From Lacticaseibacillus absianus (GTDB taxonomy: Bacteria; Bacillota; Bacilli; Lactobacillales; Lactobacillaceae): a stretch of DNA of 64,000 nucleotides. Positions 1 to 64,000 of this stretch are shown in pieces (the first letter of the stretch is position 1; each line of letters starts with the position of its first letter). The notes below the pieces were generated by a model. It had not been told where the DNA came from and did not search any database. It was given only the letters and a program-made list of their open reading frames with translations. The translations under genes were made by a program, and so were the position numbers. Location: the NCBI RefSeq assembly GCF_013407595.1, contig NZ_JABEKX010000002.1, positions 62,001-126,000 on the forward strand, written 5' to 3'.

Positions 1-1
1 T

Positions 2-355
2 GGCGCTGGCAAGACCAGTTTCACGAAAGGCTTGGCCCAAGGACTGGGGTTGCGCGACTACATCAAGAGCCCGACTTTCACGATCATTCGCGAGTACCAA
101 GGCGGCCGGTTGCCGTTGTACCACATGGATATTTACCGGCTAGAAGACGGTGGTGCGGCAGACCTGGGGCTAGAAGAGTATTTTGAAGGCGACGGGGTCA
201 GTGTGGTCGAGTGGCCGGACTTCCTCGGGGTCGCGATGCCGGAGGACTACCTGCTGATCCACTTCCACAAAGATCCCACAGACGACAACAAGCGCACCCT
301 GACCTTTGAACCGGTCGGTACGCGCGCCCAGCAGTTGCTAGACGCGCTGGACTGA
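2..355 (+). CDS. tsaE: tRNA threonylcarbamoyladenosine biosynthesis ATPase TsaE (5' truncated by window)
   Basis: The reading frame is already open at base 2 and begins inside a Walker A loop (GAGKTSFTKGLAQG), so the start codon and first strand lie before the window. The rest carries the MDIYRL and VVEWPD segments typical of TsaE, the small P-loop ATPase that works with TsaD and TsaB to place threonylcarbamoyl on A37 of ANN-decoding tRNAs in the cytoplasm. About 117 residues are visible; the family is about 150 residues, so roughly 30 are missing. A good intrinsic terminator follows 37 bases after the stop, so this is the last gene of its transcript. Confidence 0.93.
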   Translation, partial: GAGKTSFTKGLAQGLGLRDYIKSPTFTIIREYQGGRLPLYHMDIYRLEDGGAADLGLEEYFEGDGVSVVEWPDFLGVAMPEDYLLIHFHKDPTDDNKRTLTFEPVGTRAQQLLDALD

Positions 356-392
356 GAGTGCGCGAGCGCGGGCTTGCGGGTACCGTGGCCGG

Positions 393-424
393 AGCTGAGA
401 CGACTTTGACGTCTCAGCTTTTTT
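393..424 (+). terminator. Intrinsic terminator after tsaE
   Basis: A perfect 10-bp stem (AGCTGAGACG / CGTCTCAGCT) with a 7-base loop is followed by six T residues. Confidence 0.9.
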
Positions 425-493
425 AATTGCCTGGGAAATGTTTGGACGCCAATGGTGGTGGTCGAACGGATCCCTGCGTTGACGCGCGCAGGC

Positions 494-554
494 GACCCAA
501 ATGACCCGGGCCCCTGGCGCCAGCGATGGCAGTCAGGGGCCCGGGTCATGGGTC
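494..554. terminator. Long GC-rich hairpin between tsaE and the exonuclease gene
   Basis: Arms ATGACCCGGGCCCCTG (501-516) and its exact complement (534-549) form a 16-bp stem, extended by GACCC/GGGTC with a small internal loop. It lies 14 bases beyond the stop of the leftward exonuclease gene. No T-run follows on either strand, so it may be a transcript-end or mRNA-stabilising hairpin rather than a classical terminator. Confidence 0.5.
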
Positions 555-567
555 AGCGAGCAAGCGG

Positions 568-1113
568 TCACGCCGCGGTAATCTTCATCAGCGGGCGCAG
601 TTGGGATTCGCCGAACTGCGCGGCCTGGCCCAGCAGGATGCGGGCGCAGGCGTAGCTGTCGGCCAATGCGTTGTGGTGATTGGCGAGCTTGATGTTCATC
701 GCGGCGCTCACCGTATCTAGCCGGTGGTTGGGCAACTCGGGCATCAGCCGTTTCGAGGTGCGGACAGTGTCGATCACCTGGTAGCGTGGGACTGGAATGT
801 CGTAGCGCTCCAGGGTCCGGCGTAGAACGGAGACGTCGAACGGCGAATTGTGGGCCGTCACGATCCGACTGGGGGTGAAGAAGCTGGCGATGTGCGGCCA
901 GACGGCAGGAAAGGTCGGCTGACCGACCACCATAGCGGGGCGAATGTGGTGAATGCGAACGTTTTGGGGATCGAATTCGGTCTCCGGGTCGATCAGCGTG
1001 TAGAAGCTATCGGTGATCTGGCTGTTTTCGACCACAACGATCGCGAGCGAGCAGGCGCTGGCCCGTTGACGGCTGGCGGTCTCGAAGTCCATTGCGATAA
1101 AATTCATGGTCAT
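568..1113 (-). CDS. DEDDh 3'-5' exonuclease (DnaQ/PolC epsilon-like)
   Basis: This 181-residue protein is a stand-alone proofreading-type exonuclease. It shows the DEDDh catalytic set: D9 and E11 in MDFETA, D93 in HNSPFD, and H147/D152 in HNALAD, so it should be an active two-metal nuclease. Length matches the small exonuclease-domain proteins of lactobacilli. The ATG at 1113 overlaps the upstream exoA stop as ATGA, but AGGAGC abuts it; an ATG six bases further on (1107, [10 protein letters not shown]) has ideal spacing from that site and may be the real start. Transcribed leftward with exoA, suggesting a small DNA-repair operon. Confidence 0.88.
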
Positions 1114-1877
1114 GCTCCTAACAGGTCCACCGTCTCCAGCTCGACCGGACAGTGGTCGGAGCCGAGGATCTCGGTGTGGATCTTGGCGTCTTGGATGAAC
1201 GGCACAAAGTTGTCACTGGCGACGAAGTAGTCGATGCGCCATCCGGCATTGCGGCTACGCGCGCCGAAGCGGTAGCTCCACCACGAATAGATGTCTTCTT
1301 GGTCGGGGTAGAAGTGCCGGAAGGTGTCGGTGAAGCCCGCCTCGAGCTGAGCAGAGAAGTCCGCGCGCTCCTCGTCGGTGAACCCAGCGTTGTGATGGTT
1401 ACTGGTTGGATTCTTCAAGTCGATCGGCTGGTGGGCGACGTTGAGGTCACCGCAGTAGACGAGGGGTTTCTTGGCCGCTAGGGCTTGGGTGTAGGCGAGA
1501 AAAGCCTTGTCCCAGTCCTGCCGGTATTCCAGACGCTTGAGTTCGCTGCCAGAGTTCGGGGTGTAGACAGTGATCAGGTAGAAGTTCGGGTACTCTAACG
1601 TGATCACGCGGCCCTCGGTGTCGTGCTCGGGCGTGCCGATGCCATAAGTGACCGCCAGCGGCTCGTGCTTGGTGAAGATCGCGGTGCCGGAGTAGCCCTT
1701 GCGCTCAGCGTAGTTGAAGTATTGGTGGTAGCCAGGCAATTCAAGCGTCGCTTGACCCGCCTGCATCTTGGTCTCCTGCAGGCAGAACCAGTCTGCGTCT
1801 AAGGCGGCGAAGGTCTCATCAAAGTCCTTTTTCAGCACGGCGCGAAGTCCGTTGACGTTCCATGAAATCAGCTTCAT
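1110..1877 (-). CDS. exoA: Exodeoxyribonuclease III / AP endonuclease
   Basis: A 255-residue Mg2+-dependent endonuclease/exonuclease/phosphatase-fold enzyme that cleaves DNA at abasic sites in base-excision repair. Visible motifs are WNVNG (N7), LQETK (E35), GDLNVAH (D144, N146) and the C-terminal SDHCPV (D241, H242). Length fits the family exactly. I start at ATG 1877 because AGGAGA lies seven bases upstream and [10 protein letters not shown] is the family N-terminus; the frame stays open upstream but without family similarity. The downstream exonuclease gene overlaps by four bases. Confidence 0.95.
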
Positions 1878-1911
1878 GTGCGCATCTCCTATCGGTTGTT
1901 GGTCTGCCCCC

Positions 1912-1940
1912 ATTGTACTTGAAAACCGTGCCCGGCTCAA
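1912..1940 (-). promoter_or_regulatory. Sigma-A promoter of exoA
   Basis: On the minus strand TTGAGC (1940-1935) and TACAAT (1917-1912) are separated by 17 bases, ending 34 bases before the exoA start codon. Confidence 0.75.
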
Positions 1941-1962
1941 ATCGCGGTGGCCGCAGTTCTGT

Positions 1963-1970
1963 GCTAAACT
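1963..1970 (+). promoter_or_regulatory. Extended -10 element ahead of murB
   Basis: TGCTAAACT fits TGn plus a TATAAT-like hexamer (TAAACT, 1965-1970), 32 bases before the murB start. No convincing -35 hexamer is present. Confidence 0.45.
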
Positions 1971-2002
1971 GATACCAGACAATATTGAAAGGATCTGATC
2001 AC

Positions 2003-2899
2003 TTGGCAGCCGAGATGCCAGAGCTGGATGCGATCCGCATCCTTAAGAATGAACGGCTCAGCCGCTACACCTTCACCAAGACCGGTGGCCCAGCCGACCT
2101 GCTCGCGTTTCCCCAGACGGTCGCGGCGGTCCAGACGCTGGTCCGTTACGCCCAAACGCATGATTTGCCGCTGACGGTGATCGGGAACGCCTCGAACTTG
2201 ATCGTGCGCGATGGTGGGATCCGCGGGTTGACCGTGATGCTGACTGAAATGGCGGCGCTGACGGTCACCGGTCACGAGGTGACGGCGCAGGCTGGGGCCC
2301 GGTTGATCGACACAACGGAGTTTGCCTACCGGGCGGGGCTCAGTGGGCTGGAGTTCGCCTGCGGCATCCCCGGCAGCGTCGGCGGCGCAGTCTTCATGAA
2401 CGCCGGCGCATACGGCGGTGAAGTCTGTGACGTGCTGACGACGGCGACGGTGCTGACCCAGGACGGCCAGGTGGTGACCTACTCGAACGCGGATATGGCG
2501 TTCGCTTACCGACACAGCCTCGTGCAGGACAACGGGGCGATCGTGCTCAGCGCAACGTTCGCGTTGACGCCGGCCGATAAACTGACGATCCGGACCCAGA
2601 TGGATGCGTTGAACGCGCAACGCGCGGCGAAGCAGCCGCTGGAGTACCCCTCCTGTGGGTCAGTGTTCAAGCGTCCGCCGGACCATTACGTCGGCCCGAT
2701 GATCCAGCAGGCTGGTCTGCAGGGGCACGTGATCGGGGGGGCCCAGATCTCGAAGAAGCACGCTGGATTCATCGTGAATATCGACCATGCGACGGCGACC
2801 GATTACCTGCGCATGATCGGGTATGTGCAACAGAATGTGTTTGAGCAATTCGGGCTACACCTAGAGCCGGAGGTCCGCATTATCGGCGCCGAAGCCTGA
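2003..2899 (+). CDS. murB: UDP-N-acetylenolpyruvoylglucosamine reductase
   Basis: MurB reduces UDP-GlcNAc-enolpyruvate to UDP-MurNAc with NADPH and FAD, in peptidoglycan precursor synthesis. FAD-binding segments GNASNLIV and [19 protein letters not shown] are clear; the proton donor is S220 in CGSVFKRP and the partner is E290 near the C-terminus (EPEVRIIG). The 298-residue length is normal for the Gram-positive type. I start at TTG 2003, nine bases after AAAGGA; the earlier in-frame TTG at 1985 precedes that site. The next gene follows after 19 bases with its own strong ribosome site, suggesting co-transcription. Confidence 0.96.
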
Positions 2900-2918
2900 G
2901 TCAGAAAGGAGAGACCCT

Positions 2919-5027
2919 ATGCACGTTGTCGAAGCCGTGTTGCTTCTGATCACCCTCGTTATCGCCAGCAATGTGATTAGCCATTACCTTGTGGCCGTGC
3001 CGGTGTCCCTGATTCAAGCCGCGCTGGGTCTTGGCGCGGCTTTGCTGTTCGGGCTGCGCATCGACATGGAAACAGACTGGTTCATGCTCCTATTCACGGC
3101 GCCGTTGCTGTACAATGACGGCCGGCGCTTTCCACGTAAGGAACTCTGGGCGCTACGGGGACCGATTTTCGGTAACGCGATCTGGCTCGTCTTCTTGATC
3201 ACGTTCGCCTGCGGCTTCTTCCTGCACTGGCTGATCCCAGCTATGCCGCTGGCCGCCTGCTTCGCGCTGGCCGCCATCATGGCGCCGACGGACCCGATCG
3301 CGGTGCAGAGCCTGGCCAACCGGGTCAAGCTGCCGAGCAGCTTGCTGCACCTGATCAGCGGGGAGAGCCTGATCAATGACGCAAGCGGATTGATCGGGTT
3401 CAAATACGGGATCGCGGCAGCGGTCACCGGGACTTTTGTGGTCAGTCATGCCGTCGGCGATTTCTTCTTCGTCAGCCTGATCGGCGCGCTGGCCGGCGTC
3501 ATCTTGATGGCGCTGATCAACCTACTGCGCGTGTGGCTGCTCCAGCAGGGGATCAATGATGTCATCTTGCACACGGTGTTGCAGCTCGTCACGCCGTTTT
3601 TGATCTACCTGATCGTCGACGAGCTGATCGGGGCCAGCGGTGTGATCGCCGTCGTCGTGGCGGGACTGGTCAACAACTCTGGGGGCAATCGTTACATTTC
3701 GGCCTTGCCGGAGCTTCGGATCGTGTCAGAGCGGACTTGGGATATCGTCGTCTACACGCTCAATGGGTTGATCTTTCTGATCCTCGGAATCGAGCTACCA
3801 GTGGCGATGAGCATGACGATCCAGAGTCGTGAGATCAGCACCTGGCAGGCGCTGTTCGACGTCGTCTTGGTCTACCTCGTGATGCTGGCGCTGCGCACGC
3901 TGTGGACCTATGGCTATTTGCTGGTCGGCGCGTGGCGGCACCACGATCCGCGGCCGCACTTCAGTATGGCACTGCTGTCTGGCCTGTCCGGGGTGCGTGG
4001 CGCGATCACGCTGATTGGGGTGCTAGCGGTCCCGATGACATTGGCGAACGGACGGGCGTTCCCCGAGCGCAGCTTGATGCTCTTCATCGCTGCGGGCTTC
4101 GTCGTCTTGAGCCTTGTCGTCGCTGTCGTCGCGTTGCCGCTGTTCACCAAGTCGCGCACGCCACTGCGGGTGCGCGGATCCTCCGTCTCGGCCGATGACG
4201 ATGCCGTAGCAGAGGCCGCGGAACGCAGCGTGCGGCAGATCACGCCGGTCCAAGCACAGCGCTTCTTATATCAGATGGCGGTGCGACGACTGGAAAGCGA
4301 ACGGCGGGAGCAGAACCAAAAACCGGTGCTGGACCTGATCACCGAGTATCAGGACCTGATCCGCCGCTTAGACCTGCAAGAAGATGCGAGCAATACGCTG
4401 CCGCCGATGGTCCAGGAGGAGATCGCGTTGCGCCTAGTCGGCGTCTCGGCGGAGCTTGATCGCCTCGCACAGTTGTATGACGACGGCGAGATCGCGGAGA
4501 AGCACTTCCGCAAGAACCGGCGGCACCTGCTGGCGAAGCGGCGTGACCTGACGGATATGGCGCAACGCAACGGGCATCTGACTGCGCACATGGTCCTCGA
4601 TAAGCTCCAGCTGCGTGTGCGCCACTGGTGGCTAGGACTCGCCAGTGAGCGTGAGCGCAAGGCCGCGCGCTACCAGCAGCCACTGTACATCGAAAAAGAG
4701 CTGGCGAAGGCCGGGCTCAAGGCGCTCAGCACCTACCTAAAAGACCCAGCGCACCGCAAAACGCAGCCGAATCGGCAGGTGATCTACTCCCTGATCGTGC
4801 AGTACCGCAATCGCATCGCTAGCGTCAAGGCGCTGACGACGCATAAGAGCGTTCAGTACGAGCGGGAGATGCAGCGCCTCCGCTCGGTCGCCTTGGCGGC
4901 CGAACGTGCCGCGATCCACGACCTCCTCGAGCAGGGATACATTGGCGGTAACTTGGCGCAGAAGCTCAGCCAAGGCGTCAACTACACTGAGAACGCCGCA
5001 ACACTGACCGAATTAGATGATCTCTAG
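2919..5027 (+). CDS. CPA1-family Na+/H+ antiporter
   Basis: A 702-residue membrane protein with about 12 helices in residues 1-410 and a long, charged, partly coiled-coil cytoplasmic tail (about 420-702). The ion-binding signatures of CPA1/NhaP exchangers are present: PTDPIAV (D125) in the helix-4 region and GESLINDASG (N153-D154) in helix 5. It should exchange Na+ or another cation for protons and support pH and salt homeostasis. A strong AAAGGAGAG precedes the ATG. It sits between murB and the polyamine operon; in many relatives murB directly precedes pot genes, so it may be an insertion into that neighbourhood (inference). Confidence 0.9.
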   Translation: MHVVEAVLLLITLVIASNVISHYLVAVPVSLIQAALGLGAALLFGLRIDMETDWFMLLFTAPLLYNDGRRFPRKELWALRGPIFGNAIWLVFLITFACGFFLHWLIPAMPLAACFALAAIMAPTDPIAVQSLANRVKLPSSLLHLISGESLINDASGLIGFKYGIAAAVTGTFVVSHAVGDFFFVSLIGALAGVILMALINLLRVWLLQQGINDVILHTVLQLVTPFLIYLIVDELIGASGVIAVVVAGLVNNSGGNRYISALPELRIVSERTWDIVVYTLNGLIFLILGIELPVAMSMTIQSREISTWQALFDVVLVYLVMLALRTLWTYGYLLVGAWRHHDPRPHFSMALLSGLSGVRGAITLIGVLAVPMTLANGRAFPERSLMLFIAAGFVVLSLVVAVVALPLFTKSRTPLRVRGSSVSADDDAVAEAAERSVRQITPVQAQRFLYQMAVRRLESERREQNQKPVLDLITEYQDLIRRLDLQEDASNTLPPMVQEEIALRLVGVSAELDRLAQLYDDGEIAEKHFRKNRRHLLAKRRDLTDMAQRNGHLTAHMVLDKLQLRVRHWWLGLASERERKAARYQQPLYIEKELAKAGLKALSTYLKDPAHRKTQPNRQVIYSLIVQYRNRIASVKALTTHKSVQYEREMQRLRSVALAAERAAIHDLLEQGYIGGNLAQKLSQGVNYTENAATLTELDDL

Positions 5028-5036
5028 CGCCATCTC

Positions 5037-5067
5037 ACTAGTGCCCGGACCGGGCACTAGTTTTTTT
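5037..5067 (+). terminator. Intrinsic terminator after the murB-antiporter operon
   Basis: A near-perfect palindrome ACTAGTGCCCGGaCCGGGCACTAGT is followed by seven T residues. Confidence 0.92.
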
Positions 5068-5401
5068 ATTGTGCTGACAGTGTTAATGATCGCGTGTTTT
5101 TGGGGTTGAGGTCAGTCGACGGGATGCTGCACGTGATGGTGCGGCATCACTTTATTCGGCAAGCCGGGATCAGACAGATGACAAGCACATCTTTGATCCG
5201 AACCGATGGGCGCTTCGGGTCGATCGGTGGCAGTATTCTGTTACTCGGGCCGATCATCATCACGACGGCGGTGACCAGTGATTTGGCCAACTATCGTGCC
5301 AGCGCTACCGCCAGCTCAGGGGTCGTCTTTTGGGGCTAGAAGGTCGCGGTGTTCGCACGGTCTTGTCATTAAACTGTCATGATTTTTTGGCCGAGTCACG
5401 G
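5068..5401 (+). other. Intergenic region with a doubtful 81-codon frame
   Basis: About 330 bases without a convincing gene. One forward frame (5094-5339) could encode 81 residues with a hydrophobic stretch (SIGGSILLLGPIIITTAVTS) but it has no good ribosome site, no recognised family, and an odd composition at its N-terminus. It could be a degraded remnant of a membrane protein or noncoding. The pot-operon promoter follows it. Confidence 0.3.
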
Positions 5402-5429
5402 TTGCATTCCAAGCGGGACTCGGTATAAT
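5402..5429 (+). promoter_or_regulatory. Sigma-A promoter of the regulator-potABCD operon
   Basis: TTGCAT (5402-5407) and a perfect TATAAT (5424-5429) are separated by 16 bases, 61 bases before the regulator start codon. Confidence 0.85.
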
Positions 5430-5443
5430 TAGCAACGCAGTAT

Positions 5444-5458
5444 TAAACTTTCAGTTTA
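5444..5458 (+). promoter_or_regulatory. Palindromic operator candidate for the XRE-cupin regulator
   Basis: TAAACT-TTC-AGTTTA is a perfect 6-bp inverted repeat with a 3-base centre. It lies just downstream of the expected transcription start and upstream of the regulator gene, a position suited to autorepression. Binding is inferred. Confidence 0.6.
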
Positions 5459-5490
5459 GTTTTACGAAACCAAGGAGAAGGCGGTGTGCT

Positions 5491-6030
5491 ATGGAAATAG
5501 GGCAAAAGATCAAGGATCTGCGGATCCAGAAGAATCTGACACAAGAGGAGCTCGGGGAGCGCACCGACCTGACCAAGGGGTATATTTCTCAGCTCGAGCA
5601 TGATCAGAGCTCGCCTTCGATGGAGACGTTCTTTGATATTTTGAACGTGCTTGGGCAGACCCCGGCGCAGTTCTTCACTGAGACGCGCGAGACACAGCTC
5701 GTCTACACCCGTGACGATCAAGTCGAGTACCTTGACGAAGCCCGCGGGTTCAAGCTACGCTGGCTGGTCCCAGAAAGCAACGAGAACGAGATGGAGCCCG
5801 TGCGGCTCACTTTCGCACCAGGCGGCACCTTCAAGACGTTCGAACCGTCTCCGGCCGAGACGTTCATCTACGTCGTCTCCGGGCGGGTCACACTTGAGCT
5901 TGGCCCTGCAAGCTATACCGCTAAGCGCGGGGAGACGATCTACTTCCACGCCACGCAGCAGCACCGGATCGTCAATGCGGCCAAGACCCGCAGCGAGATC
6001 CTGCTGGTCGCCACCGCGTCTTACCTGTAG
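5491..6030 (+). CDS. XRE-family regulator with cupin sensor domain (polyamine operon)
   Basis: A 179-residue protein: an HTH_3 domain at residues 4-62 ([29 protein letters not shown]) and a C-terminal cupin at about 105-178 ([41 protein letters not shown]). This architecture matches PuuR-like repressors found ahead of potABCD in lactobacilli, where the cupin is thought to sense a polyamine or related ligand. The potA start lies 31 bases downstream, so the regulator is first gene of the operon; the TAAACT palindrome upstream suggests autoregulation. The ATG follows AAGGAGAAGG at a slightly long spacing. Confidence 0.88.
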
Positions 6031-6061
6031 GCGCAATCGCAATCAAGGAGTTGGAAAAGTT

Positions 6062-7150
6062 ATGAGTAAGACGATCATTGAACTGAAGCACGTGAACAAG
6101 ACCTACGGCGACACCGTGGTCCTCAAAGACATCAACATCGAAATCGAGCAGGGCAAATTCTACACGTTATTGGGCCCAAGCGGGAGCGGCAAGACCACGA
6201 TCCTCCGCGCGATCAACGGCTTTTTGGACGTCACATCTGGGGATGTGCTGTTCGGTGGCAAGCGGATGAATGACATTCCGGCCAATGAGCGCAAGGTCAA
6301 TACGGTATTCCAAGACTATGCGCTGTTCCCGCACATGAACGTGTTTGAGAATGTCGCGTACGGCCTGCGCATCCAGAAGAAGGATAAGCAGGAGATCCAG
6401 ACTCGCGTGGCCTCTGCGCTCAAGATGGTCCGGCTTGTCGGCTTGGCGGACCGCGAGATCGCAGAGTTATCCGGCGGCCAGCAGCAACGGGTCGCCATCG
6501 CGCGCGCGATCGTGCTGGAGCCGGAAGTGCTCCTGCTGGACGAGCCACTGTCCGCGCTGGACGCCAAGCTACGTAAGGACATGCAATACGAGCTACGTGA
6601 GTTGCAGCAGCGCTTGGGCATCACCTTCCTGTTCGTCACCCACGACCAGGAGGAAGCCTTGGCGCTGTCCGACGAGATCTTCGTCATGAACGATGGCGAG
6701 GTGCAGCAGTCCGGCACCCCGGTCGACATCTATGATGAGCCGATCAACCACTTCGTCGCCGACTTCATCGGTGAATCGAACATCGTCTCCGGTTACATGA
6801 TCGAAGACTACGTGGTGGAGTTCAACGGCAAGCAGTTCGAGTGCGCCGATGCCGGCATGCGGCCGCATGAGCAAGTCGAGGTCGTGCTGCGGCCAGAGGA
6901 TCTGGACCTGACGCCGGTCGATCAAGGCAAGGTCACCGTCACGGTGGACACCCAGCTGTTCCGCGGGGACTACTACGAGATCGTGGCCTACGATGGGGCT
7001 AAGAACGAGTGGCTGATCCACTCGACGAACCCGGCGCAAGACGGTGAGACGGTCGGGCTGACCTTCGATCCCGAAGACATCCATGTCATGCGGCTCAACG
7101 AATCCGAAGAGGACTTCGATGCACGACTGGAGAGCTACGAAGGCGAATAG
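6062..7150 (+). CDS. potA: Spermidine/putrescine ABC importer, ATP-binding protein
   Basis: A 362-residue ABC ATPase that energises polyamine uptake. Walker [10 protein letters not shown] is at 38-46, the signature LSGGQQQR at 136-143 and Walker B LLLDEP at 157-162, followed by H-loop FVTHDQEE. Residues about 240-362 form the TOBE-type regulatory domain typical of PotA. The ATG at 6062 is preceded by AAGGAG with 12-base spacing; the frame is open far upstream over the regulator gene but that part is antisense-free noise in another frame. Followed by potB after 11 bases. Confidence 0.96.
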
Positions 7151-7161
7151 GAGGGGCGGAA

Positions 7162-7980
7162 TTGAAGAAAAACACGACCAATCTGGCCTTTTATGTGCCA
7201 TACGGGCTGTGGCTGGCGCTGTTCGTCATCGCGCCGGTGCTGCTCATTATCTACCAAAGCTTCTTCGACATCAGCGGGCACTTCACGCTGAGCAATTACG
7301 CCACGTATTTTCAGTCCGGAACTTACATCCTGATGACGATCAACTCAGTGGTGTACGCGTTCATCATCACCGCAGTGACACTGTTGGTGGCCTATCCTGC
7401 GGCGTACCTGCTACACAACACGAAGCATAAGCAACTGTGGCTGCTCCTGATCATTTTGCCGACTTGGATTAACCTGCTGCTGAAGGCCTATGCCTTCATC
7501 GGGATCTTCAGTCAAAACGGAGGGATCAACAGCTTCTTGGGGATGTTCGGCATCGCGCCGCAGCAGTTCTTGTTCACGGACCTGTCCTTCATCCTCGTGG
7601 CGAGCTACATCGAGATCCCGTTCATGATCCTGCCGATCTTCAACGCGATCGAGGAGCTCAACGAGGGGTTGGTCAACGCCAGCCGGGACCTCGGGGCCAG
7701 GGGGTGGCAGACCTTCACCAAGGTGATCTTGCCCCTGACGATGAACGGCGTGAAGGCCGGGGTGCAGGCCGTCTTCATCCCGAGCCTGAGCTTGTTCATG
7801 CTGACCCGACTGATCGGCGGGAACCGGGTGATCACGCTGGGGACCGCGATCGAGGAGCACTTCTTAGTCACGATGAACTGGGGGATGGGCTCGACCATCG
7901 GGGTCGTCTTGATCATCGCGATGTTCCTCATCATGTTCCTGACCGGTGAACGCAAGCGAAAGGGGGCGCGGCCGCGATGA
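7162..7980 (+). CDS. potB: Spermidine/putrescine ABC importer permease PotB
   Basis: A 272-residue inner-membrane permease with six predicted helices. The EAA coupling loop is visible as ASRDLGARGWQTFTKVILP (about residues 173-191), which docks on PotA. It begins with TTG directly after GAGGGGCGG. It overlaps potC by four bases (ATGA), indicating translational coupling, and pairs with PotC to make the translocation channel for the solute received from PotD. Confidence 0.94.
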   Translation: MKKNTTNLAFYVPYGLWLALFVIAPVLLIIYQSFFDISGHFTLSNYATYFQSGTYILMTINSVVYAFIITAVTLLVAYPAAYLLHNTKHKQLWLLLIILPTWINLLLKAYAFIGIFSQNGGINSFLGMFGIAPQQFLFTDLSFILVASYIEIPFMILPIFNAIEELNEGLVNASRDLGARGWQTFTKVILPLTMNGVKAGVQAVFIPSLSLFMLTRLIGGNRVITLGTAIEEHFLVTMNWGMGSTIGVVLIIAMFLIMFLTGERKRKGARPR

Positions 7981-8786
7981 AAAAGTTCAAATTCAGCAAC
8001 CTTTACCTGATCCTCGTGTTCATCATGCTGTACGTGCCGATCATCTACCTGATCGCGTACTCGTTCTCTAAGGGCGATTCAATGAGCAATTTTCACGGCT
8101 TCACCTGGGCACACTACCAGGAGCTCTTCGCGGACACGCGGATGATCCAGATCGTGATCGACACCCTGCTCTTGGCGCTGCTGTCTAGCCTGATCGCGAC
8201 GGTCATCGGGACGCTGGGTGCGCTGGCGATCCAGCGCACCAGCCGACCGGTGATCAAGAACACGGTGTTGAGCCTGAACAACATTCTGATGGTCTCGCCG
8301 GACGTCATTATCGGGGCGAGCTTCCTGATCTTCTTCACAGCGCTCAAGGTGCCGTTGGGCTTCCTGTCGGTGCTGATGAGCCACATCGCATTCTCGATCC
8401 CGATCGTGGTCTTGATGGTGTTGCCGAAGCTCCAGGAGATGCGGCAGACCATGCTGGACGCGGCGCGCGACCTCGGCTCCACGACCACTCAGGTGCTGAC
8501 ACGGGTCATCATGCCGTTCATCACCCCAGGCATCCTCAGTGGGTTTTTCATGGCCTTCACCTATTCGCTGGATGACTTTGCCGTGACCTTCTTCGTCACC
8601 GGGAACGGCTTCCAGACGCTGGCCGTTGAGATCTACGCCCGCGCCCGCCAGGGGATCAGCCTGGAGATCAACGCGCTGTCTGGCGTGATGTTCGTCTTCG
8701 CACTGCTCCTCGTGGTTGGCTACTACTTCATTCAGCAAGGGGCCCAGAGCCGCAAGCAGAAGCATAAGGGAGGCGTGGTCAAGTGA
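7977..8786 (+). CDS. potC: Spermidine/putrescine ABC importer permease PotC
   Basis: A 269-residue membrane protein with six predicted helices and the EAA loop AARDLGSTTTQVLTRVIMP (about residues 162-180). It is the second permease half of the polyamine importer. Its ATG overlaps the potB stop, and its own stop overlaps the potD GTG by four bases, so potB, potC and potD are tightly coupled. Confidence 0.94.
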   Translation: MKKFKFSNLYLILVFIMLYVPIIYLIAYSFSKGDSMSNFHGFTWAHYQELFADTRMIQIVIDTLLLALLSSLIATVIGTLGALAIQRTSRPVIKNTVLSLNNILMVSPDVIIGASFLIFFTALKVPLGFLSVLMSHIAFSIPIVVLMVLPKLQEMRQTMLDAARDLGSTTTQVLTRVIMPFITPGILSGFFMAFTYSLDDFAVTFFVTGNGFQTLAVEIYARARQGISLEINALSGVMFVFALLLVVGYYFIQQGAQSRKQKHKGGVVK

Positions 8787-9856
8787 AAAAACTCGTCAGT
8801 ATGATCGTCGTGATCCTCGCTGTTGTTGCCGGGCTGGGCTTCTGGTCCGCCAGCCTCAAGCAGTCGCAAGGCGCGACGGGGGACAACACGCTAAACTTCG
8901 CTAACTGGGGCGATTACATTGACCCGGCGCTGATCAAGAAGTTCGAGAAGCAGACCGGGTACCATGTCAACCAGGAAACCTTTGACTCTAACGAGGCGAT
9001 GTACACCAAGATCCAGCAGGGCGGCACGGCCTACGATCTGACCGTTCCGTCCGAGTACATGGTCGAGAAGATGATCAAGGCGAAGATGCTGGTTCCGCTA
9101 GACAAAAGCAAGCTCAAGGGCCTCCAAAACTTTGGGCGCCTGTACATGGACCGGTCGTTCGACCCGGGGAATAAGTATTCGATCCCGTATTTCTGGGGGA
9201 CGCTTGGGATCATCTACAACGACAAGTACGTGCGGCGGGAGGAGGTCCAGCACTGGGATGACCTCTGGAATCCGAAGTGGCGCGGCGACATTATGTTGAT
9301 CGATTCCGCGCGCGACATCTTAGGTTTTTCCCTCGTGTCTATGGGCAAGTCGATGAACACCACCGACCCGACCACCCTGATGCTGGCGAAGACCAAGCTC
9401 GACCAGCTGTCGTCGAACGTCAAGGCAGTGGTCGCCGATGAGATCAAGATGTACATGGCCGAAGGGGAGGCGCCACTGGCTGTCGACTGGTCCGGGGAAG
9501 CGGCGGACATGATGTGGGATAACTCACACCTGCATTACGTCGTTCCAAGCGAAGGGTCCAACCTCTGGTTCGACAACCTCGTGATCCCGAAGACCGCCAA
9601 GCACTTCAAGGCGATCTACGCCTTCTTGAACTTCATGAACGACCCGAAGAACGCGGCGCAAAACGCGGATTACGTCGGCTACTCGACGCCGAACACCGCC
9701 GCCTTGCACCGCCTGCCGAAGGACGTCCAGAACGATAAGCAGTTCTATCCGCCGCAAAGTGTGATCAAGAAGTCCGAAGTGTACGCTGACCTCGACCCGA
9801 AGATCGTCGGGATGTATAACGACTTGTTCTTGGAGTTCAAGATGTTCCGCAAGTAG
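8783..9856 (+). CDS. potD: Spermidine/putrescine ABC importer substrate-binding protein
   Basis: A 357-residue extracellular binding protein of the PotD/PotF family (LNFANWGDYIDP, TAYDLTVPSEYMVEKM, YFWGTLGIIYND, AVDWSGEAADM). The start is GTG 8783 overlapping potC. Residues 5-24 form one hydrophobic segment, but there is no lipobox cysteine (AGLGFWSASL), so the protein is probably held by an uncleaved N-terminal helix or released, not lipid-anchored. Polyamine specificity is inferred from family and operon context. A strong terminator ends the operon. Confidence 0.94.
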   Translation: MKKLVSMIVVILAVVAGLGFWSASLKQSQGATGDNTLNFANWGDYIDPALIKKFEKQTGYHVNQETFDSNEAMYTKIQQGGTAYDLTVPSEYMVEKMIKAKMLVPLDKSKLKGLQNFGRLYMDRSFDPGNKYSIPYFWGTLGIIYNDKYVRREEVQHWDDLWNPKWRGDIMLIDSARDILGFSLVSMGKSMNTTDPTTLMLAKTKLDQLSSNVKAVVADEIKMYMAEGEAPLAVDWSGEAADMMWDNSHLHYVVPSEGSNLWFDNLVIPKTAKHFKAIYAFLNFMNDPKNAAQNADYVGYSTPNTAALHRLPKDVQNDKQFYPPQSVIKKSEVYADLDPKIVGMYNDLFLEFKMFRK

Positions 9857-9862
9857 TGGTGC

Positions 9863-9896
9863 GGGCGCCAAGCAGACATGCTTGGCGCCCTTTTTT
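9863..9896 (+). terminator. Intrinsic terminator of the pot operon
   Basis: A 12-bp perfect stem (GGGCGCCAAGCA / TGCTTGGCGCCC) with loop GACA is followed by six T residues. Confidence 0.95.
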
Positions 9897-10018
9897 AGGT
9901 GGTGCGTGACGGATTGGCACGCCGACGCGCGACCCGCGGCTCAAGGTGATCTGTCAGCGTCAGGTGGCCCGTTTGGCCGTGGCCAGATTTTTCTCCCCTG
10001 TTCAGCGCGCGGAACGAG

Positions 10019-10024
10019 TATAAT
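10019..10024 (+). promoter_or_regulatory. -10 element ahead of pepN
   Basis: A perfect TATAAT lies 31 bases before the pepN ATG. No clear -35 hexamer at the right distance was found. The preceding 9897-10018 holds nothing else recognisable. Confidence 0.6.
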
Positions 10025-10055
10025 GAAGGCAATCTAAATTTTTGCGGAGGTAATT

Positions 10056-12587
<2,532 letters not shown>

Positions 12588-12636
12588 ACTTGCCGCATCA
12601 AGTGGCGCCATCAAAGGGCCGCGCTGATGCGTCTGG

Positions 12637-12676
12637 ACACCGTCGCTCGACTAGCTCGGGCGGCGGTGTTTGCTTT
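12637..12676 (+). terminator. Terminator of pepN
   Basis: ACACCGTCGCTCGA pairs with GCTCGGGCGGCGGTGT (with G-U pairs) and is followed by the T-rich TTTGCTTT. Confidence 0.65.
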
Positions 12677-12780
12677 GGTGCCAGGTTAGTCGCTTTTTGA
12701 CCCGCAATCTATCCACTTGACGCCGAGTGATTGCACTGGCACGCGAGAGCTGGCACACTGAGTTCAAGGAGGCGAGTGTG

Positions 12781-13176
12781 ATGGCTAAGATCCAACTATC
12801 GCCAGCCTTTGTGGCGCTGATGCGGCGCAAGGGGCTGGATAAGAAGACGTTGCTGCTGATCACAGACGATGGGGGCGGTAAGTATTCGCTGCAGGGCGGG
12901 GCGTGCAGTATCGGCACGAAGTTCACGCTGATCGTGCGTGCGGCGCCGGACCCCGACTACTCGGTCCCGCTCGTCAACTCGGCGGGCCTTGCCCTGTTCA
13001 CCTCGGATTACGACCTGATCTTTCTGGGGCCGGGGCTGGCGATGGACTTCGCGGCTGGCGCGATCCAGATCAAAGACGATGCGCACCTGCTGGACTCCGG
13101 CGTGCGGATCGCAGACGGTGAGGCTGTCCTGGCGGCGTTTGACCAGGGCGTGATGATCGATGGGACCACGTGCTGA
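12781..13176 (+). CDS. HesB/IscA-like (iron-sulfur biosynthesis family) protein
   Basis: A 131-residue protein resembling the lactobacillal branch of the HesB/IscA fold (ALMRRKGLDKKTLLLITDDGGGKYS, then YDLIFLGPGLAMDF). It lacks the three-cysteine pattern of true A-type scaffold proteins; only C42 or so (GGACSIG) and the terminal cysteine are present, so cluster carriage is doubtful. The ATG lies eight bases after AAGGAGG. It is a single gene between terminators. Function unknown beyond the fold. Confidence 0.65.
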   Translation: MAKIQLSPAFVALMRRKGLDKKTLLLITDDGGGKYSLQGGACSIGTKFTLIVRAAPDPDYSVPLVNSAGLALFTSDYDLIFLGPGLAMDFAAGAIQIKDDAHLLDSGVRIADGEAVLAAFDQGVMIDGTTC

Positions 13177-13182
13177 CGCCCA

Positions 13183-13207
13183 AGAGACCCCAATGGGGTC
13201 TCTTTTT
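13183..13207 (+). terminator. Intrinsic terminator after the HesB-like gene
   Basis: A 9-bp stem AGAGACCCC / GGGGTCTCT with loop AAT is followed by a run of T residues. Confidence 0.9.
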
Positions 13208-13278
13208 GGGTTGGGCCTCGCCCATGGCGATAAAATGTTGTAGGCTAGAGGGTAATGAACGACAAGGAGTCTCTGCAC

Positions 13279-14406
13279 ATGGCGCTATTTGGCAACACGT
13301 TTTTCTGGACGTTTTTTTTCATGTTGGGCTTCGTCGCCTCGGTCGAGCTGATCCAGGACTTGGGGTCGCAGATGGCGGAACGCTGGTTGCACCGGCCGCT
13401 TGACGCGTCATGGCTCCTGATCGGCTATGTGCTGATCGTGTTGGTGTGCGTGCGCCTGCTGCGGGTCTTTGCGGACATGGACGTCTGGACGGCCAATGTG
13501 TTGCGCAACGGGGCGCTGCTGTATATCAGTACCAAGTTGACAGATCGCCGCGCGTTTCGGGCCCTGCTCGGGGCGACGGCGCTGTCGTTTTGGCCGTTTT
13601 GGGACTGGCACTGGGCGGTGCTGGCGTGGTTTGTCGGTGTGCTGGCGCTGCTCGATGGGGTCAATCGGGCCCGGCGCTGGCTGCTCGGCCGAGAGTGGCG
13701 CCTGCTGACGGCGGTTGCCGGGATGAGCCTAGTGATGTGGGGCTTCGACGCGTACGCCTACCACACGCCGCTGAACGAAACGCTGTTGATGGCGACCTGC
13801 TTCTTTTTGATCCAGTGTGTCGCGCGCGGCTACGATCGACTGCTGGTGTACCGGAAGCACCGGATCCAGACCCTTCAGTACGATACCCAACACGATAGTC
13901 TCACCGGCGCGATGAGCCGGGCCAAATTCATGAACGACTTGTCGCGGTGGCGACAGTTGCGCGTCAGCGGCCAGGTCCCACCGGTCTACCTCGCCATGAT
14001 GGACCTCGACCACTTCAAGGCGGTCAACGACGAGTACGGGCACCTAGCGGGTGACGCGCTGTTGCGCGCGTTCACCCGGAATTGGCGTGACTATATCGAC
14101 GCGGTCGCCTACCCGTGCAGTCTGTACCGAACGGGTGGGGAGGAGTTCAGCTTGATCATCGCGGGTGGGGCGGATGCGCCAACGGCCCAGCGGCTGCTGA
14201 CGGACTACCTGGCCCAGCTGGCGACCGTTCGCGCGGCCACGCGGCACGGGGCACTGCCGCTGACGGTCTCGATCGGCTTGACCGCGATCCGCGCCAGCGA
14301 TGCGCGTAACGAGATATTGATCGACCGCGCGGATGCGCACCTATACGCGGCTAAGCGCGCCGGGCGAGCGCGCTTAGTCACGGATGACCAGGAAGAAGGC
14401 GAGTGA
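13279..14406 (+). CDS. Membrane-bound GGDEF diguanylate cyclase
   Basis: A 375-residue protein with about five or six N-terminal membrane helices (residues 5-190) and a C-terminal GGDEF domain (about 200-370). The catalytic signature is GGEEF at 286-290, with substrate-binding MDLDHFKAVNDEYGH at 241-255 and the lead motif HDSLTGAMSR. It should make cyclic di-GMP from two GTP. The allosteric RxxD inhibitory site five residues before GGEEF is absent (AYPC), so product feedback is unlikely. I choose ATG 13279 because AAGGAG precedes it by nine bases; an earlier ATG at 13255 has no ribosome site. Confidence 0.88.
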   Translation: MALFGNTFFWTFFFMLGFVASVELIQDLGSQMAERWLHRPLDASWLLIGYVLIVLVCVRLLRVFADMDVWTANVLRNGALLYISTKLTDRRAFRALLGATALSFWPFWDWHWAVLAWFVGVLALLDGVNRARRWLLGREWRLLTAVAGMSLVMWGFDAYAYHTPLNETLLMATCFFLIQCVARGYDRLLVYRKHRIQTLQYDTQHDSLTGAMSRAKFMNDLSRWRQLRVSGQVPPVYLAMMDLDHFKAVNDEYGHLAGDALLRAFTRNWRDYIDAVAYPCSLYRTGGEEFSLIIAGGADAPTAQRLLTDYLAQLATVRAATRHGALPLTVSIGLTAIRASDARNEILIDRADAHLYAAKRAGRARLVTDDQEEGE

Positions 14407-14407
14407 G

Positions 14408-14662
14408 ATGACTGAACTGAAGGCCCAATTGACCGCTGCCTTGGCGGCGTCGACCACGACGACCGCTGAGGCGATGGCGCTACGCAACGCGTTGCAGGCG
14501 ATGGCCAAGGGGCGGACGCCGACGCTTGCAGCCCAGCAGCTGAGTGCGGAGCTCGGCTTCTTGGCCCAGACCATCGGCTTGTCCGCACCGCTCAATGCCT
14601 TGTTCGTCACGCTGGTGCGGCAAGGGACCGCGCTGGCGATGCCGAAGCGCCCAACGATATGA
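14408..14662 (+). CDS. Small helical protein downstream of the diguanylate cyclase
   Basis: An 84-residue alanine- and leucine-rich protein predicted as a helical bundle (LKAQLTAALAAST, ALRNALQAMAKG, LGFLAQTIGLSAPLNAL), starting two bases after the cyclase stop. No signal peptide, no cysteine and no motif that I can assign. The size and helical pattern recall enterocin A-type bacteriocin immunity proteins, but that is only a resemblance. Its tight spacing suggests it is translated with the cyclase. Confidence 0.55.
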   Translation: MTELKAQLTAALAASTTTTAEAMALRNALQAMAKGRTPTLAAQQLSAELGFLAQTIGLSAPLNALFVTLVRQGTALAMPKRPTI

Positions 14663-14716
14663 GACTGACTGGGATGTAGGCGTGTCGTTCAGAAACGGAT
14701 GGCGATCAAGAGGCAG

Positions 14717-14758
14717 CACAACGCCGACACACTGAAGCTCGAGGGTGTCGGCGTTGTG
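14717..14758. terminator. Hairpin between convergent small protein and GH35 genes
   Basis: A 14-bp perfect stem CACAACGCCGACAC / GTGTCGGCGTTGTG with a 14-base loop lies between convergent genes. T-richness is weak on both sides, so it is a possible bidirectional terminator. Confidence 0.6.
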
Positions 14759-14782
14759 TTGTCTGTGATCTAAACAGCGAAG

Positions 14783-16555
14783 TTAAATTTGTTTATACCT
14801 TGGCGTCTTTCGCAAGCTGAGTTGTTTTTGATACTGGCCTTCGCTTTCGAAAACGATGATTTCGTTATATCCTTTCTTGAGAAGACCATGTGCAATATAA
14901 AGTGAGAGGAGCGGGCCAGTCGACCAGAAGCGACCGACGTTAAATCCGTTGACAAACAGGCAACCCTTCCCAAATCCAGTTAGATCGGCAAAGGTATCTT
15001 GTGCTGCTTCAAGCTCAAAACCGAACTTGTAAAAAGCTGGTTGGTGAGGTAGCCACGTCTTCGAAAAGTCGACGGCGTCAACGTTGTTCAAAGGGAGCGC
15101 ACGTTGGCACCAACCAGAGATGAAGTGCAGGTCGGCCATCACACCTGTGCGGAGCCCTTTCTTTTGGGTGTCAGCTAAAAATTTGTGACCGTACTGCACA
15201 CGCCCCATATTTTCGATCAATAAATCCAGTCGATTAGTTGTTTGCGGCAGATCGGCGGCGATATCGCGCCCGATCTCATTCTGGTATTGCGTCGCAATTA
15301 ATTGATGATTCACAAATACCTGAACACGATCTCGTGCATCGATCACGCGAAGACGCTGGGTTGGGCTGTCCTGCGGAAGCTCAGCCGTATACAGGGTATA
15401 CCCGGTGTTCTGGCCAATGTCCTCCATGGTCTTGGGGTACTTGGTCGTGAGGCTGGTCGAGAGATCATCAAGCGTCGAAAAGAGGCTTACTTTATTCATC
15501 AAAGGAATATTCAGCAGTTCCATCACAGGTTTGACTCTAGGTGCGGTCTGCTCGATCTCAGGATCATAGGCTCTGAGGACGGCTTGGAGTGCGAAATATT
15601 TTTCGGTCGGGTTACCTTGTTCATTTAATGGTGCGTCGTAATCATACGAGGTGATCTGTGGCAGGTCGGTGACACCGCGCGCGGAACAACCATTCATAAA
15701 GCCAAAGTTGGTGCCGCCATGGAACATGTAGAGGTTGATGCTGCCAAGCGTGAGTAATGTTTGGATCTCTTGGGCAAAATCAGCGGTATCTCGACGTACG
15801 ATCGGCTCGCCCCATCGGTTGAACCAGCCGGTCCAAAACTCCATACACATCAATGGCCATTGGCGCTCGTGTGCGGTCAAAAAGTCGCTGAGCGCAGTCA
15901 TGTTTTCGATGCTATGACTGCCGAAGTTACCTGTTGCGAGAATCCCGTCGTCAACGAGGCTGCCGGTGCGCAGCGCAGCCTGCCATGGCCCATCAGAGGT
16001 GAAAAAGGGTTGGGTCAACCCATGCCGCTGCATCATATCCCGGAGAGCGCGAAGGTAATCCTTGTCATCACCATATGAACCGTATTCGTTTTCAATTTGA
16101 AACATGAGAATGTTGCCGCCATTCGATAGTTGCAGGGGAATCAGTCTGGGTATTAGCTCGCTATAGTAGGCGTCAACGCGGTGAAGATATTCAGGATCTG
16201 ATGAGCGAATTCTGATTGTCGGAGATTTGAGTAGCCAGGCAGGGGTCCCCCCAAATTCCCACTCGCCACAAATGTAAGGGGAGGGGCGAACGATCGCGTA
16301 AAGGCCCAGAGACTGTGCACAACGAAGAAACGCGACGAGATCGTGACCCCCGGCAAAATCAAATTTGCCTTGGTTGGGTTCGTGGATATTCCAAGGAACA
16401 ATCGTCTCGACTGTGTTGAATCCCAGCGCCTTCAAGTTGTACAAAGAGTGTTCCCAATCAGAAGGATGAATGCGGAAGTAGTGGATTGCGCCGGAAATAA
16501 TTTTGAAGGGTTTGCCGTCTAGCATAAAGTCTGTAGAAATTTCAAATTTAGACAA
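14783..16555 (-). CDS. Beta-galactosidase, glycoside hydrolase family 35
   Basis: A 590-residue GH35 enzyme of the BgaC type, probably cytoplasmic because no signal peptide is present. Residues 10-330 form the catalytic barrel: KIISGAIHYFRI, VPWNIHEP, then the acid/base E157 in IENEYGSYG and the nucleophile E239 in CMEFWTGW; the jelly-roll domains follow. Family knowledge suggests beta-1,3-linked galactosides as substrates. I start at TTG 16555, nine bases after AAAGGA; an in-frame ATG at 16603 lacks a ribosome site. Base composition is visibly AT-richer than the flanks, a sign of transfer. A divergent AraC regulator shares its upstream region. Confidence 0.92.
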   Translation of the reverse strand: MSKFEISTDFMLDGKPFKIISGAIHYFRIHPSDWEHSLYNLKALGFNTVETIVPWNIHEPNQGKFDFAGGHDLVAFLRCAQSLGLYAIVRPSPYICGEWEFGGTPAWLLKSPTIRIRSSDPEYLHRVDAYYSELIPRLIPLQLSNGGNILMFQIENEYGSYGDDKDYLRALRDMMQRHGLTQPFFTSDGPWQAALRTGSLVDDGILATGNFGSHSIENMTALSDFLTAHERQWPLMCMEFWTGWFNRWGEPIVRRDTADFAQEIQTLLTLGSINLYMFHGGTNFGFMNGCSARGVTDLPQITSYDYDAPLNEQGNPTEKYFALQAVLRAYDPEIEQTAPRVKPVMELLNIPLMNKVSLFSTLDDLSTSLTTKYPKTMEDIGQNTGYTLYTAELPQDSPTQRLRVIDARDRVQVFVNHQLIATQYQNEIGRDIAADLPQTTNRLDLLIENMGRVQYGHKFLADTQKKGLRTGVMADLHFISGWCQRALPLNNVDAVDFSKTWLPHQPAFYKFGFELEAAQDTFADLTGFGKGCLFVNGFNVGRFWSTGPLLSLYIAHGLLKKGYNEIIVFESEGQYQKQLSLRKTPRYKQI

Positions 16556-16675
16556 TAACTCACGTCCTTTGCTATACTTTGGGTGTTCTTTATCCCGAAA
16601 CAAGAATAGCGTCTCAGCGCTAAATAAAGAATATTCAATTTACCTAAAACATGGATGATATGCCAGGAGATGAAA

Positions 16676-17554
16676 TTGTTGATCAGACCCGAAGACTCAT
16701 TTGACGCTGAGCGGACGATGCTGTTTCCGAACGCCGGGAACGCAGAGGATGTCCAGTCGCCGCTCATCGAAGGGACGCTTCCGGTGGAAATGGGCTACTA
16801 CGCGGTTGCCCGACACCATTTCCGTGAACGACCGTCTGGTGAACCGAATTGGATCTTAGTGCACTGCATCGCCGGCTCGGGCACGGTGGGGATAGGCGAT
16901 CAGATTTACACGCTCAGCGCGAACCAGGTGATCTGTTTGCCACCGAACGTTGCGCATTTCTACGGCGCGAGCCAAAATGATCCTTGGTCAATTTTGTGGT
17001 GCCATTTTTCTGCAGGTGGGGCATATGCAACAATGGTTGCACGTTCGACGCGAGAAATCCTATCGAGTGGCCGGCAGCAACTCGTCAAAAAACGGTGGAC
17101 GGAACTTTTTGATTTGTGCAGTAAAACGTATCAATTCGAAAATGCGGTTTGCGCGAGTAATCTGCTACGCCTGCTTCTGTCAGAGATCTACCTATTACCT
17201 GACCAGCAATCGCCCAATATGGAAAATGCTCGACTTGAGATCGCCATTCGGCATATCAAGCATCATCTATCGGAGCGGGAAACGTTATGTCAGTTGGCTG
17301 ATGACTTAGGGACCTCAAGGAGCGCGCTATCAGAGCTTTTCCATCGGGCCTATCAAACTGGCCCGATCGAGTATATGATCCAGCTGCGGATCGATAAGGC
17401 CTGCGAGCTTCTGCGCTTTAGTACGTTGCGGATCTATGAGGTGGCGACCGCGCTTGGATATTCGGATCCACTATACTTTTCGCGGCAGTTCAAGCAGATC
17501 GTGGGGGTCTCCCCGAAGCAGTACCGCTTGACGTCTAGTCGTATCGGTCGGTAA
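16676..17554 (+). CDS. AraC-family regulator divergent from the GH35 gene
   Basis: About 292 residues: an N-terminal cupin-like sugar-sensing domain (HHFRERPSG, LVHCIAGSGTVG, YTLSANQVICLPPNVAHFY) and two C-terminal HTH motifs (LCQLADDLGTSRSALSELF and VATALGYSDPLYFSRQFKQ). It most likely activates the divergent GH35 beta-galactosidase in response to its substrate. Start choice is uncertain: AGGAG (16665-16669) lies six bases before TTG 16676 but touches ATG 16670; ATG 16655 precedes it. The 5' part is AT-richer like the GH35 gene. Confidence 0.85.
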   Translation: MLIRPEDSFDAERTMLFPNAGNAEDVQSPLIEGTLPVEMGYYAVARHHFRERPSGEPNWILVHCIAGSGTVGIGDQIYTLSANQVICLPPNVAHFYGASQNDPWSILWCHFSAGGAYATMVARSTREILSSGRQQLVKKRWTELFDLCSKTYQFENAVCASNLLRLLLSEIYLLPDQQSPNMENARLEIAIRHIKHHLSERETLCQLADDLGTSRSALSELFHRAYQTGPIEYMIQLRIDKACELLRFSTLRIYEVATALGYSDPLYFSRQFKQIVGVSPKQYRLTSSRIGR

Positions 17555-17596
17555 GCACTATCCGCGTGTCGCAGATAGGTCGGTAACTGATGACAT

Positions 17597-17646
17597 AAAC
17601 AGCTGACCACCCCTCGACTGATCTGTTGAGGGGTGGTCAGCTGTTT
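17597..17646. terminator. Bidirectional terminator between convergent AraC genes
   Basis: A 19-bp perfect stem (AAACAGCTGACCACCCCTC and its complement) with a 12-base loop; the arm ends give AAA/TTT on both sides. Confidence 0.85.
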
Positions 17647-17668
17647 GTGGTCTCACCGATCTGTTGGC

Positions 17669-18601
17669 TCATGTCCGACCACCCTCAGTCAGCGGATCTG
17701 GCCGCGGAAAGTGGCGCTGCTGTCGGTAGGTCCTCGGCGCCACCCCGAACCGCTTCTTGAAGACACGGGAAAAATAGTACTGGTCGGCATAACCCACGCG
17801 TTGGGCGATCTGCTGAACGGAGAGTGCGGTGTCTTGCAGGTAGTGACTGGCTTGTTGGGTCCGGATGTCGGTGACGAACCGATTGATGCTCGTGCCGACG
17901 GTCTGGCGAAAGATCCGGTTGAGGTAGCTCTCGGAGACGCCTACCTGCGCGGTGAGCTGGGCGGCCGTGATCGGCTCGCTCAGGTGGGCATAGATGTATT
18001 GGATCGTCTGGGTGATGTAGTCGTTGCTGGTGAAGTGATCGCCTCGGGCGCTCTCGGTCTGGAGCGCAATATAGGCTAGGGTCATGGCGAGCACTTGGGA
18101 CGCGTAGAAGACGCCTTCGAACGAGAACCCGGTGGAAAGCGACCGGATCATCTGGCCGAACTGAGACATGAGCAGACTGATATCGGCTTCGGCGGTCAGC
18201 TGGACGTGCACGAAGCCATCCCCTTGCCGGGCTTCTTGGGGCAGGTAGTCGGCGACGAGCGCACCGGTGAAGTGGACCCAGAAAATATCCCAAGGCGCCT
18301 CCGCCGACGCGTAATACGTGTGGAGGCGATCGGGCGGCAGCAAGACGATCGACCCGCGGGTGACCGGCCAGGTCTTGGTGGCCGACCGAACCTCTCCGCG
18401 GCCGTGGGTGCAGAAGATCAAGATCCACGCCTTGGCCCCGTGCTCGCGGTGAACGTAGTGGGCGCGTGCGCTCGGATAGAACCCGAGGTCCGTCATGTAG
18501 AGCTGACGGATCACGCGGGAAAACTTGAAGTGGTTCAGGATCTCAGGCGGGAGCACGTATAAGTACTCGTTGGCAAACCCCTCTGTTTTTTGCGTTGTCA
18601 T
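17669..18601 (-). CDS. AraC-family regulator divergent from the DUF5107-TPR gene
   Basis: A 310-residue AraC protein with an N-terminal arabinose-binding-type cupin (IRQLYMTDLGFYPSARAHYVHREHG region, VLLPPDRLHTYYASAEAPWD) and a C-terminal double HTH (ITAAQLTAQVGVSESYLNRIF, VQQIAQRVGYADQYYFSRVFKK). It is divergent from, and probably controls, the DUF5107-TPR gene. The ATG at 18601 follows AAGGGGGG; the open frame further upstream is in the promoter region and unlike the family. Composition is GC-rich, unlike the neighbouring GH35/AraC pair. Confidence 0.9.
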   Translation of the reverse strand: MTTQKTEGFANEYLYVLPPEILNHFKFSRVIRQLYMTDLGFYPSARAHYVHREHGAKAWILIFCTHGRGEVRSATKTWPVTRGSIVLLPPDRLHTYYASAEAPWDIFWVHFTGALVADYLPQEARQGDGFVHVQLTAEADISLLMSQFGQMIRSLSTGFSFEGVFYASQVLAMTLAYIALQTESARGDHFTSNDYITQTIQYIYAHLSEPITAAQLTAQVGVSESYLNRIFRQTVGTSINRFVTDIRTQQASHYLQDTALSVQQIAQRVGYADQYYFSRVFKKRFGVAPRTYRQQRHFPRPDPLTEGGRT

Positions 18602-18763
18602 GGCCCCCCTTATCAACTGGTTCGCGCCGCCTAACCGTATCACGAACGGCGCTGATGCACAATCTAAGGTTGCGGATCGTCCATCAAAAGGCGTGCTTCG
18701 TGTATTTTGTCTCGCCGCGCCCCGCGATAGCATAGTGACAACAAGTTGAAAGGGGTCTTCATA
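18602..18763. promoter_or_regulatory. Divergent regulatory region, AraC / DUF5107-TPR
   Basis: 162 bases between divergent starts. I could not place confident -35/-10 pairs; CATAGTGACAACAAG near 18731 and the A/T-rich ATTTTGTC near 18703 are weak candidates. AraC operator half-sites are expected here but not identifiable by eye. Confidence 0.4.
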
Positions 18764-21700
18764 TTGTCAGCGCACACACATACAGCCGCTTCGGTCTCAC
18801 TCGTCCACCGATCACTGACCATCCCGACATACGGGACGAGTCGACCGGAGAAGAATCCGATGTTCCTTGAGAACCGGGTCTACCAGGGGAGTAGCGGTAA
18901 AGTCTACCCCTATCCGGTGACCGAGCACGTCGATCGCACACCGCACGACCAGACATATCAAGCGGTGATCATGGAGAATCAGTACCTCCAGGTCACTTTT
19001 TTGCCAGAGCTCGGGGGGCGCATTCAACGGATGTTGGATAAGACCAACGACTATGACTTCGTCTACTACAACCATGTCATCAAGCCTGCGCTGGTGGGCC
19101 TGACGGGCCCCTGGATCTCTGGGGGGATCGAGTTCAACTGGCCGCAGCACCACCGGCCGGATACTTTTTTGCCCATCAATCACTATGTCGAGGCGCACGC
19201 CGACGGGTCGAAGACGTTGTGGATGAGCGACGTGGACAGGATGTACGGTACGAAGAGCCTCGTCGGGTTCACCATGTTTCCGGACAAAGCCTACTTGAGG
19301 CTCGACGAGACCTTCTCGAACCCCACTGAGTTGCCGCAGACCTTCTTGTGGTGGGCGAATCCGACGGTGCCTGTCAACGACCACACGCAGTCGATCTTCC
19401 CACCCGACGTGCACGCAGTCTTTGATCACGGCAAGCGGGCCGTCTCGACGTTCCCGCTGGCCACAGGGGAATACTATAAGGTGGACTATTCGGCTGGGGT
19501 GGATATCTCCCGGTACAAGAACGTGCCCGTGCCGACGAGTTACATGGCGGCGCATTCTGACTACGACTTCTTAGGGAACTACGACCACGAGAAGCAGGCG
19601 GGGCTCCTGCACGTGGCGGATCATCACACCAGTCCAGGCAAAAAGCAGTGGACTTGGGGCAACGGTGACTTCGGTCAGTCGTGGGACCATCAGCTGACGG
19701 ATCATGACGGGCCTTATATCGAACTGATGGTTGGCACATTCACGGACAATCAGCCCGACTTCACGTGGCTCAGCCCACACGAAGAGAAGCACAGCACCGA
19801 ATACTTCATGCCGTACAAAGCCGTGGGCGCGGTCAAAAACGCGACCATCGACGCCGCGGTCAACCTGGAGAAAGACGGCGATGACGTGCGGATCGTCGCC
19901 TACGCGACCGCCGTGTACCCCGATGCGGTGATCACGCTTCAGCAGGCCGGCCAGCCGCTGTTTCGAACGGTCGTCACGCTGAGCCCGGTCCAGACGTTCG
20001 CGACCACCCGTCACGGTGTAGGGGGCACGCCGCAGTCGCTGACTGTGACGATCACGGCCGCAGACGGCCGGTTGTTGGTCGCGTACACACCGGACGCGCC
20101 GCGACTCGAGCCGACCCCTGAGGCGGCCAAGGCGATCGAGCGCCCGGAGAAGCTGCAGACGATCGACGAACTGTTCTTGGCCGGCCAACACTTAGAACAG
20201 TACCGGCACGCGAGCTTTCGGCCTGAGCAGTACTACGAAGAGGGGCTCAAGCGGGACCCTGGGGACGAGCGGCTCAACGATGCGCTGGGGCTGATGCGCT
20301 ACCGCCAAGGCGTTTTTGCCGAGGCCGAGACTTATTTTCGCCGCGCGCTACGCCGGCAAACGGCGCACAACACCAACCCTACGTCGGGCGCGATCAGTTA
20401 TCACCTCGGGTTGAGCCTGGCGAAGCAGGGGCAGTACGATGCGGCTTACGACGCTTTTTGCAAGGCGTCGTGGGCGGCGGACACGCAAGCGGTCAGTTGG
20501 CTGGCCATGGCCAAACTGAAGCTGCGCAAGAATGACCTGACCCAGGCCCTCGAGTGCTTGACCCAAGCGCTCGTGCGCAACGGCCACGACCTTGAAGCGC
20601 GGGCCTTGAAGGCGCATTGCTTGCGCCGCCTGGGCCGCCTGGATGAGGCGACGACCTTGCTTGCGGAAAGCCTGAAGCTCGATGCCAGCGCGCCTGCGTT
20701 GCTCTTTGAGCGGGCCAAGCTCGCTGACGGCGAGACCTTTGGTCGCCAGCTGGCGGGCTTCGTCAGTGCGCGCTTGGATGATGTGCTAGCGCTTGCGCAG
20801 ACGTATTTTGAGGCGGGCCAGGCGCAAGACGCGCTGGCGGCGCTGGCGCTATACGCCGGCGAGCACGCGCTCAAGGCGTACTATCAAGCCTATGGCTACG
20901 CCGCGGTGGGGGCACGCGCCAAGGCACAAGCGGCCGCACAGAGCGGGGCCGCACAGAGTCCAGATTACGTCTTCCCGAACCGCTTGTTCGACGTCTTGGT
21001 CTTGAACCTGATCCGGACGCTGGCGCCTGAAGATGGGCTGGCGGCTTATTACCTGGGCAACTTCTACTATGATCGGCGCCAGTACGCGCTGGCGACGACG
21101 CTCTGGACGCAAGCCGTGGCCCTGAAGCCCGACTACGCAATGGCCTACCGGAACCTAGCGATCGCCGACTACAATAAGCAGGGCCAACGGGCGCAGGCGC
21201 GGGAACACTTGGAAAAAGCGCTGGCGTTAGATCCGACGAACGCGCGCCTGGTCTTTGAGCTGGATGCCTTGTACCAGAAGCTCAACCTGCCGTTGACTGA
21301 CCGGCTGGCGTTCCTGCAGGCGCACTGTGAGTTAGTCGAAGCGCGCGACGACAGTACGATCCAGCTGATCACCTTGCTCAACGAGACGGGCGATCACCAG
21401 GGGGCCTACGAGATGATCATGGCGCGGACCTTCCACCCGTGGGAAGGGGGCGAAGGCAAAGTTTCGGCGCAATATGAGTTTGCGTTGATCGAACTGGCCA
21501 AGCGTGACCTTGCCCAGGGCCAGGCGCAAGCCGCGATCGCCAAGCTGGTGCAGGCGCGGACCTACCCGCGCAGCCTTGGTGAGGGGAAGCTGCCGATCGC
21601 CCATGATAATATCATCGACTTCACTCTTGGCTTGGCCTACAAGCAGCTGGGGGACACCGAGAACGCCACGGCGCACTTCGAGGCCGCGACGCTTGGCTTA

Positions 21701-22075
21701 AGCGAGCCGACCAGCATGATGTACTACAATGATCAGCCGGCCGATGCGCTCTTCTATCAGGGGCTCGCCTTCGAACAGCTGGGCCAGCCCGCCCGTGCGG
21801 CAGGCAAGTTCTACAAGCTGCTCCGTTACGGCGAGGACCACGTCTTCGAGACTTTCCAGATGGATTACTTTGCGGTCTCATTGCCAGACGCGCTGGTCTT
21901 CGACGAGGACTATCAAGTGCGTCAGACGACGCACTGTGACTATCTGATGGGCTTGGGCTACTTGGGACTCGGTCAGACCGAGCGGGCGCAGGTCATGTTC
22001 GACCGCGCACACCAGCTGACGAACAGCCATCAAGGCGTGATCCGACACGCCAACTTCGCACGCCCTGCAGTTTGA
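18764..22075 (+). CDS. DUF5107 domain protein with long C-terminal TPR array
   Basis: A 1103-residue protein without signal peptide or membrane helix. Residues about 15-350 match the DUF5107 family, a beta-rich domain with mutarotase-like elements (PELGGRIQRM with E82; SGGIEFNWPQHHRP with E123). Residues about 350-450 look like a beta-sandwich. From about 460 to the end there are many TPR-like helix pairs (ALGLMRYRQGVFAEAETYF, YHLGLSLAKQGQYDAAYDAF, YYLGNFYYDRRQYALATTLW). The start is TTG 18764, eight bases after GAAAGGGG. The AraC neighbour and nearby GH35 suggest a role in carbohydrate processing, but the reaction is unknown. Monocistronic. Confidence 0.85.
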   Translation: MSAHTHTAASVSLVHRSLTIPTYGTSRPEKNPMFLENRVYQGSSGKVYPYPVTEHVDRTPHDQTYQAVIMENQYLQVTFLPELGGRIQRMLDKTNDYDFVYYNHVIKPALVGLTGPWISGGIEFNWPQHHRPDTFLPINHYVEAHADGSKTLWMSDVDRMYGTKSLVGFTMFPDKAYLRLDETFSNPTELPQTFLWWANPTVPVNDHTQSIFPPDVHAVFDHGKRAVSTFPLATGEYYKVDYSAGVDISRYKNVPVPTSYMAAHSDYDFLGNYDHEKQAGLLHVADHHTSPGKKQWTWGNGDFGQSWDHQLTDHDGPYIELMVGTFTDNQPDFTWLSPHEEKHSTEYFMPYKAVGAVKNATIDAAVNLEKDGDDVRIVAYATAVYPDAVITLQQAGQPLFRTVVTLSPVQTFATTRHGVGGTPQSLTVTITAADGRLLVAYTPDAPRLEPTPEAAKAIERPEKLQTIDELFLAGQHLEQYRHASFRPEQYYEEGLKRDPGDERLNDALGLMRYRQGVFAEAETYFRRALRRQTAHNTNPTSGAISYHLGLSLAKQGQYDAAYDAFCKASWAADTQAVSWLAMAKLKLRKNDLTQALECLTQALVRNGHDLEARALKAHCLRRLGRLDEATTLLAESLKLDASAPALLFERAKLADGETFGRQLAGFVSARLDDVLALAQTYFEAGQAQDALAALALYAGEHALKAYYQAYGYAAVGARAKAQAAAQSGAAQSPDYVFPNRLFDVLVLNLIRTLAPEDGLAAYYLGNFYYDRRQYALATTLWTQAVALKPDYAMAYRNLAIADYNKQGQRAQAREHLEKALALDPTNARLVFELDALYQKLNLPLTDRLAFLQAHCELVEARDDSTIQLITLLNETGDHQGAYEMIMARTFHPWEGGEGKVSAQYEFALIELAKRDLAQGQAQAAIAKLVQARTYPRSLGEGKLPIAHDNIIDFTLGLAYKQLGDTENATAHFEAATLGLSEPTSMMYYNDQPADALFYQGLAFEQLGQPARAAGKFYKLLRYGEDHVFETFQMDYFAVSLPDALVFDEDYQVRQTTHCDYLMGLGYLGLGQTERAQVMFDRAHQLTNSHQGVIRHANFARPAV

Positions 22076-22086
22076 CCGCGGGCCAG

Positions 22087-22130
22087 ACACACAAAACCAC
22101 CGGGCGCCTCCGCCTGGTGGTTTTGTGTGT
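22087..22130. terminator. Bidirectional terminator between DUF5107-TPR and dipeptidase genes
   Basis: A 20-bp stem (ACACACAAAACCACCGGGCG paired with CGCCTGGTGGTTTTGTGTGT, one G-U) with loop CCTC, between convergent genes. Confidence 0.85.
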
Positions 22131-22158
22131 CGTGAGGGTCATGCAGGCCGCGCAGCGC

Positions 22159-23589
22159 TCACAGGTTCTTATCCATGTTGAAGGTCAGCTGGGATAGCTC
22201 CAGGCCCTGCATCACCATGCTGGCGATCTGACGCTTGGCTTCGGCTTTGACGGCAGCGACCAGCTGATAGTTGGCCTGTGTCAGCGCGTCGGTCAGCGCC
22301 TGGCCGCTCAGGTCCTGCGTCGCCGCGTCGGTCTCGGCGAGGTGACGCCGGTACTGGCGGTAAGACTCGGTCAGGTAATCGCGATTCTGCTGGATGAACT
22401 TGCTGTAGTGGCTCTCGACCAGCATTCCCAAGCTGCGGTGCAACCAGTAGGCGGAATCGCTGTCCAGATCGAGCGACAGCGGTGTGTTCGAGTACGACGG
22501 GTCGGTGTCGTCGGCGTTGCAGTAGAACGGCACATACGGGCTGTAGGTCGGCAGGCCGATGTTCAGCCACATGATCGCGGCCTGGCCTTCCGGGACATCG
22601 TTGCGCAGTTGCAAAATGTGCGAGTTCTGCGTCCGGTTGAGGCCGATCGGACGGTAGCGCAGGCGGTCAGCGTCTGACCCGTGGCCCAGCGGATCGAAGC
22701 GCGTCTCGTTGTAGTGCGAGCCGAGGATCTGCGCGATGTCTTCGCGGGTGATCAAATGGTCGGTCCGCATGATGAACGGCATCTCCGCAGATTCTGGCGT
22801 TTCCGGCGTCTCCGGGTTCAGGATGTGGTGGGCGTACCAGACGCGCGGCGTGTTGTAGTGGCGGTCTTTCTCGTTCATCGTGCCGAAGATGTGCCGGAAG
22901 TTCCAGCCTTGTTTGTCGGGGTTGAGGTGGTGCGCGTCAACGAATTCACGGATCCCCTCACTCCAAATAAAATTGTCTGGGTCATCGAAGTCAACTTGCT
23001 GGATCGAGACCTGGTTGGCCGCGACGGCGTAAGCGTCATCGGGAATGCGCTGGGCGACCCAGTGGTGGCCGGTGACGATCTCCATATACCAGACGTTGTC
23101 CTTATCGGAGAACAGGACCGAGTTGCCCGCGGGGGAGCCGTACTGGCGGATCAGCTGGCCGAGGTACTCGACCGCATGGCGCGCGGATTCAACGAAGGGG
23201 AGGGTCATATTGACGATCAGATCCTCATCCAACCCGTCTTCGACCAAGGGATCGAACGCGAGCGTGCGCTCGTTGCCGTAGGTCGATTCGGTCGCAGACA
23301 TCGCAACGTTCTTGGCGTTGATGCCACTTTCCTCATAGTCGCCCAGGTGTTCGGTGTCGACGTTCGGCACCGCATTGTAGCGGTAGCCGTTCTCTGGCAG
23401 TGGCGCTTCGAAGCCGTTGAGTGGTGACTTGACGCGCAGGCCCTTGTCACCCTTCCAGCCCGGGTGCATGTAGAAGCGGTGCGGTGCCAGGACGTGGAAG
23501 GTGTCGTCATTGCGCGCGATCATGGTGCTGCCGTCGATACTGGCGCGCTTGCCGACGAGGATCGACGTGCAGGCAGTGTCTTTTTTCAT
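22159..23589 (-). CDS. pepD: C69-family dipeptidase (PepD type)
   Basis: A 476-residue Ntn-hydrolase dipeptidase of peptidase family C69, cleaving a broad range of dipeptides in the cytoplasm. The expected nucleophile is Cys7, reached after a very short propeptide (MKKDTACTSILVGK); this is followed by the conserved GSTMIARNDD. Other family segments are visible (SATESTYGNE, DKDNVWYMEI, LRYRPIGLNRTQNSHILQLR). Length is typical. I start at ATG 23589 because GAGGGG lies upstream; the 30-codon in-frame extension has no family similarity. Confidence 0.9.
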   Translation of the reverse strand: MKKDTACTSILVGKRASIDGSTMIARNDDTFHVLAPHRFYMHPGWKGDKGLRVKSPLNGFEAPLPENGYRYNAVPNVDTEHLGDYEESGINAKNVAMSATESTYGNERTLAFDPLVEDGLDEDLIVNMTLPFVESARHAVEYLGQLIRQYGSPAGNSVLFSDKDNVWYMEIVTGHHWVAQRIPDDAYAVAANQVSIQQVDFDDPDNFIWSEGIREFVDAHHLNPDKQGWNFRHIFGTMNEKDRHYNTPRVWYAHHILNPETPETPESAEMPFIMRTDHLITREDIAQILGSHYNETRFDPLGHGSDADRLRYRPIGLNRTQNSHILQLRNDVPEGQAAIMWLNIGLPTYSPYVPFYCNADDTDPSYSNTPLSLDLDSDSAYWLHRSLGMLVESHYSKFIQQNRDYLTESYRQYRRHLAETDAATQDLSGQALTDALTQANYQLVAAVKAEAKRQIASMVMQGLELSQLTFNMDKNL

Positions 23590-23683
23590 TTGGTAGACCC
23601 CTCTTTTCCAAAGTGTTGCCCTTAGTGTACCCCCAACGCCGCGGAAAGCAAAATCGTGGTGATGAAAAAAATCGCCCAACCAG

Positions 23684-23712
23684 TTGACAGACAGGCGATT
23701 ATCGCATAAACT
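23684..23712 (+). promoter_or_regulatory. Strong sigma-A promoter of the tRNA-Gln pair
   Basis: A perfect TTGACA (23684-23689) and TAAACT (23707-23712) are separated by 17 bases, 21 bases before the first tRNA. Confidence 0.85.
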
Positions 23713-23733
23713 AATATTCGTTCGTTAAGTCAT

Positions 23734-23804
23734 TGGGTAGTAGCGAAGTGGTAACGCAGTGGACTCTGAATCCATAATCATAGGTTCGATCCCTATCTAC
23801 CCAA
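23734..23804 (+). tRNA. tRNA-Gln (anticodon CUG), copy 1
   Basis: A 71-base cloverleaf: acceptor TGGGTAG / CTACCCA, anticodon stem GTGGA / TCCAT with loop CTCTGAA (anticodon CTG reading CAG), and T-arm with GGTTCGATCC. The discriminator base is A and CCA is not encoded. The decoding of CAG fits a GC-rich genome. Confidence 0.88.
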
Positions 23805-23823
23805 TCCTGGCCTCCTTCCTCAT

Positions 23824-23894
23824 TGGGTAGTAGCGAAGTGGTAACGCAGTGGACTCTGAATCCATAATCATAGGTTCGATCCCTATCTACCCAA
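23824..23894 (+). tRNA. tRNA-Gln (anticodon CUG), copy 2
   Basis: Identical in sequence to the copy 90 bases upstream, separated by a 19-base spacer. Same CTG anticodon; CCA not encoded. Both copies are followed by a single terminator, so they form one transcript. Confidence 0.88.
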
Positions 23895-23899
23895 TCCTG

Positions 23900-23928
23900 A
23901 CCGTCTCCTGCAGAGGAGGCGGTTTTTT
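23900..23928 (+). terminator. Terminator of the tRNA-Gln pair
   Basis: CCGTCTCCT pairs with AGGAGGCGG (one G-U) around loop GCAG, followed by six T residues. Confidence 0.85.
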
Positions 23929-23934
23929 CGTGGT

Positions 23935-23979
23935 TTGGACAAGCGCCAAGGGACACGATATAGTGGATAAGGCCACTAT
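23935..23979 (+). promoter_or_regulatory. Promoter with overlapping MarR-type operator
   Basis: TTGGAC (23935-23940) and TATAGT (23959-23964) are 18 bases apart. The inverted repeat ATAGTGG-N6-CCACTAT (23960-23979) overlaps the -10 element, as expected of a MarR self-repression site. The encoded regulator downstream is broken, so the site may now be unoccupied. Confidence 0.65.
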
Positions 23980-23997
23980 CTCGAAGGAGGGCGTGTG

Positions 23998-24459
23998 ATG
24001 ACCCCACTCAATAAGACGCTGGCAGGGATCTACCGGCTGACCAAGGGCGCGATCAACCAGCAGCTGGCGCACCTGGATATCCGTGCGACGCAAAGCGACT
24101 TGCGCTTGTACAGCGGCGAGTATCCCGATCAGCTGCAAAAAACGATCGCGACGGCCAACTGTGTCGATCCATCACTGCTGGCGGTCGGGGTGTTCTTCGA
24201 GGTCAACTCGCGGACGATCATGATGGCAGGCGAGGGGATCGCCGCAGCGTTCGCTTTTCGGGTCAAACGCGCCTTTGCGGTGATGAAGGTGCGTTGTGAT
24301 ATCGGCATGATTGTCATGGCGATCGGGTTGGCCCTGCTCTTTCGGCATCAGCTGGTCGGGGTGCGCGAGGGGACACTGATCGCCGCACTGTTGACCGGTC
24401 GCTTCGTCGGGGTGATCGAGGCCCGGGCACCGCGCTTGACGGCGTGGGTCCGGGCGTAA
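23998..24459 (+). pseudogene. In-frame chimera of a MarR N-terminus and a YczE-family membrane C-terminus
   Basis: The 153-residue product joins two unrelated families. Residues 1-52 look like the first half of a MarR regulator (LAGIYRLTKGAINQQLAHLD, ATQSDLRLYSGEYPDQLQKTIA, VDPSLLA) but end inside the DNA-binding wing region. From about residue 53 the sequence is the second half of a YczE/DUF6198 membrane protein (GVFFEVNSRTIMMAGEGIAA, VKVRCDIGMIV, VREGTLIAALLTGRFVG). I read this as an internal deletion that fused a MarR gene to the following membrane-protein gene in frame near base 24155. Ribosome site AAGGAGG and promoter remain intact, so it may still be expressed, but neither half should keep its function. 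Confidence 0.7.
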
Positions 24460-24494
24460 CGCGAAACACGGGAACGAGACGAGGAGGCGAGCAG

Positions 24495-25019
24495 ATGATC
24501 TACACGACAGACCGCTTGATCGCGCGGCCGATGACCCCCAATGACCTACCGGCGTTGCGTCGCACGCTGATGGATCCGCACGCGATGGAGGCGTATGCAC
24601 ACGCCTTCACGGAAGACGAGGTGCAGGCGTGGTTGGCCAACCAACTGCGCCGCTACCATGAGGATGGGTTCGGCCTGTGGGGGCTAGTCCGGCGCAGCGG
24701 CGGCGGCTGGGTCGGGCAGTGCGGACTGACCATGCAGACGTTCAACGGACAGGCGGTGGTCGAGATCGGCTACCTCCTCCAGCGCGATCAGTGGCACCAA
24801 GGCTACGCGATCGAGGCGGCCCAAGGTGCCAAGCAGTACGCGTTTGCCCAACCTGCGATCACGCGGGTCTGGTCGATCATTCGCGACACGAACCTCGCCT
24901 CGATGAACGTCGCGATCCGCAACGGCATGGTGGTGCGCGGCCGCATGATCAAGCATTATTACGGGCAGGCGATGCCCCATCTTGGCTTTGCAGTGGATCG
25001 ACCGGCTGACGGCGTGTGA
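24495..25019 (+). CDS. GNAT acetyltransferase (RimJ/RimL-like)
   Basis: A 174-residue acetyltransferase of the GNAT_3 type: TDRLIARPMTPNDLPALRRTL at the N-terminus, the beta4 segment VVEIGYLLQRDQWHQGYAIEAA containing the acetyl-CoA-binding turn, and NLASMNVAIRNGM. The substrate is unknown; related proteins acetylate N-terminal amines or small amines. The start ATG 24495 follows GAGGAGG by six bases. It lies 35 bases after the chimera and 43 bases before the phosphatase gene, so the three may be co-transcribed. Confidence 0.85.
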   Translation: MIYTTDRLIARPMTPNDLPALRRTLMDPHAMEAYAHAFTEDEVQAWLANQLRRYHEDGFGLWGLVRRSGGGWVGQCGLTMQTFNGQAVVEIGYLLQRDQWHQGYAIEAAQGAKQYAFAQPAITRVWSIIRDTNLASMNVAIRNGMVVRGRMIKHYYGQAMPHLGFAVDRPADGV

Positions 25020-25062
25020 GACTTCGTGTATACTGGTGGAAGCACTTACGCTGGGAGGAATT

Positions 25063-25671
25063 ATGACCATGGATCTAGTTGTCGTTCGACACAGTATCAG
25101 CGTCGCCAACCATGAGGACCTGATCTCCGGTGCCGCCGATGTGCCGCTGTCTGACGCGGGGATCGCGTATGCCGAGCAGGTCCGAGACGCCTACGATTGG
25201 GCGCGCTTCGACGCCGTCTACGCAAGCCCGCTACAGCGCGCACACCAGACTGCGCGGATCTTGACGCGTGACCGGTCCGATATCCAGCTGGACGAGCGGC
25301 TGGTGGAAATGAACTTTGGGGAGTGGGAAGGGCAGACCGTTGAGCCGATCCTGGCCGCGCACCCGGATGCCTTCGACTACACGGGCATGTTCAATGAGAA
25401 CTATTCTCGCTATGCCGCCGGGGCGGAGAGCTACGCGGCGCTGATCGCGCGGGTCGCGGCTTTTTTGGCCGACCTGGAGGCGGCGCAGCCGGACAAAAAC
25501 GTGCTGGTGGTCGCGCACGGCATGACGATCCGCGCGCTGATGGCCGCCGCGCTACACGCCCCTGTCTTTGGGTTCGGCAGTGTGCATAACGCGACCCTCA
25601 GCCGGCTTCACTTTGATGAGCACGACGGGTTCCGGCCGCGCCTTGAAGTCTTCGATCACCAACTTGTCTGA
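25063..25671 (+). CDS. Histidine phosphatase family protein (phosphoglycerate mutase-like)
   Basis: A 202-residue branch-1 histidine phosphatase. The catalytic histidine is in VVRHSISVAN (H10); the usual RHG is RHS here. Other conserved features are YASPLQRAHQTARIL, the acidic residue in EMNFGEWEGQT and the second histidine in VVAHGMTIRAL. Such proteins dephosphorylate diverse small molecules; the substrate cannot be told. The ATG follows GGAGGAATT. A strong terminator follows. Confidence 0.88.
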   Translation: MTMDLVVVRHSISVANHEDLISGAADVPLSDAGIAYAEQVRDAYDWARFDAVYASPLQRAHQTARILTRDRSDIQLDERLVEMNFGEWEGQTVEPILAAHPDAFDYTGMFNENYSRYAAGAESYAALIARVAAFLADLEAAQPDKNVLVVAHGMTIRALMAAALHAPVFGFGSVHNATLSRLHFDEHDGFRPRLEVFDHQLV

Positions 25672-25677
25672 ACCGCC

Positions 25678-25734
25678 AAAAGCCACCTAACTTGACCGCG
25701 CACATCTTGTGCGGTCAAGTTAGGTGGCTTTTTG
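25678..25734. terminator. Bidirectional terminator after the histidine phosphatase gene
   Basis: A 21-bp perfect stem (AAAGCCACCTAACTTGACCGC and complement) with T-run on the plus side and T-run on the minus side, between convergent genes. Confidence 0.93.
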
Positions 25735-25741
25735 GGTGGCA

Positions 25742-25891
25742 TCAGTTGAAGTGGACCACGCTGTACCAGTGCCGCGCCAAGTCGCTCAGCTTGTCGCCGT
25801 CGAAGCCAACCAGGGCTAATCCGACCAAGGCGATCAGCGTGCCAATGGCGATCAGGGTCCCTGCGGTGGTGAACCAAGTCCGAGGTTTCAT
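25742..25891 (-). CDS. Truncated DUF4097-type membrane protein (49 codons)
   Basis: A 49-residue product with one membrane helix (LIAIGTLIALVGLALVGFDG) ending HWYSVVHFN. PadR-DUF1700-DUF4097 operons are common in Bacillota, and the third protein typically begins with just such a helix and a GFD...L motif before its long beta domain. Here the frame stops straight after and a terminator follows, so the beta domain is missing. The start overlaps the DUF1700 stop by four bases. Either a remnant or a reduced but coupled small membrane protein. Confidence 0.6.
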   Translation of the reverse strand: MKPRTWFTTAGTLIAIGTLIALVGLALVGFDGDKLSDLARHWYSVVHFN

Positions 25892-26484
25892 GCGATCACC
25901 GCCTTTGAGCGACCGAGCTGGGCGAGTCCCCACTGGAACAGGGCGCGGTGACCGCGCCAGCAGATCCGGGTGATCTGGACTGTGAGCCAGACGACGATCA
26001 TCCCGAGACCTAACAGGATGAAGCCGGCGCCCAGCTCGACCAGAGCCAGCGCCCAGGCGCCGGAGACCGCCAGCGGACTGGCAATCACGCTGATCGCTCC
26101 ACCGAGCAGGAAGCCGAAGCTGACGCCGGCGCCAGTCAGCGGCACACACCACAGGATCAGGTCGGCGCTGAGCAGGATGCAGGCGGCGGCCAGCAGGAGG
26201 CTGCCCCACAGCGGCGCACCGAGGATCAAGAGCGTCCAGCGCCACCGGCGGCGCGTTAAGGTCGAAGTGGGCGAAGGGGCGGGGAGCGGGCGCGTTCCGG
26301 CGGCCGCGTAGACGAGGTCGTTCGGATCGCCGACCTGTGCGACCGCGTCGGCTTCACTGCGCCCGTCTTCCATCAAGTCTAGGATCATCTCGTCATAGTA
26401 ATCGACTAGCCGGGCGGCTTCTTCCGCAGGCACATTGCCCGCCAAGCCGCTGCGGAGCCGCAGCAGAAAATCTTGTCGTGTCAT
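25888..26484 (-). CDS. DUF1700 (HAAS-domain) membrane protein
   Basis: A 198-residue protein: residues 1-60 form the HAAS helical domain (MTRQDFLLRLRSGLAGNVP, DYYDEMILDLMEDG, EADAVAQVGDP) and 80-175 contain four hydrophobic segments. HAAS/DUF1700 proteins sit next to PadR regulators and are thought to take part in envelope-stress signalling. It overlaps padR by ATGA at 26481-26484 and the following small gene by four bases, showing translational coupling across the operon. Confidence 0.85.
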   Translation of the reverse strand: MTRQDFLLRLRSGLAGNVPAEEAARLVDYYDEMILDLMEDGRSEADAVAQVGDPNDLVYAAAGTRPLPAPSPTSTLTRRRWRWTLLILGAPLWGSLLLAAACILLSADLILWCVPLTGAGVSFGFLLGGAISVIASPLAVSGAWALALVELGAGFILLGLGMIVVWLTVQITRICWRGHRALFQWGLAQLGRSKAVIA

Positions 26485-26822
26485 CGATTCGGTCCCTCCA
26501 ATTCGGGCAGCTGCGCGGCTGCCGCTTCGATCTGGTGATAGACGGTCTCCACGTCTTGCCAGTCGCTGACGAACGCGCGCATGCTGGCACGGCCGGCGGT
26601 GGTCAGACGGTAGTACTTGCGGGCGCGACCGTTGTGCGTCTGCTGATAGGTGCTGACGCGGCCGTCGGTCTCCATGCGACGCAGGATCGGATACAGTGTG
26701 GACAGTGTCAGCTCGAGCACTGGTGGGCAGTCCTTGATGATCCGGTAACCGTAGGAGTCGCCACGGGCCAGTGCGGCGAGTACGCTGTATTCGATCAACC
26801 CTTTTTTCATCTGGCTGTCCAT
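26481..26822 (-). CDS. PadR-family transcriptional regulator
   Basis: A 113-residue winged-helix repressor: KKGLIEYSVLAALARGDSYGY and TLSTLYPILRRMETDGRVS are the PadR DNA-binding core; the C-terminal helix (SDWQDVETVYHQIEAA) mediates dimerisation. The ATG 26822 follows AAAGGGGGG. It heads an operon with DUF1700 and probably represses it. Confidence 0.9.
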   Translation of the reverse strand: MDSQMKKGLIEYSVLAALARGDSYGYRIIKDCPPVLELTLSTLYPILRRMETDGRVSTYQQTHNGRARKYYRLTTAGRASMRAFVSDWQDVETVYHQIEAAAAQLPELEGPNR

Positions 26823-26839
26823 GCGCGCCCCCCTTTTCT

Positions 26840-26866
26840 CCAATACTATACATGACACACTATTGG
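26840..26866 (-). promoter_or_regulatory. Candidate PadR operator with -10 element
   Basis: CCAATA-N15-TATTGG is an inverted repeat that encloses TATAGT (minus strand), a likely -10 hexamer of the padR operon. The inner part is only partly symmetric, so the operator assignment is tentative. Confidence 0.45.
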
Positions 26867-27012
26867 CTGGCATGGGCCTTGAGACCGATTCGACAAAATC
26901 CGGCGCAGGGCTGATGGCGCGCGGGGCAGGTTAGGCTAAGCTAAGCTGGAGAAACCGGTAGGACACTGCTGGTCAAGCCTCGTGACCGAGGCGGATCACA
27001 AGGAGGGTAAAT

Positions 27013-27438
27013 ATGAAAGTCACACATTGCTTACTCGTTCTCAGCGTGCTGGGCGGCATCGGGGCCGGGCTGAGTGGGTGTGGCGTCGGGCAGACGCCAG
27101 CATCTACAGGGTCAAGCACGGCGGCGGTCAAGACCCCTAAGGACTACATGGCGGGGCTAGATGCGCGCAGCTTGGCGGCGAACGACCAGGCCGCAGTCGC
27201 GGTCCGCGCACTCCCTGCCGCGGTCGCGGCGACTAGCGGCGTGACCTTCAAGAGCGCAAGCGACGTGCAATTGACGCTCCTTCAGTTCTCCACGCAAGCC
27301 AAGGCAGATCAGGCGAAGGCGTACTACGTTGCCCAAGGGGCGCAGACCTACACGGACCGCAAGCTCCTGCTGGTCGCCGACCGTCAGCTGGCTAAGGGCT
27401 GGTTCGAGAAGTATCGTAGCGCGATCTTCAAGCAGTGA
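27013..27438 (+). CDS. Small lipoprotein of unknown function
   Basis: A 141-residue exported protein. A signal peptide with lipobox LSGC (cysteine at residue 23) predicts lipid anchoring on the outer face of the membrane. The mature part is alanine-rich and contains a compact segment (VQLTLLQFSTQAKADQAKAYY) without a family I recognise. AAGGAGG precedes the ATG. It is alone, between divergent padR and an intergenic region with hairpins. Confidence 0.75.
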   Translation: MKVTHCLLVLSVLGGIGAGLSGCGVGQTPASTGSSTAAVKTPKDYMAGLDARSLAANDQAAVAVRALPAAVAATSGVTFKSASDVQLTLLQFSTQAKADQAKAYYVAQGAQTYTDRKLLLVADRQLAKGWFEKYRSAIFKQ

Positions 27439-27691
27439 GCGCCTGGTCGCCAGGCGCCAATGCACACCCAAGTGGTTGACAGATCAACCGGTTTCACCCC
27501 CAAACGCCAAGGCACCCCACTGTCAGACCTGAACTCGGGGTGACAGTGGGGTGTGCGACTGCGGCTTGCATTGCCCGTTCGGCGCCGTGAGTGGCGGATC
27601 GGGTTAGACGGGGACCTTGCGTCTTGTCCCGTTCTGGCATCATCAGGCGGCCACCGCGAGCAGGTGATCAGGTCTCGGTGCGCGTGTTGGG
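27439..27691. other. Intergenic region with hairpins
   Basis: No gene seen. GCGCCTGGTCGCCAGGCGC (27440-27458) can fold into a short hairpin next to the lipoprotein stop, and CACCCCACTGTCA (27513-27525) pairs perfectly with TGACAGTGGGGTG (27541-27553). Neither has a T-run; they may act as transcript ends for the two convergent genes. Confidence 0.45.
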
Positions 27692-28117
27692 TCACAGCCG
27701 GTGATCGAAGACGGTGAGCAGGATGGCCCAAAGGAGCGTGCCACCGAGTAGGACCCCGCCAAGGGTGTAGACAATGATCAAGGTCACCTGATCAGCGGGG
27801 GCCATAAAGGCGAGCGCCAGTGCGATCATGGCGATCAGCCCGGCGCTGAGCGTAAGGGTCCAGCGACTGGCAGTGGTCCGCACGAGTTGGTAACGCTCGT
27901 CGTGGGCCTCGATGTGGTCTTGGTGCGCGCGGGTTGCGGACAACGCGATGCGTAGCCGGTAGAGGCCCGCGACCGTGCAAGCCAATGTCGCACCACCGGC
28001 AGTCACTGCGGTCAGCACACTGTGTGGCCACTGAATGACGGCGTTGACGCCGCTCAGGACGGCTAGTAACAGCAACGCGAGTCCGGCGGCAAAGTTATTC
28101 TGCGAATAGATCTTCAT
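27692..28117 (-). CDS. Membrane protein paired with an XRE regulator
   Basis: A 141-residue protein with four hydrophobic segments (FAAGLALLLLAVLSGVNAV, VLTAVTAGGATLACTVAGLY, LTLSAGLIAMIALALAFMA, LIIVYTLGGVLLGGTLLWAI) separated by a cytoplasmic charged loop (RAHQDHIEAHDERY). No catalytic motif. It follows the small XRE regulator gene on the same strand by 23 bases, a common pairing in Bacillota in which the regulator controls the membrane protein. The ATG 28117 is preceded by GGGAGG. Confidence 0.75.
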   Translation of the reverse strand: MKIYSQNNFAAGLALLLLAVLSGVNAVIQWPHSVLTAVTAGGATLACTVAGLYRLRIALSATRAHQDHIEAHDERYQLVRTTASRWTLTLSAGLIAMIALALAFMAPADQVTLIIVYTLGGVLLGGTLLWAILLTVFDHRL

Positions 28118-28140
28118 GAAAAAGCCTCCCGTCTGAGCGT

Positions 28141-28368
28141 TCACTCCGACCAGTCTTGGTCGGCGCGGCGCAGGTTCTCATCTAAGCAGCACAGGTGCTC
28201 GACGCTGACCCCAAAGACGCGGGCTAGGCGGTAGGCCAGCATCAGACTTGGACTATACTGTTCTTTTTCGATCGAAATGATCGTGCGGGGGGAGACCCGG
28301 ACCTGGTCGGCGAGTTGTGCCTGGGTCAGGCCGGCCGCTTGCCGGTAGGACTTGATGCGTGTGTGCAT
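28141..28368 (-). CDS. Small XRE-family transcriptional regulator
   Basis: A 75-residue Cro/CI-type protein: KSYRQAAGLTQAQLADQVRV and SPRTIISIEKEQYSPSLMLA form the HTH; the C-terminus (VFGVSVEHLCCLDE) ends the fold. This is the single-domain class that usually accompanies a membrane-protein gene. GGAGGCGC precedes the ATG at 28368. A 32-bp palindrome starts 22 bases upstream. Confidence 0.88.
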   Translation of the reverse strand: MHTRIKSYRQAAGLTQAQLADQVRVSPRTIISIEKEQYSPSLMLAYRLARVFGVSVEHLCCLDENLRRADQDWSE

Positions 28369-28390
28369 CCGAGCGCCTCCTAGCCAAAAT

Positions 28391-28422
28391 ATGAAGTTAG
28401 CTTCATGTGAAGCCAACTTCAT
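28391..28422 (-). promoter_or_regulatory. 32-bp palindromic operator upstream of the XRE gene
   Basis: ATGAAGTTAGCTTCA (28391-28405) and TGAAGCCAACTTCAT (28408-28422) are inverted repeats matching at 14 of 15 positions around a TG centre. Each arm itself contains TGAAGttaGCTTCA-like symmetry, giving nested half-sites. Location just upstream of the regulator gene suggests autoregulation. Confidence 0.7.
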
Positions 28423-28441
28423 CTTACGCCGAGCGCCTGGT

Positions 28442-28893
28442 GACGTCAAGTGATGGGGGCCTAGCCGTGCTGTCACCGGGCGGGTTAGATTGAAGCTGGT
28501 GTGAAAGGCCGTGACGCGATGCGCGCACAACGCGCATGTCGGTCGGCGGTGTGACCTCACCTCTGGTAGAACGACGATTCCAGAATGTGACGGACCATCA
28601 CGCAACGCCTGTGCTTCCGTCCGGCGATACCGATGGCCGCAGTTCGGCATTCTAACGCCTGTGCCTGTCACGTACTGCGTTCGAACGAGTCGCACAAGTC
28701 GTATAAGTATGGCCCCGTGAAAACCCTAAGTCCTGGGTTTTCACGGGGTCAGCTTTTATACCCTGAGCTAACCCCGCGTTATGGCACCGTCACTTTGGCT
28801 GCCCGATACACAACCGATACCGGATCAATACGTCCGCAGGGCCGGATCTTTACAACGATCACGTAGAGTGAATGGCATGAGGAGGAATGATTA
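28442..28893. other. Long intergenic region ahead of the ugp operon
   Basis: About 450 bases without a convincing gene; the forward frames here lack ribosome sites and known domains. A 14-bp perfect hairpin CCCCGTGAAAACCC / GGGTTTTCACGGGG (28714-28749) followed by CAGCTTTTAT looks like a weak terminator and may end an unrecognised transcript or act as a leader structure. The stretch 28796-28820 holds only a weak promoter candidate for the ugp genes. Confidence 0.4.
28714..28759 (+). terminator. Hairpin with short T-tract upstream of ugpC
   Basis: A perfect 14-bp stem with 8-base loop TAAGTCCT; the T-tract is four bases and offset by five, so termination efficiency is uncertain. Confidence 0.5.
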
Positions 28894-29976
28894 ATGGTAA
28901 TTGCGATCGAACACTTGACCAAGAAGTTCCAGCAGACCACCGTGCTCGACGATGTGTCTGTCGAGATCCAGCCAGGTGAGTTCTTCGTGCTGGTCGGCCC
29001 GTCTGGCTCCGGCAAAAGCACCCTGTTGCGGATGATCGCTGGGCTAACGACGGTGACCGCCGGCCAGATCCGCACTGAAGCAGGCGACCTAACGCGCTTG
29101 CCCCCGAAGGACCGACACCTCGCGATGGTGTTTCAGAACTACGCGCTCCTGCCATTTCTCACTGTGGCAGAGAACGTGCGCTTCGGCCTCGAGAATCTTG
29201 GCTTGAGTGAGGCGGAGAAGACCGTGCGGGTGCGGGAGGCGCTCGCGTTGGTCCACCTGGAGAACTTGGCCGACCGCCGGCCCAAGGCGCTGTCCGGGGG
29301 CCAGCAGCAGCGCGTCGCCTTGGCGCGCGCGCTGGCGACCAAGGCGGACACGATCTTAATGGACGAACCGCTGTCGAACTTGGATGCCCAACTGCGCGCG
29401 GAGATGCGCACGGAGATCATGCGGTTACACCGCGAGATCGGCATGACGCTGATCTATGTGACGCACGATCAAGTCGAGGCGATGACGATGGGCGATCGGA
29501 TCATGGTCGTTGAAGGTCACCGGGTGCAGCAGGTCGGCACCCCGCTGGATCTGTATAATCACCCTGCCAACACCTTTGTAGCCGGGTTCATCGGGACACC
29601 GCAGATGAATTGGTTCGAGCTGACGGTCATGCCCGATCAGCGGCATTATCGGCTCGCCGGGGCTGACACGGTGCGGCCGTTACCGATGCCGCTTGCGGCA
29701 GGCCAATACCGCCTCGGGGTGCGGCCGGAACACTTGGTGACGGGTCGCACCCGCGGGCCGCACGCCTTGGCAGTGACGGTGGATGCGGTGCAGCAGCTTG
29801 GGGATCAGACGCTGGTGTTTGCAGGCGATCGGGTCAGTGCGACTAGCGGCCAGCTTGACGTGTTTGTGGGGGAGTCGCGTTACTTCACGCTACCGGAGGC
29901 GCCGGACCACTGGCACCTGTTCTCAGTGGCGACTGGCGCACGGATCGGAATGGAGGCGGCGACGGTTGGAGCTTAA
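28894..29976 (+). CDS. ugpC: Glycerol-3-phosphate/glycerophosphodiester ABC importer, ATP-binding protein
   Basis: A 360-residue ABC ATPase of the MalK/UgpC class. Walker A GPSGSGKST is at 35-43, signature LSGGQQQR at 133-140, Walker B ILMDEP near 154-159, H-loop YVTHDQVEA; residues about 240-360 are the OB-fold regulatory domain. Its operon context (two permeases, a UgpB-like binding protein and a glycerophosphodiesterase) supports the substrate assignment. GAGGAGGAATG precedes the ATG. The next gene starts inside its 3' end. Confidence 0.9.
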   Translation: MVIAIEHLTKKFQQTTVLDDVSVEIQPGEFFVLVGPSGSGKSTLLRMIAGLTTVTAGQIRTEAGDLTRLPPKDRHLAMVFQNYALLPFLTVAENVRFGLENLGLSEAEKTVRVREALALVHLENLADRRPKALSGGQQQRVALARALATKADTILMDEPLSNLDAQLRAEMRTEIMRLHREIGMTLIYVTHDQVEAMTMGDRIMVVEGHRVQQVGTPLDLYNHPANTFVAGFIGTPQMNWFELTVMPDQRHYRLAGADTVRPLPMPLAAGQYRLGVRPEHLVTGRTRGPHALAVTVDAVQQLGDQTLVFAGDRVSATSGQLDVFVGESRYFTLPEAPDHWHLFSVATGARIGMEAATVGA

Positions 29977-30892
29977 TGAAACGCATGCGGTGCGCCGCAC
30001 ACGGCGGTCACTGCTCGCTTGGGTGCGTGGGGATGAGCGCGTGGCGTTCGGGTTGCTCGCCCCATCGCTATTCATCCTGGCGCTGTTCACGTTTTATCCG
30101 ATGCTTGCGACACTGGTCAACAGCTTTTTTGTCACCAACATCGCTGGCGTGACCACGCGCTTCGTCGGGTTGGCGAACTACCAGGCCGTCTTCGGCGATC
30201 CGGTGTTCATCCAGAGTCTGACCAGCACACTGGTGTACGTGCTGGCCGTGAGCAGTTTGACCGTCTTGCTGGCCCTGACGCTGGCCCGCCTAGCGACGAT
30301 GAAACTGCGGCATATCGGTTGGGTGCGGACCGCCTTTGCGAGCACGATGGGGATGTCAGCGGCCGCGGCCTCGATCCTCTGGCTGTTCCTGTTCAACCCG
30401 TCGGTCGGGCAGCTCCCACAGCTAATGCAAGCCCTGGGGTGGGCCAACGCGAATCCGCTGGCCGATGGTCAAGGCGCGATGGTCGTCGTCGTGCTGGTCT
30501 CGGTCTGGCTCCACCTCGGCTTCGCCTTCTTGATCCTGCTGAGCGCGCTTCAAAGCGTGCCGCAGGATTACTACGAGGTCGCAGAGATCGCAGGGGTGTC
30601 GAGCCTCAAGCAGACGCTCAGGATCACGGTGCCGATGGTTTCACCGACGCTATTTTTCCTGTTCGTGGTCGAGGTGATCGCCAGCTTCAAGTCCTTTGCG
30701 GAGATCGACTTGATGACTGGCGGCGGGCCGAACAACGTGACGAACCTGCTGGCGTACAAAGTCTACCTAGATGCGTTCGGCTTGCAGAAATTTGGGCCGG
30801 CGTCGGCCGAGGCGATCGTCCTGACCGGGCTGATCGCATTGGCGACTTGGGTGCAGTTTCGCTTCACAGAACGGAAGGTGTTTTACGGATGA
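29966..30892 (+). CDS. ugpA: Glycerol-3-phosphate ABC importer permease UgpA
   Basis: A 308-residue MalF-type permease with six core helices and the EAA loop EVAEIAGVSSLKQTLRITVP (about 204-223). It begins at TTG 29966, nine bases after GGAGG, overlapping ugpC by 11 bases. With UgpE it forms the channel for the imported phosphodiester or glycerol-3-phosphate. Confidence 0.9.
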   Translation: MELNETHAVRRTRRSLLAWVRGDERVAFGLLAPSLFILALFTFYPMLATLVNSFFVTNIAGVTTRFVGLANYQAVFGDPVFIQSLTSTLVYVLAVSSLTVLLALTLARLATMKLRHIGWVRTAFASTMGMSAAAASILWLFLFNPSVGQLPQLMQALGWANANPLADGQGAMVVVVLVSVWLHLGFAFLILLSALQSVPQDYYEVAEIAGVSSLKQTLRITVPMVSPTLFFLFVVEVIASFKSFAEIDLMTGGGPNNVTNLLAYKVYLDAFGLQKFGPASAEAIVLTGLIALATWVQFRFTERKVFYG

Positions 30893-31698
30893 TCAAACGG
30901 ACGATCCAATACAGCGGCCTGACCCTGGTCGCCTTGCTCTTGTTGGCCCCACTATTGGTCGGGCTGTGGGCGAGCCTGCTGCCGACCACCGACATCGCGA
31001 TGGGCGCGCTGAACTTCCACCATCTGTCGCTGGCGAACTACGCGGCGGCGATCCAGACAACGCCGATCGTGCGGTACGTCTTGTCTTCCTTCGTGATCAG
31101 TAGCCTGATCACGATTGGTCAGCTTGTCTTGTGCAGCATGGCTGCCTATGCGTTCGCCTTTATCGCCTTTCGCTTCAAGCAGGCGGTGTTTTTCACTTTT
31201 TTGGTGACGATGATGCTGCCCTTCGAAGCGCAGATCATCCCGAACTTCCAGACGATCAAGGCACTGGGGTGGCTGAATCAGTATGCGGGGATGACGATCC
31301 CGTTTTTGACCAGTGCGTTCGGGGTCTTCATGCTGCGTCAAGCCTTCTTGCGGGTCCCAAGTGAGCTGATCGAACTCGGTCACTTCCTCGGCCTTAGCCA
31401 CGGGCAGACGCTCGCCAAACTGGTCCTGCCATACTCACGCAGTATGCTGGTGACGTTTGGGCTCTACACGTTTTTGGCCAACTGGAACCAGTACCTTTGG
31501 CCGCTGATCACGACGTTTTCGGATCAGTACCGGCCAGTGCAGGTCGGCCTCAAGCAGCTTCAGGCCGAGGACACCTTCGCTAACTGGGGCGTCGTGATGG
31601 CAACGGCGATGCTGGCGCTCGTGCCGACGCTGTTGCTCTTGCTTGGGGGGCAACGCTTCTTCAAGCGCAATCTGAACGCAGGGGGGGTGAAGGGATGA
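30889..31698 (+). CDS. ugpE: Glycerol-3-phosphate ABC importer permease UgpE
   Basis: A 269-residue MalG-type permease with six predicted helices and the EAA loop IELGHFLGLSHGQTLAKLVLP (slightly over twenty positions in total, about 166-186). Its ATG overlaps the ugpA stop by four bases and its stop overlaps ugpB by four bases, so translation is coupled. Confidence 0.9.
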   Translation: MIKRTIQYSGLTLVALLLLAPLLVGLWASLLPTTDIAMGALNFHHLSLANYAAAIQTTPIVRYVLSSFVISSLITIGQLVLCSMAAYAFAFIAFRFKQAVFFTFLVTMMLPFEAQIIPNFQTIKALGWLNQYAGMTIPFLTSAFGVFMLRQAFLRVPSELIELGHFLGLSHGQTLAKLVLPYSRSMLVTFGLYTFLANWNQYLWPLITTFSDQYRPVQVGLKQLQAEDTFANWGVVMATAMLALVPTLLLLLGGQRFFKRNLNAGGVKG

Positions 31699-33065
31699 AG
31701 TGGCGACTGATCTTAGCCCCGCTGGCGCTAGGCGTCGCGCTGATCGGCAGCATTGGCTACACGAGTGCGACGATCCCGAGCAAAACGCGAGCGGTCGGCA
31801 CGACCCGCCAGCACATCACGTTTTGGCATTCGATGAACGGGCCCAACGAACTGGTGTTAGACCGGCTGGTGGACCGATTCAACGCCAGCCAGTCGCGCTA
31901 TCAAGTGGATCCGGTCTACGCCGGGTCGTACGATCTGTCGATCATGAAGTACGCCAACGTGATCGGGAGCCAGGCTGAGCCGGATCTGATCCAAGTCGAC
32001 CAGGCGCGCAACGCGATGATGGTGGGACTGGATTCGACCACGCCGACGCAGACGTTCGTTGATCGGGATCACTACGACCTCAGCCCGCTCTACGCTGGGG
32101 TGCGCCAATCCTACACCGTGGCCGGGAAGCTAGTCGCCATGCCGTTCAACTCGTCTAGCTCGGTGATCTACTATAATAAGGATCTCTTCGCCCGCTACGG
32201 GGTGCCTGATCTGCCCAAGTCACCGAGCTATCGCGATATCACTCAGGCCGCAGTCACCTTGACCCAGCGCGCCCACGGGGCGGTCAAGGGCCTGACGATC
32301 CAGATCTACGGGTGGCTCCCCGAGGAGCTCGCCGCGAATCAGAACAGCCTGATCGTCGACCACGGCAACGGGCGTCAGGCGATGGCGACTAAGGCGATGC
32401 TGAACACGCTGGCGATGCATAAGACCATGACCTGGCTGCAATCGGTGATCCAGCAGGGGGCGTTTCAGAATTACGGGACCGGCGCGGCGGCCGGCACGAA
32501 TCAGAACGCGGGCTTCTTGGCGCAAAAAGTCGGGATCTTCATGCAAAGCTCCGCGCTTCTCGGCCAGCTCCAGACCGCGGCGAAGTTTCGCTACGGGGTC
32601 GCGTTCACCCCGCACCCGGATGGGACACCAGCCAATGGGGTGGCGATCGGTGGGGCGAGTTTGTGGATCGCCAAGCACAAGCCGCGCGCCGTGCAGGCCG
32701 GGGCGTGGGCGTTCGAACGCTTCATGATGACACCGGCGGCGCAGGCCGACTGGCAGTTAGGCACAGGCTATTTCGCCGTCAACCGCAACGCCACGCGGAT
32801 CCCGCGCCTGGCGCAGGCGATCCAGCAGAACCCGGCGCTGAACGTGCCGATCGAGCAGCTCAACGCGGGCCGGGTCAACGCGGCGACAGCCGGGGCGTTT
32901 TTCAACAACATCTCGAGTGAACGCACGTACATGGAGACGGCCATGCAGCAGATCTACGCGGGTCAGGCGATCGACAAGGCGCTAGCGACCGCTGAGCGCG
33001 CGACGAATGCCGATATCGCGGCAACCAATGCGGCCAACGGCGCCATGCTCGACTATCCACGTTAA
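31695..33065 (+). CDS. ugpB: Extracellular solute-binding protein, UgpB-like
   Basis: A 456-residue binding protein of solute-binding family 1 (ITFWHSMNGPNELVLDRLV, GKLVAMPFNSSSSVIYYNKD, GGASLWIAKH). The N-terminal hydrophobic segment (ILAPLALGVALIGSIGYTSA) lacks a lipobox cysteine, as in the PotD of this window, so it is either cleaved by signal peptidase I or remains as an anchor. Substrate is inferred from the neighbouring glycerophosphodiesterase gene and the family of the ATPase. Confidence 0.88.
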   Translation: MKWRLILAPLALGVALIGSIGYTSATIPSKTRAVGTTRQHITFWHSMNGPNELVLDRLVDRFNASQSRYQVDPVYAGSYDLSIMKYANVIGSQAEPDLIQVDQARNAMMVGLDSTTPTQTFVDRDHYDLSPLYAGVRQSYTVAGKLVAMPFNSSSSVIYYNKDLFARYGVPDLPKSPSYRDITQAAVTLTQRAHGAVKGLTIQIYGWLPEELAANQNSLIVDHGNGRQAMATKAMLNTLAMHKTMTWLQSVIQQGAFQNYGTGAAAGTNQNAGFLAQKVGIFMQSSALLGQLQTAAKFRYGVAFTPHPDGTPANGVAIGGASLWIAKHKPRAVQAGAWAFERFMMTPAAQADWQLGTGYFAVNRNATRIPRLAQAIQQNPALNVPIEQLNAGRVNAATAGAFFNNISSERTYMETAMQQIYAGQAIDKALATAERATNADIAATNAANGAMLDYPR

Positions 33066-33075
33066 GGAGGAACAG

Positions 33076-33753
33076 ATGCTAAAAGCGATCTACGGGCACC
33101 GCGGGTACCCCGTGCGGTTTCCCGAAAACAGTCTGGCGGGCTTCGCCTACGCGTGTGCACACGGCGTCGACGGCCTGGAGTTGGACGTGCAGATGACACA
33201 AGACGGGCAGCTGGTCGTGATGCACGATGAGACGCTCGCGCGAACCACAGGTGCGCCGGGTGCGATCGGTGCGCTGCCACTGGCGACGGTCCAACAGGCG
33301 CACCTAGCGAATCACGAGCCGGTGCCGACGTTGGCGCAGGTGTTACGCCGGGTCGCACCGTATCCAGTTCAGCTCAACCTCGAGCTCAAGACCAACCACG
33401 TCCGCTACCCCGGGATCGAGGCCGCCACGCAGGCAGCGGTCGTCGCACATGGCGTTGCTGCGCGGGTCTGCTACTCGTCGTTCAACCCTGACAGCTTAGC
33501 GGTGATGCACGCGCTTGCCCCAGAGATGCCGCTGGCGCTTCTGGCGGAGGGATTGCCGGCGACGGCGACGCTGCCGGTGTACTTAGACGCCTTGCACCTT
33601 GCGCATGTGCAGCCGGCGCTTGCGCTGCCGCAACGCCTGTGGACCGTGAATGATCCGCAGACCATGCGGGCGGCGTTTGCCGCCCCTCAGGTGACTGGTG
33701 TGATCACCGACTGCTTCGAGGCCGCTCAGGCGATGCGCAGTTTGGCGGGATGA
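33076..33753 (+). CDS. ugpQ: Glycerophosphodiester phosphodiesterase
   Basis: A 225-residue cytoplasmic GDPD-family enzyme that hydrolyses glycerophosphodiesters to glycerol-3-phosphate and an alcohol. Conserved residues: H8-R9 in GHRG, E17 in PENS, E35 and D37 in GLELDVQ, H50 in VVMHDETLARTT, and LNLELKTN. Its position ten bases after ugpB suggests that imported diesters, perhaps from phospholipid or teichoic-acid turnover, are cleaved on arrival. AAGGAGGAACAG precedes the ATG. Confidence 0.93.
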   Translation: MLKAIYGHRGYPVRFPENSLAGFAYACAHGVDGLELDVQMTQDGQLVVMHDETLARTTGAPGAIGALPLATVQQAHLANHEPVPTLAQVLRRVAPYPVQLNLELKTNHVRYPGIEAATQAAVVAHGVAARVCYSSFNPDSLAVMHALAPEMPLALLAEGLPATATLPVYLDALHLAHVQPALALPQRLWTVNDPQTMRAAFAAPQVTGVITDCFEAAQAMRSLAG

Positions 33754-33767
33754 TCGCGAGGCAACAC

Positions 33768-33822
33768 CAATAACGCGGCAGTGACGCACCGGGGGGGCCC
33801 GGGTGTCACTGCCGCGTTATTG
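33768..33822. terminator. Bidirectional terminator between ugpQ and asnA
   Basis: An 18-bp perfect stem CAATAACGCGGCAGTGAC / GTCACTGCCGCGTTATTG with a GC-rich 19-base loop, between convergent genes; only weak T-tracts. Confidence 0.75.
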
Positions 33823-33853
33823 ATGTCCTGCACGTCGTCGGTTGGGGCAACGC

Positions 33854-34861
33854 CTACAGGATATGGATGTGGTGTTCCTCACAGGCGTCGATCATGGTCT
33901 GCGGCCACACGCTGGCCTGCACCTCGCCGACATGGGCCTTGCCCAGCAGTAGCATGCAGAGGCGTGACTGGCCGATGCCACCGCCGATCGTGTAAGGGAG
34001 TGCACCAGCCATGATCTGCTGGTGAAAGGGCAGGGCGAGGCGGTCGGTGGCCCCGACGTCGGCCAGCTGCTTGGCCATCGCGGTCTCATCGACCCGGATC
34101 CCCATGCTGGAGATCTCCAGCTTGCAGTCGAGCGGCTCGTACCAGAAGACCAGGTCTCCGTTCAGCGTCCAATCGTCGTAGTCCGGTGCGCGGCCATCGT
34201 GGCGCTGGCCGGAGCGTAGTGCGCCGCCGATCTGCATGATGAATACGGCCCCGTACTCCTGGGCGATGCGGTTCTCGCGGGTCATCGGGTCGAGGTCTGG
34301 CCAGCGATCCTCGAGGGCCTGCGTGGTGACGAAGTGCAGCTCGTCTGGCAGGTGGTGTACGGCGTTGGGGTACTTATACCAGACTTCGTGTTCCATGTGC
34401 TTGATCACCTTGAAGATCTGGCGGACGGTCGCTTGAAGCGTCTCAAGGGTGCGCTGCTCCTGGGTGATCACTTTTTCCCAGTCCCACTGGTCGACGTAGA
34501 TCGAGTGGAAGTTGTCGAGGTCCTCGTCTTTGCGGATCGCATTCATGTTGGTGTATAACCCTTCGCCGGGCTGGAAGCCGAAGCGGCCGAGGGCGGCGCG
34601 CTTCCACTTGGCGAGGCTGTGGACGATCTCCATCGTCTCGCCCGGCATGTCGGCCATCGTGAAGGAGACCGGGGCCTCGGTCCCGTTCAGGTTGTCGTTG
34701 AGGCCGGTCGCGCGATCGACCATCATCGGGGCGGAGACGCGTGAGAGGTTCAGCTGCTTGCCGAACTCGTCTTGGAATGTCTCGCGGATGTAGCGGATCG
34801 CCTCTTGGGTCTGGCGGACGGTCAACTTTGGATCGTAATCGCTTGGAAAAATCGTGTGCAT
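33854..34861 (-). CDS. asnA: Aspartate-ammonia ligase (asparagine synthetase A)
   Basis: A 335-residue class II synthetase-like enzyme making asparagine from aspartate, ammonia and ATP. Family segments include [47 protein letters not shown] and the C-terminal [14 protein letters not shown]. Length is exactly that of AsnA. GGAGGCAATGCC precedes the ATG. A T-box leader with an Asn specifier upstream shows that it is controlled by uncharged tRNA-Asn. Confidence 0.97.
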
Positions 34862-34889
34862 GGCATTGCCTCCATATCGTTAGTTTTGA

Positions 34890-35177
34890 GACAAAATAAA
34901 AGTCCCTTGTCTCAGACAAGGGACGAAAAGGACTATTTTCGCGGTACCACCCAAGTTGCCTGCACGCAGGCCACCTCATTCAACGCACAATCATGCGCCT
35001 CCGGCAGATAACGTCCCGGTCCACGTCGAAGCCTACTAGGTGCACTGCACGCGTTCAGCTCGAGGCCATACAAGTGTTATTCGGGACCGCGGTGCCTTGC
35101 TGGGTTTCCACTGACCCCAGCTCACTGTCAGGACGCGGTGCTTACTCGTCTCGTATATCGCCTTAAAATATATTGTT
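34890..35177 (-). promoter_or_regulatory. T-box riboswitch leader of asnA (Asn specifier)
   Basis: Read on the minus strand, the leader contains the conserved T-box GGGTGGTACCGCG (34952-34940) with antiterminator context, then an intrinsic terminator (GTCCCTTGTC / GACAAGGGAC, 34924-34902) with a T-rich tail. Upstream is a long Stem I region; a plausible specifier AAC followed by A lies at 35078-35076 within GAATAACAC, which would pair with tRNA-Asn. Uncharged tRNA binding should stabilise the antiterminator and let asnA be transcribed. Confidence 0.92.
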
Positions 35178-35183
35178 GCGACT

Positions 35184-35211
35184 ATCCTATCATGAAAAAT
35201 CAGTTTGTCAA
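35184..35211 (-). promoter_or_regulatory. Sigma-A promoter of the asnA T-box transcript
   Basis: On the minus strand a perfect TTGACA (35211-35206) is 16 bases from TAGGAT (35189-35184), placing the start near 35177. Confidence 0.8.
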
Positions 35212-35243
35212 ATAGGTGGGCGAAAAAAAGTCGAGCGTACCGC

Positions 35244-35272
35244 TTGCGCACAATCCAATGTTCCGCGATAAT
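35244..35272 (+). promoter_or_regulatory. Sigma-A promoter of the yoaK-like gene
   Basis: TTGCGC (35244-35249) and GATAAT (35267-35272) are 17 bases apart, 21 bases before the start codon. Confidence 0.7.
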
Positions 35273-35293
35273 ACAGGCACAGGAGGTGGGCAG

Positions 35294-35932
35294 ATGAGAT
35301 TCGAATCGACAGGCTTTGGATTACTGCTGACCGGGGCGGCCGGTGGCTTAGATGCCTACTCATACTTGGCACACGGTGGGGTGTTCGCGGGGTTGCAGAC
35401 CGGGAACCTGATCCTGTTGGGCGTCCAGGTCGGGCAGGGGCATTGGCCGACGGCGTTGCGCTATGTCGCCGCACTGCTCGCGTTTGCGCTCGGGACCGCG
35501 GTGATCCGCTTGCTGCAGCGGCACCGGCACCTGACGCACCGGGCGACGCTACGCCGACGGACGATCCTCGGGTATGCCGTGCTACTGCTCGCCGTGGTCG
35601 GGGTGGCCGGCCCGCGGTTGGGCGATCGCTGGGCCGTGGTCGGCTTGGCGCTGGCCGCTGCCGCACTGCTGCAAGAGTTTCGGCAGCTCAACGGGGGCCC
35701 GTTCACGCCACTGATGATGACAGGCAACTTGCGCACGCTGACCGCTAGTGCCGTAGACGGGGTGCTTTTCGGCGAGCCAGCCGCCCGGCGGCAAGCGGCG
35801 CGCACGGGCGCGCTGATGCTGAGCTTCGGCGTTGGTGCGGCAGTGGTCGCCGTGCTGGTCGCCGCACACGGGCCTTTGGCCCTCGGGGTCCCGGCCGCGC
35901 TACTGGGCCTCGCTGCCCTCAGCCGACCGTGA
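35294..35932 (+). CDS. YoaK/DUF1275 family membrane protein
   Basis: A 212-residue protein with about six hydrophobic segments. The DUF1275 pattern is evident: GLLLTGAAGGLDAYSYLAHG, VFAGLQTGNLILLG near the N-terminus and the matching FTPLMMTGNLRTLT in the second half. No enzymatic or transport activity is established for the family. The ATG 35294 lies seven bases after AGGAGGT. It is followed after 38 bases by msrA and may be co-transcribed with it. Confidence 0.85.
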   Translation: MRFESTGFGLLLTGAAGGLDAYSYLAHGGVFAGLQTGNLILLGVQVGQGHWPTALRYVAALLAFALGTAVIRLLQRHRHLTHRATLRRRTILGYAVLLLAVVGVAGPRLGDRWAVVGLALAAAALLQEFRQLNGGPFTPLMMTGNLRTLTASAVDGVLFGEPAARRQAARTGALMLSFGVGAAVVAVLVAAHGPLALGVPAALLGLAALSRP

Positions 35933-35970
35933 CGGCGGCAGATCACACGACAGATTTCAGGAGGCACTGA

Positions 35971-36774
35971 ATGGCACAAGCGCACACCCAATGGGATCAC
36001 GATCGCGCCTTAGCGCAGGTGATCAACCTATTCCTCGCACCGGGCACCCGTGACTGGGAGCGCGACCAGCTTCGCCGCGCCAAGCAGCAACTCGAGCAAG
36101 GCATGCGGCCGAGCGCCGCGCTGGCCACGCTGGAGGCGGCACTGCGGCCGCTGGCTCTGCGCGACAACCTGACGCCGGACGTGGCGGATTTTTATCAAGC
36201 GTTGACGGACACCGCACCGGCGCAGTTTGACCTGAGCCCGTTCTACGCCCCGGATGCGCCGGACCAGGCGCGGGCGATCTTCGCCGGCGGCTGTTTCTGG
36301 TGTATGGTCGAACCGTTCGATCAGCGGCCGGGGATCCGCTACGTGTTGTCGGGTTACACCGGCGGTCCGGGCGGTGCGCCGACCTATGAGCAGGTCGCCA
36401 GCAACGCGACCGGGCACGTTGAGGCCGTCGAGATCCTGTACGACCCGCGCCAGATCACGTATCAGGCGCTGCTCGACCTCTACTGGTCACTGATCGATCC
36501 GTTCGATGGCAACGGGCAGTTCCAGGACCGCGGCGCGCGTTATCGGCCGATGATCTTCCCGTTGGACGCCGAACAGGAAGCCGCGGCGCGGGCGAAAGTG
36601 GCCGCGGCCCAGGCCCAGACCCAGCGGCCGATCGCCGTGGCAGTGACGCCGGCCGGGCCGTTTTGGCCGGCCGAGAATCGTCACCAAGACTTCTACAAGA
36701 AGCAGCCTAAGCGCTACCGCGCCGTGTTGCGGGCGCGCCAGCAGCTGATGGCGATGCAGCGACGCGTAAAATAA
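35971..36774 (+). CDS. msrA: Peptide methionine-S-sulfoxide reductase with N-terminal extension
   Basis: A 267-residue MsrA that repairs methionine-S-sulfoxide in oxidised proteins using thioredoxin. The catalytic site GGCFWCM gives C108 as nucleophile; GYTGG, YEQVASNATGHVEAVEI and the Asn/His pairs of the family follow. Residues 1-90 form a helical extension (LAQVINLFLAPGTRDWERDQ, LEAALRPLALRDNLTPDVAD) found in some lactobacillal MsrA proteins but absent from minimal ones; its role is unknown. AGGAGGCACTGA precedes the ATG. Confidence 0.93.
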   Translation: MAQAHTQWDHDRALAQVINLFLAPGTRDWERDQLRRAKQQLEQGMRPSAALATLEAALRPLALRDNLTPDVADFYQALTDTAPAQFDLSPFYAPDAPDQARAIFAGGCFWCMVEPFDQRPGIRYVLSGYTGGPGGAPTYEQVASNATGHVEAVEILYDPRQITYQALLDLYWSLIDPFDGNGQFQDRGARYRPMIFPLDAEQEAAARAKVAAAQAQTQRPIAVAVTPAGPFWPAENRHQDFYKKQPKRYRAVLRARQQLMAMQRRVK

Positions 36775-36779
36775 ACCAC

Positions 36780-36820
36780 TCCTCCAGTAGGCGGTAACGC
36801 CAATCTATCTACTGGAGGAA
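36780..36820 (+). promoter_or_regulatory. Hairpin sequestering the ribosome binding site of the next gene
   Basis: CCTCCAGTAG (36781-36790) is perfectly complementary to CTACTGGAGG (36809-36818), which contains the GGAGG ribosome site of the gene at 36826. A nested GGCG-GTAA-CGCC hairpin fills the loop. In RNA this 10-bp stem would hide the ribosome site, pointing to control by melting or a ligand, or serving also as the msrA transcript end. Confidence 0.6.
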
Positions 36821-36825
36821 TAATT

Positions 36826-37272
36826 ATGGTTTCAAAGTTCAAGCAATATAAATGGTGGTTAGTATGTGTCGGAGTCGTGATCGGTTTGATTGTAGGACGA
36901 GTTGCCATGCACCGACTCCAGCCGACGACTCCAGCCTATGAGGCGATGAAGCGCACAGTTTTACTATCCGATCGGGTCGATAAATTGACTGATTCAGAGA
37001 AAACTGCTTTTTATACCCTAGCACGCCGAGCCGCCAAAGTCGCGACGCGGGATGAACCTACTGCAGACTGGGCTCGGTTCAAAGATACGCGGCTTTACGT
37101 CGAGAAGACGTCGAAGCAGCATGAGTACTTGCTCAACTACACGGTTGAAGCTCAGTCGCCATTCCGTGTCCAGGTCACTTATCAGCTCAAACTGACACTG
37201 AGTGAGCCAACGTTGATGGCAGGCAAAGTTCCTTTCAAGCTTCGTGCTTTTAGACTCCTGCAACTCGACTAA
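36826..37272 (+). CDS. Membrane-anchored protein of unknown function
   Basis: A 148-residue protein with one N-terminal helix (WWLVCVGVVIGLIVGRVAMH) and an outside domain rich in beta-forming residues and lysine/threonine (YEAMKRTVLLSDRVDKLTDS, YLLNYTVEAQSPFRVQVTYQ). No family recognised. The gene is visibly AT-richer than its neighbours. Its ribosome site is buried in the upstream hairpin. The DUF4230 gene follows 73 bases after the stop, so the two may form a small envelope module. Confidence 0.65.
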   Translation: MVSKFKQYKWWLVCVGVVIGLIVGRVAMHRLQPTTPAYEAMKRTVLLSDRVDKLTDSEKTAFYTLARRAAKVATRDEPTADWARFKDTRLYVEKTSKQHEYLLNYTVEAQSPFRVQVTYQLKLTLSEPTLMAGKVPFKLRAFRLLQLD

Positions 37273-37345
37273 ATCGGTGCTTGCAATGAGGCTTTTGCTA
37301 TGGAAGAATGAGTGGAACATTCATGCAGATGGGGGAACATTCGTG

Positions 37346-37924
37346 ATGAAATTTTTGACCAGACTGGGGATTATACTGATCGCTATCGTGGGAATCGGTG
37401 CGGGGTTCATGTACTTACGCTCAACAGATACAGAGACTGAAAAAGCGACGGCCAACTACGATGTGAAGGAGGTGGGGCAACTCGATACGACTAGCATTTT
37501 TTACGACAAAATCGTCAAGGCTAAGGAAGCCAAGAAAGTCCTAAACCTGAAAGTCGGCGAAGAGGCGGTCTTATACATCTTTCACTTCAAGGCTCAGATT
37601 TACTACGACCTGAGTCAGGCACATAGCGAGTATGATGATTCGACGAAGACGCTGAAGGTCACGATGCCGCATCCGGAGGTAAAGCTCCTCTTGAAGGACT
37701 CACATTACAGTGCTGATTACGATTACTACAAGGTCAAGGATTCTGTTCTGATCGAGGATAAGAACACGAATGGACTGAAGTTGCAAAAAGAGGCTGCTGA
37801 CGATGTGAAAACGGATATTTTAGCTAAAGACGATATCGTCAACACAGCTGAACAAAGCGCAAAGAAGATCCTTTCCAAGATGTTCAGTGCAGACAAGGTC
37901 AGGGTCATTTGTGAATTTGCTTGA
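37346..37924 (+). CDS. DUF4230 domain-containing membrane-anchored protein
   Basis: A 192-residue protein with an N-terminal membrane helix (LGIILIAIVGIGAGFMYL) and an extracellular part resembling DUF4230 (VGQLDTTSIFYDKIVKAKEA, FKAQIYYDLSQAHSEYDDST, KTLKVTMPHPEVKLLL). The function of the family is unknown. I start at ATG 37346, nine bases after GGGGGA; earlier in-frame codons overlap the previous gene. Like the gene before it, it is AT-richer than the surroundings, suggesting joint acquisition. Confidence 0.75.
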   Translation: MKFLTRLGIILIAIVGIGAGFMYLRSTDTETEKATANYDVKEVGQLDTTSIFYDKIVKAKEAKKVLNLKVGEEAVLYIFHFKAQIYYDLSQAHSEYDDSTKTLKVTMPHPEVKLLLKDSHYSADYDYYKVKDSVLIEDKNTNGLKLQKEAADDVKTDILAKDDIVNTAEQSAKKILSKMFSADKVRVICEFA

Positions 37925-37927
37925 TTT

Positions 37928-37958
37928 CAAAACGGACGCCATGTGGGCGTCCGTTTTG
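37928..37958. terminator. Bidirectional terminator after the DUF4230 gene
   Basis: A 13-bp perfect stem CAAAACGGACGCC / GGCGTCCGTTTTG with loop ATGTG between convergent genes. Confidence 0.85.
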
Positions 37959-37959
37959 G

Positions 37960-38310
37960 TCAATCTAGCGCCGCGATCGTGTCGAGCAGGTCGTCGAGGT
38001 GGGTGACTTGTTGCTGGTAGTCACTGAAGTCTGCGCCGTGTTGCGCGTAGTACTCCTCTGGTCCACCGGCGATGAACGGCCATTCGTACCGCTGGACCGC
38101 GGTGTAGGTCTGAGCGAAGTCAACGAGCACGGCGTGGGTCTCCGGGCCCCGTAACTGCAAGCTCATCTCGATCACGCGAAAGTCGGTGTAGGCGAGTTCG
38201 AACTGAACGGCGATAGCGCGGGCGAACGGTGAGTGGTCGCGAATGTGCAAAAAATGGTGGTCGACCGTCCACTTGAGGTTGGCGATCGACTGAGCAACAT
38301 CTAGCTTCAT
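37960..38310 (-). CDS. Hypothetical 116-residue protein
   Basis: A soluble protein of mostly helical prediction (DVAQSIANLKWTVDHHFLHI, THAVLVDFAQTYTAVQRYEW, VTHLDDLLDTIAALD). No motif or family recognised. AAGGAGGGCGCCTT precedes the ATG, so it is very likely a real gene. It is transcribed alone, away from the divergent GNAT gene. Confidence 0.7.
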   Translation of the reverse strand: MKLDVAQSIANLKWTVDHHFLHIRDHSPFARAIAVQFELAYTDFRVIEMSLQLRGPETHAVLVDFAQTYTAVQRYEWPFIAGGPEEYYAQHGADFSDYQQQVTHLDDLLDTIAALD

Positions 38311-38389
38311 AAGGCGCCCTCCTTTTTGGTTACCATGAGCATACGCGCGTCTGCCCGGGATTGCACGGCTGACGACTCGGACCTAGGAG

Positions 38390-38418
38390 TTGCTTGCGGC
38401 ACCGTGCTGTGCGACAAT
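38390..38418 (+). promoter_or_regulatory. Sigma-A promoter of the ElaA-like gene
   Basis: TTGCTT (38390-38395) and GACAAT (38413-38418) are separated by 17 bases, 28 bases before the ATG. Confidence 0.6.
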
Positions 38419-38445
38419 CACGACAAACTGACACTGGAGGTCAAC

Positions 38446-38889
38446 ATGACAACGATCGAGATCAAACCAACCGCAGCGCTGACACCGGCAGAACTGGTCG
38501 AACTGTTCGAGGCACGGGTGCGTGTCTTCGTCGTCGAGCAGCACTGCGCGTATCAAGAGGTCGATGAGAAGGACCTGACCGCGTGGCACGTGATCCTGCG
38601 CCGCAGCGGCCGGCTGGTCGCGGCCGCGCGGATCGTCCCGCATGACGATGGCGAACACATCAGCTTCGGACGGGTGCTGGTGACCCGCGACGCGCGCGGC
38701 CAGCACTTGGCGACTGGACTGATCACCGAGACGTTGCTGGCGATCGCGGCACATTTTCCCGGCCAGTCGATCAAGATCCAGGCGCAAGTGTATCTGCGCG
38801 ACTGGTACGGCAGCTTCGGGTTCGTGCCGGTGTCTGAGCCATACCTGGAAGACGGGATCCCGCACGTGGACATGGTGCTGACGCGCTAG
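38446..38889 (+). CDS. ElaA-like GNAT acetyltransferase
   Basis: A 147-residue GNAT enzyme of the ElaA type: LFEARVRVFVVEQHCAYQEV followed by DEKDLTAWHVILRR, the acetyl-CoA loop LVTRDARGQHLATGLI and the C-terminal VYLRDWYGSFGFVPVSEPYL. The natural substrate of ElaA proteins is not established. ATG 38446 lies six bases after CTGGAGG; upstream in-frame codons overlap the promoter. The phosphatase gene follows after 52 bases. Confidence 0.88.
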   Translation: MTTIEIKPTAALTPAELVELFEARVRVFVVEQHCAYQEVDEKDLTAWHVILRRSGRLVAAARIVPHDDGEHISFGRVLVTRDARGQHLATGLITETLLAIAAHFPGQSIKIQAQVYLRDWYGSFGFVPVSEPYLEDGIPHVDMVLTR

Positions 38890-38941
38890 CGGGGATGCGT
38901 TACAATAGACGTTACAGTCTTGGAAGAAATCAGGTGCGAAC

Positions 38942-39718
38942 TTGGCTCAACTCTTACAGATCCATCACGGCTTCAACTTCCGCGACCTCGGTGGCTACCA
39001 GACCACTGACGGGCGCACCGTCGCTGACCACCGGCTCGTGCGCGCGAGCAAGCTGGACCAGCTGTCTGACCGCGATCAGGCTTACCTGACGGATTACGGC
39101 GTGACGCTGGATGTCGACTTCCGGTCGCCTGAGGAGCGCGACACGGCGCCGGACCGGGTGCCGGCAGGGGCCGCGTACCACTTCGACCCGGTGTTCCCGA
39201 CTGATGAGACGCAGGTGACAACGTGGGCCGAGGAGCAAAAAACCTTCGCCTTCGATGCGCAAGGCGGCTATAAGAACATGCTGCGGACGTATCAGGACAT
39301 CATCACCAACCCGCAATCGCAGACGGCGTACCGCAAGTTTTTCGACTTAGCTCTGGCCAACCCGACCGGCGCATTGCTGTTTCACTGCTCGGCGGGCAAA
39401 GACCGCACCGGGATGGGGGCGGCGTTCGTGCTGGCCGCCTTGGACGTGCCGGAAGCGACGATCCGGGCGGATTACCTGACAACGAACCGCTATGTCGGGC
39501 CGGCCGTCGACGACGTGCTGACACAGGCGAAGGCGCAAGGGGCGAACGCGAACATGCAGACCAGCCTGCGCGACCTGTGGATCGCCCGCGAGGAGTACCT
39601 CGACGCGGCATTGGCCACGGTTACCGCGCAGTACGGCAATATGCGGCGGTACCTCAGCCAGGCGCTGGACCTGACCGACGGGGAAGTGGCGCAGCTCAAG
39701 CGGCTGTACCTGTTGTGA
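38942..39718 (+). CDS. Tyrosine-protein phosphatase (LipA/PTP-like)
   Basis: A 258-residue dual-specificity/tyrosine phosphatase of the Y_phosphatase3 class. The P-loop HCSAGKDRTG places catalytic C149 and R155; upstream are FNFRDLGGY and VDFRSPEERDTAPD. In related bacteria such enzymes act on phosphotyrosine or phosphoinositides. The start is TTG 38942 after AGGTG with TACAAT at 38901-38906 as a possible -10 element. A second GNAT gene follows after 16 bases. Confidence 0.9.
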   Translation: MAQLLQIHHGFNFRDLGGYQTTDGRTVADHRLVRASKLDQLSDRDQAYLTDYGVTLDVDFRSPEERDTAPDRVPAGAAYHFDPVFPTDETQVTTWAEEQKTFAFDAQGGYKNMLRTYQDIITNPQSQTAYRKFFDLALANPTGALLFHCSAGKDRTGMGAAFVLAALDVPEATIRADYLTTNRYVGPAVDDVLTQAKAQGANANMQTSLRDLWIAREEYLDAALATVTAQYGNMRRYLSQALDLTDGEVAQLKRLYLL

Positions 39719-39734
39719 TAAGGGGGTGCATGCG

Positions 39735-40226
39735 ATGACGGTGACGCTCAAGCCGGTCAGCTCGATGCAAGACCGCAAGCTGGTCTTGGACTTGTACCAA
39801 GGGGCCGCGGATTATTTTGCCTTGACGGGTCAGGGCTACCCGAGTCGGGCGACGGTCGAAGAGGACCGCACGGCGCGACCGGCGCAGTTACCGGCCAATG
39901 CGAAACACTACGGGGTGCTAATGACCGGCGCAACGGCCGTCGGTGTGCTGGATTATGTGGTCGGGTACCCGACAGTGGACAGCCTGTACATCGGCTTGCT
40001 GCTCCTACCCGTCACGCAGCGCCGGCGGGGTCTCGGCACGCAGGTCGTCGCGCAACTGCACGCCGAGCATCCCGAATGCCGGCGCTTTCGCGTGGCGGTC
40101 GCCGATGCCAACGAGGGCGGCATGCAGTTCTGGCTGGCGCAGGGGTTTCGCTTCGTGCGAGCCGGGCAGGCGAGCCTGGGCACCGGTCACACGCTGGCGG
40201 TGACGCTACTAGACCGGCAGTGGTGA
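39735..40226 (+). CDS. GNAT acetyltransferase
   Basis: A 163-residue protein with a GNAT core: VGVLDYVVGYPTVDSLYIGL, then the acetyl-CoA-binding VTQRRRGLGTQVVAQL and QFWLAQGFRFVRAG. The substrate is unknown. ATG 39735 lies eight bases after AGGGGG; the GTG at 39726 overlaps that site. It is probably co-translated with the phosphatase gene upstream and ends the operon. Confidence 0.85.
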   Translation: MTVTLKPVSSMQDRKLVLDLYQGAADYFALTGQGYPSRATVEEDRTARPAQLPANAKHYGVLMTGATAVGVLDYVVGYPTVDSLYIGLLLLPVTQRRRGLGTQVVAQLHAEHPECRRFRVAVADANEGGMQFWLAQGFRFVRAGQASLGTGHTLAVTLLDRQW

Positions 40227-40243
40227 CACACGACGACTGAACT

Positions 40244-40295
40244 CAAAACGACCCTTTGCCCGCTGGCTTCAGCCGGTGCGCAAAGGGTCGTTTTG
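40244..40295. terminator. Bidirectional terminator between GNAT and MFS genes
   Basis: A 16-bp perfect stem CAAAACGACCCTTTGC / GCAAAGGGTCGTTTTG with an inner small hairpin, between convergent genes. Confidence 0.88.
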
Positions 40296-40304
40296 GGTCC
40301 GCGT

Positions 40305-41522
40305 TCAGTGGCGTAACTTCGGTTCGGCGAACCAGAGCATCAAGAAGTTGATCAGGAGCATGCAAGCCGTCGAGATGAACACGACGTTGTAGTCGAACAG
40401 ACCGGCCAGCGTCCCGCCGAGTAGCGCCCCGAGCATGTTACCGAGCGCCTGGAAGGATTGATTCCACGAGAAGATTGCGCTGGTCGCGCTGGCCGGCGCA
40501 TTTTTGGTCAACAGGGTCTGAATGGTCGGGAACAGCGCGCCATCTGAGACGCCGACCAGCAGCCGCAAGGCCCCCAGCGCCCAGATGCTGGTGACGAACC
40601 CCTGCGGAAAGTAGACCAGGACCGCAAACAGGTATCCGGCGATCAGGACCTTACCGGAGCCGTGCCGATCCCCGTAGGTGCCTAGGCGTGGCGCCGCCAA
40701 AATGTTCGAGATCCCTGGTAGCGCGGCAATGATGCCGGCGACGAAGGCGATCGCCCCGCTGTTGTGCATCAGCTCCTTGACATACAAGCTGATGATCGGG
40801 GCGATCGAGGTGTTGCCCAACTGCACGAAGAGGGTCGAGAACAGGAGCAACACGATCAGCTTGGGGTTATCGAATTGGCTCAAGACCCCGCGCAGCAGAC
40901 CCTGGCCCGTCGTCTCGCGCCGCGGGACGGGCGTGAAGTGCTCGGTCACCAAGGTGGCGGACAGGAGCCCGGCCAAGAACATCAGTCCGGCGGTGATGAA
41001 GAAGGTGACCCGGATCGAGAATACTGAGGCGAGTGCCCCGCCGAGGATCGGTCCCATCAGCATGCCTGACGTCGAGCCGGTGACCAACGTGCCTAGGGCC
41101 TTGCCGGCTTCTTTGCGCGGTGTCTGCGCCGCGATCAGGGCCTGGGCGTTGGAGATGAACCCCGAGAACAGGCCCTGTAACGCACGCAAGGCGATCAGCT
41201 GCCAGATGTTCGTCGCCAGTCCCATCAGGAACATCGCGGCCCCCATTCCGAAGCTCGCCCGGATCAGCATGATCTTGCGTCCTTTGCGATCGGCCAGAGC
41301 CCCCCACATCGGGCTGACGATCGCCGTGACTAAGAAGGTCGCGGCGTAGACCAACCCGGAATAAAACGAGACCTCGGCCTTGGTGAAGTGGCCGAGCTGG
41401 CTGACGTATAGCGACATGAACGGCATCAGCTCCGAGAAGGCTACCCCGGCAACGAAAGTACACCCCCACAAGACATACAGGTTGCGGCGCCACGGGTTAG
41501 CAAGCGGTTCAGTGCCGGCCAT
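40305..41522 (-). CDS. MFS multidrug-type exporter
   Basis: A 405-residue transporter with 12 predicted helices. The MFS motif A is GALADRKGRKIMLIR (about 73-87) and motif C-like GSTSGMLMGPILGG (about 148-161) suggests a drug/H+ antiporter of the PmrA/TetA-like group. The second half repeats the A-like loop (GTYGDRHGSGK). GAAGGAGTGATCTT precedes the ATG. It stands alone and its substrate cannot be deduced. Confidence 0.9.
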   Translation of the reverse strand: MAGTEPLANPWRRNLYVLWGCTFVAGVAFSELMPFMSLYVSQLGHFTKAEVSFYSGLVYAATFLVTAIVSPMWGALADRKGRKIMLIRASFGMGAAMFLMGLATNIWQLIALRALQGLFSGFISNAQALIAAQTPRKEAGKALGTLVTGSTSGMLMGPILGGALASVFSIRVTFFITAGLMFLAGLLSATLVTEHFTPVPRRETTGQGLLRGVLSQFDNPKLIVLLLFSTLFVQLGNTSIAPIISLYVKELMHNSGAIAFVAGIIAALPGISNILAAPRLGTYGDRHGSGKVLIAGYLFAVLVYFPQGFVTSIWALGALRLLVGVSDGALFPTIQTLLTKNAPASATSAIFSWNQSFQALGNMLGALLGGTLAGLFDYNVVFISTACMLLINFLMLWFAEPKLRH

Positions 41523-41589
41523 AAGATCACTCCTTCTTCAAGACTCTAACGGTCCATTGTGCCGAAGAATTGTGAAGAAAGTGTGACCA

Positions 41590-42188
41590 TCACCGTCGCC
41601 CCAGTGTGATCAGCCCGGAGAGTAGCAGGAAGCTCAAGACGGTGCCTTCGCGGACGGTCAGCGGTAGGTGCAAGGTTATCGCTAGGCCGATGGCGAGCAG
41701 GACGCACACGCCGTCGACGGCGTAGCGATAAGTCTGAAAGGCCCAGCGCGTGCGGGCAGCCATCAAGGCGCACCACGTTTCGATCGGGAATTTAAGCAGC
41801 TCGTATTTGAGCACTCGACCGGTCCCAAAGCCCCCATGCAGGTCCCGAGCACGAACAGCCCAAGGCGCAGCGCGTAGTGGTGTGGGGTCAGGTGACCGAA
41901 GACGACATAGGTGAAAAAGTTGATGCAGCTGCCGAACAGCAGGAGCGCAAGCGTCATCAGGCCGTACTGGGCCCAGTGGGGGTGGCGCTCTAACAGAATG
42001 CAGGCGAGCATGAACGCGAGGTTCAGCCCGGTCGTGATCGTCCCGACGCGGATCCCGCTGAGGTCACTCAGCGTGACGTTCAGCGCGGAGAAGCTCGAGA
42101 CGCCGACTGCGGCGCGGATGGTCAGGCTGATTCCGACGGCAGTGAATAGGTAGAAGCCCAGCGATAAGGCGAGTTTACGATAAGTCAT
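41590..42188 (-). pseudogene. YczE/DUF6198-family membrane protein, frameshifted
   Basis: From ATG 42188 (GAGGAGGTCACC upstream) the frame encodes the N-terminal half of a YczE-type protein (LYLFTAVGISLTI-like start, AAVGVSSFSALNVTLSDLSG, GTITTGLNLAFML) and stops at 41763 after 141 residues with an unrelated tail. The neighbouring frame from about 41830 to 41590 carries the missing second half (RVLKYELLKFPIETWCALMA, VDGVCVLLAIGLAI, LTVREGTVLSFLLL). The frames meet at a run of five G (plus-strand C at 41831-41835); one extra G would restore a protein of about 199 residues. It is a true frameshift, a phase-variable site or a sequencing error. Confidence 0.8.
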
Positions 42189-42218
42189 GGTGACCTCCTC
42201 AAGGTGATGGTCATAGTG

Positions 42219-42236
42219 TACCCAAACGGGTAAACT
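42219..42236. promoter_or_regulatory. Shared operator between yczE-like and Crp/Fnr genes
   Basis: The inverted repeat TACCC-AAAC-GGGTA (42219-42232) overlaps TAAACT (42231-42236), a possible -10 of the rightward regulator gene, and TACACT on the minus strand (42220-42215), a possible -10 of the leftward gene. This arrangement suits a regulator controlling both directions. Confidence 0.55.
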
Positions 42237-42271
42237 GACGAGTAGGAGAAATCTCACAGGAGGGTTGCCTG

Positions 42272-42931
42272 ATGCAAGAAAAACCTTGGCCGACTACGGC
42301 CCCATTGCCGGCGGCGCCACCGTTTCTGACGCCCCAGTTGGCGGCACAGGCTGTTTGGCGACGCTTCGCCGACCGCGAACCGTTGCTGACCCCCGGTGCG
42401 CCGGCCAGCGACTTGATGATCGTCGTCAGCGGGCGTGCGCGGATCATGGTGCAGGCGGCGAATGGGAAGGCCGCACTGCTCCAGTTCGTCGCGCCGGGGG
42501 ACCTGATCGGTGAGTTGACGTTGGTCGGCGCGGAGCAGGCGGCTAAGGCGGTGTTGGCGATCGGACCGGTCACCTGCCTCGCGCTCCCGCGTGCCGTGAT
42601 CGACCGCGAGCTCGCGGCCGATCACGAATTTTGGCGCCAGCTTGCCCAACATATCGGGGTGAAGCTACTGCGGCGGATGACGCACATGGCGGCCGCGCAG
42701 ACGCTGGCGCTCAAGTACCGCCTCGCGCACCTGATGCTGACGGTCGCACCGGATGGCGACTACCGCGAAAACAACGTCCAGATCGCCGATTACCTCGGTG
42801 TGTCCTACCGGCACTTGATGCAGACGCTCCGCTTGTTCCGGGAAGCTGGCTGGATCACACGCTGTCCCGGGGGCTACCGGCTGGACCGCACGGCCTTAGC
42901 TGCCCTAGCGGCAGAAGGCGAGCGGGATTGA
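42272..42931 (+). CDS. Crp/Fnr-family regulator (YeiL-like)
   Basis: A 219-residue protein with an N-terminal cyclic-nucleotide-binding-type beta-roll (LTPGAPASDLMIVVSGRARI, VAPGDLIGELTLVGAEQAA) and a C-terminal winged helix (NNVQIADYLGVSYRHLMQTL, FREAGWITRCPGGYRL). No four-cysteine Fnr iron-sulfur motif is present. It is divergent from the yczE-like gene, the standard YeiL/YczE pairing, and likely regulates it; that partner is now frameshifted. CAGGAGGGTTGCCTG precedes the ATG. Confidence 0.87.
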   Translation: MQEKPWPTTAPLPAAPPFLTPQLAAQAVWRRFADREPLLTPGAPASDLMIVVSGRARIMVQAANGKAALLQFVAPGDLIGELTLVGAEQAAKAVLAIGPVTCLALPRAVIDRELAADHEFWRQLAQHIGVKLLRRMTHMAAAQTLALKYRLAHLMLTVAPDGDYRENNVQIADYLGVSYRHLMQTLRLFREAGWITRCPGGYRLDRTALAALAAEGERD

Positions 42932-42960
42932 CCACCGGCCACTTTTGAACCAGTTGGGGG

Positions 42961-43004
42961 TTGCATTGGCGCGATCAGGTGGTATTATAAGTGAGTGCTC
43001 ACTT
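42961..43004 (+). promoter_or_regulatory. Promoter and TetR-type operator of the ABC exporter operon
   Basis: TTGCAT (42961-42966) and TATTAT (42983-42988) are 16 bases apart. Directly after the -10, AAGTGAG-TG-CTCACTT (42989-43004) is a perfect inverted repeat; another ACTCACT half-site occurs at 43047-43053. The last gene of the operon is a TetR regulator, the probable ligand of this site. Confidence 0.72.
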
Positions 43005-43069
43005 ACCTAGGCGTGAGCCTAAATTTTGGCTCAGTAATGAGCGGACACTCACTGAATCGAGGAGATCAC

Positions 43070-43810
43070 ATGACAGCGACGATAGAAGTTCAGGGTCTGC
43101 AGCAGGGCTACGGTAAGACCGTGGTGCTGCACGACATCGACCTGACCGTGATGCCAGGGGAGATCCTGGCCCTGATCGGCCCCAGCGGCGCCGGTAAGAC
43201 GACGCTGGTCAGCACGATCATGGGGATGCTGCGGCCCAAAGCCGGCCGCGTTCGGGTGTTGGGCCGAGCCGTACCTGACCGCGCATTGCTTGCCCGGATC
43301 GGCTACATGGCGCAGACCGATGCACTTTACACGACCCTTTCGGCGCGGGAGAACCTGATGTTCTTCGGCACGATGATGGGGGTCGACCGCGCGACCTTGG
43401 TCCAGCGGCTCCCGCAGGCGACGGCGGTGGTGAACCTGGACCAGGCCTTGGATCAGGCCGTTGGGGATTACTCCGGGGGTATGAAGCGGCGGCTGTCGCT
43501 TGCCATCGCGCTGTTAGCCGATCCGCCGCTGTTGATCCTGGACGAGCCGACGGTCGGGATCGACCCGGAGCTGCGCCAGCAGATCTGGGTCGAGCTGCAC
43601 CGGCTGGCGGATGAAGGTAAAACGATCCTGCTGACGACCCATGTGATGGAAGACGCGGAAGAGGCTAGCCAGCTGATGATGATCCGCGGTGGCGCGGCCA
43701 TCGCGCAGGGCACGCCGGCGGCCTTGCTCGCGGCGTACCAAGTCGACTCGATCGAACAAGTCTTTTTGAAGGCGGGGAGGGCTCAAGATGCGCACAACAG
43801 GCATGATTAA
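43070..43810 (+). CDS. ABC-2 exporter ATP-binding protein
   Basis: A 246-residue drug/antibiotic-type ABC ATPase. Walker A GPSGAGKTT (about 39-47), signature YSGGMKRRLSLA (about 137-148), Walker B LLILDEPTVGIDP and H-loop LLTTHVMEDAEEA are all intact. ATG 43070 follows GAGGAGATCAC. It overlaps the permease gene by 23 bases. With the TetR repressor in the same operon it likely exports a toxic compound that also induces the operon. Confidence 0.9.
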   Translation: MTATIEVQGLQQGYGKTVVLHDIDLTVMPGEILALIGPSGAGKTTLVSTIMGMLRPKAGRVRVLGRAVPDRALLARIGYMAQTDALYTTLSARENLMFFGTMMGVDRATLVQRLPQATAVVNLDQALDQAVGDYSGGMKRRLSLAIALLADPPLLILDEPTVGIDPELRQQIWVELHRLADEGKTILLTTHVMEDAEEASQLMMIRGGAAIAQGTPAALLAAYQVDSIEQVFLKAGRAQDAHNRHD

Positions 43811-44942
43811 ACGCGTGATGACGGAGATGCTACGGGACAAGCGGACGCTAGCGCTGATGTTCGTTGCACCGCTCTTGATCTTGACGCTGATCTATTTTCT
43901 CTTCCAATCGAACGGGGACACGACCGCTACGCTGGCCGTGCGTGGCGTAGATACCACGCTGACGGCGGCGCTGAAGTCCGATCACTTGAAGCTGGCGCCG
44001 GTGACCGGCCACAGCAGCGCTAAGCACGTGATCCGCACGCACGATTACGCGGGGATGCTGACGCAATCCGGTGACCACCTGACGTTGACGTTGGCGAACA
44101 ACGACCAAGCTAAGGCGACGGTGATCAAGGTGGGGCTACAGTCGGCGCAGATCAAGCTGAAGGGGCAAGCCGCCGCGACCGGGCTGAAGGCGCAAGCCCA
44201 AGCGATCGCCCAGCTACAGGCGGCCTTGGCTGCCGCCAGCAAGGCCGCCGGCATTCCGGTCCCCGCTCAAGCGCCGGCGCGCGCCGCGGGGGCAGTCAGC
44301 TACACGACCAAGACGCGCTACCTATACGGTGATAAGGATTCCACGTTCTTTGACACGCTGTTGCCGATCCTGATGAGCTTCGTTGTGTTCTTCTTCGTGT
44401 TCTTGATCTCGGGGATCGCCTTGCTACGCGAGCGGACGACCGGCACGCTGTATCGGCTGCTGGCGACGCCGGTGCGGCGCGGGGAGATCATCACCGGCTA
44501 CCTTGCGGGTTACGGCCTGTTCGCAGTGATCCAGACGTTGCTGGTGGTCTTGTTCACCATCTACGTATTCAAAATTCAGATCCTCGGGAGCGTCGGATGG
44601 GTGATCTTGATCAATCTGCTGCTGGCCGCGGCGGCGCTTGCGATGGGGCTGTTCATCTCCACCTTCGCGGGCAGCGAGTTTCAAATGGTCCAGTTCATCC
44701 CGGTCGTCGTGATCCCACAGATCTTCTTCTCCGGAATCATCCCGGTCGCCGGGATGCCCGGCTGGCTGCAAGCAATTGCGCATGTGATGCCGCTGTATTA
44801 CGGCGCGGACGCGATGAGCCAGGTGGTCGAGCAAGGGGCGGGACTGGCGGCGATCGGCCTCGATCTCGGCGTCTTGGTCGGGTTCGTCGCCTTGTTCCTC
44901 GCGCTGAACGTGCGGACGATGCGTAAGTACCGGCAAGTCTAA
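43788..44942 (+). CDS. ABC-2 type exporter permease
   Basis: A 384-residue permease: one helix at the N-terminus (LMFVAPLLILTLIYFLFQSN), a large external alanine/lysine-rich loop (about 45-180) and a C-terminal block of five helices (LLPILMSFVVFFFVFLISGI to LGVLVGFVALFLALNV). This is the YhgE-free ABC2_membrane_3 type layout. Partner of the preceding ATPase; the substrate is unknown. GGGAGGGCTCAAG precedes the ATG. Confidence 0.88.
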   Translation: MRTTGMIKRVMTEMLRDKRTLALMFVAPLLILTLIYFLFQSNGDTTATLAVRGVDTTLTAALKSDHLKLAPVTGHSSAKHVIRTHDYAGMLTQSGDHLTLTLANNDQAKATVIKVGLQSAQIKLKGQAAATGLKAQAQAIAQLQAALAAASKAAGIPVPAQAPARAAGAVSYTTKTRYLYGDKDSTFFDTLLPILMSFVVFFFVFLISGIALLRERTTGTLYRLLATPVRRGEIITGYLAGYGLFAVIQTLLVVLFTIYVFKIQILGSVGWVILINLLLAAAALAMGLFISTFAGSEFQMVQFIPVVVIPQIFFSGIIPVAGMPGWLQAIAHVMPLYYGADAMSQVVEQGAGLAAIGLDLGVLVGFVALFLALNVRTMRKYRQV

Positions 44943-44958
44943 GGGTGGGAGGCCACAG

Positions 44959-45606
44959 ATGAGTGTGAATAATGTTGAGACGTTGCTAGATCAGACGCTG
45001 CGTGACAGCGACTTGTCGGCGAAACAAAAAGCCGTGCTGCGCGCCAGCCTCACCCTGTTTGCCCAACAGGGGTACGCGCGCACCAGCACAGCGGATATCG
45101 CCCGGGCTGCCGGCGTCTCGGAAGGAACGGTGTACAAGCGGTTCAAGACTAAGGCGGACCTGCTGGCTGCCTTGATGCAGCCGTTCATGGCGCAAGTGGT
45201 GCCCAAGGTGGCTGGTGAGTTCGGTGACGCAACGATGACGCAACTGCCGCCGGACTTTGAGACGTTGCTGCACAGGGTCATCGTTGACCGCATGCAGTTC
45301 GCGATCGCGAACTACCAGGTCGTCAAGATCTTCGCGGCCGAGGCGTTGCAGCGACCGGAGCTGCTGCAACGCGTGCAAGGGGCGTTTGACCAACTGGTGA
45401 CGACGCGTATCACGCCAGCGCTTGTGCACTACCAGCAGCGTGGCCAGTTGGTCAACTGGCCGCCCCAGCTGATCGTGCGCTACATCGCCGGCACGCTGAT
45501 CGGCGACGTGCTACCGTCGCTGCTGGTCAGCCACGCGAGTATCGACGTGGCGGCGCGGGCGGCCGAGGATACGCGATTTTTGATGAAGGGGTTGCGACCG
45601 GAATAG
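44959..45606 (+). CDS. TetR-family repressor of the ABC exporter
   Basis: A 215-residue TetR protein: the HTH is LTLFAQQGYARTSTADIARA followed by GVSEGTVYKRFKTKADLLAAL; the rest is a helical ligand-binding domain. It is the third gene of the operon and probably autoregulates it through the AAGTGAG palindrome. GGGAGGCCACAG precedes the ATG. Confidence 0.92.
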   Translation: MSVNNVETLLDQTLRDSDLSAKQKAVLRASLTLFAQQGYARTSTADIARAAGVSEGTVYKRFKTKADLLAALMQPFMAQVVPKVAGEFGDATMTQLPPDFETLLHRVIVDRMQFAIANYQVVKIFAAEALQRPELLQRVQGAFDQLVTTRITPALVHYQQRGQLVNWPPQLIVRYIAGTLIGDVLPSLLVSHASIDVAARAAEDTRFLMKGLRPE

Positions 45607-45615
45607 GTTCAAGGT

Positions 45616-45648
45616 GCGGTGGTGTCGATTCTGGCTCACCGCTTTTTT
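45616..45648 (+). terminator. Terminator after the TetR gene
   Basis: GCGGTG pairs with CACCGC across a 15-base loop and is followed by six T residues. Confidence 0.6.
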
Positions 45649-45707
45649 GTTGCGCAATCAGATCTGTTGACGAGCGGGTACTGAGCGTGGCATCATGGCC
45701 CCAGGTT

Positions 45708-45736
45708 TTGGCAGTGGTCTGAACATTCTGTATAAT
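45708..45736 (+). promoter_or_regulatory. Sigma-A promoter of levR
   Basis: TTGGCA (45708-45713) and a perfect TATAAT (45731-45736) are exactly 17 bases apart, 24 bases before the levR start. Confidence 0.85.
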
Positions 45737-45760
45737 GAATATGCAGAGGAGATGAGTCAG

Positions 45761-48328
45761 ATGAAGGAGGCAATGAAGCGCGTCTACCGTCAGTTGGGTA
45801 CGACTGCGAATACCGGTGGGGCCACGACACAGGAACTTGCTGATCAACTTGGGTTGTCACGGTCAGTCGTCAGCCAGTACCTGAATCGCTTGGAGGCACA
45901 GGACTGGGTGACCAAGCGTGACGGTCGCCCTGTGCGATGGCAACGCGCTGACGCGCAAGCCGATGAGGCAGATCCTTTCACACAGTTCATCGGGGTGCGG
46001 GGGAGCGTCCGCCGTGTGATCGAACAGGCCGCTGCTGCAGTAGCCTATCCACCGCATGGCTTGAACGTGCTGGTCACCGGCCATTCAGGGGTGGGCAAAA
46101 GCTACCTCGCTGCGACAATCGTCGCGCACGCACGGTATGTCCACGCGATCGTCGCGCACGCACCGTACGCTGTCTTGAATTGTGCCGATTACGCGAACAA
46201 CCCAGAACTTCTATCGAGTCTACTGTTTGGGTACGTCCGCGGCGCGTTCACTGGCGCGGATCAGGACAAAGCGGGATTGTTGACACAAGCGGACGGTGGG
46301 TATCTGTTTTTGGATGAGGTGCACCGCCTGTCCAGTGAGAACCAAGAGAAGCTGTTCTCGTTCATCGATAACGGCTACTACTACCGAATGGGTGACAACG
46401 TGACCCGGATCCAAGCAACAGTCCGATTGATCATGGCAACGACCGAAACGCCTGAGCAAGTGTTGCTTGCGACGTTTCGGCGCCGGATCCCAGTTGTCTT
46501 ACATCTGCCAGATTACGCGCAGCGCCCCGCGGATGAACGGTTAGCGTTGCTGCGGGCATTGTTCACCGCTGAGGCACACAAAATGGCGTGTTCGATCATG
46601 GTCACGCCGGCAGTGGTCTCGGCCTTGGCGCAGATCGATCACCCTGGGAACATCGGACACTTGAAAAACCTGATCCAGGTGGGGTGTGCGACGGCTTACG
46701 AGCGGCGCCAGGAGGATGGACCGTTGCGTCTGACGCTCGACCACTTTCAGTTCGATCACCTGCCAGACGTGACGGCTTACGGTGAGATGGTGATCGACCC
46801 AGCTGCACCAGTAGTCAGTGCCCCGCGTGACCCGTGGGCTGAGCAGCTGGCGCAGATCAGCGACTCGTTAGCGCAGGCAGGGGATGATCCGACACAGGAA
46901 CAGCTACGACAATGGACTAATCTGTTTCAGGCGTTGCTTGCCCGGCTCCCGCAGCACGAGCCGGAAGACGGCCTACACCTTCAACACGATGACCGGTTCA
47001 AGACATTGATCGAGCGGCGCTTTGGGCTCGCCAAGGCCGCTTACCTCGAGCCGCTGATGTTCGCACTGTATCGCCGACGCTTTGAACTTGATCCGGTGCT
47101 CACGCGGCACCTAACGCGTCGGTTGCGCCTGAAGTTGCCGCGGGCATTGCACGTGGCCAAGGAGTTCTACCGGGTGATCCAACCCTTGGATCCGGTCAGT
47201 CACCAGACCTTAGTGGTCGTCTTAACGTTGCTACTTGCGGATCATATCGATGAGCGGATCCAGTTGCGAGGATTGTTGACGGCGCATGGCGAAAGTACCG
47301 CGACGAGTATTCAGGCGGTGGTCAACACGCTTTGTGGCACGTATGTGTTCGATGCGATCGACATGCCGATCACGACTGGTGTCGATTCGATCATCAAAGA
47401 GGCGAATCGGCTGATCGACCAATCGGACACGACCAACGGCTTCATCCTAATGGTCGATATGGGGTCGTTGAGCCAACTGTTCACAGCGATCAAGCCCCAT
47501 CTAGATGGCGACTTACTGGTCGTCAACAATCTGACGACGGTAACGGCATTGGACCTCGCCCTGCGAATGCAACAGCGCTTACCGTTCAAGCAGATCGCAG
47601 AAAAGGCAGAGCAGGACTACACCATCGAGGTCCAGTACTATCAAGGGTTCTCACAGGCGACGAACATCTTGGTCTCCTGTATCTCCGGACTGGGGATCGC
47701 CGAGAAGATCCGAGAGATCATGCAACCACTGATGCCGAGCGACATCAAGGTGATCCCGCTGGACTATGCGACGCTCAAAGAGAAGTTGGTCGGTGAAGAA
47801 TGGGCTTATTTTGACCAGACGCTGTTCGTGCTGACCACGATGGATCTGACTCGGCAGGTACCGTTCGCCCACTTGAACATCTATGATCTCCTAGATGCGA
47901 CCGGGGCCTCGCAACTGTCTGAGTGGCTGAGTGCGTACCTGGATCAGGCGCACCTTAAGGCGCTGAATGCTGAATTACTACGGTTCTTCTCGATCGAGGG
48001 GATTTCGGAGCGTCTGAGCTTCCTCAACCCAGACATCGTGATCAAAGAGGTTGAAACGGCGATCATGAAATATGAGCACTATTATCACTTTGTGCTCGAT
48101 GGCAAGGTCAAGTTGAACCTCTATATGCACATCGCGCTGATGATCGAACGGTTGATGGTGCGCAAGCAGATCGAGACGCCGGTGACGATGAGCGGGCCCG
48201 AGGAAGCTGAGTTCATGCAGGTCTCCCACAGCGTTTTTCAGCCGATCGAGATGAAATACAACATTACGGTGTCGGACTATGAGCTATCGTTGATGTACGA
48301 GCTGTTCAAGCAGTTCATTGAGGCGTGA
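45761..48328 (+). CDS. levR: Sigma-54 activator with PRD and EIIA domains (LevR/ManR type)
   Basis: An 855-residue PTS-controlled activator. Residues 1-60 form a winged HTH (TTQELADQLGLSRSVVSQYL); 75-310 is the AAA+ domain with Walker A GHSGVGKS (107-114), the sigma-54-contacting GAFTGA (161-166) and Walker B YLFLDEVH (181-188). A degenerate PRD spans about 400-490, an EIIA-Man domain about 500-640 with candidate phospho-His H509 (TAHGEST), then an EIIB-like region and a second PRD at about 760-855. It should activate the -24/-12 promoter ahead of the PTS genes. Start ATG 45761 is best spaced from AGAGGAG; ATG 45752 and 45773 are alternatives. Confidence 0.93.
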   Translation: MKEAMKRVYRQLGTTANTGGATTQELADQLGLSRSVVSQYLNRLEAQDWVTKRDGRPVRWQRADAQADEADPFTQFIGVRGSVRRVIEQAAAAVAYPPHGLNVLVTGHSGVGKSYLAATIVAHARYVHAIVAHAPYAVLNCADYANNPELLSSLLFGYVRGAFTGADQDKAGLLTQADGGYLFLDEVHRLSSENQEKLFSFIDNGYYYRMGDNVTRIQATVRLIMATTETPEQVLLATFRRRIPVVLHLPDYAQRPADERLALLRALFTAEAHKMACSIMVTPAVVSALAQIDHPGNIGHLKNLIQVGCATAYERRQEDGPLRLTLDHFQFDHLPDVTAYGEMVIDPAAPVVSAPRDPWAEQLAQISDSLAQAGDDPTQEQLRQWTNLFQALLARLPQHEPEDGLHLQHDDRFKTLIERRFGLAKAAYLEPLMFALYRRRFELDPVLTRHLTRRLRLKLPRALHVAKEFYRVIQPLDPVSHQTLVVVLTLLLADHIDERIQLRGLLTAHGESTATSIQAVVNTLCGTYVFDAIDMPITTGVDSIIKEANRLIDQSDTTNGFILMVDMGSLSQLFTAIKPHLDGDLLVVNNLTTVTALDLALRMQQRLPFKQIAEKAEQDYTIEVQYYQGFSQATNILVSCISGLGIAEKIREIMQPLMPSDIKVIPLDYATLKEKLVGEEWAYFDQTLFVLTTMDLTRQVPFAHLNIYDLLDATGASQLSEWLSAYLDQAHLKALNAELLRFFSIEGISERLSFLNPDIVIKEVETAIMKYEHYYHFVLDGKVKLNLYMHIALMIERLMVRKQIETPVTMSGPEEAEFMQVSHSVFQPIEMKYNITVSDYELSLMYELFKQFIEA

Positions 48329-48353
48329 TCCGAGTGTTGAACAGCGTCAACTG

Positions 48354-48385
48354 GAAGTGTTCAATTATTGAACACTTCTTTTTTT
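48354..48385 (+). terminator. levR terminator / activator-binding palindrome
   Basis: A perfect palindrome GAAGTGTTCAA-TTA-TTGAACACTTC is followed by seven T residues, making an intrinsic terminator for levR. The same TTGAACACTT sequence recurs at 48404-48413 beside the -24 element, so the palindrome may also be the upstream activating site of LevR. Confidence 0.75.
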
Positions 48386-48412
48386 GCGGCGTTGCGGCGC
48401 GGTTTTGAACAC

Positions 48413-48429
48413 TTGGCACGAGTTTTGCT
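48413..48429 (+). promoter_or_regulatory. Sigma-54 (-24/-12) promoter of the PTS operon
   Basis: TTGGCACG-AGTT-TTGCT matches the RpoN consensus with the invariant GG (48415-48416) and GC (48427-48428) exactly ten bases apart. It lies 50 bases before the first PTS gene. Confidence 0.93.
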
Positions 48430-48478
48430 ATTAGGGAGGTGAAGGCATTGACCTGAAGTGACGAAAGGAGGGAACCGG

Positions 48479-48886
48479 ATGACTGAGATCTTGATCGCCA
48501 GTCACGGGCACATGGCTAGTGGGCTTCAGAGCTCACTAGAGATCCTGACTGGCATGGGCGCACGCGTCCAAGTGATCGATGCCTACGTGGATGATTCGGA
48601 TTACACGGCGCAGATCGCTGCGTTCATTGCCACGGCGAAGCGACCAGCCGTGATCTTCACCGATCTTAAGGGTGGGAGTGTGAATCAAAAAGTCGTTTTG
48701 GCTGCGGCAGGACACCCCGACGTGTTCGTGGTGTCACAGATGAACCTTGCAATTATTCTGGCGGTGTTATTGGATGCCGAACCATTGTCTGCTGGGCACT
48801 TGGACGACCTGATCGTCCAGAGTCAAGTTGAACGCATCACGTTGACAGACGCACCCGCTGATTCGGAAGACAGCTTTTTGAGCTAA
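48479..48886 (+). CDS. PTS mannose-family EIIA component
   Basis: A 135-residue cytoplasmic EIIA. The phosphorylated histidine is H9 in IASHGHMASGL, and FTDLKGGSVNQKV is the second conserved motif. It accepts phosphate from HPr and hands it to EIIB. EIIA and EIIB are separate proteins here, not a fused EIIAB as in ManX. ATG 48479 follows AAAGGAGGG; it is the first gene after the sigma-54 promoter. Confidence 0.94.
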   Translation: MTEILIASHGHMASGLQSSLEILTGMGARVQVIDAYVDDSDYTAQIAAFIATAKRPAVIFTDLKGGSVNQKVVLAAAGHPDVFVVSQMNLAIILAVLLDAEPLSAGHLDDLIVQSQVERITLTDAPADSEDSFLS

Positions 48887-48898
48887 GGAGGAAATGAT

Positions 48899-49390
48899 AT
48901 GATCGCACAATTACGCGTCGATGATCGATTGATCCACGGGCAAGTCGCTTTGGTCTGGACCAAGGAGCTTGATACACCGGGGATCATTGTTGCCAACGAT
49001 AACGCGGCGGCCAATGAGATGGTCCAGATGACCCTGAAGATGGCGACCCCAACGGGCAAAAAACTTTTGATCCGCTCGGTTGCGGACGCCATCACAGTAT
49101 TCAATAACCCTAAGGCGAGCAACATGCGCATTTTTGCACTGACGAATAGTGTGGCTGATGCGCTCAAGATCGCCCAAGCGGTACCCGGAATCGCAGGGAT
49201 CAACGTTGCCAATGTGGGGCGCTTTGCCGAAAACGCGAAGGAAGCGACTCAGCTGTCTGCAACACTGATGTTGACAGCGTCCGAGCTGGCCGCACTGAAG
49301 CAGTTGGCCACACTGGATGTCCCTGTGTTCAATCAAGTTGTGCCGAGTAACGCCAAGACGCCGATCAGCACGTTGCTGAAGGGCCACTAA
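48899..49390 (+). CDS. PTS mannose-family EIIB component
   Basis: A 163-residue EIIB with phospho-histidine H13 in RVDDRLIHGQV, a family hallmark. It phosphorylates the sugar during transport by EIIC/EIID. The sugar is unknown; mannose/glucose, fructose or sorbose-type substrates are possible. AAGGAGGAAATGAT precedes the ATG. Confidence 0.94.
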   Translation: MIAQLRVDDRLIHGQVALVWTKELDTPGIIVANDNAAANEMVQMTLKMATPTGKKLLIRSVADAITVFNNPKASNMRIFALTNSVADALKIAQAVPGIAGINVANVGRFAENAKEATQLSATLMLTASELAALKQLATLDVPVFNQVVPSNAKTPISTLLKGH

Positions 49391-49412
49391 CCTAATCAAG
49401 GAGGAATGAACG

Positions 49413-50246
49413 ATGTTAAATACCGCATTGTTAGCCGCATTATGCGTGTTCGTCTGCTTCGGCGGCAACTGGCTGTGGGGTCAGACGATGATCGAACGCC
49501 CACTGGTCGTTGGCTTGGTCGCTGGGTTGGTTTTCGGGGACGTTCGAACTGGGATCATGATGGGGGCATCGCTTGAGGCGATCTTCATGGGTGCTGTCGA
49601 TATTGGTGGTGCGTTGTCCGCGGAGCCGGTCACCGCGACCGTTTTGGCGGTGACTTTTGCGACCACGCTGGATGTGAACTTGAAGGCCGCTTTGGCCCTG
49701 GCGGTGCCGATCGGGGTGTTCGCCGCCTTTATCTCAATGTTTCTGAAGAACGTGGTCATGAATATTTTTGCGCCTGTCGTTGATAAAGTGGCCGCGAACA
49801 ACGATCCTAAGGGGCTAGTTCGCTTACACTTTGGCATGTGGTTCCTGAACTATTTCGTCTTCTCTCTCGTCACGTTCTTCTCAGTCCTTGCAGGGGCCAA
49901 GCCAGTCCAGCAATTGGTCGACCATATCCCGGCGAACCTGATGGCGGGGCTGTCAGCGACCGGTGGCCTGTTGCCGGCGGTCGGGTTTGCGATCTTAATG
50001 CGGATGCTGTGGAGCAAACAGCTGTCACCATACTACTTCCTGGGCTTCGTCTTGGCCGCGTATATGAAGCTACCTTCTGTCGCAGTCGCTGCCGTCGGGC
50101 TCATCATCGTGGCGCTACAGTGGATGCGGGATAAGCAACTGATGGACCTAGAGAACAAACAAAAGGCGCTGACAACGACTGGTGTCCACACAACGGCTGA
50201 CGCGCCGAACGACGCGGCGCAGGAAGAGGAGGACTTTTTCTCATGA
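49413..50246 (+). CDS. PTS mannose-family EIIC component
   Basis: A 277-residue membrane permease subunit with about eight hydrophobic segments; the EIIC signature GxxxGxxFGDxxTGixxGasLEaifMG is seen as GLVFGDVRTGIMMGASLEAI. The C-terminus is charged and ends in EEEDFFS. It forms the sugar channel with EIID, whose gene overlaps by four bases. Confidence 0.94.
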   Translation: MLNTALLAALCVFVCFGGNWLWGQTMIERPLVVGLVAGLVFGDVRTGIMMGASLEAIFMGAVDIGGALSAEPVTATVLAVTFATTLDVNLKAALALAVPIGVFAAFISMFLKNVVMNIFAPVVDKVAANNDPKGLVRLHFGMWFLNYFVFSLVTFFSVLAGAKPVQQLVDHIPANLMAGLSATGGLLPAVGFAILMRMLWSKQLSPYYFLGFVLAAYMKLPSVAVAAVGLIIVALQWMRDKQLMDLENKQKALTTTGVHTTADAPNDAAQEEEDFFS

Positions 50247-51070
50247 AGATGACTAAGAATGTTTCACCCGAAGATAAAAAAATGCTCAACAGCATCTTCT
50301 GGCGCTCCTTCACCGTCTTCGCCAGTCGTGCAGGGGCGACCAAGACGCATGCGCCTGGCTTCATGTACTCGATCATGCCGGCGCTGGATCGTTACTATAA
50401 GGACGATCCTGAAGGCCACCGGCAGGCGATGCAGCGGCACACGACATGGTACAACATCACCCAAAACGTGGGGACTTTCGTCATGGGACTGGTCGCCTCG
50501 ATGGAGAAGAAGAACGCCGCTGATCCGAACTTCGACTCTGACTCAACGGTTGCCTTGAAGACGTCACTGATGGGCCCACTGTCTGGGATCGGCGATTCGA
50601 TCTTCTGGGGGGTCTTGCGGGTCATTGCCGCGGGCATCGGGATCAGCCTCGCCAGTCAGGGGTCGATCTTCGGGCCGCTACTGTTCTTGGTGATCTACAA
50701 TGTTCCGTCGATCCTGACGCGTTACTACCTGACGTACATGGGGTTCACGCTGGGGGACACCTTCATCCAAGATATGTATCGGTCCGGGAGTATGAAGTTG
50801 CTCAACAAGTCGGCCTCGACGCTTGGCCTAATGATGATCGGGTGCATGACCGCAACGATGGTCACCTTCCAATCGAAGCTGGCGATCCCGATCAAAGGCG
50901 GCAAGCCGATCCTGATCCAGACCTACCTCGATCAGCTCTGGCAAGGATTAGTGCCGCTGGTGGTGACGTTGGTCTGCTACTGGCTTCTGTCTAAGAAAGT
51001 CAACGTCAACTGGATCCTGCTGGGTGTCTTGGCCTTGGCGATCGTCCTCGGGTTGCTGGGTGTGGTCTGA
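50243..51070 (+). CDS. PTS mannose-family EIID component
   Basis: A 275-residue EIID: FTVFASRAGATKTHAPGFMYSI-like N-terminal helix region, DRYYKDDPEGHRQAMQRHTT and MGPLSGIGDSIFWGVLRVIA are hallmark segments; three or four helices lie at the C-terminus. It completes the PTS complex. Its stop is directly followed by the GTG of the mgtC-like gene with no gap. Confidence 0.94.
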   Translation: MKMTKNVSPEDKKMLNSIFWRSFTVFASRAGATKTHAPGFMYSIMPALDRYYKDDPEGHRQAMQRHTTWYNITQNVGTFVMGLVASMEKKNAADPNFDSDSTVALKTSLMGPLSGIGDSIFWGVLRVIAAGIGISLASQGSIFGPLLFLVIYNVPSILTRYYLTYMGFTLGDTFIQDMYRSGSMKLLNKSASTLGLMMIGCMTATMVTFQSKLAIPIKGGKPILIQTYLDQLWQGLVPLVVTLVCYWLLSKKVNVNWILLGVLALAIVLGLLGVV

Positions 51071-51772
51071 GTGTTCGCACTGACATTACGGCAGATTATC
51101 GTTCGGCTGGTCCTCGCCGTTTTGATGGCGGGGGTGATCGGCTATGACCGTGAGCACAAGAACCGTCCAGCGGGGATCAAGACGCATGTGCTGGTCTGCG
51201 TTGGGGCGTGTATCATCGCGCTGATCCAAAAAGAGATCGGATTCGATGCGCTGAATATCGCGTTGACGTACCCGAAACTAGCAGGGGTGGTTCGTGCCGA
51301 TGACGCGCGCCTGATCGCACAGGTCGTCTCTGGCATCGGGTTCCTTGGTGCGGGTACGATCATCGTGCAGCATCGGACGATCCGGGGCTTGACCACGGCT
51401 GCGAGCCTATGGGCGGTCGCCGGGATCGGTCTGGCCGTCGGAATGGGGGATTATATGATCGCAGTCGTCAGTGCCATCGTGGTGATGCTCGTCTTGGTTT
51501 TTCTTAAAAAAATGATCCGGGTCAACCCGATGAAGAAGATCGAGATCCAATACCGTCATAAACTGGAGACCAAAGAATTCATTCAGGCATACTTCGATGC
51601 GCATCACATCGCGGTGATCGACGTGAATTTCAGAGTGACGCAAACAGGTGCGGCGCCGATCTATGTTAATATATACGAAATCGAGATCCCACGGACGACG
51701 AACTACGCGGATGTGATCGAAGACATCTCGATGAATCAGAATATCATGAAGATTCAGACAGTCAGTCTATGA
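51071..51772 (+). CDS. MgtC/SapB family membrane protein
   Basis: A 233-residue protein with an N-terminal membrane domain of five helices carrying MgtC signatures (GYDREHKNRPAGIKTHVLVC, VVSGIGFLGAGTIIVQHRTI, RGLTTAASLWAVAGIGLAVG) and a C-terminal ACT-like cytoplasmic domain (IEIQYRHKLETKEFIQAYFD). MgtC proteins help at low Mg2+ or acid pH, by modulating ATP synthase or Mg2+ balance. It starts with GTG immediately after the EIID stop, so it belongs to the PTS operon, an unusual association. Confidence 0.9.
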   Translation: MFALTLRQIIVRLVLAVLMAGVIGYDREHKNRPAGIKTHVLVCVGACIIALIQKEIGFDALNIALTYPKLAGVVRADDARLIAQVVSGIGFLGAGTIIVQHRTIRGLTTAASLWAVAGIGLAVGMGDYMIAVVSAIVVMLVLVFLKKMIRVNPMKKIEIQYRHKLETKEFIQAYFDAHHIAVIDVNFRVTQTGAAPIYVNIYEIEIPRTTNYADVIEDISMNQNIMKIQTVSL

Positions 51773-51795
51773 TCGCGATAGGGAGGCAGGGGCCG

Positions 51796-53079
51796 ATGGC
51801 ACAGACGCAGCGGATGGTTCAACACCCAATGCTTGAGGTGACCACTCGGCTCTTTTTGTCGCCGGTTATGCGTCAGCGGCTGACAGTGCTGCAGTTTGGT
51901 GCCGACCAGCTGACCGCACATCTACAGGCGGTGGCTGAGGCCAATCCATTCGTACGACTGCGGGTAGCATCACCGGTCGCGCACGGCGCGGCGGTGGACT
52001 GGGTGCCCGACGAGACCACCGAAACGTTGACGGCTCACTTGTTGACTCAGGCGCGGCTGACTCGTGTGCCAGCACGGCTACGTCCGGCACTGACCGCTTT
52101 GTGTCTAGCTGTCGATGACGATGGCTATCTCCGTTCACCGTTAACGCTGCTCGCGGCGACCTACCAGCTGCCAGAGGCGCAGTTGGCCGAGGTACTGCCG
52201 GTGCTGCAGGCGTTCGACCCTGTCGGGGTCGGCGCGCCGGATCTGACCGCGTGCCTGCTGCGCCAGGCGGCGCAACCTGGGTTCGATCCGGTGGCGCAGG
52301 CATTGTTGCGTCACCAGCAGCTGCCCCTGCTAGCAACCCCTGAGCGGTGGGCGAGCCTACCGTATACAGCCACGCAGCTGACGAATGCCTTGGCGGCGAT
52401 CCGGCGTCTGGACCCTGCGCCGGGGCATCAGTACGCGCGCGCCGCGTCGATTCAGTACTTGACGCCGGATTTTGTGGCACAGTCAGTGGCTGGGCGCACC
52501 GTTGTTCAGGTGGCGACAGACGCTTTGCCGCAGTTGGGGTTCGATCAGCGCTACTATGACCAGTTAACGGCTGTGGCGGATGAACCGACTAAGGTGTATT
52601 TGCACGCACAACGGCAGCAATACGAGCAGCTCACCGGCGGCTTGGAACGCCGCAAGACGACGTTGACGTTGATCGGTATGTACCTCACAGATCATCAGCA
52701 GGCGTACTTGAGTGCGCCGCAGACCCATGCGGTTCAGCCACTGACGCTCAGCGACTGTGCGGCGGCGCTCGGTTTGGCAGTCAGCACGATCAGTCGAGCG
52801 GTGCGGGATAAGTACCTTCTGCTCGGTGGCCGCCTGCTTTCCGTTCGGCACTTGTTCGTGCAGGCGGTCCGCCAGGAGTGGTCGCCTGCGCGCGTGCAGC
52901 AGCAGATCGCGGCCTTGATCGCAGGCGAATCTCCCGAGGCGCCGCTCAGCGACGAACTGTTGACCCAGCGCCTCGAGGCGATAGGGGTCACGCTATCTCG
53001 GCGAACCGTGGCGAAATATCGCGCGCTGGCGGGGTTACCTAACGCATTCCAACGCAAAGCAATGCACCGTCAACCGTAA
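51796..53079 (+). CDS. rpoN: RNA polymerase sigma-54 factor
   Basis: A 427-residue sigma-54. Region I is recognisable (TTRLFLSPVMRQRLTVLQFG, LQAVAEANPFVRL), the core-binding domain follows (AFDPVGVGAPDLTACLLRQA), and the C-terminal HTH and RpoN box (LSRRTVAKYRALAGLP) recognise the -24 element. Shorter and more divergent than proteobacterial RpoN, as usual in Firmicutes. I start at ATG 51796 after GGGAGGCAGG; ATG 51769 overlaps the mgtC stop but has no ribosome site. It appears to be the last gene of the sigma-54-dependent operon. Confidence 0.93.
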   Translation: MAQTQRMVQHPMLEVTTRLFLSPVMRQRLTVLQFGADQLTAHLQAVAEANPFVRLRVASPVAHGAAVDWVPDETTETLTAHLLTQARLTRVPARLRPALTALCLAVDDDGYLRSPLTLLAATYQLPEAQLAEVLPVLQAFDPVGVGAPDLTACLLRQAAQPGFDPVAQALLRHQQLPLLATPERWASLPYTATQLTNALAAIRRLDPAPGHQYARAASIQYLTPDFVAQSVAGRTVVQVATDALPQLGFDQRYYDQLTAVADEPTKVYLHAQRQQYEQLTGGLERRKTTLTLIGMYLTDHQQAYLSAPQTHAVQPLTLSDCAAALGLAVSTISRAVRDKYLLLGGRLLSVRHLFVQAVRQEWSPARVQQQIAALIAGESPEAPLSDELLTQRLEAIGVTLSRRTVAKYRALAGLPNAFQRKAMHRQP

Positions 53080-53100
53080 TCGAGGCTGAGCATTACCAGG

Positions 53101-53130
53101 TGGCGCTCCCTAGTAGGGGGGCGCCATTTT
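53101..53130 (+). terminator. Terminator after rpoN
   Basis: TGGCGCTCCC pairs with GGGGGCGCCA (one G-U) around loop TAGTA, followed by TTTT. Confidence 0.8.
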
Positions 53131-53200
53131 GGGTGGAGTGACGCCGGGCTTTTTTTGCCCTCACAGCTTACTTTTGTTCAGCGTTCGCGTGCGTGCATGG

Positions 53201-53206
53201 TACACT
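53201..53206 (+). promoter_or_regulatory. Extended -10 element of the opuB-like operon
   Basis: TGGTACACT gives an extended TGn -10 element (TACACT, 53201-53206). TTGTTC at 53174-53179 is 21 bases away, too far for a good -35. Confidence 0.45.
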
Positions 53207-53233
53207 GGTCACATGACGAAAGGAGCGGTGCGC

Positions 53234-54169
53234 ATGATCGCGTTCAAGCAGGTGACGAAGACTTATCAAGGGGCAGATGCGTTGAGCGGGTTGAGCTTGA
53301 CCATCGCGGACGGGGAGTTCTTCGTGCTGGTCGGTCCGTCTGGTAGTGGCAAGACCACGCTGTTGAAGATGGTCAACCGCTTGGTGGTCCCAACTAGCGG
53401 GACTGTTGAGTTGGACGGCGTCGATGTGGCGACGATGGACCTCGCGGCGCTACGCCGGCACACCGGCTATGTGTTGCAGAGCAGCGCGCTGTTCCCGAAC
53501 ATGACGGTGGGCCAAAACGCCGGTGTGCAGCTGGAAGCCCTTGGCTGGCCTGGCGCTAAGCGTGAGGCACGGGTGCGCGAGCTCCTCGGCCGGGTGGGGC
53601 TAGAACCGCAGACGTATTATGGCCGGATGCCGGCCGAGTTGTCTGGCGGGGAGGCGCAGCGAGTCGGGATCGTGCGCGCGCTGGCGGGGGCCCCGAAGCT
53701 GATCCTGATGGACGAACCGTTCTCGGCGCTGGACCCGCTCTCGCGCCGACAGCTACAGGCGCTGATTGCACAGCTGCACCAGGAGTTGCAGGTGACGATC
53801 GTGTTTGTCACCCATGACATGCAAGAGGCGCTGACGCTTGCGGACCGCCTGGCGGTGATCCACACCGGCACGCTTCAACAGGTCGGGGCTCCGGAGGCGA
53901 TCACGACCGCGCCGGCCAATGCGTTCGTTGCGGAGTTCTTCGCGCAGTCGGCGCCGACTCGGCCAACGCTGGCGCAAGTGCTGGCCGCTGGATTCGGGCG
54001 ACCGGTGGTGGCAACTGACACACCGCAACCATTGGCGGCGCACGCGAGCCTGAGCGCCTGGGCAGCGGTCGTGCAGCGTGAGCCGACGCAGACCGTTGCC
54101 GTGGGCGAGAAGCTGCTGACGGCGGCGGATCTGATCGCGTACCTGGCGAAGGAGGAAGGCCATGATTGA
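53234..54169 (+). CDS. Osmolyte (betaine/carnitine/choline) ABC importer, ATP-binding protein
   Basis: A 311-residue OpuBA/OpuCA-type ATPase. Walker [10 protein letters not shown], signature LSGGEAQRVGIVRALA, Walker B LILMDEPFSALDP and H-loop FVTHDMQEAL are intact. Unlike the long OpuA ATPases there is no clear CBS pair; about 70 residues follow the ATPase core. ATG 53234 follows AGGAGCGGTGCGC. The permease/binding-protein gene overlaps by eight bases. Substrate specificity is inferred from family only. Confidence 0.88.
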   Translation: MIAFKQVTKTYQGADALSGLSLTIADGEFFVLVGPSGSGKTTLLKMVNRLVVPTSGTVELDGVDVATMDLAALRRHTGYVLQSSALFPNMTVGQNAGVQLEALGWPGAKREARVRELLGRVGLEPQTYYGRMPAELSGGEAQRVGIVRALAGAPKLILMDEPFSALDPLSRRQLQALIAQLHQELQVTIVFVTHDMQEALTLADRLAVIHTGTLQQVGAPEAITTAPANAFVAEFFAQSAPTRPTLAQVLAAGFGRPVVATDTPQPLAAHASLSAWAAVVQREPTQTVAVGEKLLTAADLIAYLAKEEGHD

Positions 54170-55691
54170 AGCCGTTGACCAGTACCTGAAGGCGAACAGT
54201 GCGGAGCTGCTCGCGGCGTTGGGGCAGCACGTCTTGTTGTCGCTGATCGCCGCCGTGATCACGATCTTGATCGCGTTGCCACTGGCGGTGGCGCTGTTGG
54301 ACCACCCGAAGCTGGGGGAGGCGGTGCTCCAGGTCGCCAGCGTGATCCAGACGATCCCGAGCCTCGCGATCCTGGGGCTGCTGATCCCGCTGGTCGGCAT
54401 CGGCACGGTGCCGGCGGTGATCGCATTGGTGCTGTACGCTTTGATGCCAATTTTTGCCAACGCTTATGCTGGGTTGCGCAACATTGACCCGCTACTGCTG
54501 GAAGCAGCCGACGCGATGGGCGTGTCCCGGCGCTACAAGCTGTTTCGGATCCAGTTTCCGCTGGCGATGCCTCTGATCTTATCGGGGATCCGCACCGGTG
54601 TGGTGATGATCATCGGGACGGCGACGCTTGCGGCGCTGATCGGCGGTGGGGGGCTTGGGACCTATATTCTGCTGGGGATCCAGAGCAATAACAACGCCGC
54701 GTTGCTGATCGGTGCGGTGCTGGCGGCCGCCCTGGCGCTGGTCGCCAGCGCGGCGATCCGCCTGCTCAGCCGTTTATCCGGACGGACCCTGTTGATCGGC
54801 CTGGCGGTCCTCGTGATCGGTGGCGGCGGGGCGTACGGGGCGCGCGCGCTCAGCCGCCCGCAAGTCGAGACCATTACGATCGCAGGCAAAATGGGCGGGG
54901 AGCCCGAGTTATTGATCAACATGTATAAGCGCTTGATCGAACGCGACCAACCGAACGTCCATGTCGTGATCCGGCGCAACTTCGGTGGCACGAGCTTCCT
55001 GTTCAAGGCGCTGCGCAGCAAGCAGATCGATCTCTACCCAGAGTTCACCGGGACGGTCCTGCAGGCGCTGGTGCCGCAAAAAACGGGCGTGCCTAAGGAC
55101 CCGACCCAGGCGTACCAGACCGCCCGCCAAGCGATCGCCGCGCGCTACCAGCTGACGTACCTGAAGCCGATGGCCTACCAGAACGGTTACGGGATGGCCG
55201 TGCGCCGCGAGACCGCGACTCGGTACCACCTGCGGACGGTCAGCGATCTGGCGGCGCACCCGGACCTGATCGCCGGGTTCGATCCTGATTTTTACCAGCA
55301 ACCGGACGGGTACCCCGGGTTGCGTCAGGCGTACGGGTTGGCCTTCACCACGGTGCGGACGATGGAGCCGTCGCTGCGCTACGAGGCGCTGGCCGACGGC
55401 GACTTAGGGGTGACGGATGCGTACACGACGGATCCGCAGATCCGCAAGTACGACTTGGTGCTGCTGACGGATGATCGGCACTTCTTTCCGCCTTACCAAG
55501 GCGCGCCGTTGATGCGGACCGACTGGGCCAAGGCCCATCCGCAAGTCGTGGCGAGTTTGAACCGCCTGGCGGGTAAGATCACAACGGCGCAGATGCAACA
55601 GCTGAACTACCGGGTGACCGTCAAGCACGAGAAGGCGGCGGTAGTCGCCCGCGAATTTTTGGTCGCCCAGGGGTTATTGACGAAGGAGTGA
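54162..55691 (+). CDS. Osmolyte ABC importer, fused permease and substrate-binding protein
   Basis: A 509-residue fusion. Residues about 10-210 form an OpuB-type permease with five or six helices and the EAA loop EAADAMGVSRRYKLFRIQFP (about 109-128). After a further helix (LLIGLAVLVIGGGGAYGARA) residues about 235-509 are an OpuAC-type binding domain on the outer face (ITIAGKMGGEPELLINMYKR, KQIDLYPEFTGTVLQALVPQ, LGVTDAYTTDPQIRKYDLVL). This fused layout is common in lactobacilli. It imports quaternary ammonium osmolytes or a related compound. Confidence 0.9.
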   Translation: MIEAVDQYLKANSAELLAALGQHVLLSLIAAVITILIALPLAVALLDHPKLGEAVLQVASVIQTIPSLAILGLLIPLVGIGTVPAVIALVLYALMPIFANAYAGLRNIDPLLLEAADAMGVSRRYKLFRIQFPLAMPLILSGIRTGVVMIIGTATLAALIGGGGLGTYILLGIQSNNNAALLIGAVLAAALALVASAAIRLLSRLSGRTLLIGLAVLVIGGGGAYGARALSRPQVETITIAGKMGGEPELLINMYKRLIERDQPNVHVVIRRNFGGTSFLFKALRSKQIDLYPEFTGTVLQALVPQKTGVPKDPTQAYQTARQAIAARYQLTYLKPMAYQNGYGMAVRRETATRYHLRTVSDLAAHPDLIAGFDPDFYQQPDGYPGLRQAYGLAFTTVRTMEPSLRYEALADGDLGVTDAYTTDPQIRKYDLVLLTDDRHFFPPYQGAPLMRTDWAKAHPQVVASLNRLAGKITTAQMQQLNYRVTVKHEKAAVVAREFLVAQGLLTKE

Positions 55692-55696
55692 GCCGA

Positions 55697-56641
55697 ATGA
55701 GTCAGATCGTGGTGTTGAACGGTGATGTGGTGAACTTCGACGGGCAGGTCGACTGGACCCGACTTGGCCCAGATGTGGCCGTCTATGGTCAGACTGCACC
55801 GGCAGAAGTCGTCGCGCGTGCCGCGGGGGCCCAGGTGTTGGTGACGAAGGAGATGCCGATGCCCGGTGCGCTCGTGCGGCAGCTGCCCGCAAGCGTCGAG
55901 CTGATCGTGGAGGCGGGGACCGGCTACAACAACCATGACCGCGCGGCGCTGGCCGAGCGCGGGATCGCTTTGGCCAACGTCCCGGCCTACTCGACCGACC
56001 GCGTCGCACAGACGGCGGTGATGATGATGCTGGCTTTGGCCAGCTCTTTGCAGACGCAGGTGACGATGCTGGCCCACGGCGACCACCGCAACTTTGACGC
56101 GCACTTGATGGTGCCACATGTCGAGCTGAACGGTAAAACCCTGGGTGTGATTGGCTTCGGTCACATCGGGCAGGCGGTGATCAAGATCGCGCAGGCGATG
56201 GGGATGCGGATCCTGGTCTCGACCCGCACACCGCGCGTCGATCGCGACGGGATCCACTTTACCAGTCAAGCGGACCTGCTTGCTAACAGTGACGTGGTCT
56301 CGCTACACCTGCCGCTGACTCCGGCAACGCACCACCTGATTGACTCGGCGGCGCTTGCGCAGATGAAGCCCAGCGCCTTGTTGATCAACACGGCGCGTGG
56401 TGGCCTCGTCGATACGGTCGCGCTGGTCGCAGCCTTGCAGGCCCACCGCCTTGCCGGGGCGGGCCTGGACGTGCAGGAACAAGAGCCACTGCCGGCGACC
56501 AGTCCCCTGTGGGCGCTGCCGAATGTGCTCTTGACGCCACATATCGGCTGGAAAGGCGCGGAGACGCGCCAGCGCCTCGTGCAGATCGTCGCGGATGACA
56601 TTCACGGGTTCCTGAGCGGTCAGCCATTGAACCTCGTCTGA
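55697..56641 (+). CDS. D-2-hydroxyacid dehydrogenase family protein
   Basis: A 314-residue NAD-dependent dehydrogenase. The Rossmann motif GVIGFGHIGQAV is at about 152-163; catalytic R is in NTARGGLVD, E in DVQEQEP and H in LTPHIGW. N-terminal substrate-domain segments (VEAGTGYNNHDRAALAERGI) recall glycerate/hydroxypyruvate and 2-hydroxyisocaproate-type dehydrogenases; the substrate is not certain. ATG 55697 follows AAGGAG by eight bases and starts five bases after the transporter stop, so it is co-transcribed. Confidence 0.9.
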   Translation: MSQIVVLNGDVVNFDGQVDWTRLGPDVAVYGQTAPAEVVARAAGAQVLVTKEMPMPGALVRQLPASVELIVEAGTGYNNHDRAALAERGIALANVPAYSTDRVAQTAVMMMLALASSLQTQVTMLAHGDHRNFDAHLMVPHVELNGKTLGVIGFGHIGQAVIKIAQAMGMRILVSTRTPRVDRDGIHFTSQADLLANSDVVSLHLPLTPATHHLIDSAALAQMKPSALLINTARGGLVDTVALVAALQAHRLAGAGLDVQEQEPLPATSPLWALPNVLLTPHIGWKGAETRQRLVQIVADDIHGFLSGQPLNLV

Positions 56642-56644
56642 TAA

Positions 56645-58183
<1,539 letters not shown>

Positions 58184-58189
58184 GGCGCA

Positions 58190-58218
58190 AGGTCTGTGCA
58201 AGCAGGCCTTTTTATTTT
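58190..58218 (+). terminator. Terminator of the GH1 gene
   Basis: AGGTCTG pairs with CAGGCCT (one G-U) around loop TGCAAG, followed by TTTTTATTTTG. The remaining bases to 58430 hold no recognisable feature except the next ribosome site. Confidence 0.8.
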
Positions 58219-58430
58219 GTGAAAAAAATAATTTCCCGCCCCGTCGCAACGCCTGTGGGGTGGTGATAAGACGGCTCGGTGCGCTTGTGAAGGACAGAAA
58301 AGCATTGACAAGACTAGGGGATCGGCGGATATTAAGTCTTTGTCAATGGCATAAACAGTTAATGCGGTTGAAGTGATACGCCATAACAGGCGAACCCAGA
58401 CCCGGTTGGGGTTTGACGAAGGAGTTGACC

Positions 58431-61145
58431 ATGATTTTGTTCAAGCACGAATTCAGAAGCATCGCCAAGAATAAGGGGCTCATGGCAGCGATGTTGGTGA
58501 TCTTATTCATTCCATTCGCCTACTCGTTTTGCTTCCTCACCTCTGCGTGGGATCCTTACGGGAACACGGGCAAGATCCCCGTGGCGGTCGTCAATCTAGA
58601 CGAACCGGCCAAGTTGCAGGGCAAGACGATCCATGCCGGTCGCGATACCATCGCGCAGCTGCATGATGACAAGCAACTGAAATGGGTGTTCTGCACCCCC
58701 GAGCAGGCCAAAAAAGGCCTGGCCGACAACAAGTACTACACCGTCGTGACTTTCCCGAAGAACTTCTCGGCTAACGCCGCGACACTGATGGACGCGCACC
58801 CGAAGCAGATGGAACTCACGTACAAGACGAACGGGTCGCTGAACTACGTCTCTGAGATCATCAGCCAAGTCGGGGCCGATAAGCTAAACAGCCAGATCCG
58901 CGAGAAGGTCACCACGGCTTTTGCCGTCGAGCTGTTCGATCAGATCAAGACGATCGGCAAGCAGATCAAGACCGCCAGCGACGGCGCGACGAAGATCACC
59001 GCCGGTCAGACCCAGCTCAACGACGGCCTGACCCAGCTGCACGACAACGTCCCGACCCTGAGCGACGGCGTGACCCAGTTGGCGGATGGCGGCACCCAGC
59101 TTTACACCGGACTGGGCCAGCTCAACGGCAAGGTGCCGGCGCTGGTCGGCGGCGTGTCGCAGCTGACTGCCGGCAGCGGCCAGGTCACTGATGGGCTAGG
59201 CCAGTTGAACAAGAATGTCCCTGCACTGAAGACCGGCGTGCAGCAGCTGAACGCTGGGGGCTCCCAGTTGAACGTAGGCTTAGGTCAGTTGAACGCACAG
59301 GTGCCGACGCTGGCGTCTGGTGTGACGAAACTCAATGGTGGAATCAATGAACTGGCCACCAAAGTTGGGACAGAGCCTGATTCCGGCGATCAGAGCAAGT
59401 TGACCTCAGGTGTACGCCTGTTGAAGAATGGAATCAACGAATTGTACCGTCTGACGCTGACTTCGCGCGATGATAACCCGGACATGCCGACGGGGGTCGC
59501 AATGATGAAGGCAGGGATGGATAAGTTAGTCTCTGCGGTTCAGAATCAGAATACTCTGATTAGCACGTCTTTCATGCAAGTTGATATGGGCTTGCCAACT
59601 GTCGCTGGGGTGACCGCTGAAGACATCGGCTTACCCGCCGGTTCGAAGCTCTACCCCCTGTACCACTTTGAAAAAGCGACCACGGCGGCAACTAAGCAGT
59701 CCAAGACTGATCTTGATAGTCTAGAAGCTGCTGTTACCGCCTCAGGCGATGCGGCTGCACAGGCGGCTTTGGATCAGTTCAAACAATCCTATGTGGCGGA
59801 GCAAGAAGCCAACCAAGAAGGCTATTCCACCGTCAAGGCGTATCTGAACTACGCCAAGACCTCGATCGGCGACAAGACCTATGACGCGCAAGGCGATCCC
59901 AAGGGTCTGCTCAACGCCGTCCAGATCTTCCAGACCAAGCTCACCACACTTGATAATGAGCTGAGTCATCCAGACCAGAGCGGTCACGATACGTATAAGA
60001 GTGCCGTTCAGCAACTGCAGGTGGGCCTGACACAACTTGATGACAGCGTCAACGGGGCCAGTGATAAGAGCCTCATGAATGGCGTTGCCCAGCTTAAAGC
60101 AGGTATGAACCAGCTGTACGCCGCAGTGCCAACGCTGAAAGATGGCGTGTCCCAGCTCTACGCGGGTTCTGGTCGGTTGGCTACCGGCCTCAATCAGCTG
60201 AACGGTAAGACGCCAGCACTTGCTAGTGGGGTCTCGCAGCTCTACGCAGGCTCCGGCCAAGTGACGGCCGGCCTGGGTCAACTCAACGGGCAGACGCCAG
60301 TCCTGTCCAGCGGCGTCGCTCAGCTTTACACGGGTTCTGGTCAACTGAACGCAGGGCTCAAGCAGCTCAACGGGCAGGTGCCGACCTTGGCCAGTGGGGT
60401 CAACCAGCTGTATGACGGCTCTGGCAAGCTCGTTGCGGCCAACACACAGCTGTCCGACGGTCTGTCTGCTGGCTACGAGCAGATCGCGCGCACCAAGCTG
60501 ACGAAGCTGACGGCCAAGATGTTTGCCGCACCGTCTAAGGACGTGCAGCTGAAGTACTCGAGCGTCAAGAACTACGGTGCCGCCTTGGCCCCTTACGTGC
60601 TGGCGTTGGCGCTGTTCATCGCGATCATCATCTTCAACTTCGCCTACCCGATGAAGCGGGAAGCCGACGACGACCGCGCACCGCTGCAGTGGCTCTTGAG
60701 CAAGCTGGCGGTCGGGACCGGGGTCGCCGTGGCTGCCGGGCTCATCGAAGCCGGTCTGATGCTGGCGATGATGCACCTGCCAGTCGATCACGTGGCCGGG
60801 TTCTTCGGGATCACGCTGCTGTTCGCCTTGGCTGCACAGTATCTGACGATGATGCTCAACATCGCCTTTGGCCGCGCCGGGATCTTCGTCGCCTTGGGCT
60901 TGCTCACCCTGAGCGGCTCCGGTGGCCTGTTCCCAGCTGAGACGATCAGCCCGCTGTATGAAAGCACGCAGAAGTTCCTACCGCTGACCTATGCGATCAA
61001 CGGTTACCGGGAGATGATCACAAGCGGGATCAACGCCGGCACGGTCGCGACCAGCGTGGTCGTGCTCCTCGCCACGGCGGTGATCAGCCTCGCCTTGATG
61101 ATCCCCGCGACGATGATGCACATGAAGACGCCCGCCCACGACTGA
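58431..61145 (+). CDS. YhgE/Pip-family membrane protein
   Basis: A 904-residue protein of the YhgE/Pip (phage infection protein) family. One helix lies near the N-terminus (MAAMLVILFIPFAYSFCFLT), followed by a YhgE N-terminal domain (KIPVAVVNLDEPAKLQGKTI), then a very long external region with two blocks of coiled, X5-QL repeats (about 189-305 and 551-678), and a C-terminal group of about five helices from residue 720. Members are thought to be ABC-2-like membrane complexes linked to envelope export, and also serve as phage receptors in lactococci. GAAGGAGTTGACC precedes the ATG. A MarR gene follows after 21 bases. Confidence 0.9.
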   Translation: MILFKHEFRSIAKNKGLMAAMLVILFIPFAYSFCFLTSAWDPYGNTGKIPVAVVNLDEPAKLQGKTIHAGRDTIAQLHDDKQLKWVFCTPEQAKKGLADNKYYTVVTFPKNFSANAATLMDAHPKQMELTYKTNGSLNYVSEIISQVGADKLNSQIREKVTTAFAVELFDQIKTIGKQIKTASDGATKITAGQTQLNDGLTQLHDNVPTLSDGVTQLADGGTQLYTGLGQLNGKVPALVGGVSQLTAGSGQVTDGLGQLNKNVPALKTGVQQLNAGGSQLNVGLGQLNAQVPTLASGVTKLNGGINELATKVGTEPDSGDQSKLTSGVRLLKNGINELYRLTLTSRDDNPDMPTGVAMMKAGMDKLVSAVQNQNTLISTSFMQVDMGLPTVAGVTAEDIGLPAGSKLYPLYHFEKATTAATKQSKTDLDSLEAAVTASGDAAAQAALDQFKQSYVAEQEANQEGYSTVKAYLNYAKTSIGDKTYDAQGDPKGLLNAVQIFQTKLTTLDNELSHPDQSGHDTYKSAVQQLQVGLTQLDDSVNGASDKSLMNGVAQLKAGMNQLYAAVPTLKDGVSQLYAGSGRLATGLNQLNGKTPALASGVSQLYAGSGQVTAGLGQLNGQTPVLSSGVAQLYTGSGQLNAGLKQLNGQVPTLASGVNQLYDGSGKLVAANTQLSDGLSAGYEQIARTKLTKLTAKMFAAPSKDVQLKYSSVKNYGAALAPYVLALALFIAIIIFNFAYPMKREADDDRAPLQWLLSKLAVGTGVAVAAGLIEAGLMLAMMHLPVDHVAGFFGITLLFALAAQYLTMMLNIAFGRAGIFVALGLLTLSGSGGLFPAETISPLYESTQKFLPLTYAINGYREMITSGINAGTVATSVVVLLATAVISLALMIPATMMHMKTPAHD
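58998..59346 (+). repeat. First block of QLN/GVxQL repeats in the YhgE/Pip gene
   Basis: The encoded protein repeats a unit of about 28 residues with the pattern GxxQLNxxVPxLxxGVxQLxxG about four times. DNA copies are diverged, so this is a protein-level repeat, predicted to form an extended helical stalk. Confidence 0.8.
60085..60465 (+). repeat. Second block of QLN/GVxQL repeats in the YhgE/Pip gene
   Basis: The same unit recurs about four and a half times (for example GVSQLYAGSGRLATGLNQLN, GKTPALASGVSQLYAGSGQV). The high similarity of adjacent DNA units (CAGCTCTACGCAGG-type) leaves room for recombination-driven length change. Confidence 0.8.
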
Positions 61146-61166
61146 TCGGGGCAGAAAGGAACGCCG

Positions 61167-61601
61167 ATGGGAGACCCGCAACTGCTTCAAGATTACCTGC
61201 GCATGTACTGGCAGACGTTCAAAAAGCTAGACGAGCTGATCGCCGAGCCGATGAAGGCGGACGGGCTTTCCTTCGAGCAATTCCTGATCATGCGCGACTT
61301 GGCGGCCGGTCACGAGCTGGCGGTCAGTGAGATCGCGCAGCGCCGTGGGGTGACCCGCGCCGCGATCTCCCGGCAGATCAAGGTCTTGATCACGCGGGGG
61401 ATGGTGGTGCAGGAGCGCCAGATGGGCGACCGCCGGCGCTTGCCGCTGGCGTTGACGCCTGCCGGAGCCGCAGTCACCGCACGCCTGAACCAGCAGATCG
61501 AGGCGCGCTTCGCTTACTGGGTCGAACTGCTCGGTGAGGCGGACGCCCGCGAGCTGCTGCGGCTGATGGAGCGTGTCGGCGAGCGGATCATTCAACGCTA
61601 A
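61167..61601 (+). CDS. MarR-family regulator of the YhgE/Pip operon
   Basis: A 144-residue MarR protein: LSFEQFLIMRDLAAGHELAV, SEIAQRRGVTRAAISRQIKV and the wing ERQMGDRRRLPLALTPAG are complete, in contrast to the broken MarR at 24 kb. It ends the operon with the YhgE/Pip gene and probably represses it. AAAGGAACGCCG precedes the ATG. Confidence 0.92.
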   Translation: MGDPQLLQDYLRMYWQTFKKLDELIAEPMKADGLSFEQFLIMRDLAAGHELAVSEIAQRRGVTRAAISRQIKVLITRGMVVQERQMGDRRRLPLALTPAGAAVTARLNQQIEARFAYWVELLGEADARELLRLMERVGERIIQR

Positions 61602-61608
61602 GTGGTCG

Positions 61609-61646
61609 GACCGGGTCAACGACTAATGTTGACCCGGTCTTTTTTT
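61609..61646 (+). terminator. Intrinsic terminator of the YhgE-MarR operon
   Basis: A 12-bp perfect stem GACCGGGTCAAC / GTTGACCCGGTC with a 7-base loop is followed by seven T residues. Confidence 0.95.
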
Positions 61647-61706
61647 GGCCTACCCGAGCCGACCGGCTTGCGGTATACTGGGCACATTCTGACTGGGGGC
61701 GTGGCG

Positions 61707-62462
61707 ATGACGGTGACGAGCTTCTTCTATCTATTAGCGGCGGGGGTGGCGGCCGGGCTACTGAGCTCGATGGCGGGGCTGGCGTCGTTGGTCTCGTATC
61801 CGGTGCTGCTGAGCCTGGGCGTGCCGCCGGTCAACGCGAACGTGACGAACACGGCCGCGCTGATCTTCAACGGACTGGGGTCGGGGCTGTCAAGTCTGCG
61901 TGAGTTGCGGGCCCATCCGCGCATCACGCTGCGGGTGACGGTCTGGGCGTTGCTCGGCGGGCTGGTCGGCAGCCTGATCCTCGCCTTTGCGCCGGCGACG
62001 ACGTTTGAGAAGGTCGTCCCGTTTTTGATCCTACTGGCCGCCCTGTTGATGTTGTGGTCGGCGCGGCCGCAGTCCCAACGGGCGGCGGCAAGCGGTGGTG
62101 ATCACCGCGTTGGCCAGGCACTGGCGGTGTTGGCCGTGGGGGTCTACATCGGCTACTTCGGCGCAAGTGCTGGGATCATCATGCTCTCGATCCTCAGCCT
62201 GACGCTGACGGTGGACTTTGCGACGAGCAATGCGATCAAGAACTTCGCGTGTTTTGCCACTAACGTGATGGCGCTCGTGATCTACATGCTGACGACGCGG
62301 ATCTACTGGCTGATGGTGGTGCCCTTGGGCGCGGGGATGTTCGTCGGTGGCTTCCTCGGGCCGATCGTCGTGCGCCATGTCTCGGCGCAGTTGCTACGGC
62401 TCAGCGTGGCGATCGCCGCCTTGGGCCTGGCCGGGTATTTGTTCTACGGTGCGTACGGCTGA
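61707..62462 (+). CDS. TSUP-family (TauE/SafE) anion exporter
   Basis: A 251-residue membrane protein with about eight helices in two halves. Family repeats are visible: VAAGLLSSMAGLASLVSYPV with NVTNTAALIFNGLGS in the first half, and GYFGASAGIIMLSILSLTLT with NAIKNFACFATN in the second. TSUP proteins move sulfite, sulfonates or other organic anions; substrate unknown. ATG 61707 lies after GGGGGCGTGGCG; a TATACT -10 element is at 61674-61679. Confidence 0.88.
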   Translation: MTVTSFFYLLAAGVAAGLLSSMAGLASLVSYPVLLSLGVPPVNANVTNTAALIFNGLGSGLSSLRELRAHPRITLRVTVWALLGGLVGSLILAFAPATTFEKVVPFLILLAALLMLWSARPQSQRAAASGGDHRVGQALAVLAVGVYIGYFGASAGIIMLSILSLTLTVDFATSNAIKNFACFATNVMALVIYMLTTRIYWLMVVPLGAGMFVGGFLGPIVVRHVSAQLLRLSVAIAALGLAGYLFYGAYG

Positions 62463-62476
62463 GTCAAGCAGATTAG

Positions 62477-62505
62477 TTGACGCTGTCGGGCTTTGGCTGT
62501 ACGAT
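62477..62505 (+). promoter_or_regulatory. Sigma-A promoter of the antiterminator-PTS operon
   Basis: TTGACG (62477-62482) and TACGAT (62500-62505) are separated by 17 bases; transcription should start near 62512, just ahead of the RAT element. Confidence 0.8.
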
Positions 62506-62518
62506 GCACACGTAAAGT

Positions 62519-62549
62519 GAGCGTGTTACTGATTCGATCAGGCATGACC
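62519..62549 (+). promoter_or_regulatory. RAT (ribonucleic antiterminator) site
   Basis: TGTTACTGATTCGATCAGGC (62524-62543) continued by ATGACC fits the RAT consensus bound by LicT/SacY-type proteins, with the CTGA / TCAG stem. Its 3' side overlaps the left arm of the following terminator, so the two structures exclude each other. Confidence 0.85.
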
Positions 62550-62588
62550 TTTCTTACACGAAAGCGTAAGGTGGGGCATGCCTTTTTT
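62539..62588 (+). terminator. RAT-controlled leader terminator
   Basis: AGGCATG...CTTAC (from 62539) pairs with GTAAG...CATGCCT, with an unpaired bulge between, and is followed by six T residues (62583-62588). The hairpin is prevented when the antiterminator binds the RAT. Confidence 0.85.
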
Positions 62589-62623
62589 GGCGTCTGGCGG
62601 CCCCGGCGAAGGAGGCGAACACC

Positions 62624-63427
62624 GTGCGATTCGTCAAGAACTTCAACAATAACGCTGCGCTGGTGGTCGATGACTGGGGCCGCGAATGGGTGGTGCTCGG
62701 CAACGGGGTCGGCTTCGGCAAACACGCCGGTCAACCGGTCGATGACGGTGCGATCCTGCGGCGCTTCAAGGCGGCTGGGGACGTGACGACGCTGCCGACC
62801 GCACTCGCCGTGGCGACGCGTGCGGTGGTGGCGCTGGTCGAAGCTCAGCTGCGGGTCCAACTCGCCCCGGCGCAGGCGCAACTGCTGGCCGCCCACATCC
62901 GCTTGGCCGCACACCGGGCCCAGGCGGCCCCTGTGCTTCCCGAGGCCAGCGCCCAGTGGGAGCTGACCCACCTGTTCCCGCAGGAGTTTCAGGCGGCGAC
63001 CGCCGCGGTGGCGCTGTTGAACGGCGTGCTGGCGCGGCCACTGGCGCCGATCGAAGCGGTGTTTTTGACCTACCACCTCATCACCCTGACCGCGGGACAG
63101 GCGGCCGGGGCGGCGCTTGGGCAGCTGAACCAGCTGATGCGCGGGGTGATCGACCTAGTGGCGCCGCTGGATGTGACGTCGTATGCCTACGCTCACTTCG
63201 TCACGCACCTGCGCGCCTTGTTGATCCGCCTGATGCACCACGAGGTGGCCCCGGTGGGTGATGCCGCGCTGACCGCCCAGATCGCCGCGGCGTACGCACC
63301 GGCTTTTGCCACCGTCCAGGCGGTCGGCCAGTACCTGATGCGGACGCAAGGCTGGGTGCTGACGCCGGCGGATCAGCTGGACCTGACGCTTGATGTCTGG
63401 CGCATCACGCACGGGGAGCCGGCGTGA
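62624..63427 (+). CDS. licT: BglG/LicT-family transcriptional antiterminator
   Basis: A 267-residue PTS-controlled antiterminator. Residues 1-55 are the CAT RNA-binding domain (VKNFNNNAALVVDDWGRE, VVLGNGVGFGKHAGQPVD). PRD1 (about 65-165) keeps both regulatory histidines (H91 in AAHIRLAAHR, H151 in TYHLITL). PRD2 (about 170-267) keeps H195 (FVTHLRALL) but the final position reads LTLDVWR, with D257 where LicT proteins have His. GTG 62624 follows GAAGGAGGCGAACACC. It controls itself and the PTS gene downstream through the RAT leader. Confidence 0.93.
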   Translation: MRFVKNFNNNAALVVDDWGREWVVLGNGVGFGKHAGQPVDDGAILRRFKAAGDVTTLPTALAVATRAVVALVEAQLRVQLAPAQAQLLAAHIRLAAHRAQAAPVLPEASAQWELTHLFPQEFQAATAAVALLNGVLARPLAPIEAVFLTYHLITLTAGQAAGAALGQLNQLMRGVIDLVAPLDVTSYAYAHFVTHLRALLIRLMHHEVAPVGDAALTAQIAAAYAPAFATVQAVGQYLMRTQGWVLTPADQLDLTLDVWRITHGEPA

Positions 63428-63465
63428 GCGGATCGCGACGCACGCGTCGCAAAGGAGGAGTACAC

Positions 63466-64000
63466 ATGGCGTATGAAGATCTAGGGCAAGCGATCGTTAA
63501 GCTCGTCGGTGGCCGGGAGAACGTCAATAGCGTGATCCACTGTACGACGCGCTTGCGGTTTCGCCTCAAAGACGAAGGCAAGGCGGATACGACGGCACTG
63601 AAGCAGACCCCCGGCGTGGTGACCGTGGTCCAAAGCGGTGGCCAATACCAAGTCGTGATCGGCAACCAAGTGGCCGAGGTGTTCCAGGCCGTCGTGACCG
63701 CCGGTGGATTCGGTGAAGCCCCGGTGGCCGACGGCGGCGCTGACGAGCGGCCGATGAGTTGGTTGGACCGGGCGATCGATTTGATCTCGAGTATTTTTGC
63801 CCCGATGCTGGGGCTGTTGGCGGCAACGGGGATGATCAAGGGGTTCAACGCGCTGTTCACGGCGGTGGGCTGGCTGACCCCAACGGCGGGCACCTACATC
63901 GTGCTCAATGCGATCGGTGACGCGTTCTTCTACTTCCTGCCGGTGCTGTTGGGTTACTCAGCGGCGCGCAAATTCAAGCTAGAGCCGCTGATGGGGATGA
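63466..64000 (+). CDS. Beta-glucoside-type PTS permease (EIIBC(A)), 3' end outside window
   Basis: About 178 residues are visible. Residues 1-80 form an EIIB of the glucose/beta-glucoside class with phospho-cysteine C26 (VIHCTTRLRFRLKDEG) and GVVTVVQSGGQYQVVIG. After a linker, the first EIIC helices begin (LISSIFAPMLGLLAATGMIK, IVLNAIGDAFFYFLPVLLGY). AAAGGAGGAGTACAC precedes the ATG at 63466. The order antiterminator-permease is the classical bgl operon layout; the product would be a 6-phospho-beta-glucoside, which the GH1 enzyme 5 kb upstream could cleave. Confidence 0.93.
   Translation, partial: MAYEDLGQAIVKLVGGRENVNSVIHCTTRLRFRLKDEGKADTTALKQTPGVVTVVQSGGQYQVVIGNQVAEVFQAVVTAGGFGEAPVADGGADERPMSWLDRAIDLISSIFAPMLGLLAATGMIKGFNALFTAVGWLTPTAGTYIVLNAIGDAFFYFLPVLLGYSAARKFKLEPLMGM

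Follow-up and report, generated by a model that had tools for sequence, protein, structure and literature searches.

The window analysed here, a stretch of 64,000 nucleotides from Lacticaseibacillus absianus, probably carries a self-contained sigma-54 cassette in which rpoN takes part in a positive feedback loop. The usual picture of sigma-54 is of a constant part of the chromosome whose targets lie scattered; in this case it seems to belong to an accessory sugar cassette uniting sensor, activator, sigma factor and target. If true, this would account for the patchy occurrence of sigma-54 in the genus. It also predicts switch-like sugar induction, and such a cassette might serve as a compact expression module of natural origin.

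Domain searches and ORF calls in the window placed all the genes of the unit on the forward strand. The gene levR (45761–48328) encodes a PRD-type sigma-54 activator of 855 amino acids, the same length as in three related loci (L045, L152 and L153), with an HTH, PRD and an AAA domain (PF00158) containing the GAFTGA motif. Downstream of the -24/-12 site follow the genes for a mannose-family PTS EIIA (EIIA-man, PF03610, 48479–48886), a mannose/sorbose-family EIIB (PTSIIB_sorb, PF03830, 48899–49390), EIIC (EII-Sor, PF03609, 49413–50246), EIID (EIID-AGA, PF03613, 50243–51070), an MgtC/SapB-family membrane protein (PF02308, 51071–51772) and, as the last gene, rpoN (51796–53079). The intergenic gaps from EIIA to mgtC are 12, 22, -4 and 0 bases, and the gap between mgtC and rpoN is 23 bases if rpoN starts at 51796, where an AGGGAGG lies about 10 bases upstream of the ATG (the ORF list has 51769). 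The gene order, levR to rpoN, and the domains agree with a sequence-only reading of the window. With a PRD activator carrying a sigma-54 AAA domain and GAFTGA, and with mannose-family EII genes preceded by a -24/-12 promoter, the levR-PTS operon is predicted to be of the sigma-54-dependent, LevR-activated type.

The RpoN of the window is predicted to be functional, as it has the AID, the core-binding (CBD) and DNA-binding (DBD) domains and the RpoN box (SRRTVAKYR); its score against NCBIfam TIGR02395 is 259.5 bits, below the cut-off of 277.35. A second rpoN, which the sequence-only reading had named as an objection to its feedback idea, did not appear: in the draft genome (11 contigs, 99.99% complete), searches with PF04552 and with the RpoN protein equally found this one copy. 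A Lactococcus lactis control gave no match. When contigs were scanned with the RpoN protein, a single distant hit turned up, in a MAG of a gammaproteobacterium.

The -24/-12 promoter before EIIA, TGGCACGAGTTTTGC (48414–48428, forward strand), is perfect and exact, as had been claimed. The sequence TGGCACGAGTTTTGCT (48414–48429) is the sole match in the window to TGGCAYRNNNNTTGCW, with 0.08 matches expected per window, and at least one match to the -24/-12 pattern was obtained in 8 of 100 shuffles of the window. A good sigma-A-like promoter for levR, TTGGCA-17-TATAAT, lies at 45708–45736 on the forward strand and agrees with the consensus at 11 of 12 positions, in keeping with the earlier assignment of an own promoter to this gene. 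Between levR and the -24/-12 site there is a 12-bp inverted repeat followed by a T-run (48353–48379; -14.4 kcal/mol, z -6.2), which had gone unmentioned in the sequence-only reading; it is a probable levR terminator, and the palindrome is also a putative LevR upstream site. No terminator-like site was found between 48414 and 51796, and a strong terminator-like hairpin follows rpoN (53100–53130, forward strand; -30.1 kcal/mol over 53090–53140, z -6.2) and is itself followed by TTTT, so that the claim of an operon uninterrupted to the end of rpoN is upheld. As judged from sequence alone, rpoN therefore lies in a unit started at the -24/-12 site with no terminator between.

It should be noted that a strong sigma-A promoter directly before rpoN had also been named as a possible objection, and that none convincing was found. 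A weak sigma-A-like site within mgtC (51720–51747, forward strand), absent from the sequence-only reading, matches at 9 of 12 positions, which is chance level (p 0.23). As a discriminator, such a promoter proved uninformative, the best scores being close to those of shuffles in cassette loci and in rpoN loci linked to cggR (glycolysis-linked) alike. A score of at least 11 was reached before 3 of 55 cggR-linked rpoN genes (two further loci were omitted because their upstream sequence was too short), and the scan is weak evidence because cggR-linked rpoN also lacks a recognisable sigma-A promoter.

The same operon was found in relatives. Operons of the window type occur in three genera and occupy four locations whose flanks are unrelated; all five of them share the MgtC-family gene, the perfect -24/-12 site, at the same position in each, and the upstream palindrome with its T-run. 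Relatives also contain further LevR-PTS units that include rpoN, and both observations support the portable, self-contained regulon suggested earlier. A single genus can contain different cassettes. For the family, 100 rpoN places were taken from a sample of 301 genomes; left out of these were G264:C111, G279:C141, 11 places below the cut-off and four own-genus places already included, and two loci (L155 and L156) were dropped for want of a usable RpoN ORF. Of 116 family rpoN loci, 36, from 10 genera, stand close to genes for LevR or a mannose-type PTS; a locus was put in this class if the retrieved stretch, of up to 20 kb, contained a match to LevR or to any EII. A -24/-12 site upstream of rpoN, with only same-strand genes (0–6) between, was present in 21 of these 36 loci (9 genera), compared with 1/57 cggR-linked loci and 0/23 other loci, and six spacing decoys of the site gave 0–1 of the 36. 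Eighteen of the 21 loci (8 genera) were kept after excluding those with terminator-like sites between the -24/-12 site and rpoN. The remaining 15 of the 36 loci have no such site upstream of rpoN, which is partly, not fully, explained by contig ends, broken genes and antisense ORFs breaking the walk; L046 and L058, for example, were scored negative since the walk was interrupted by an antisense ORF, though a -24/-12 site precedes EIIA beside rpoN. Among the genus genomes, a LevR match that spans the AAA region with an E value of 1e-40 or lower was found in 12 of the 13 with a full-length-type rpoN and in none of the 17 without.

Trees of RpoN (77 of the 116 loci, comprising ORFs of at least 325 amino acids and no more than four cggR loci from any genus) reject a single origin within the genus, while RpoB unites the genus. 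Because of this conflict, the rpoN-bearing LevR-PTS units look like exchanged, self-contained sigma-54 cassettes. Unrelated places and a gene tree at odds with the species tree are the marks of a mobile cassette, and we infer from them that the cassettes moved horizontally; loss from a multi-copy ancestor is a possible alternative. No precise empty site was seen when the flanking TetR (left) and ABC transporter (right) genes were sought in 30 genus genomes; in G006, which RpoB places nearest, the best TetR and transporter matches lie on different contigs, and a weaker TetR match (38%) lies about 12 kb from the transporter. Base composition was discarded as a sign of recent transfer, as cassette G+C tracks that of the host (32.5–57.8%). 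In the window, the G+C of rpoN is 63.2% versus 53.4–56.4% in the other cassette genes. Over 22 cassettes, whose pairs are not independent, RpoN and LevR identities are uncorrelated (Spearman 0.04), so the parts of a cassette do not generally all travel together; the RpoN–EIID correlation is slightly negative (-0.20) and that of EIID with LevR is 0.48.

These data suggest the following mechanism. With a sigma-A promoter of its own and a terminator to insulate it, levR would provide an activator whose PRD/EII domains are phosphorylated by the PTS and so sense a sugar, as is known for LevR. Active LevR, together with sigma-54 RNA polymerase, would open the single -24/-12 promoter, and the resulting transcript would encode the mannose-family PTS, the MgtC-like protein and, last, sigma-54. 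As sigma-54 stands at the end of the induced transcript, induction would raise its own sigma factor and close a positive feedback loop, primed by low basal sigma-54 from leakage or a weak internal promoter. The -24/-12 promoter is accordingly put forward as the probable main source of rpoN mRNA, and feedback on rpoN is likewise a deduction, because the analysis draws on sequence only. Since the only rpoN found sits in the operon that sigma-54 would be expected to activate, and many relatives have different sugar operons of the same build, a sugar pathway may here travel together with its own private, self-amplifying switch.

Adjacency of rpoN could also arise from co-transfer alone. Units carrying rpoN would then have spread because a LevR operon that arrives without sigma-54 is of no use to a genome lacking another copy, and rpoN would be expressed constitutively from a weak internal promoter. 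The several arrangements in which rpoN is linked to LevR-PTS genes are in line with this, as rpoN lies within the cassette yet upstream of the -24/-12 site in L052 and L047 and is placed after levR in L114 and L118, arrangements that also speak against the feedback reading; the 9/12 site at 51720–51747 would be a candidate promoter, but it is at chance level. Moreover, the commonest arrangement (the 21 of 36 loci) has rpoN downstream of the -24/-12 site; in 14 of the 21 the preceding gene ends at most 43 bp before it, and two rpoN genes (L135 and L050) have the site directly in front, 49 and 70 bp upstream with no gene between. We regard co-transfer without feedback as unlikely. Far less probable still is that this is an ordinary chromosomal sigma-54 serving several operons, placed in a PTS operon incidentally. 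Several targets are usual for sigma-54, and the genome has six other EIID genes; however, of seven exact TGGCACN5TTGC sites genome-wide, only that of the window lies, by our own ORF calls, between genes and points towards a gene start, no intergenic site was seen within 1.5 kb on either side of the six other EIID genes (a range that misses some of their promoters), and all three weak PF00158 matches that were read, of four in the genome, lack GAFTGA. Only the exact pattern was informative in this search: sites with at most one mismatch number 237, versus 297 in a reversed control, and real ones could hide among them.

An extension of the feedback-cassette reading is more doubtful. Each cassette might possess a private sigma-54 that serves about one promoter and can drift and co-evolve with the LevR and promoter of that cassette; a bacterium could then keep or exchange insulated, bistable sugar switches, and a genus could regain sigma-54 repeatedly along with sugar operons. 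We consider this rather improbable. RpoN is under purifying selection in the three usable cassette pairs, a point in favour of the feedback-cassette reading, with dN/dS of 0.155 (L152–L153), 0.064 (L114–L118) and 0.023 (L048–L049), a fourth pair having too few changes. Relaxed constraint on cassette RpoN found no firm support, as these values fall inside the range of cggR-linked RpoN (median 0.049, range 0.012–0.176, 38 within-genus pairs), and the private-sigma proposal was therefore rated slightly lower. The cggR-linked RpoN itself diverges fast, with a mean identity of 56% where Gap has 90–95% (250 random pairs, 56 loci).

Several known systems resemble parts of the window unit. The cggR-linked rpoN genes (57 of the 116 loci) belong to the same sigma factor family and adjoin the glycolytic operon, and their 21 sampled rows form a group of their own in the RpoN tree (93/89); unlike the cassettes, they have an upstream -24/-12 site in a single case. 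In eight hand-picked rpoN loci outside the family, about 5 kb upstream of each contained neither an intergenic -24/-12 site before rpoN nor preceding mannose-family PTS genes; one of them stands behind the EIIBC gene of a glucose-type PTS, and a levR-like piece comes after one. By its title, a 2004 report by Yebra on the L. casei esu operon reportedly deals with a LevR-type relative. LevR-controlled mannose-family PTS operons, such as B. subtilis lev and others, share with the window the PRD/AAA activator, the -24/-12 promoter and EIIABCD, but the window operon has rpoN inside. In the portions available, the literature describes a LevR-like class of sigma-54 activators with PTS operons (PMC3162934) and E. 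faecalis MptR/RpoN as a related system (PMC8262876). L. rhamnosus isolates come close, with a strain-specific rpoN and PRD/'NtrC' regulator and mannose PTS components among the strain-specific genes, an accessory pairing like that of the window; the available parts of these accounts describe no operon and no -24/-12 promoter (PMC3954586, PMC7513527). Autoregulated rpoN and LevR-PTS operons are thus each known separately, and no description of their recurring fusion was found in the open literature searched. As to autoregulation, one study reports that in several classes, Bacilli among them, rpoN is enriched in the set of genes transcribed by sigma-54, which implies that it is autoregulated; the study cites Geobacter and Dokdonia (PMC12316311). 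In such genes, as proposed for the window, sigma-54 drives its own gene; in the window, however, the loop would involve a single operon and a single activator of the sugar type, and the unit is met again in the form of distinct catabolic cassettes.

The operon lies on the + strand of contig C4, of which the window covers 62001-126000 (genome 2.84 Mb, 11 contigs). It runs from levR (45761-48328) through the genes for EIIA, EIIB, EIIC, EIID and an MgtC/SapB-family protein to rpoN (51796-53079), with spacings of -4 to 23 bases between neighbours from EIIA through rpoN. The rpoN start at 51796 is preceded by AGGGAGG and is favoured over the less likely ORF-list start at 51769. The nearest NCBIfam model for LevR was DagR, and the PTS proteins came closest to galactosamine, mannose or sorbose types; all these scores were under cut-off and single out no sugar.

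The sequence-only reading had proposed that rpoN closes a sigma-54-dependent PTS operon, that levR has its own sigma-A promoter, and that no terminator precedes the end of rpoN. This is what was found: TGGCACGAGTTTTGCT at 48414 is the sole match to TGGCAYRNNNNTTGCW in the window (0.08 expected), a strong sigma-A-like promoter belongs to levR itself, no terminator-like site was found from 48414 to rpoN, and a strong hairpin follows rpoN. Between levR and the -24/-12 site, a 12-bp inverted repeat with seven T (48353-48379; -14.4 kcal/mol, z -6.2) is predicted to stop levR transcripts, and therefore the levR promoter should not easily feed rpoN. Its palindrome, with half-site AGTGTTyAA, is also present upstream of the -24/-12 promoter in four sister operons (L045, L154, L152 and L153), and this conservation suggests that it doubles as a LevR binding site. 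Neither a strong sigma-A promoter before rpoN nor a second rpoN, both named beforehand as contrary evidence, was encountered: the sole listed + strand sigma-A-like site just before rpoN (51720-51747) is at chance level (p 0.23), and a PF04552 search of the genome returned one rpoN. The best-supported reading, and in our view a probable one, is that rpoN is expressed mainly from the sigma-54 promoter of its own operon; switch-like behaviour would be a possible consequence.

In a PF00158 search of the genome LevR scored 136 bits, and four further AAA matches were weak (34-41 bits); GAFTGA is absent from the three of these four whose sequences were examined. The exact motif TGGCACN5TTGC, for which a genome-wide search had been suggested, occurs at seven sites; according to the ORF calls, the window site alone lies between genes and points towards a gene start. 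Around the six other EIID genes, no intergenic -24/-12 site was seen in 1.5-kb flanks, which miss some promoters.

Gene order in relatives showed that the original observation was understated. The arrangement levR-EIIABCD-mgtC-rpoN, EIIA being preceded by a -24/-12 site, recurs in four further genomes: L045 (G022, same genus), L154 (G039, genus g11, with levR broken into two ORFs), and L152 (G194) and L153 (G065), both of genus g37. Flanks were compared over up to four ORFs to the left and six to the right; those of the close relatives L152 and L153 are common to both, and the four locations have only generic ABC ATPase matches in common, so that the conserved unit is levR-to-rpoN. Judging from sequence, the window operon belongs to a recurring class of putatively self-contained sigma-54 sugar cassettes. 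The MgtC/SapB-family membrane protein gene (51071-51772 in the window) is a constant operon member across three genera.

Seventeen rpoN loci were fetched from the genus and 100 from the family; adding the window made 118, of which 116 yielded a usable RpoN ORF. Of these 116, 57 adjoin the glycolysis genes cggR-gap (6 genera), 36 lie in a fetched stretch that also matches LevR or EII (10 genera), and the remaining 23 include five with a shortened RpoN. Walking upstream from rpoN across same-strand genes, a -24/-12 site was met at 21/36 PTS-context, 1/57 cggR-linked and 0/23 other loci; decoy motifs with spacing altered by -3 to +3 gave 0, 0, 1, 0, 0 and 0 of the 36. A terminator-like site separates promoter and rpoN in three of the 21 (L138, L144, L148), the remaining 18 being spread over 8 genera. 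The intervening genes vary: L051 adds SIS and HAD proteins to EIIABCD, EIIA stands alone in L133 and L140, and no gene intervenes in L135 and L050. A GH88-type glycosidase (27.7 bits vs cut-off 26.6) lies at one end of the L049 unit. In L052 and L047, rpoN is within the cassette yet upstream of the -24/-12 site; it comes after levR in L114 and L118, and before levR in L138, L142, L144 and L151. Linkage of rpoN to LevR-PTS units is thus common, and its commonest form, though not its sole one, is a putatively sigma-54-driven rpoN. In L135, two perfect -24/-12 sites lie back to back (8945-8985) in the gap that separates rpoN from a divergently oriented gene of 265 aa. In the cassettes L054, L058 and L061 (G015, G003, G026), rpoN and/or levR occupy several ORFs, as if decaying, which may alternatively reflect assembly errors.

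In a tree of 77 RpoN proteins, the five of the window operon type grouped with that of L147 (g37) (100/98, three genera), and 21 sampled cggR-linked RpoN formed a separate group (93/89). The 11 full-length RpoN of the genus required five changes on this tree, and the AU test rejected a single clade for them (p 2.7e-69; several rows are long-branched). An RpoB tree built from 29 genomes (30 requested, G023 without match) united its 10 genomes of the genus (99/97) and placed G006 as sister of the window genome, G000 (RpoB identity 97.5%). G006 carries a different cassette, with an RpoN 29% identical to that of the window, and therefore cassettes of differing descent occur within one genus. Horizontal exchange is the simplest reading of this pattern; loss from a many-copy ancestor might also produce it. 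Across the genus, LevR matches that extend over the AAA region (E 1e-40) were found in 12/13 genomes with full-length-type rpoN and 0/17 without; the cassette of the exception, G001, sits at a contig end. Three LevR-like proteins (G016:C1:351068-352306, G008:C17:12226-13449, G025:C22:4921-6159) match only the C-terminal half of window LevR (about 451-853); they are perhaps sigma-54-independent relatives, and two come from genomes that lack full-length rpoN.

RpoN is the fastest-changing protein of the window-type operon, identities among the five operons being 82-99% for EIID, 78-95% for EIIC, 52-88% for LevR and 31-68% for RpoN. Between G194 and G065, RpoN is 68% identical despite near-identical RpoB, with dN/dS 0.155 (purifying) vs 0.009 for EIID. 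A special relaxation of cassette RpoN is not firmly supported, as cggR-linked RpoN likewise diverges fast and its dN/dS (0.012-0.176, median 0.049, 38 pairs) spans 0.155.

Shortened RpoN-like proteins, with the core-binding domain but neither an activator-interacting domain match nor an RpoN box, are encoded in 5/30 genomes of the genus (L055:10066-11145; L056:10038-11102; L057:10035-11102; L059:9067-10062, - strand; L060:13879-14946). They form a single clade (100/99) with 59-84% mutual identity, and dN 0.13 and dS 1.6 for the L056-L059 pair make them look as though under selection. In three carriers (G008, G014, G021), neither another rpoN nor a LevR match covering the AAA region was seen. 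The shortened protein may be a retired sigma-54 that has kept its binding to RNA polymerase.

In the order, 200/295 genomes have PF04552 matches. Eight rpoN loci from other families were hand-picked, each with about 5 kb of upstream sequence. None of them shows an intergenic -24/-12 site ahead of rpoN (L258 has one match inside a gene), and in none does rpoN come after mannose-family PTS genes; the gene preceding rpoN in L253 encodes a glucose-type PTS EIIBC, and a levR-like piece lies after rpoN in L259. LevR-PTS operons with an embedded rpoN were not found described in the open literature searched, subscription journals lying mostly outside it. The L. casei esu operon, reportedly treated by Yebra in 2004, may be a related case. 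Sigma-54 is listed for L. plantarum, P. pentosaceus and, within L. casei, strain BL23 only (PMC3162934); rpoN and a PRD/'NtrC' regulator are accessory genes in some L. rhamnosus strains (PMC3954586, PMC7513527); and rpoN autoregulation is inferred for several classes, including Bacilli (PMC12316311).
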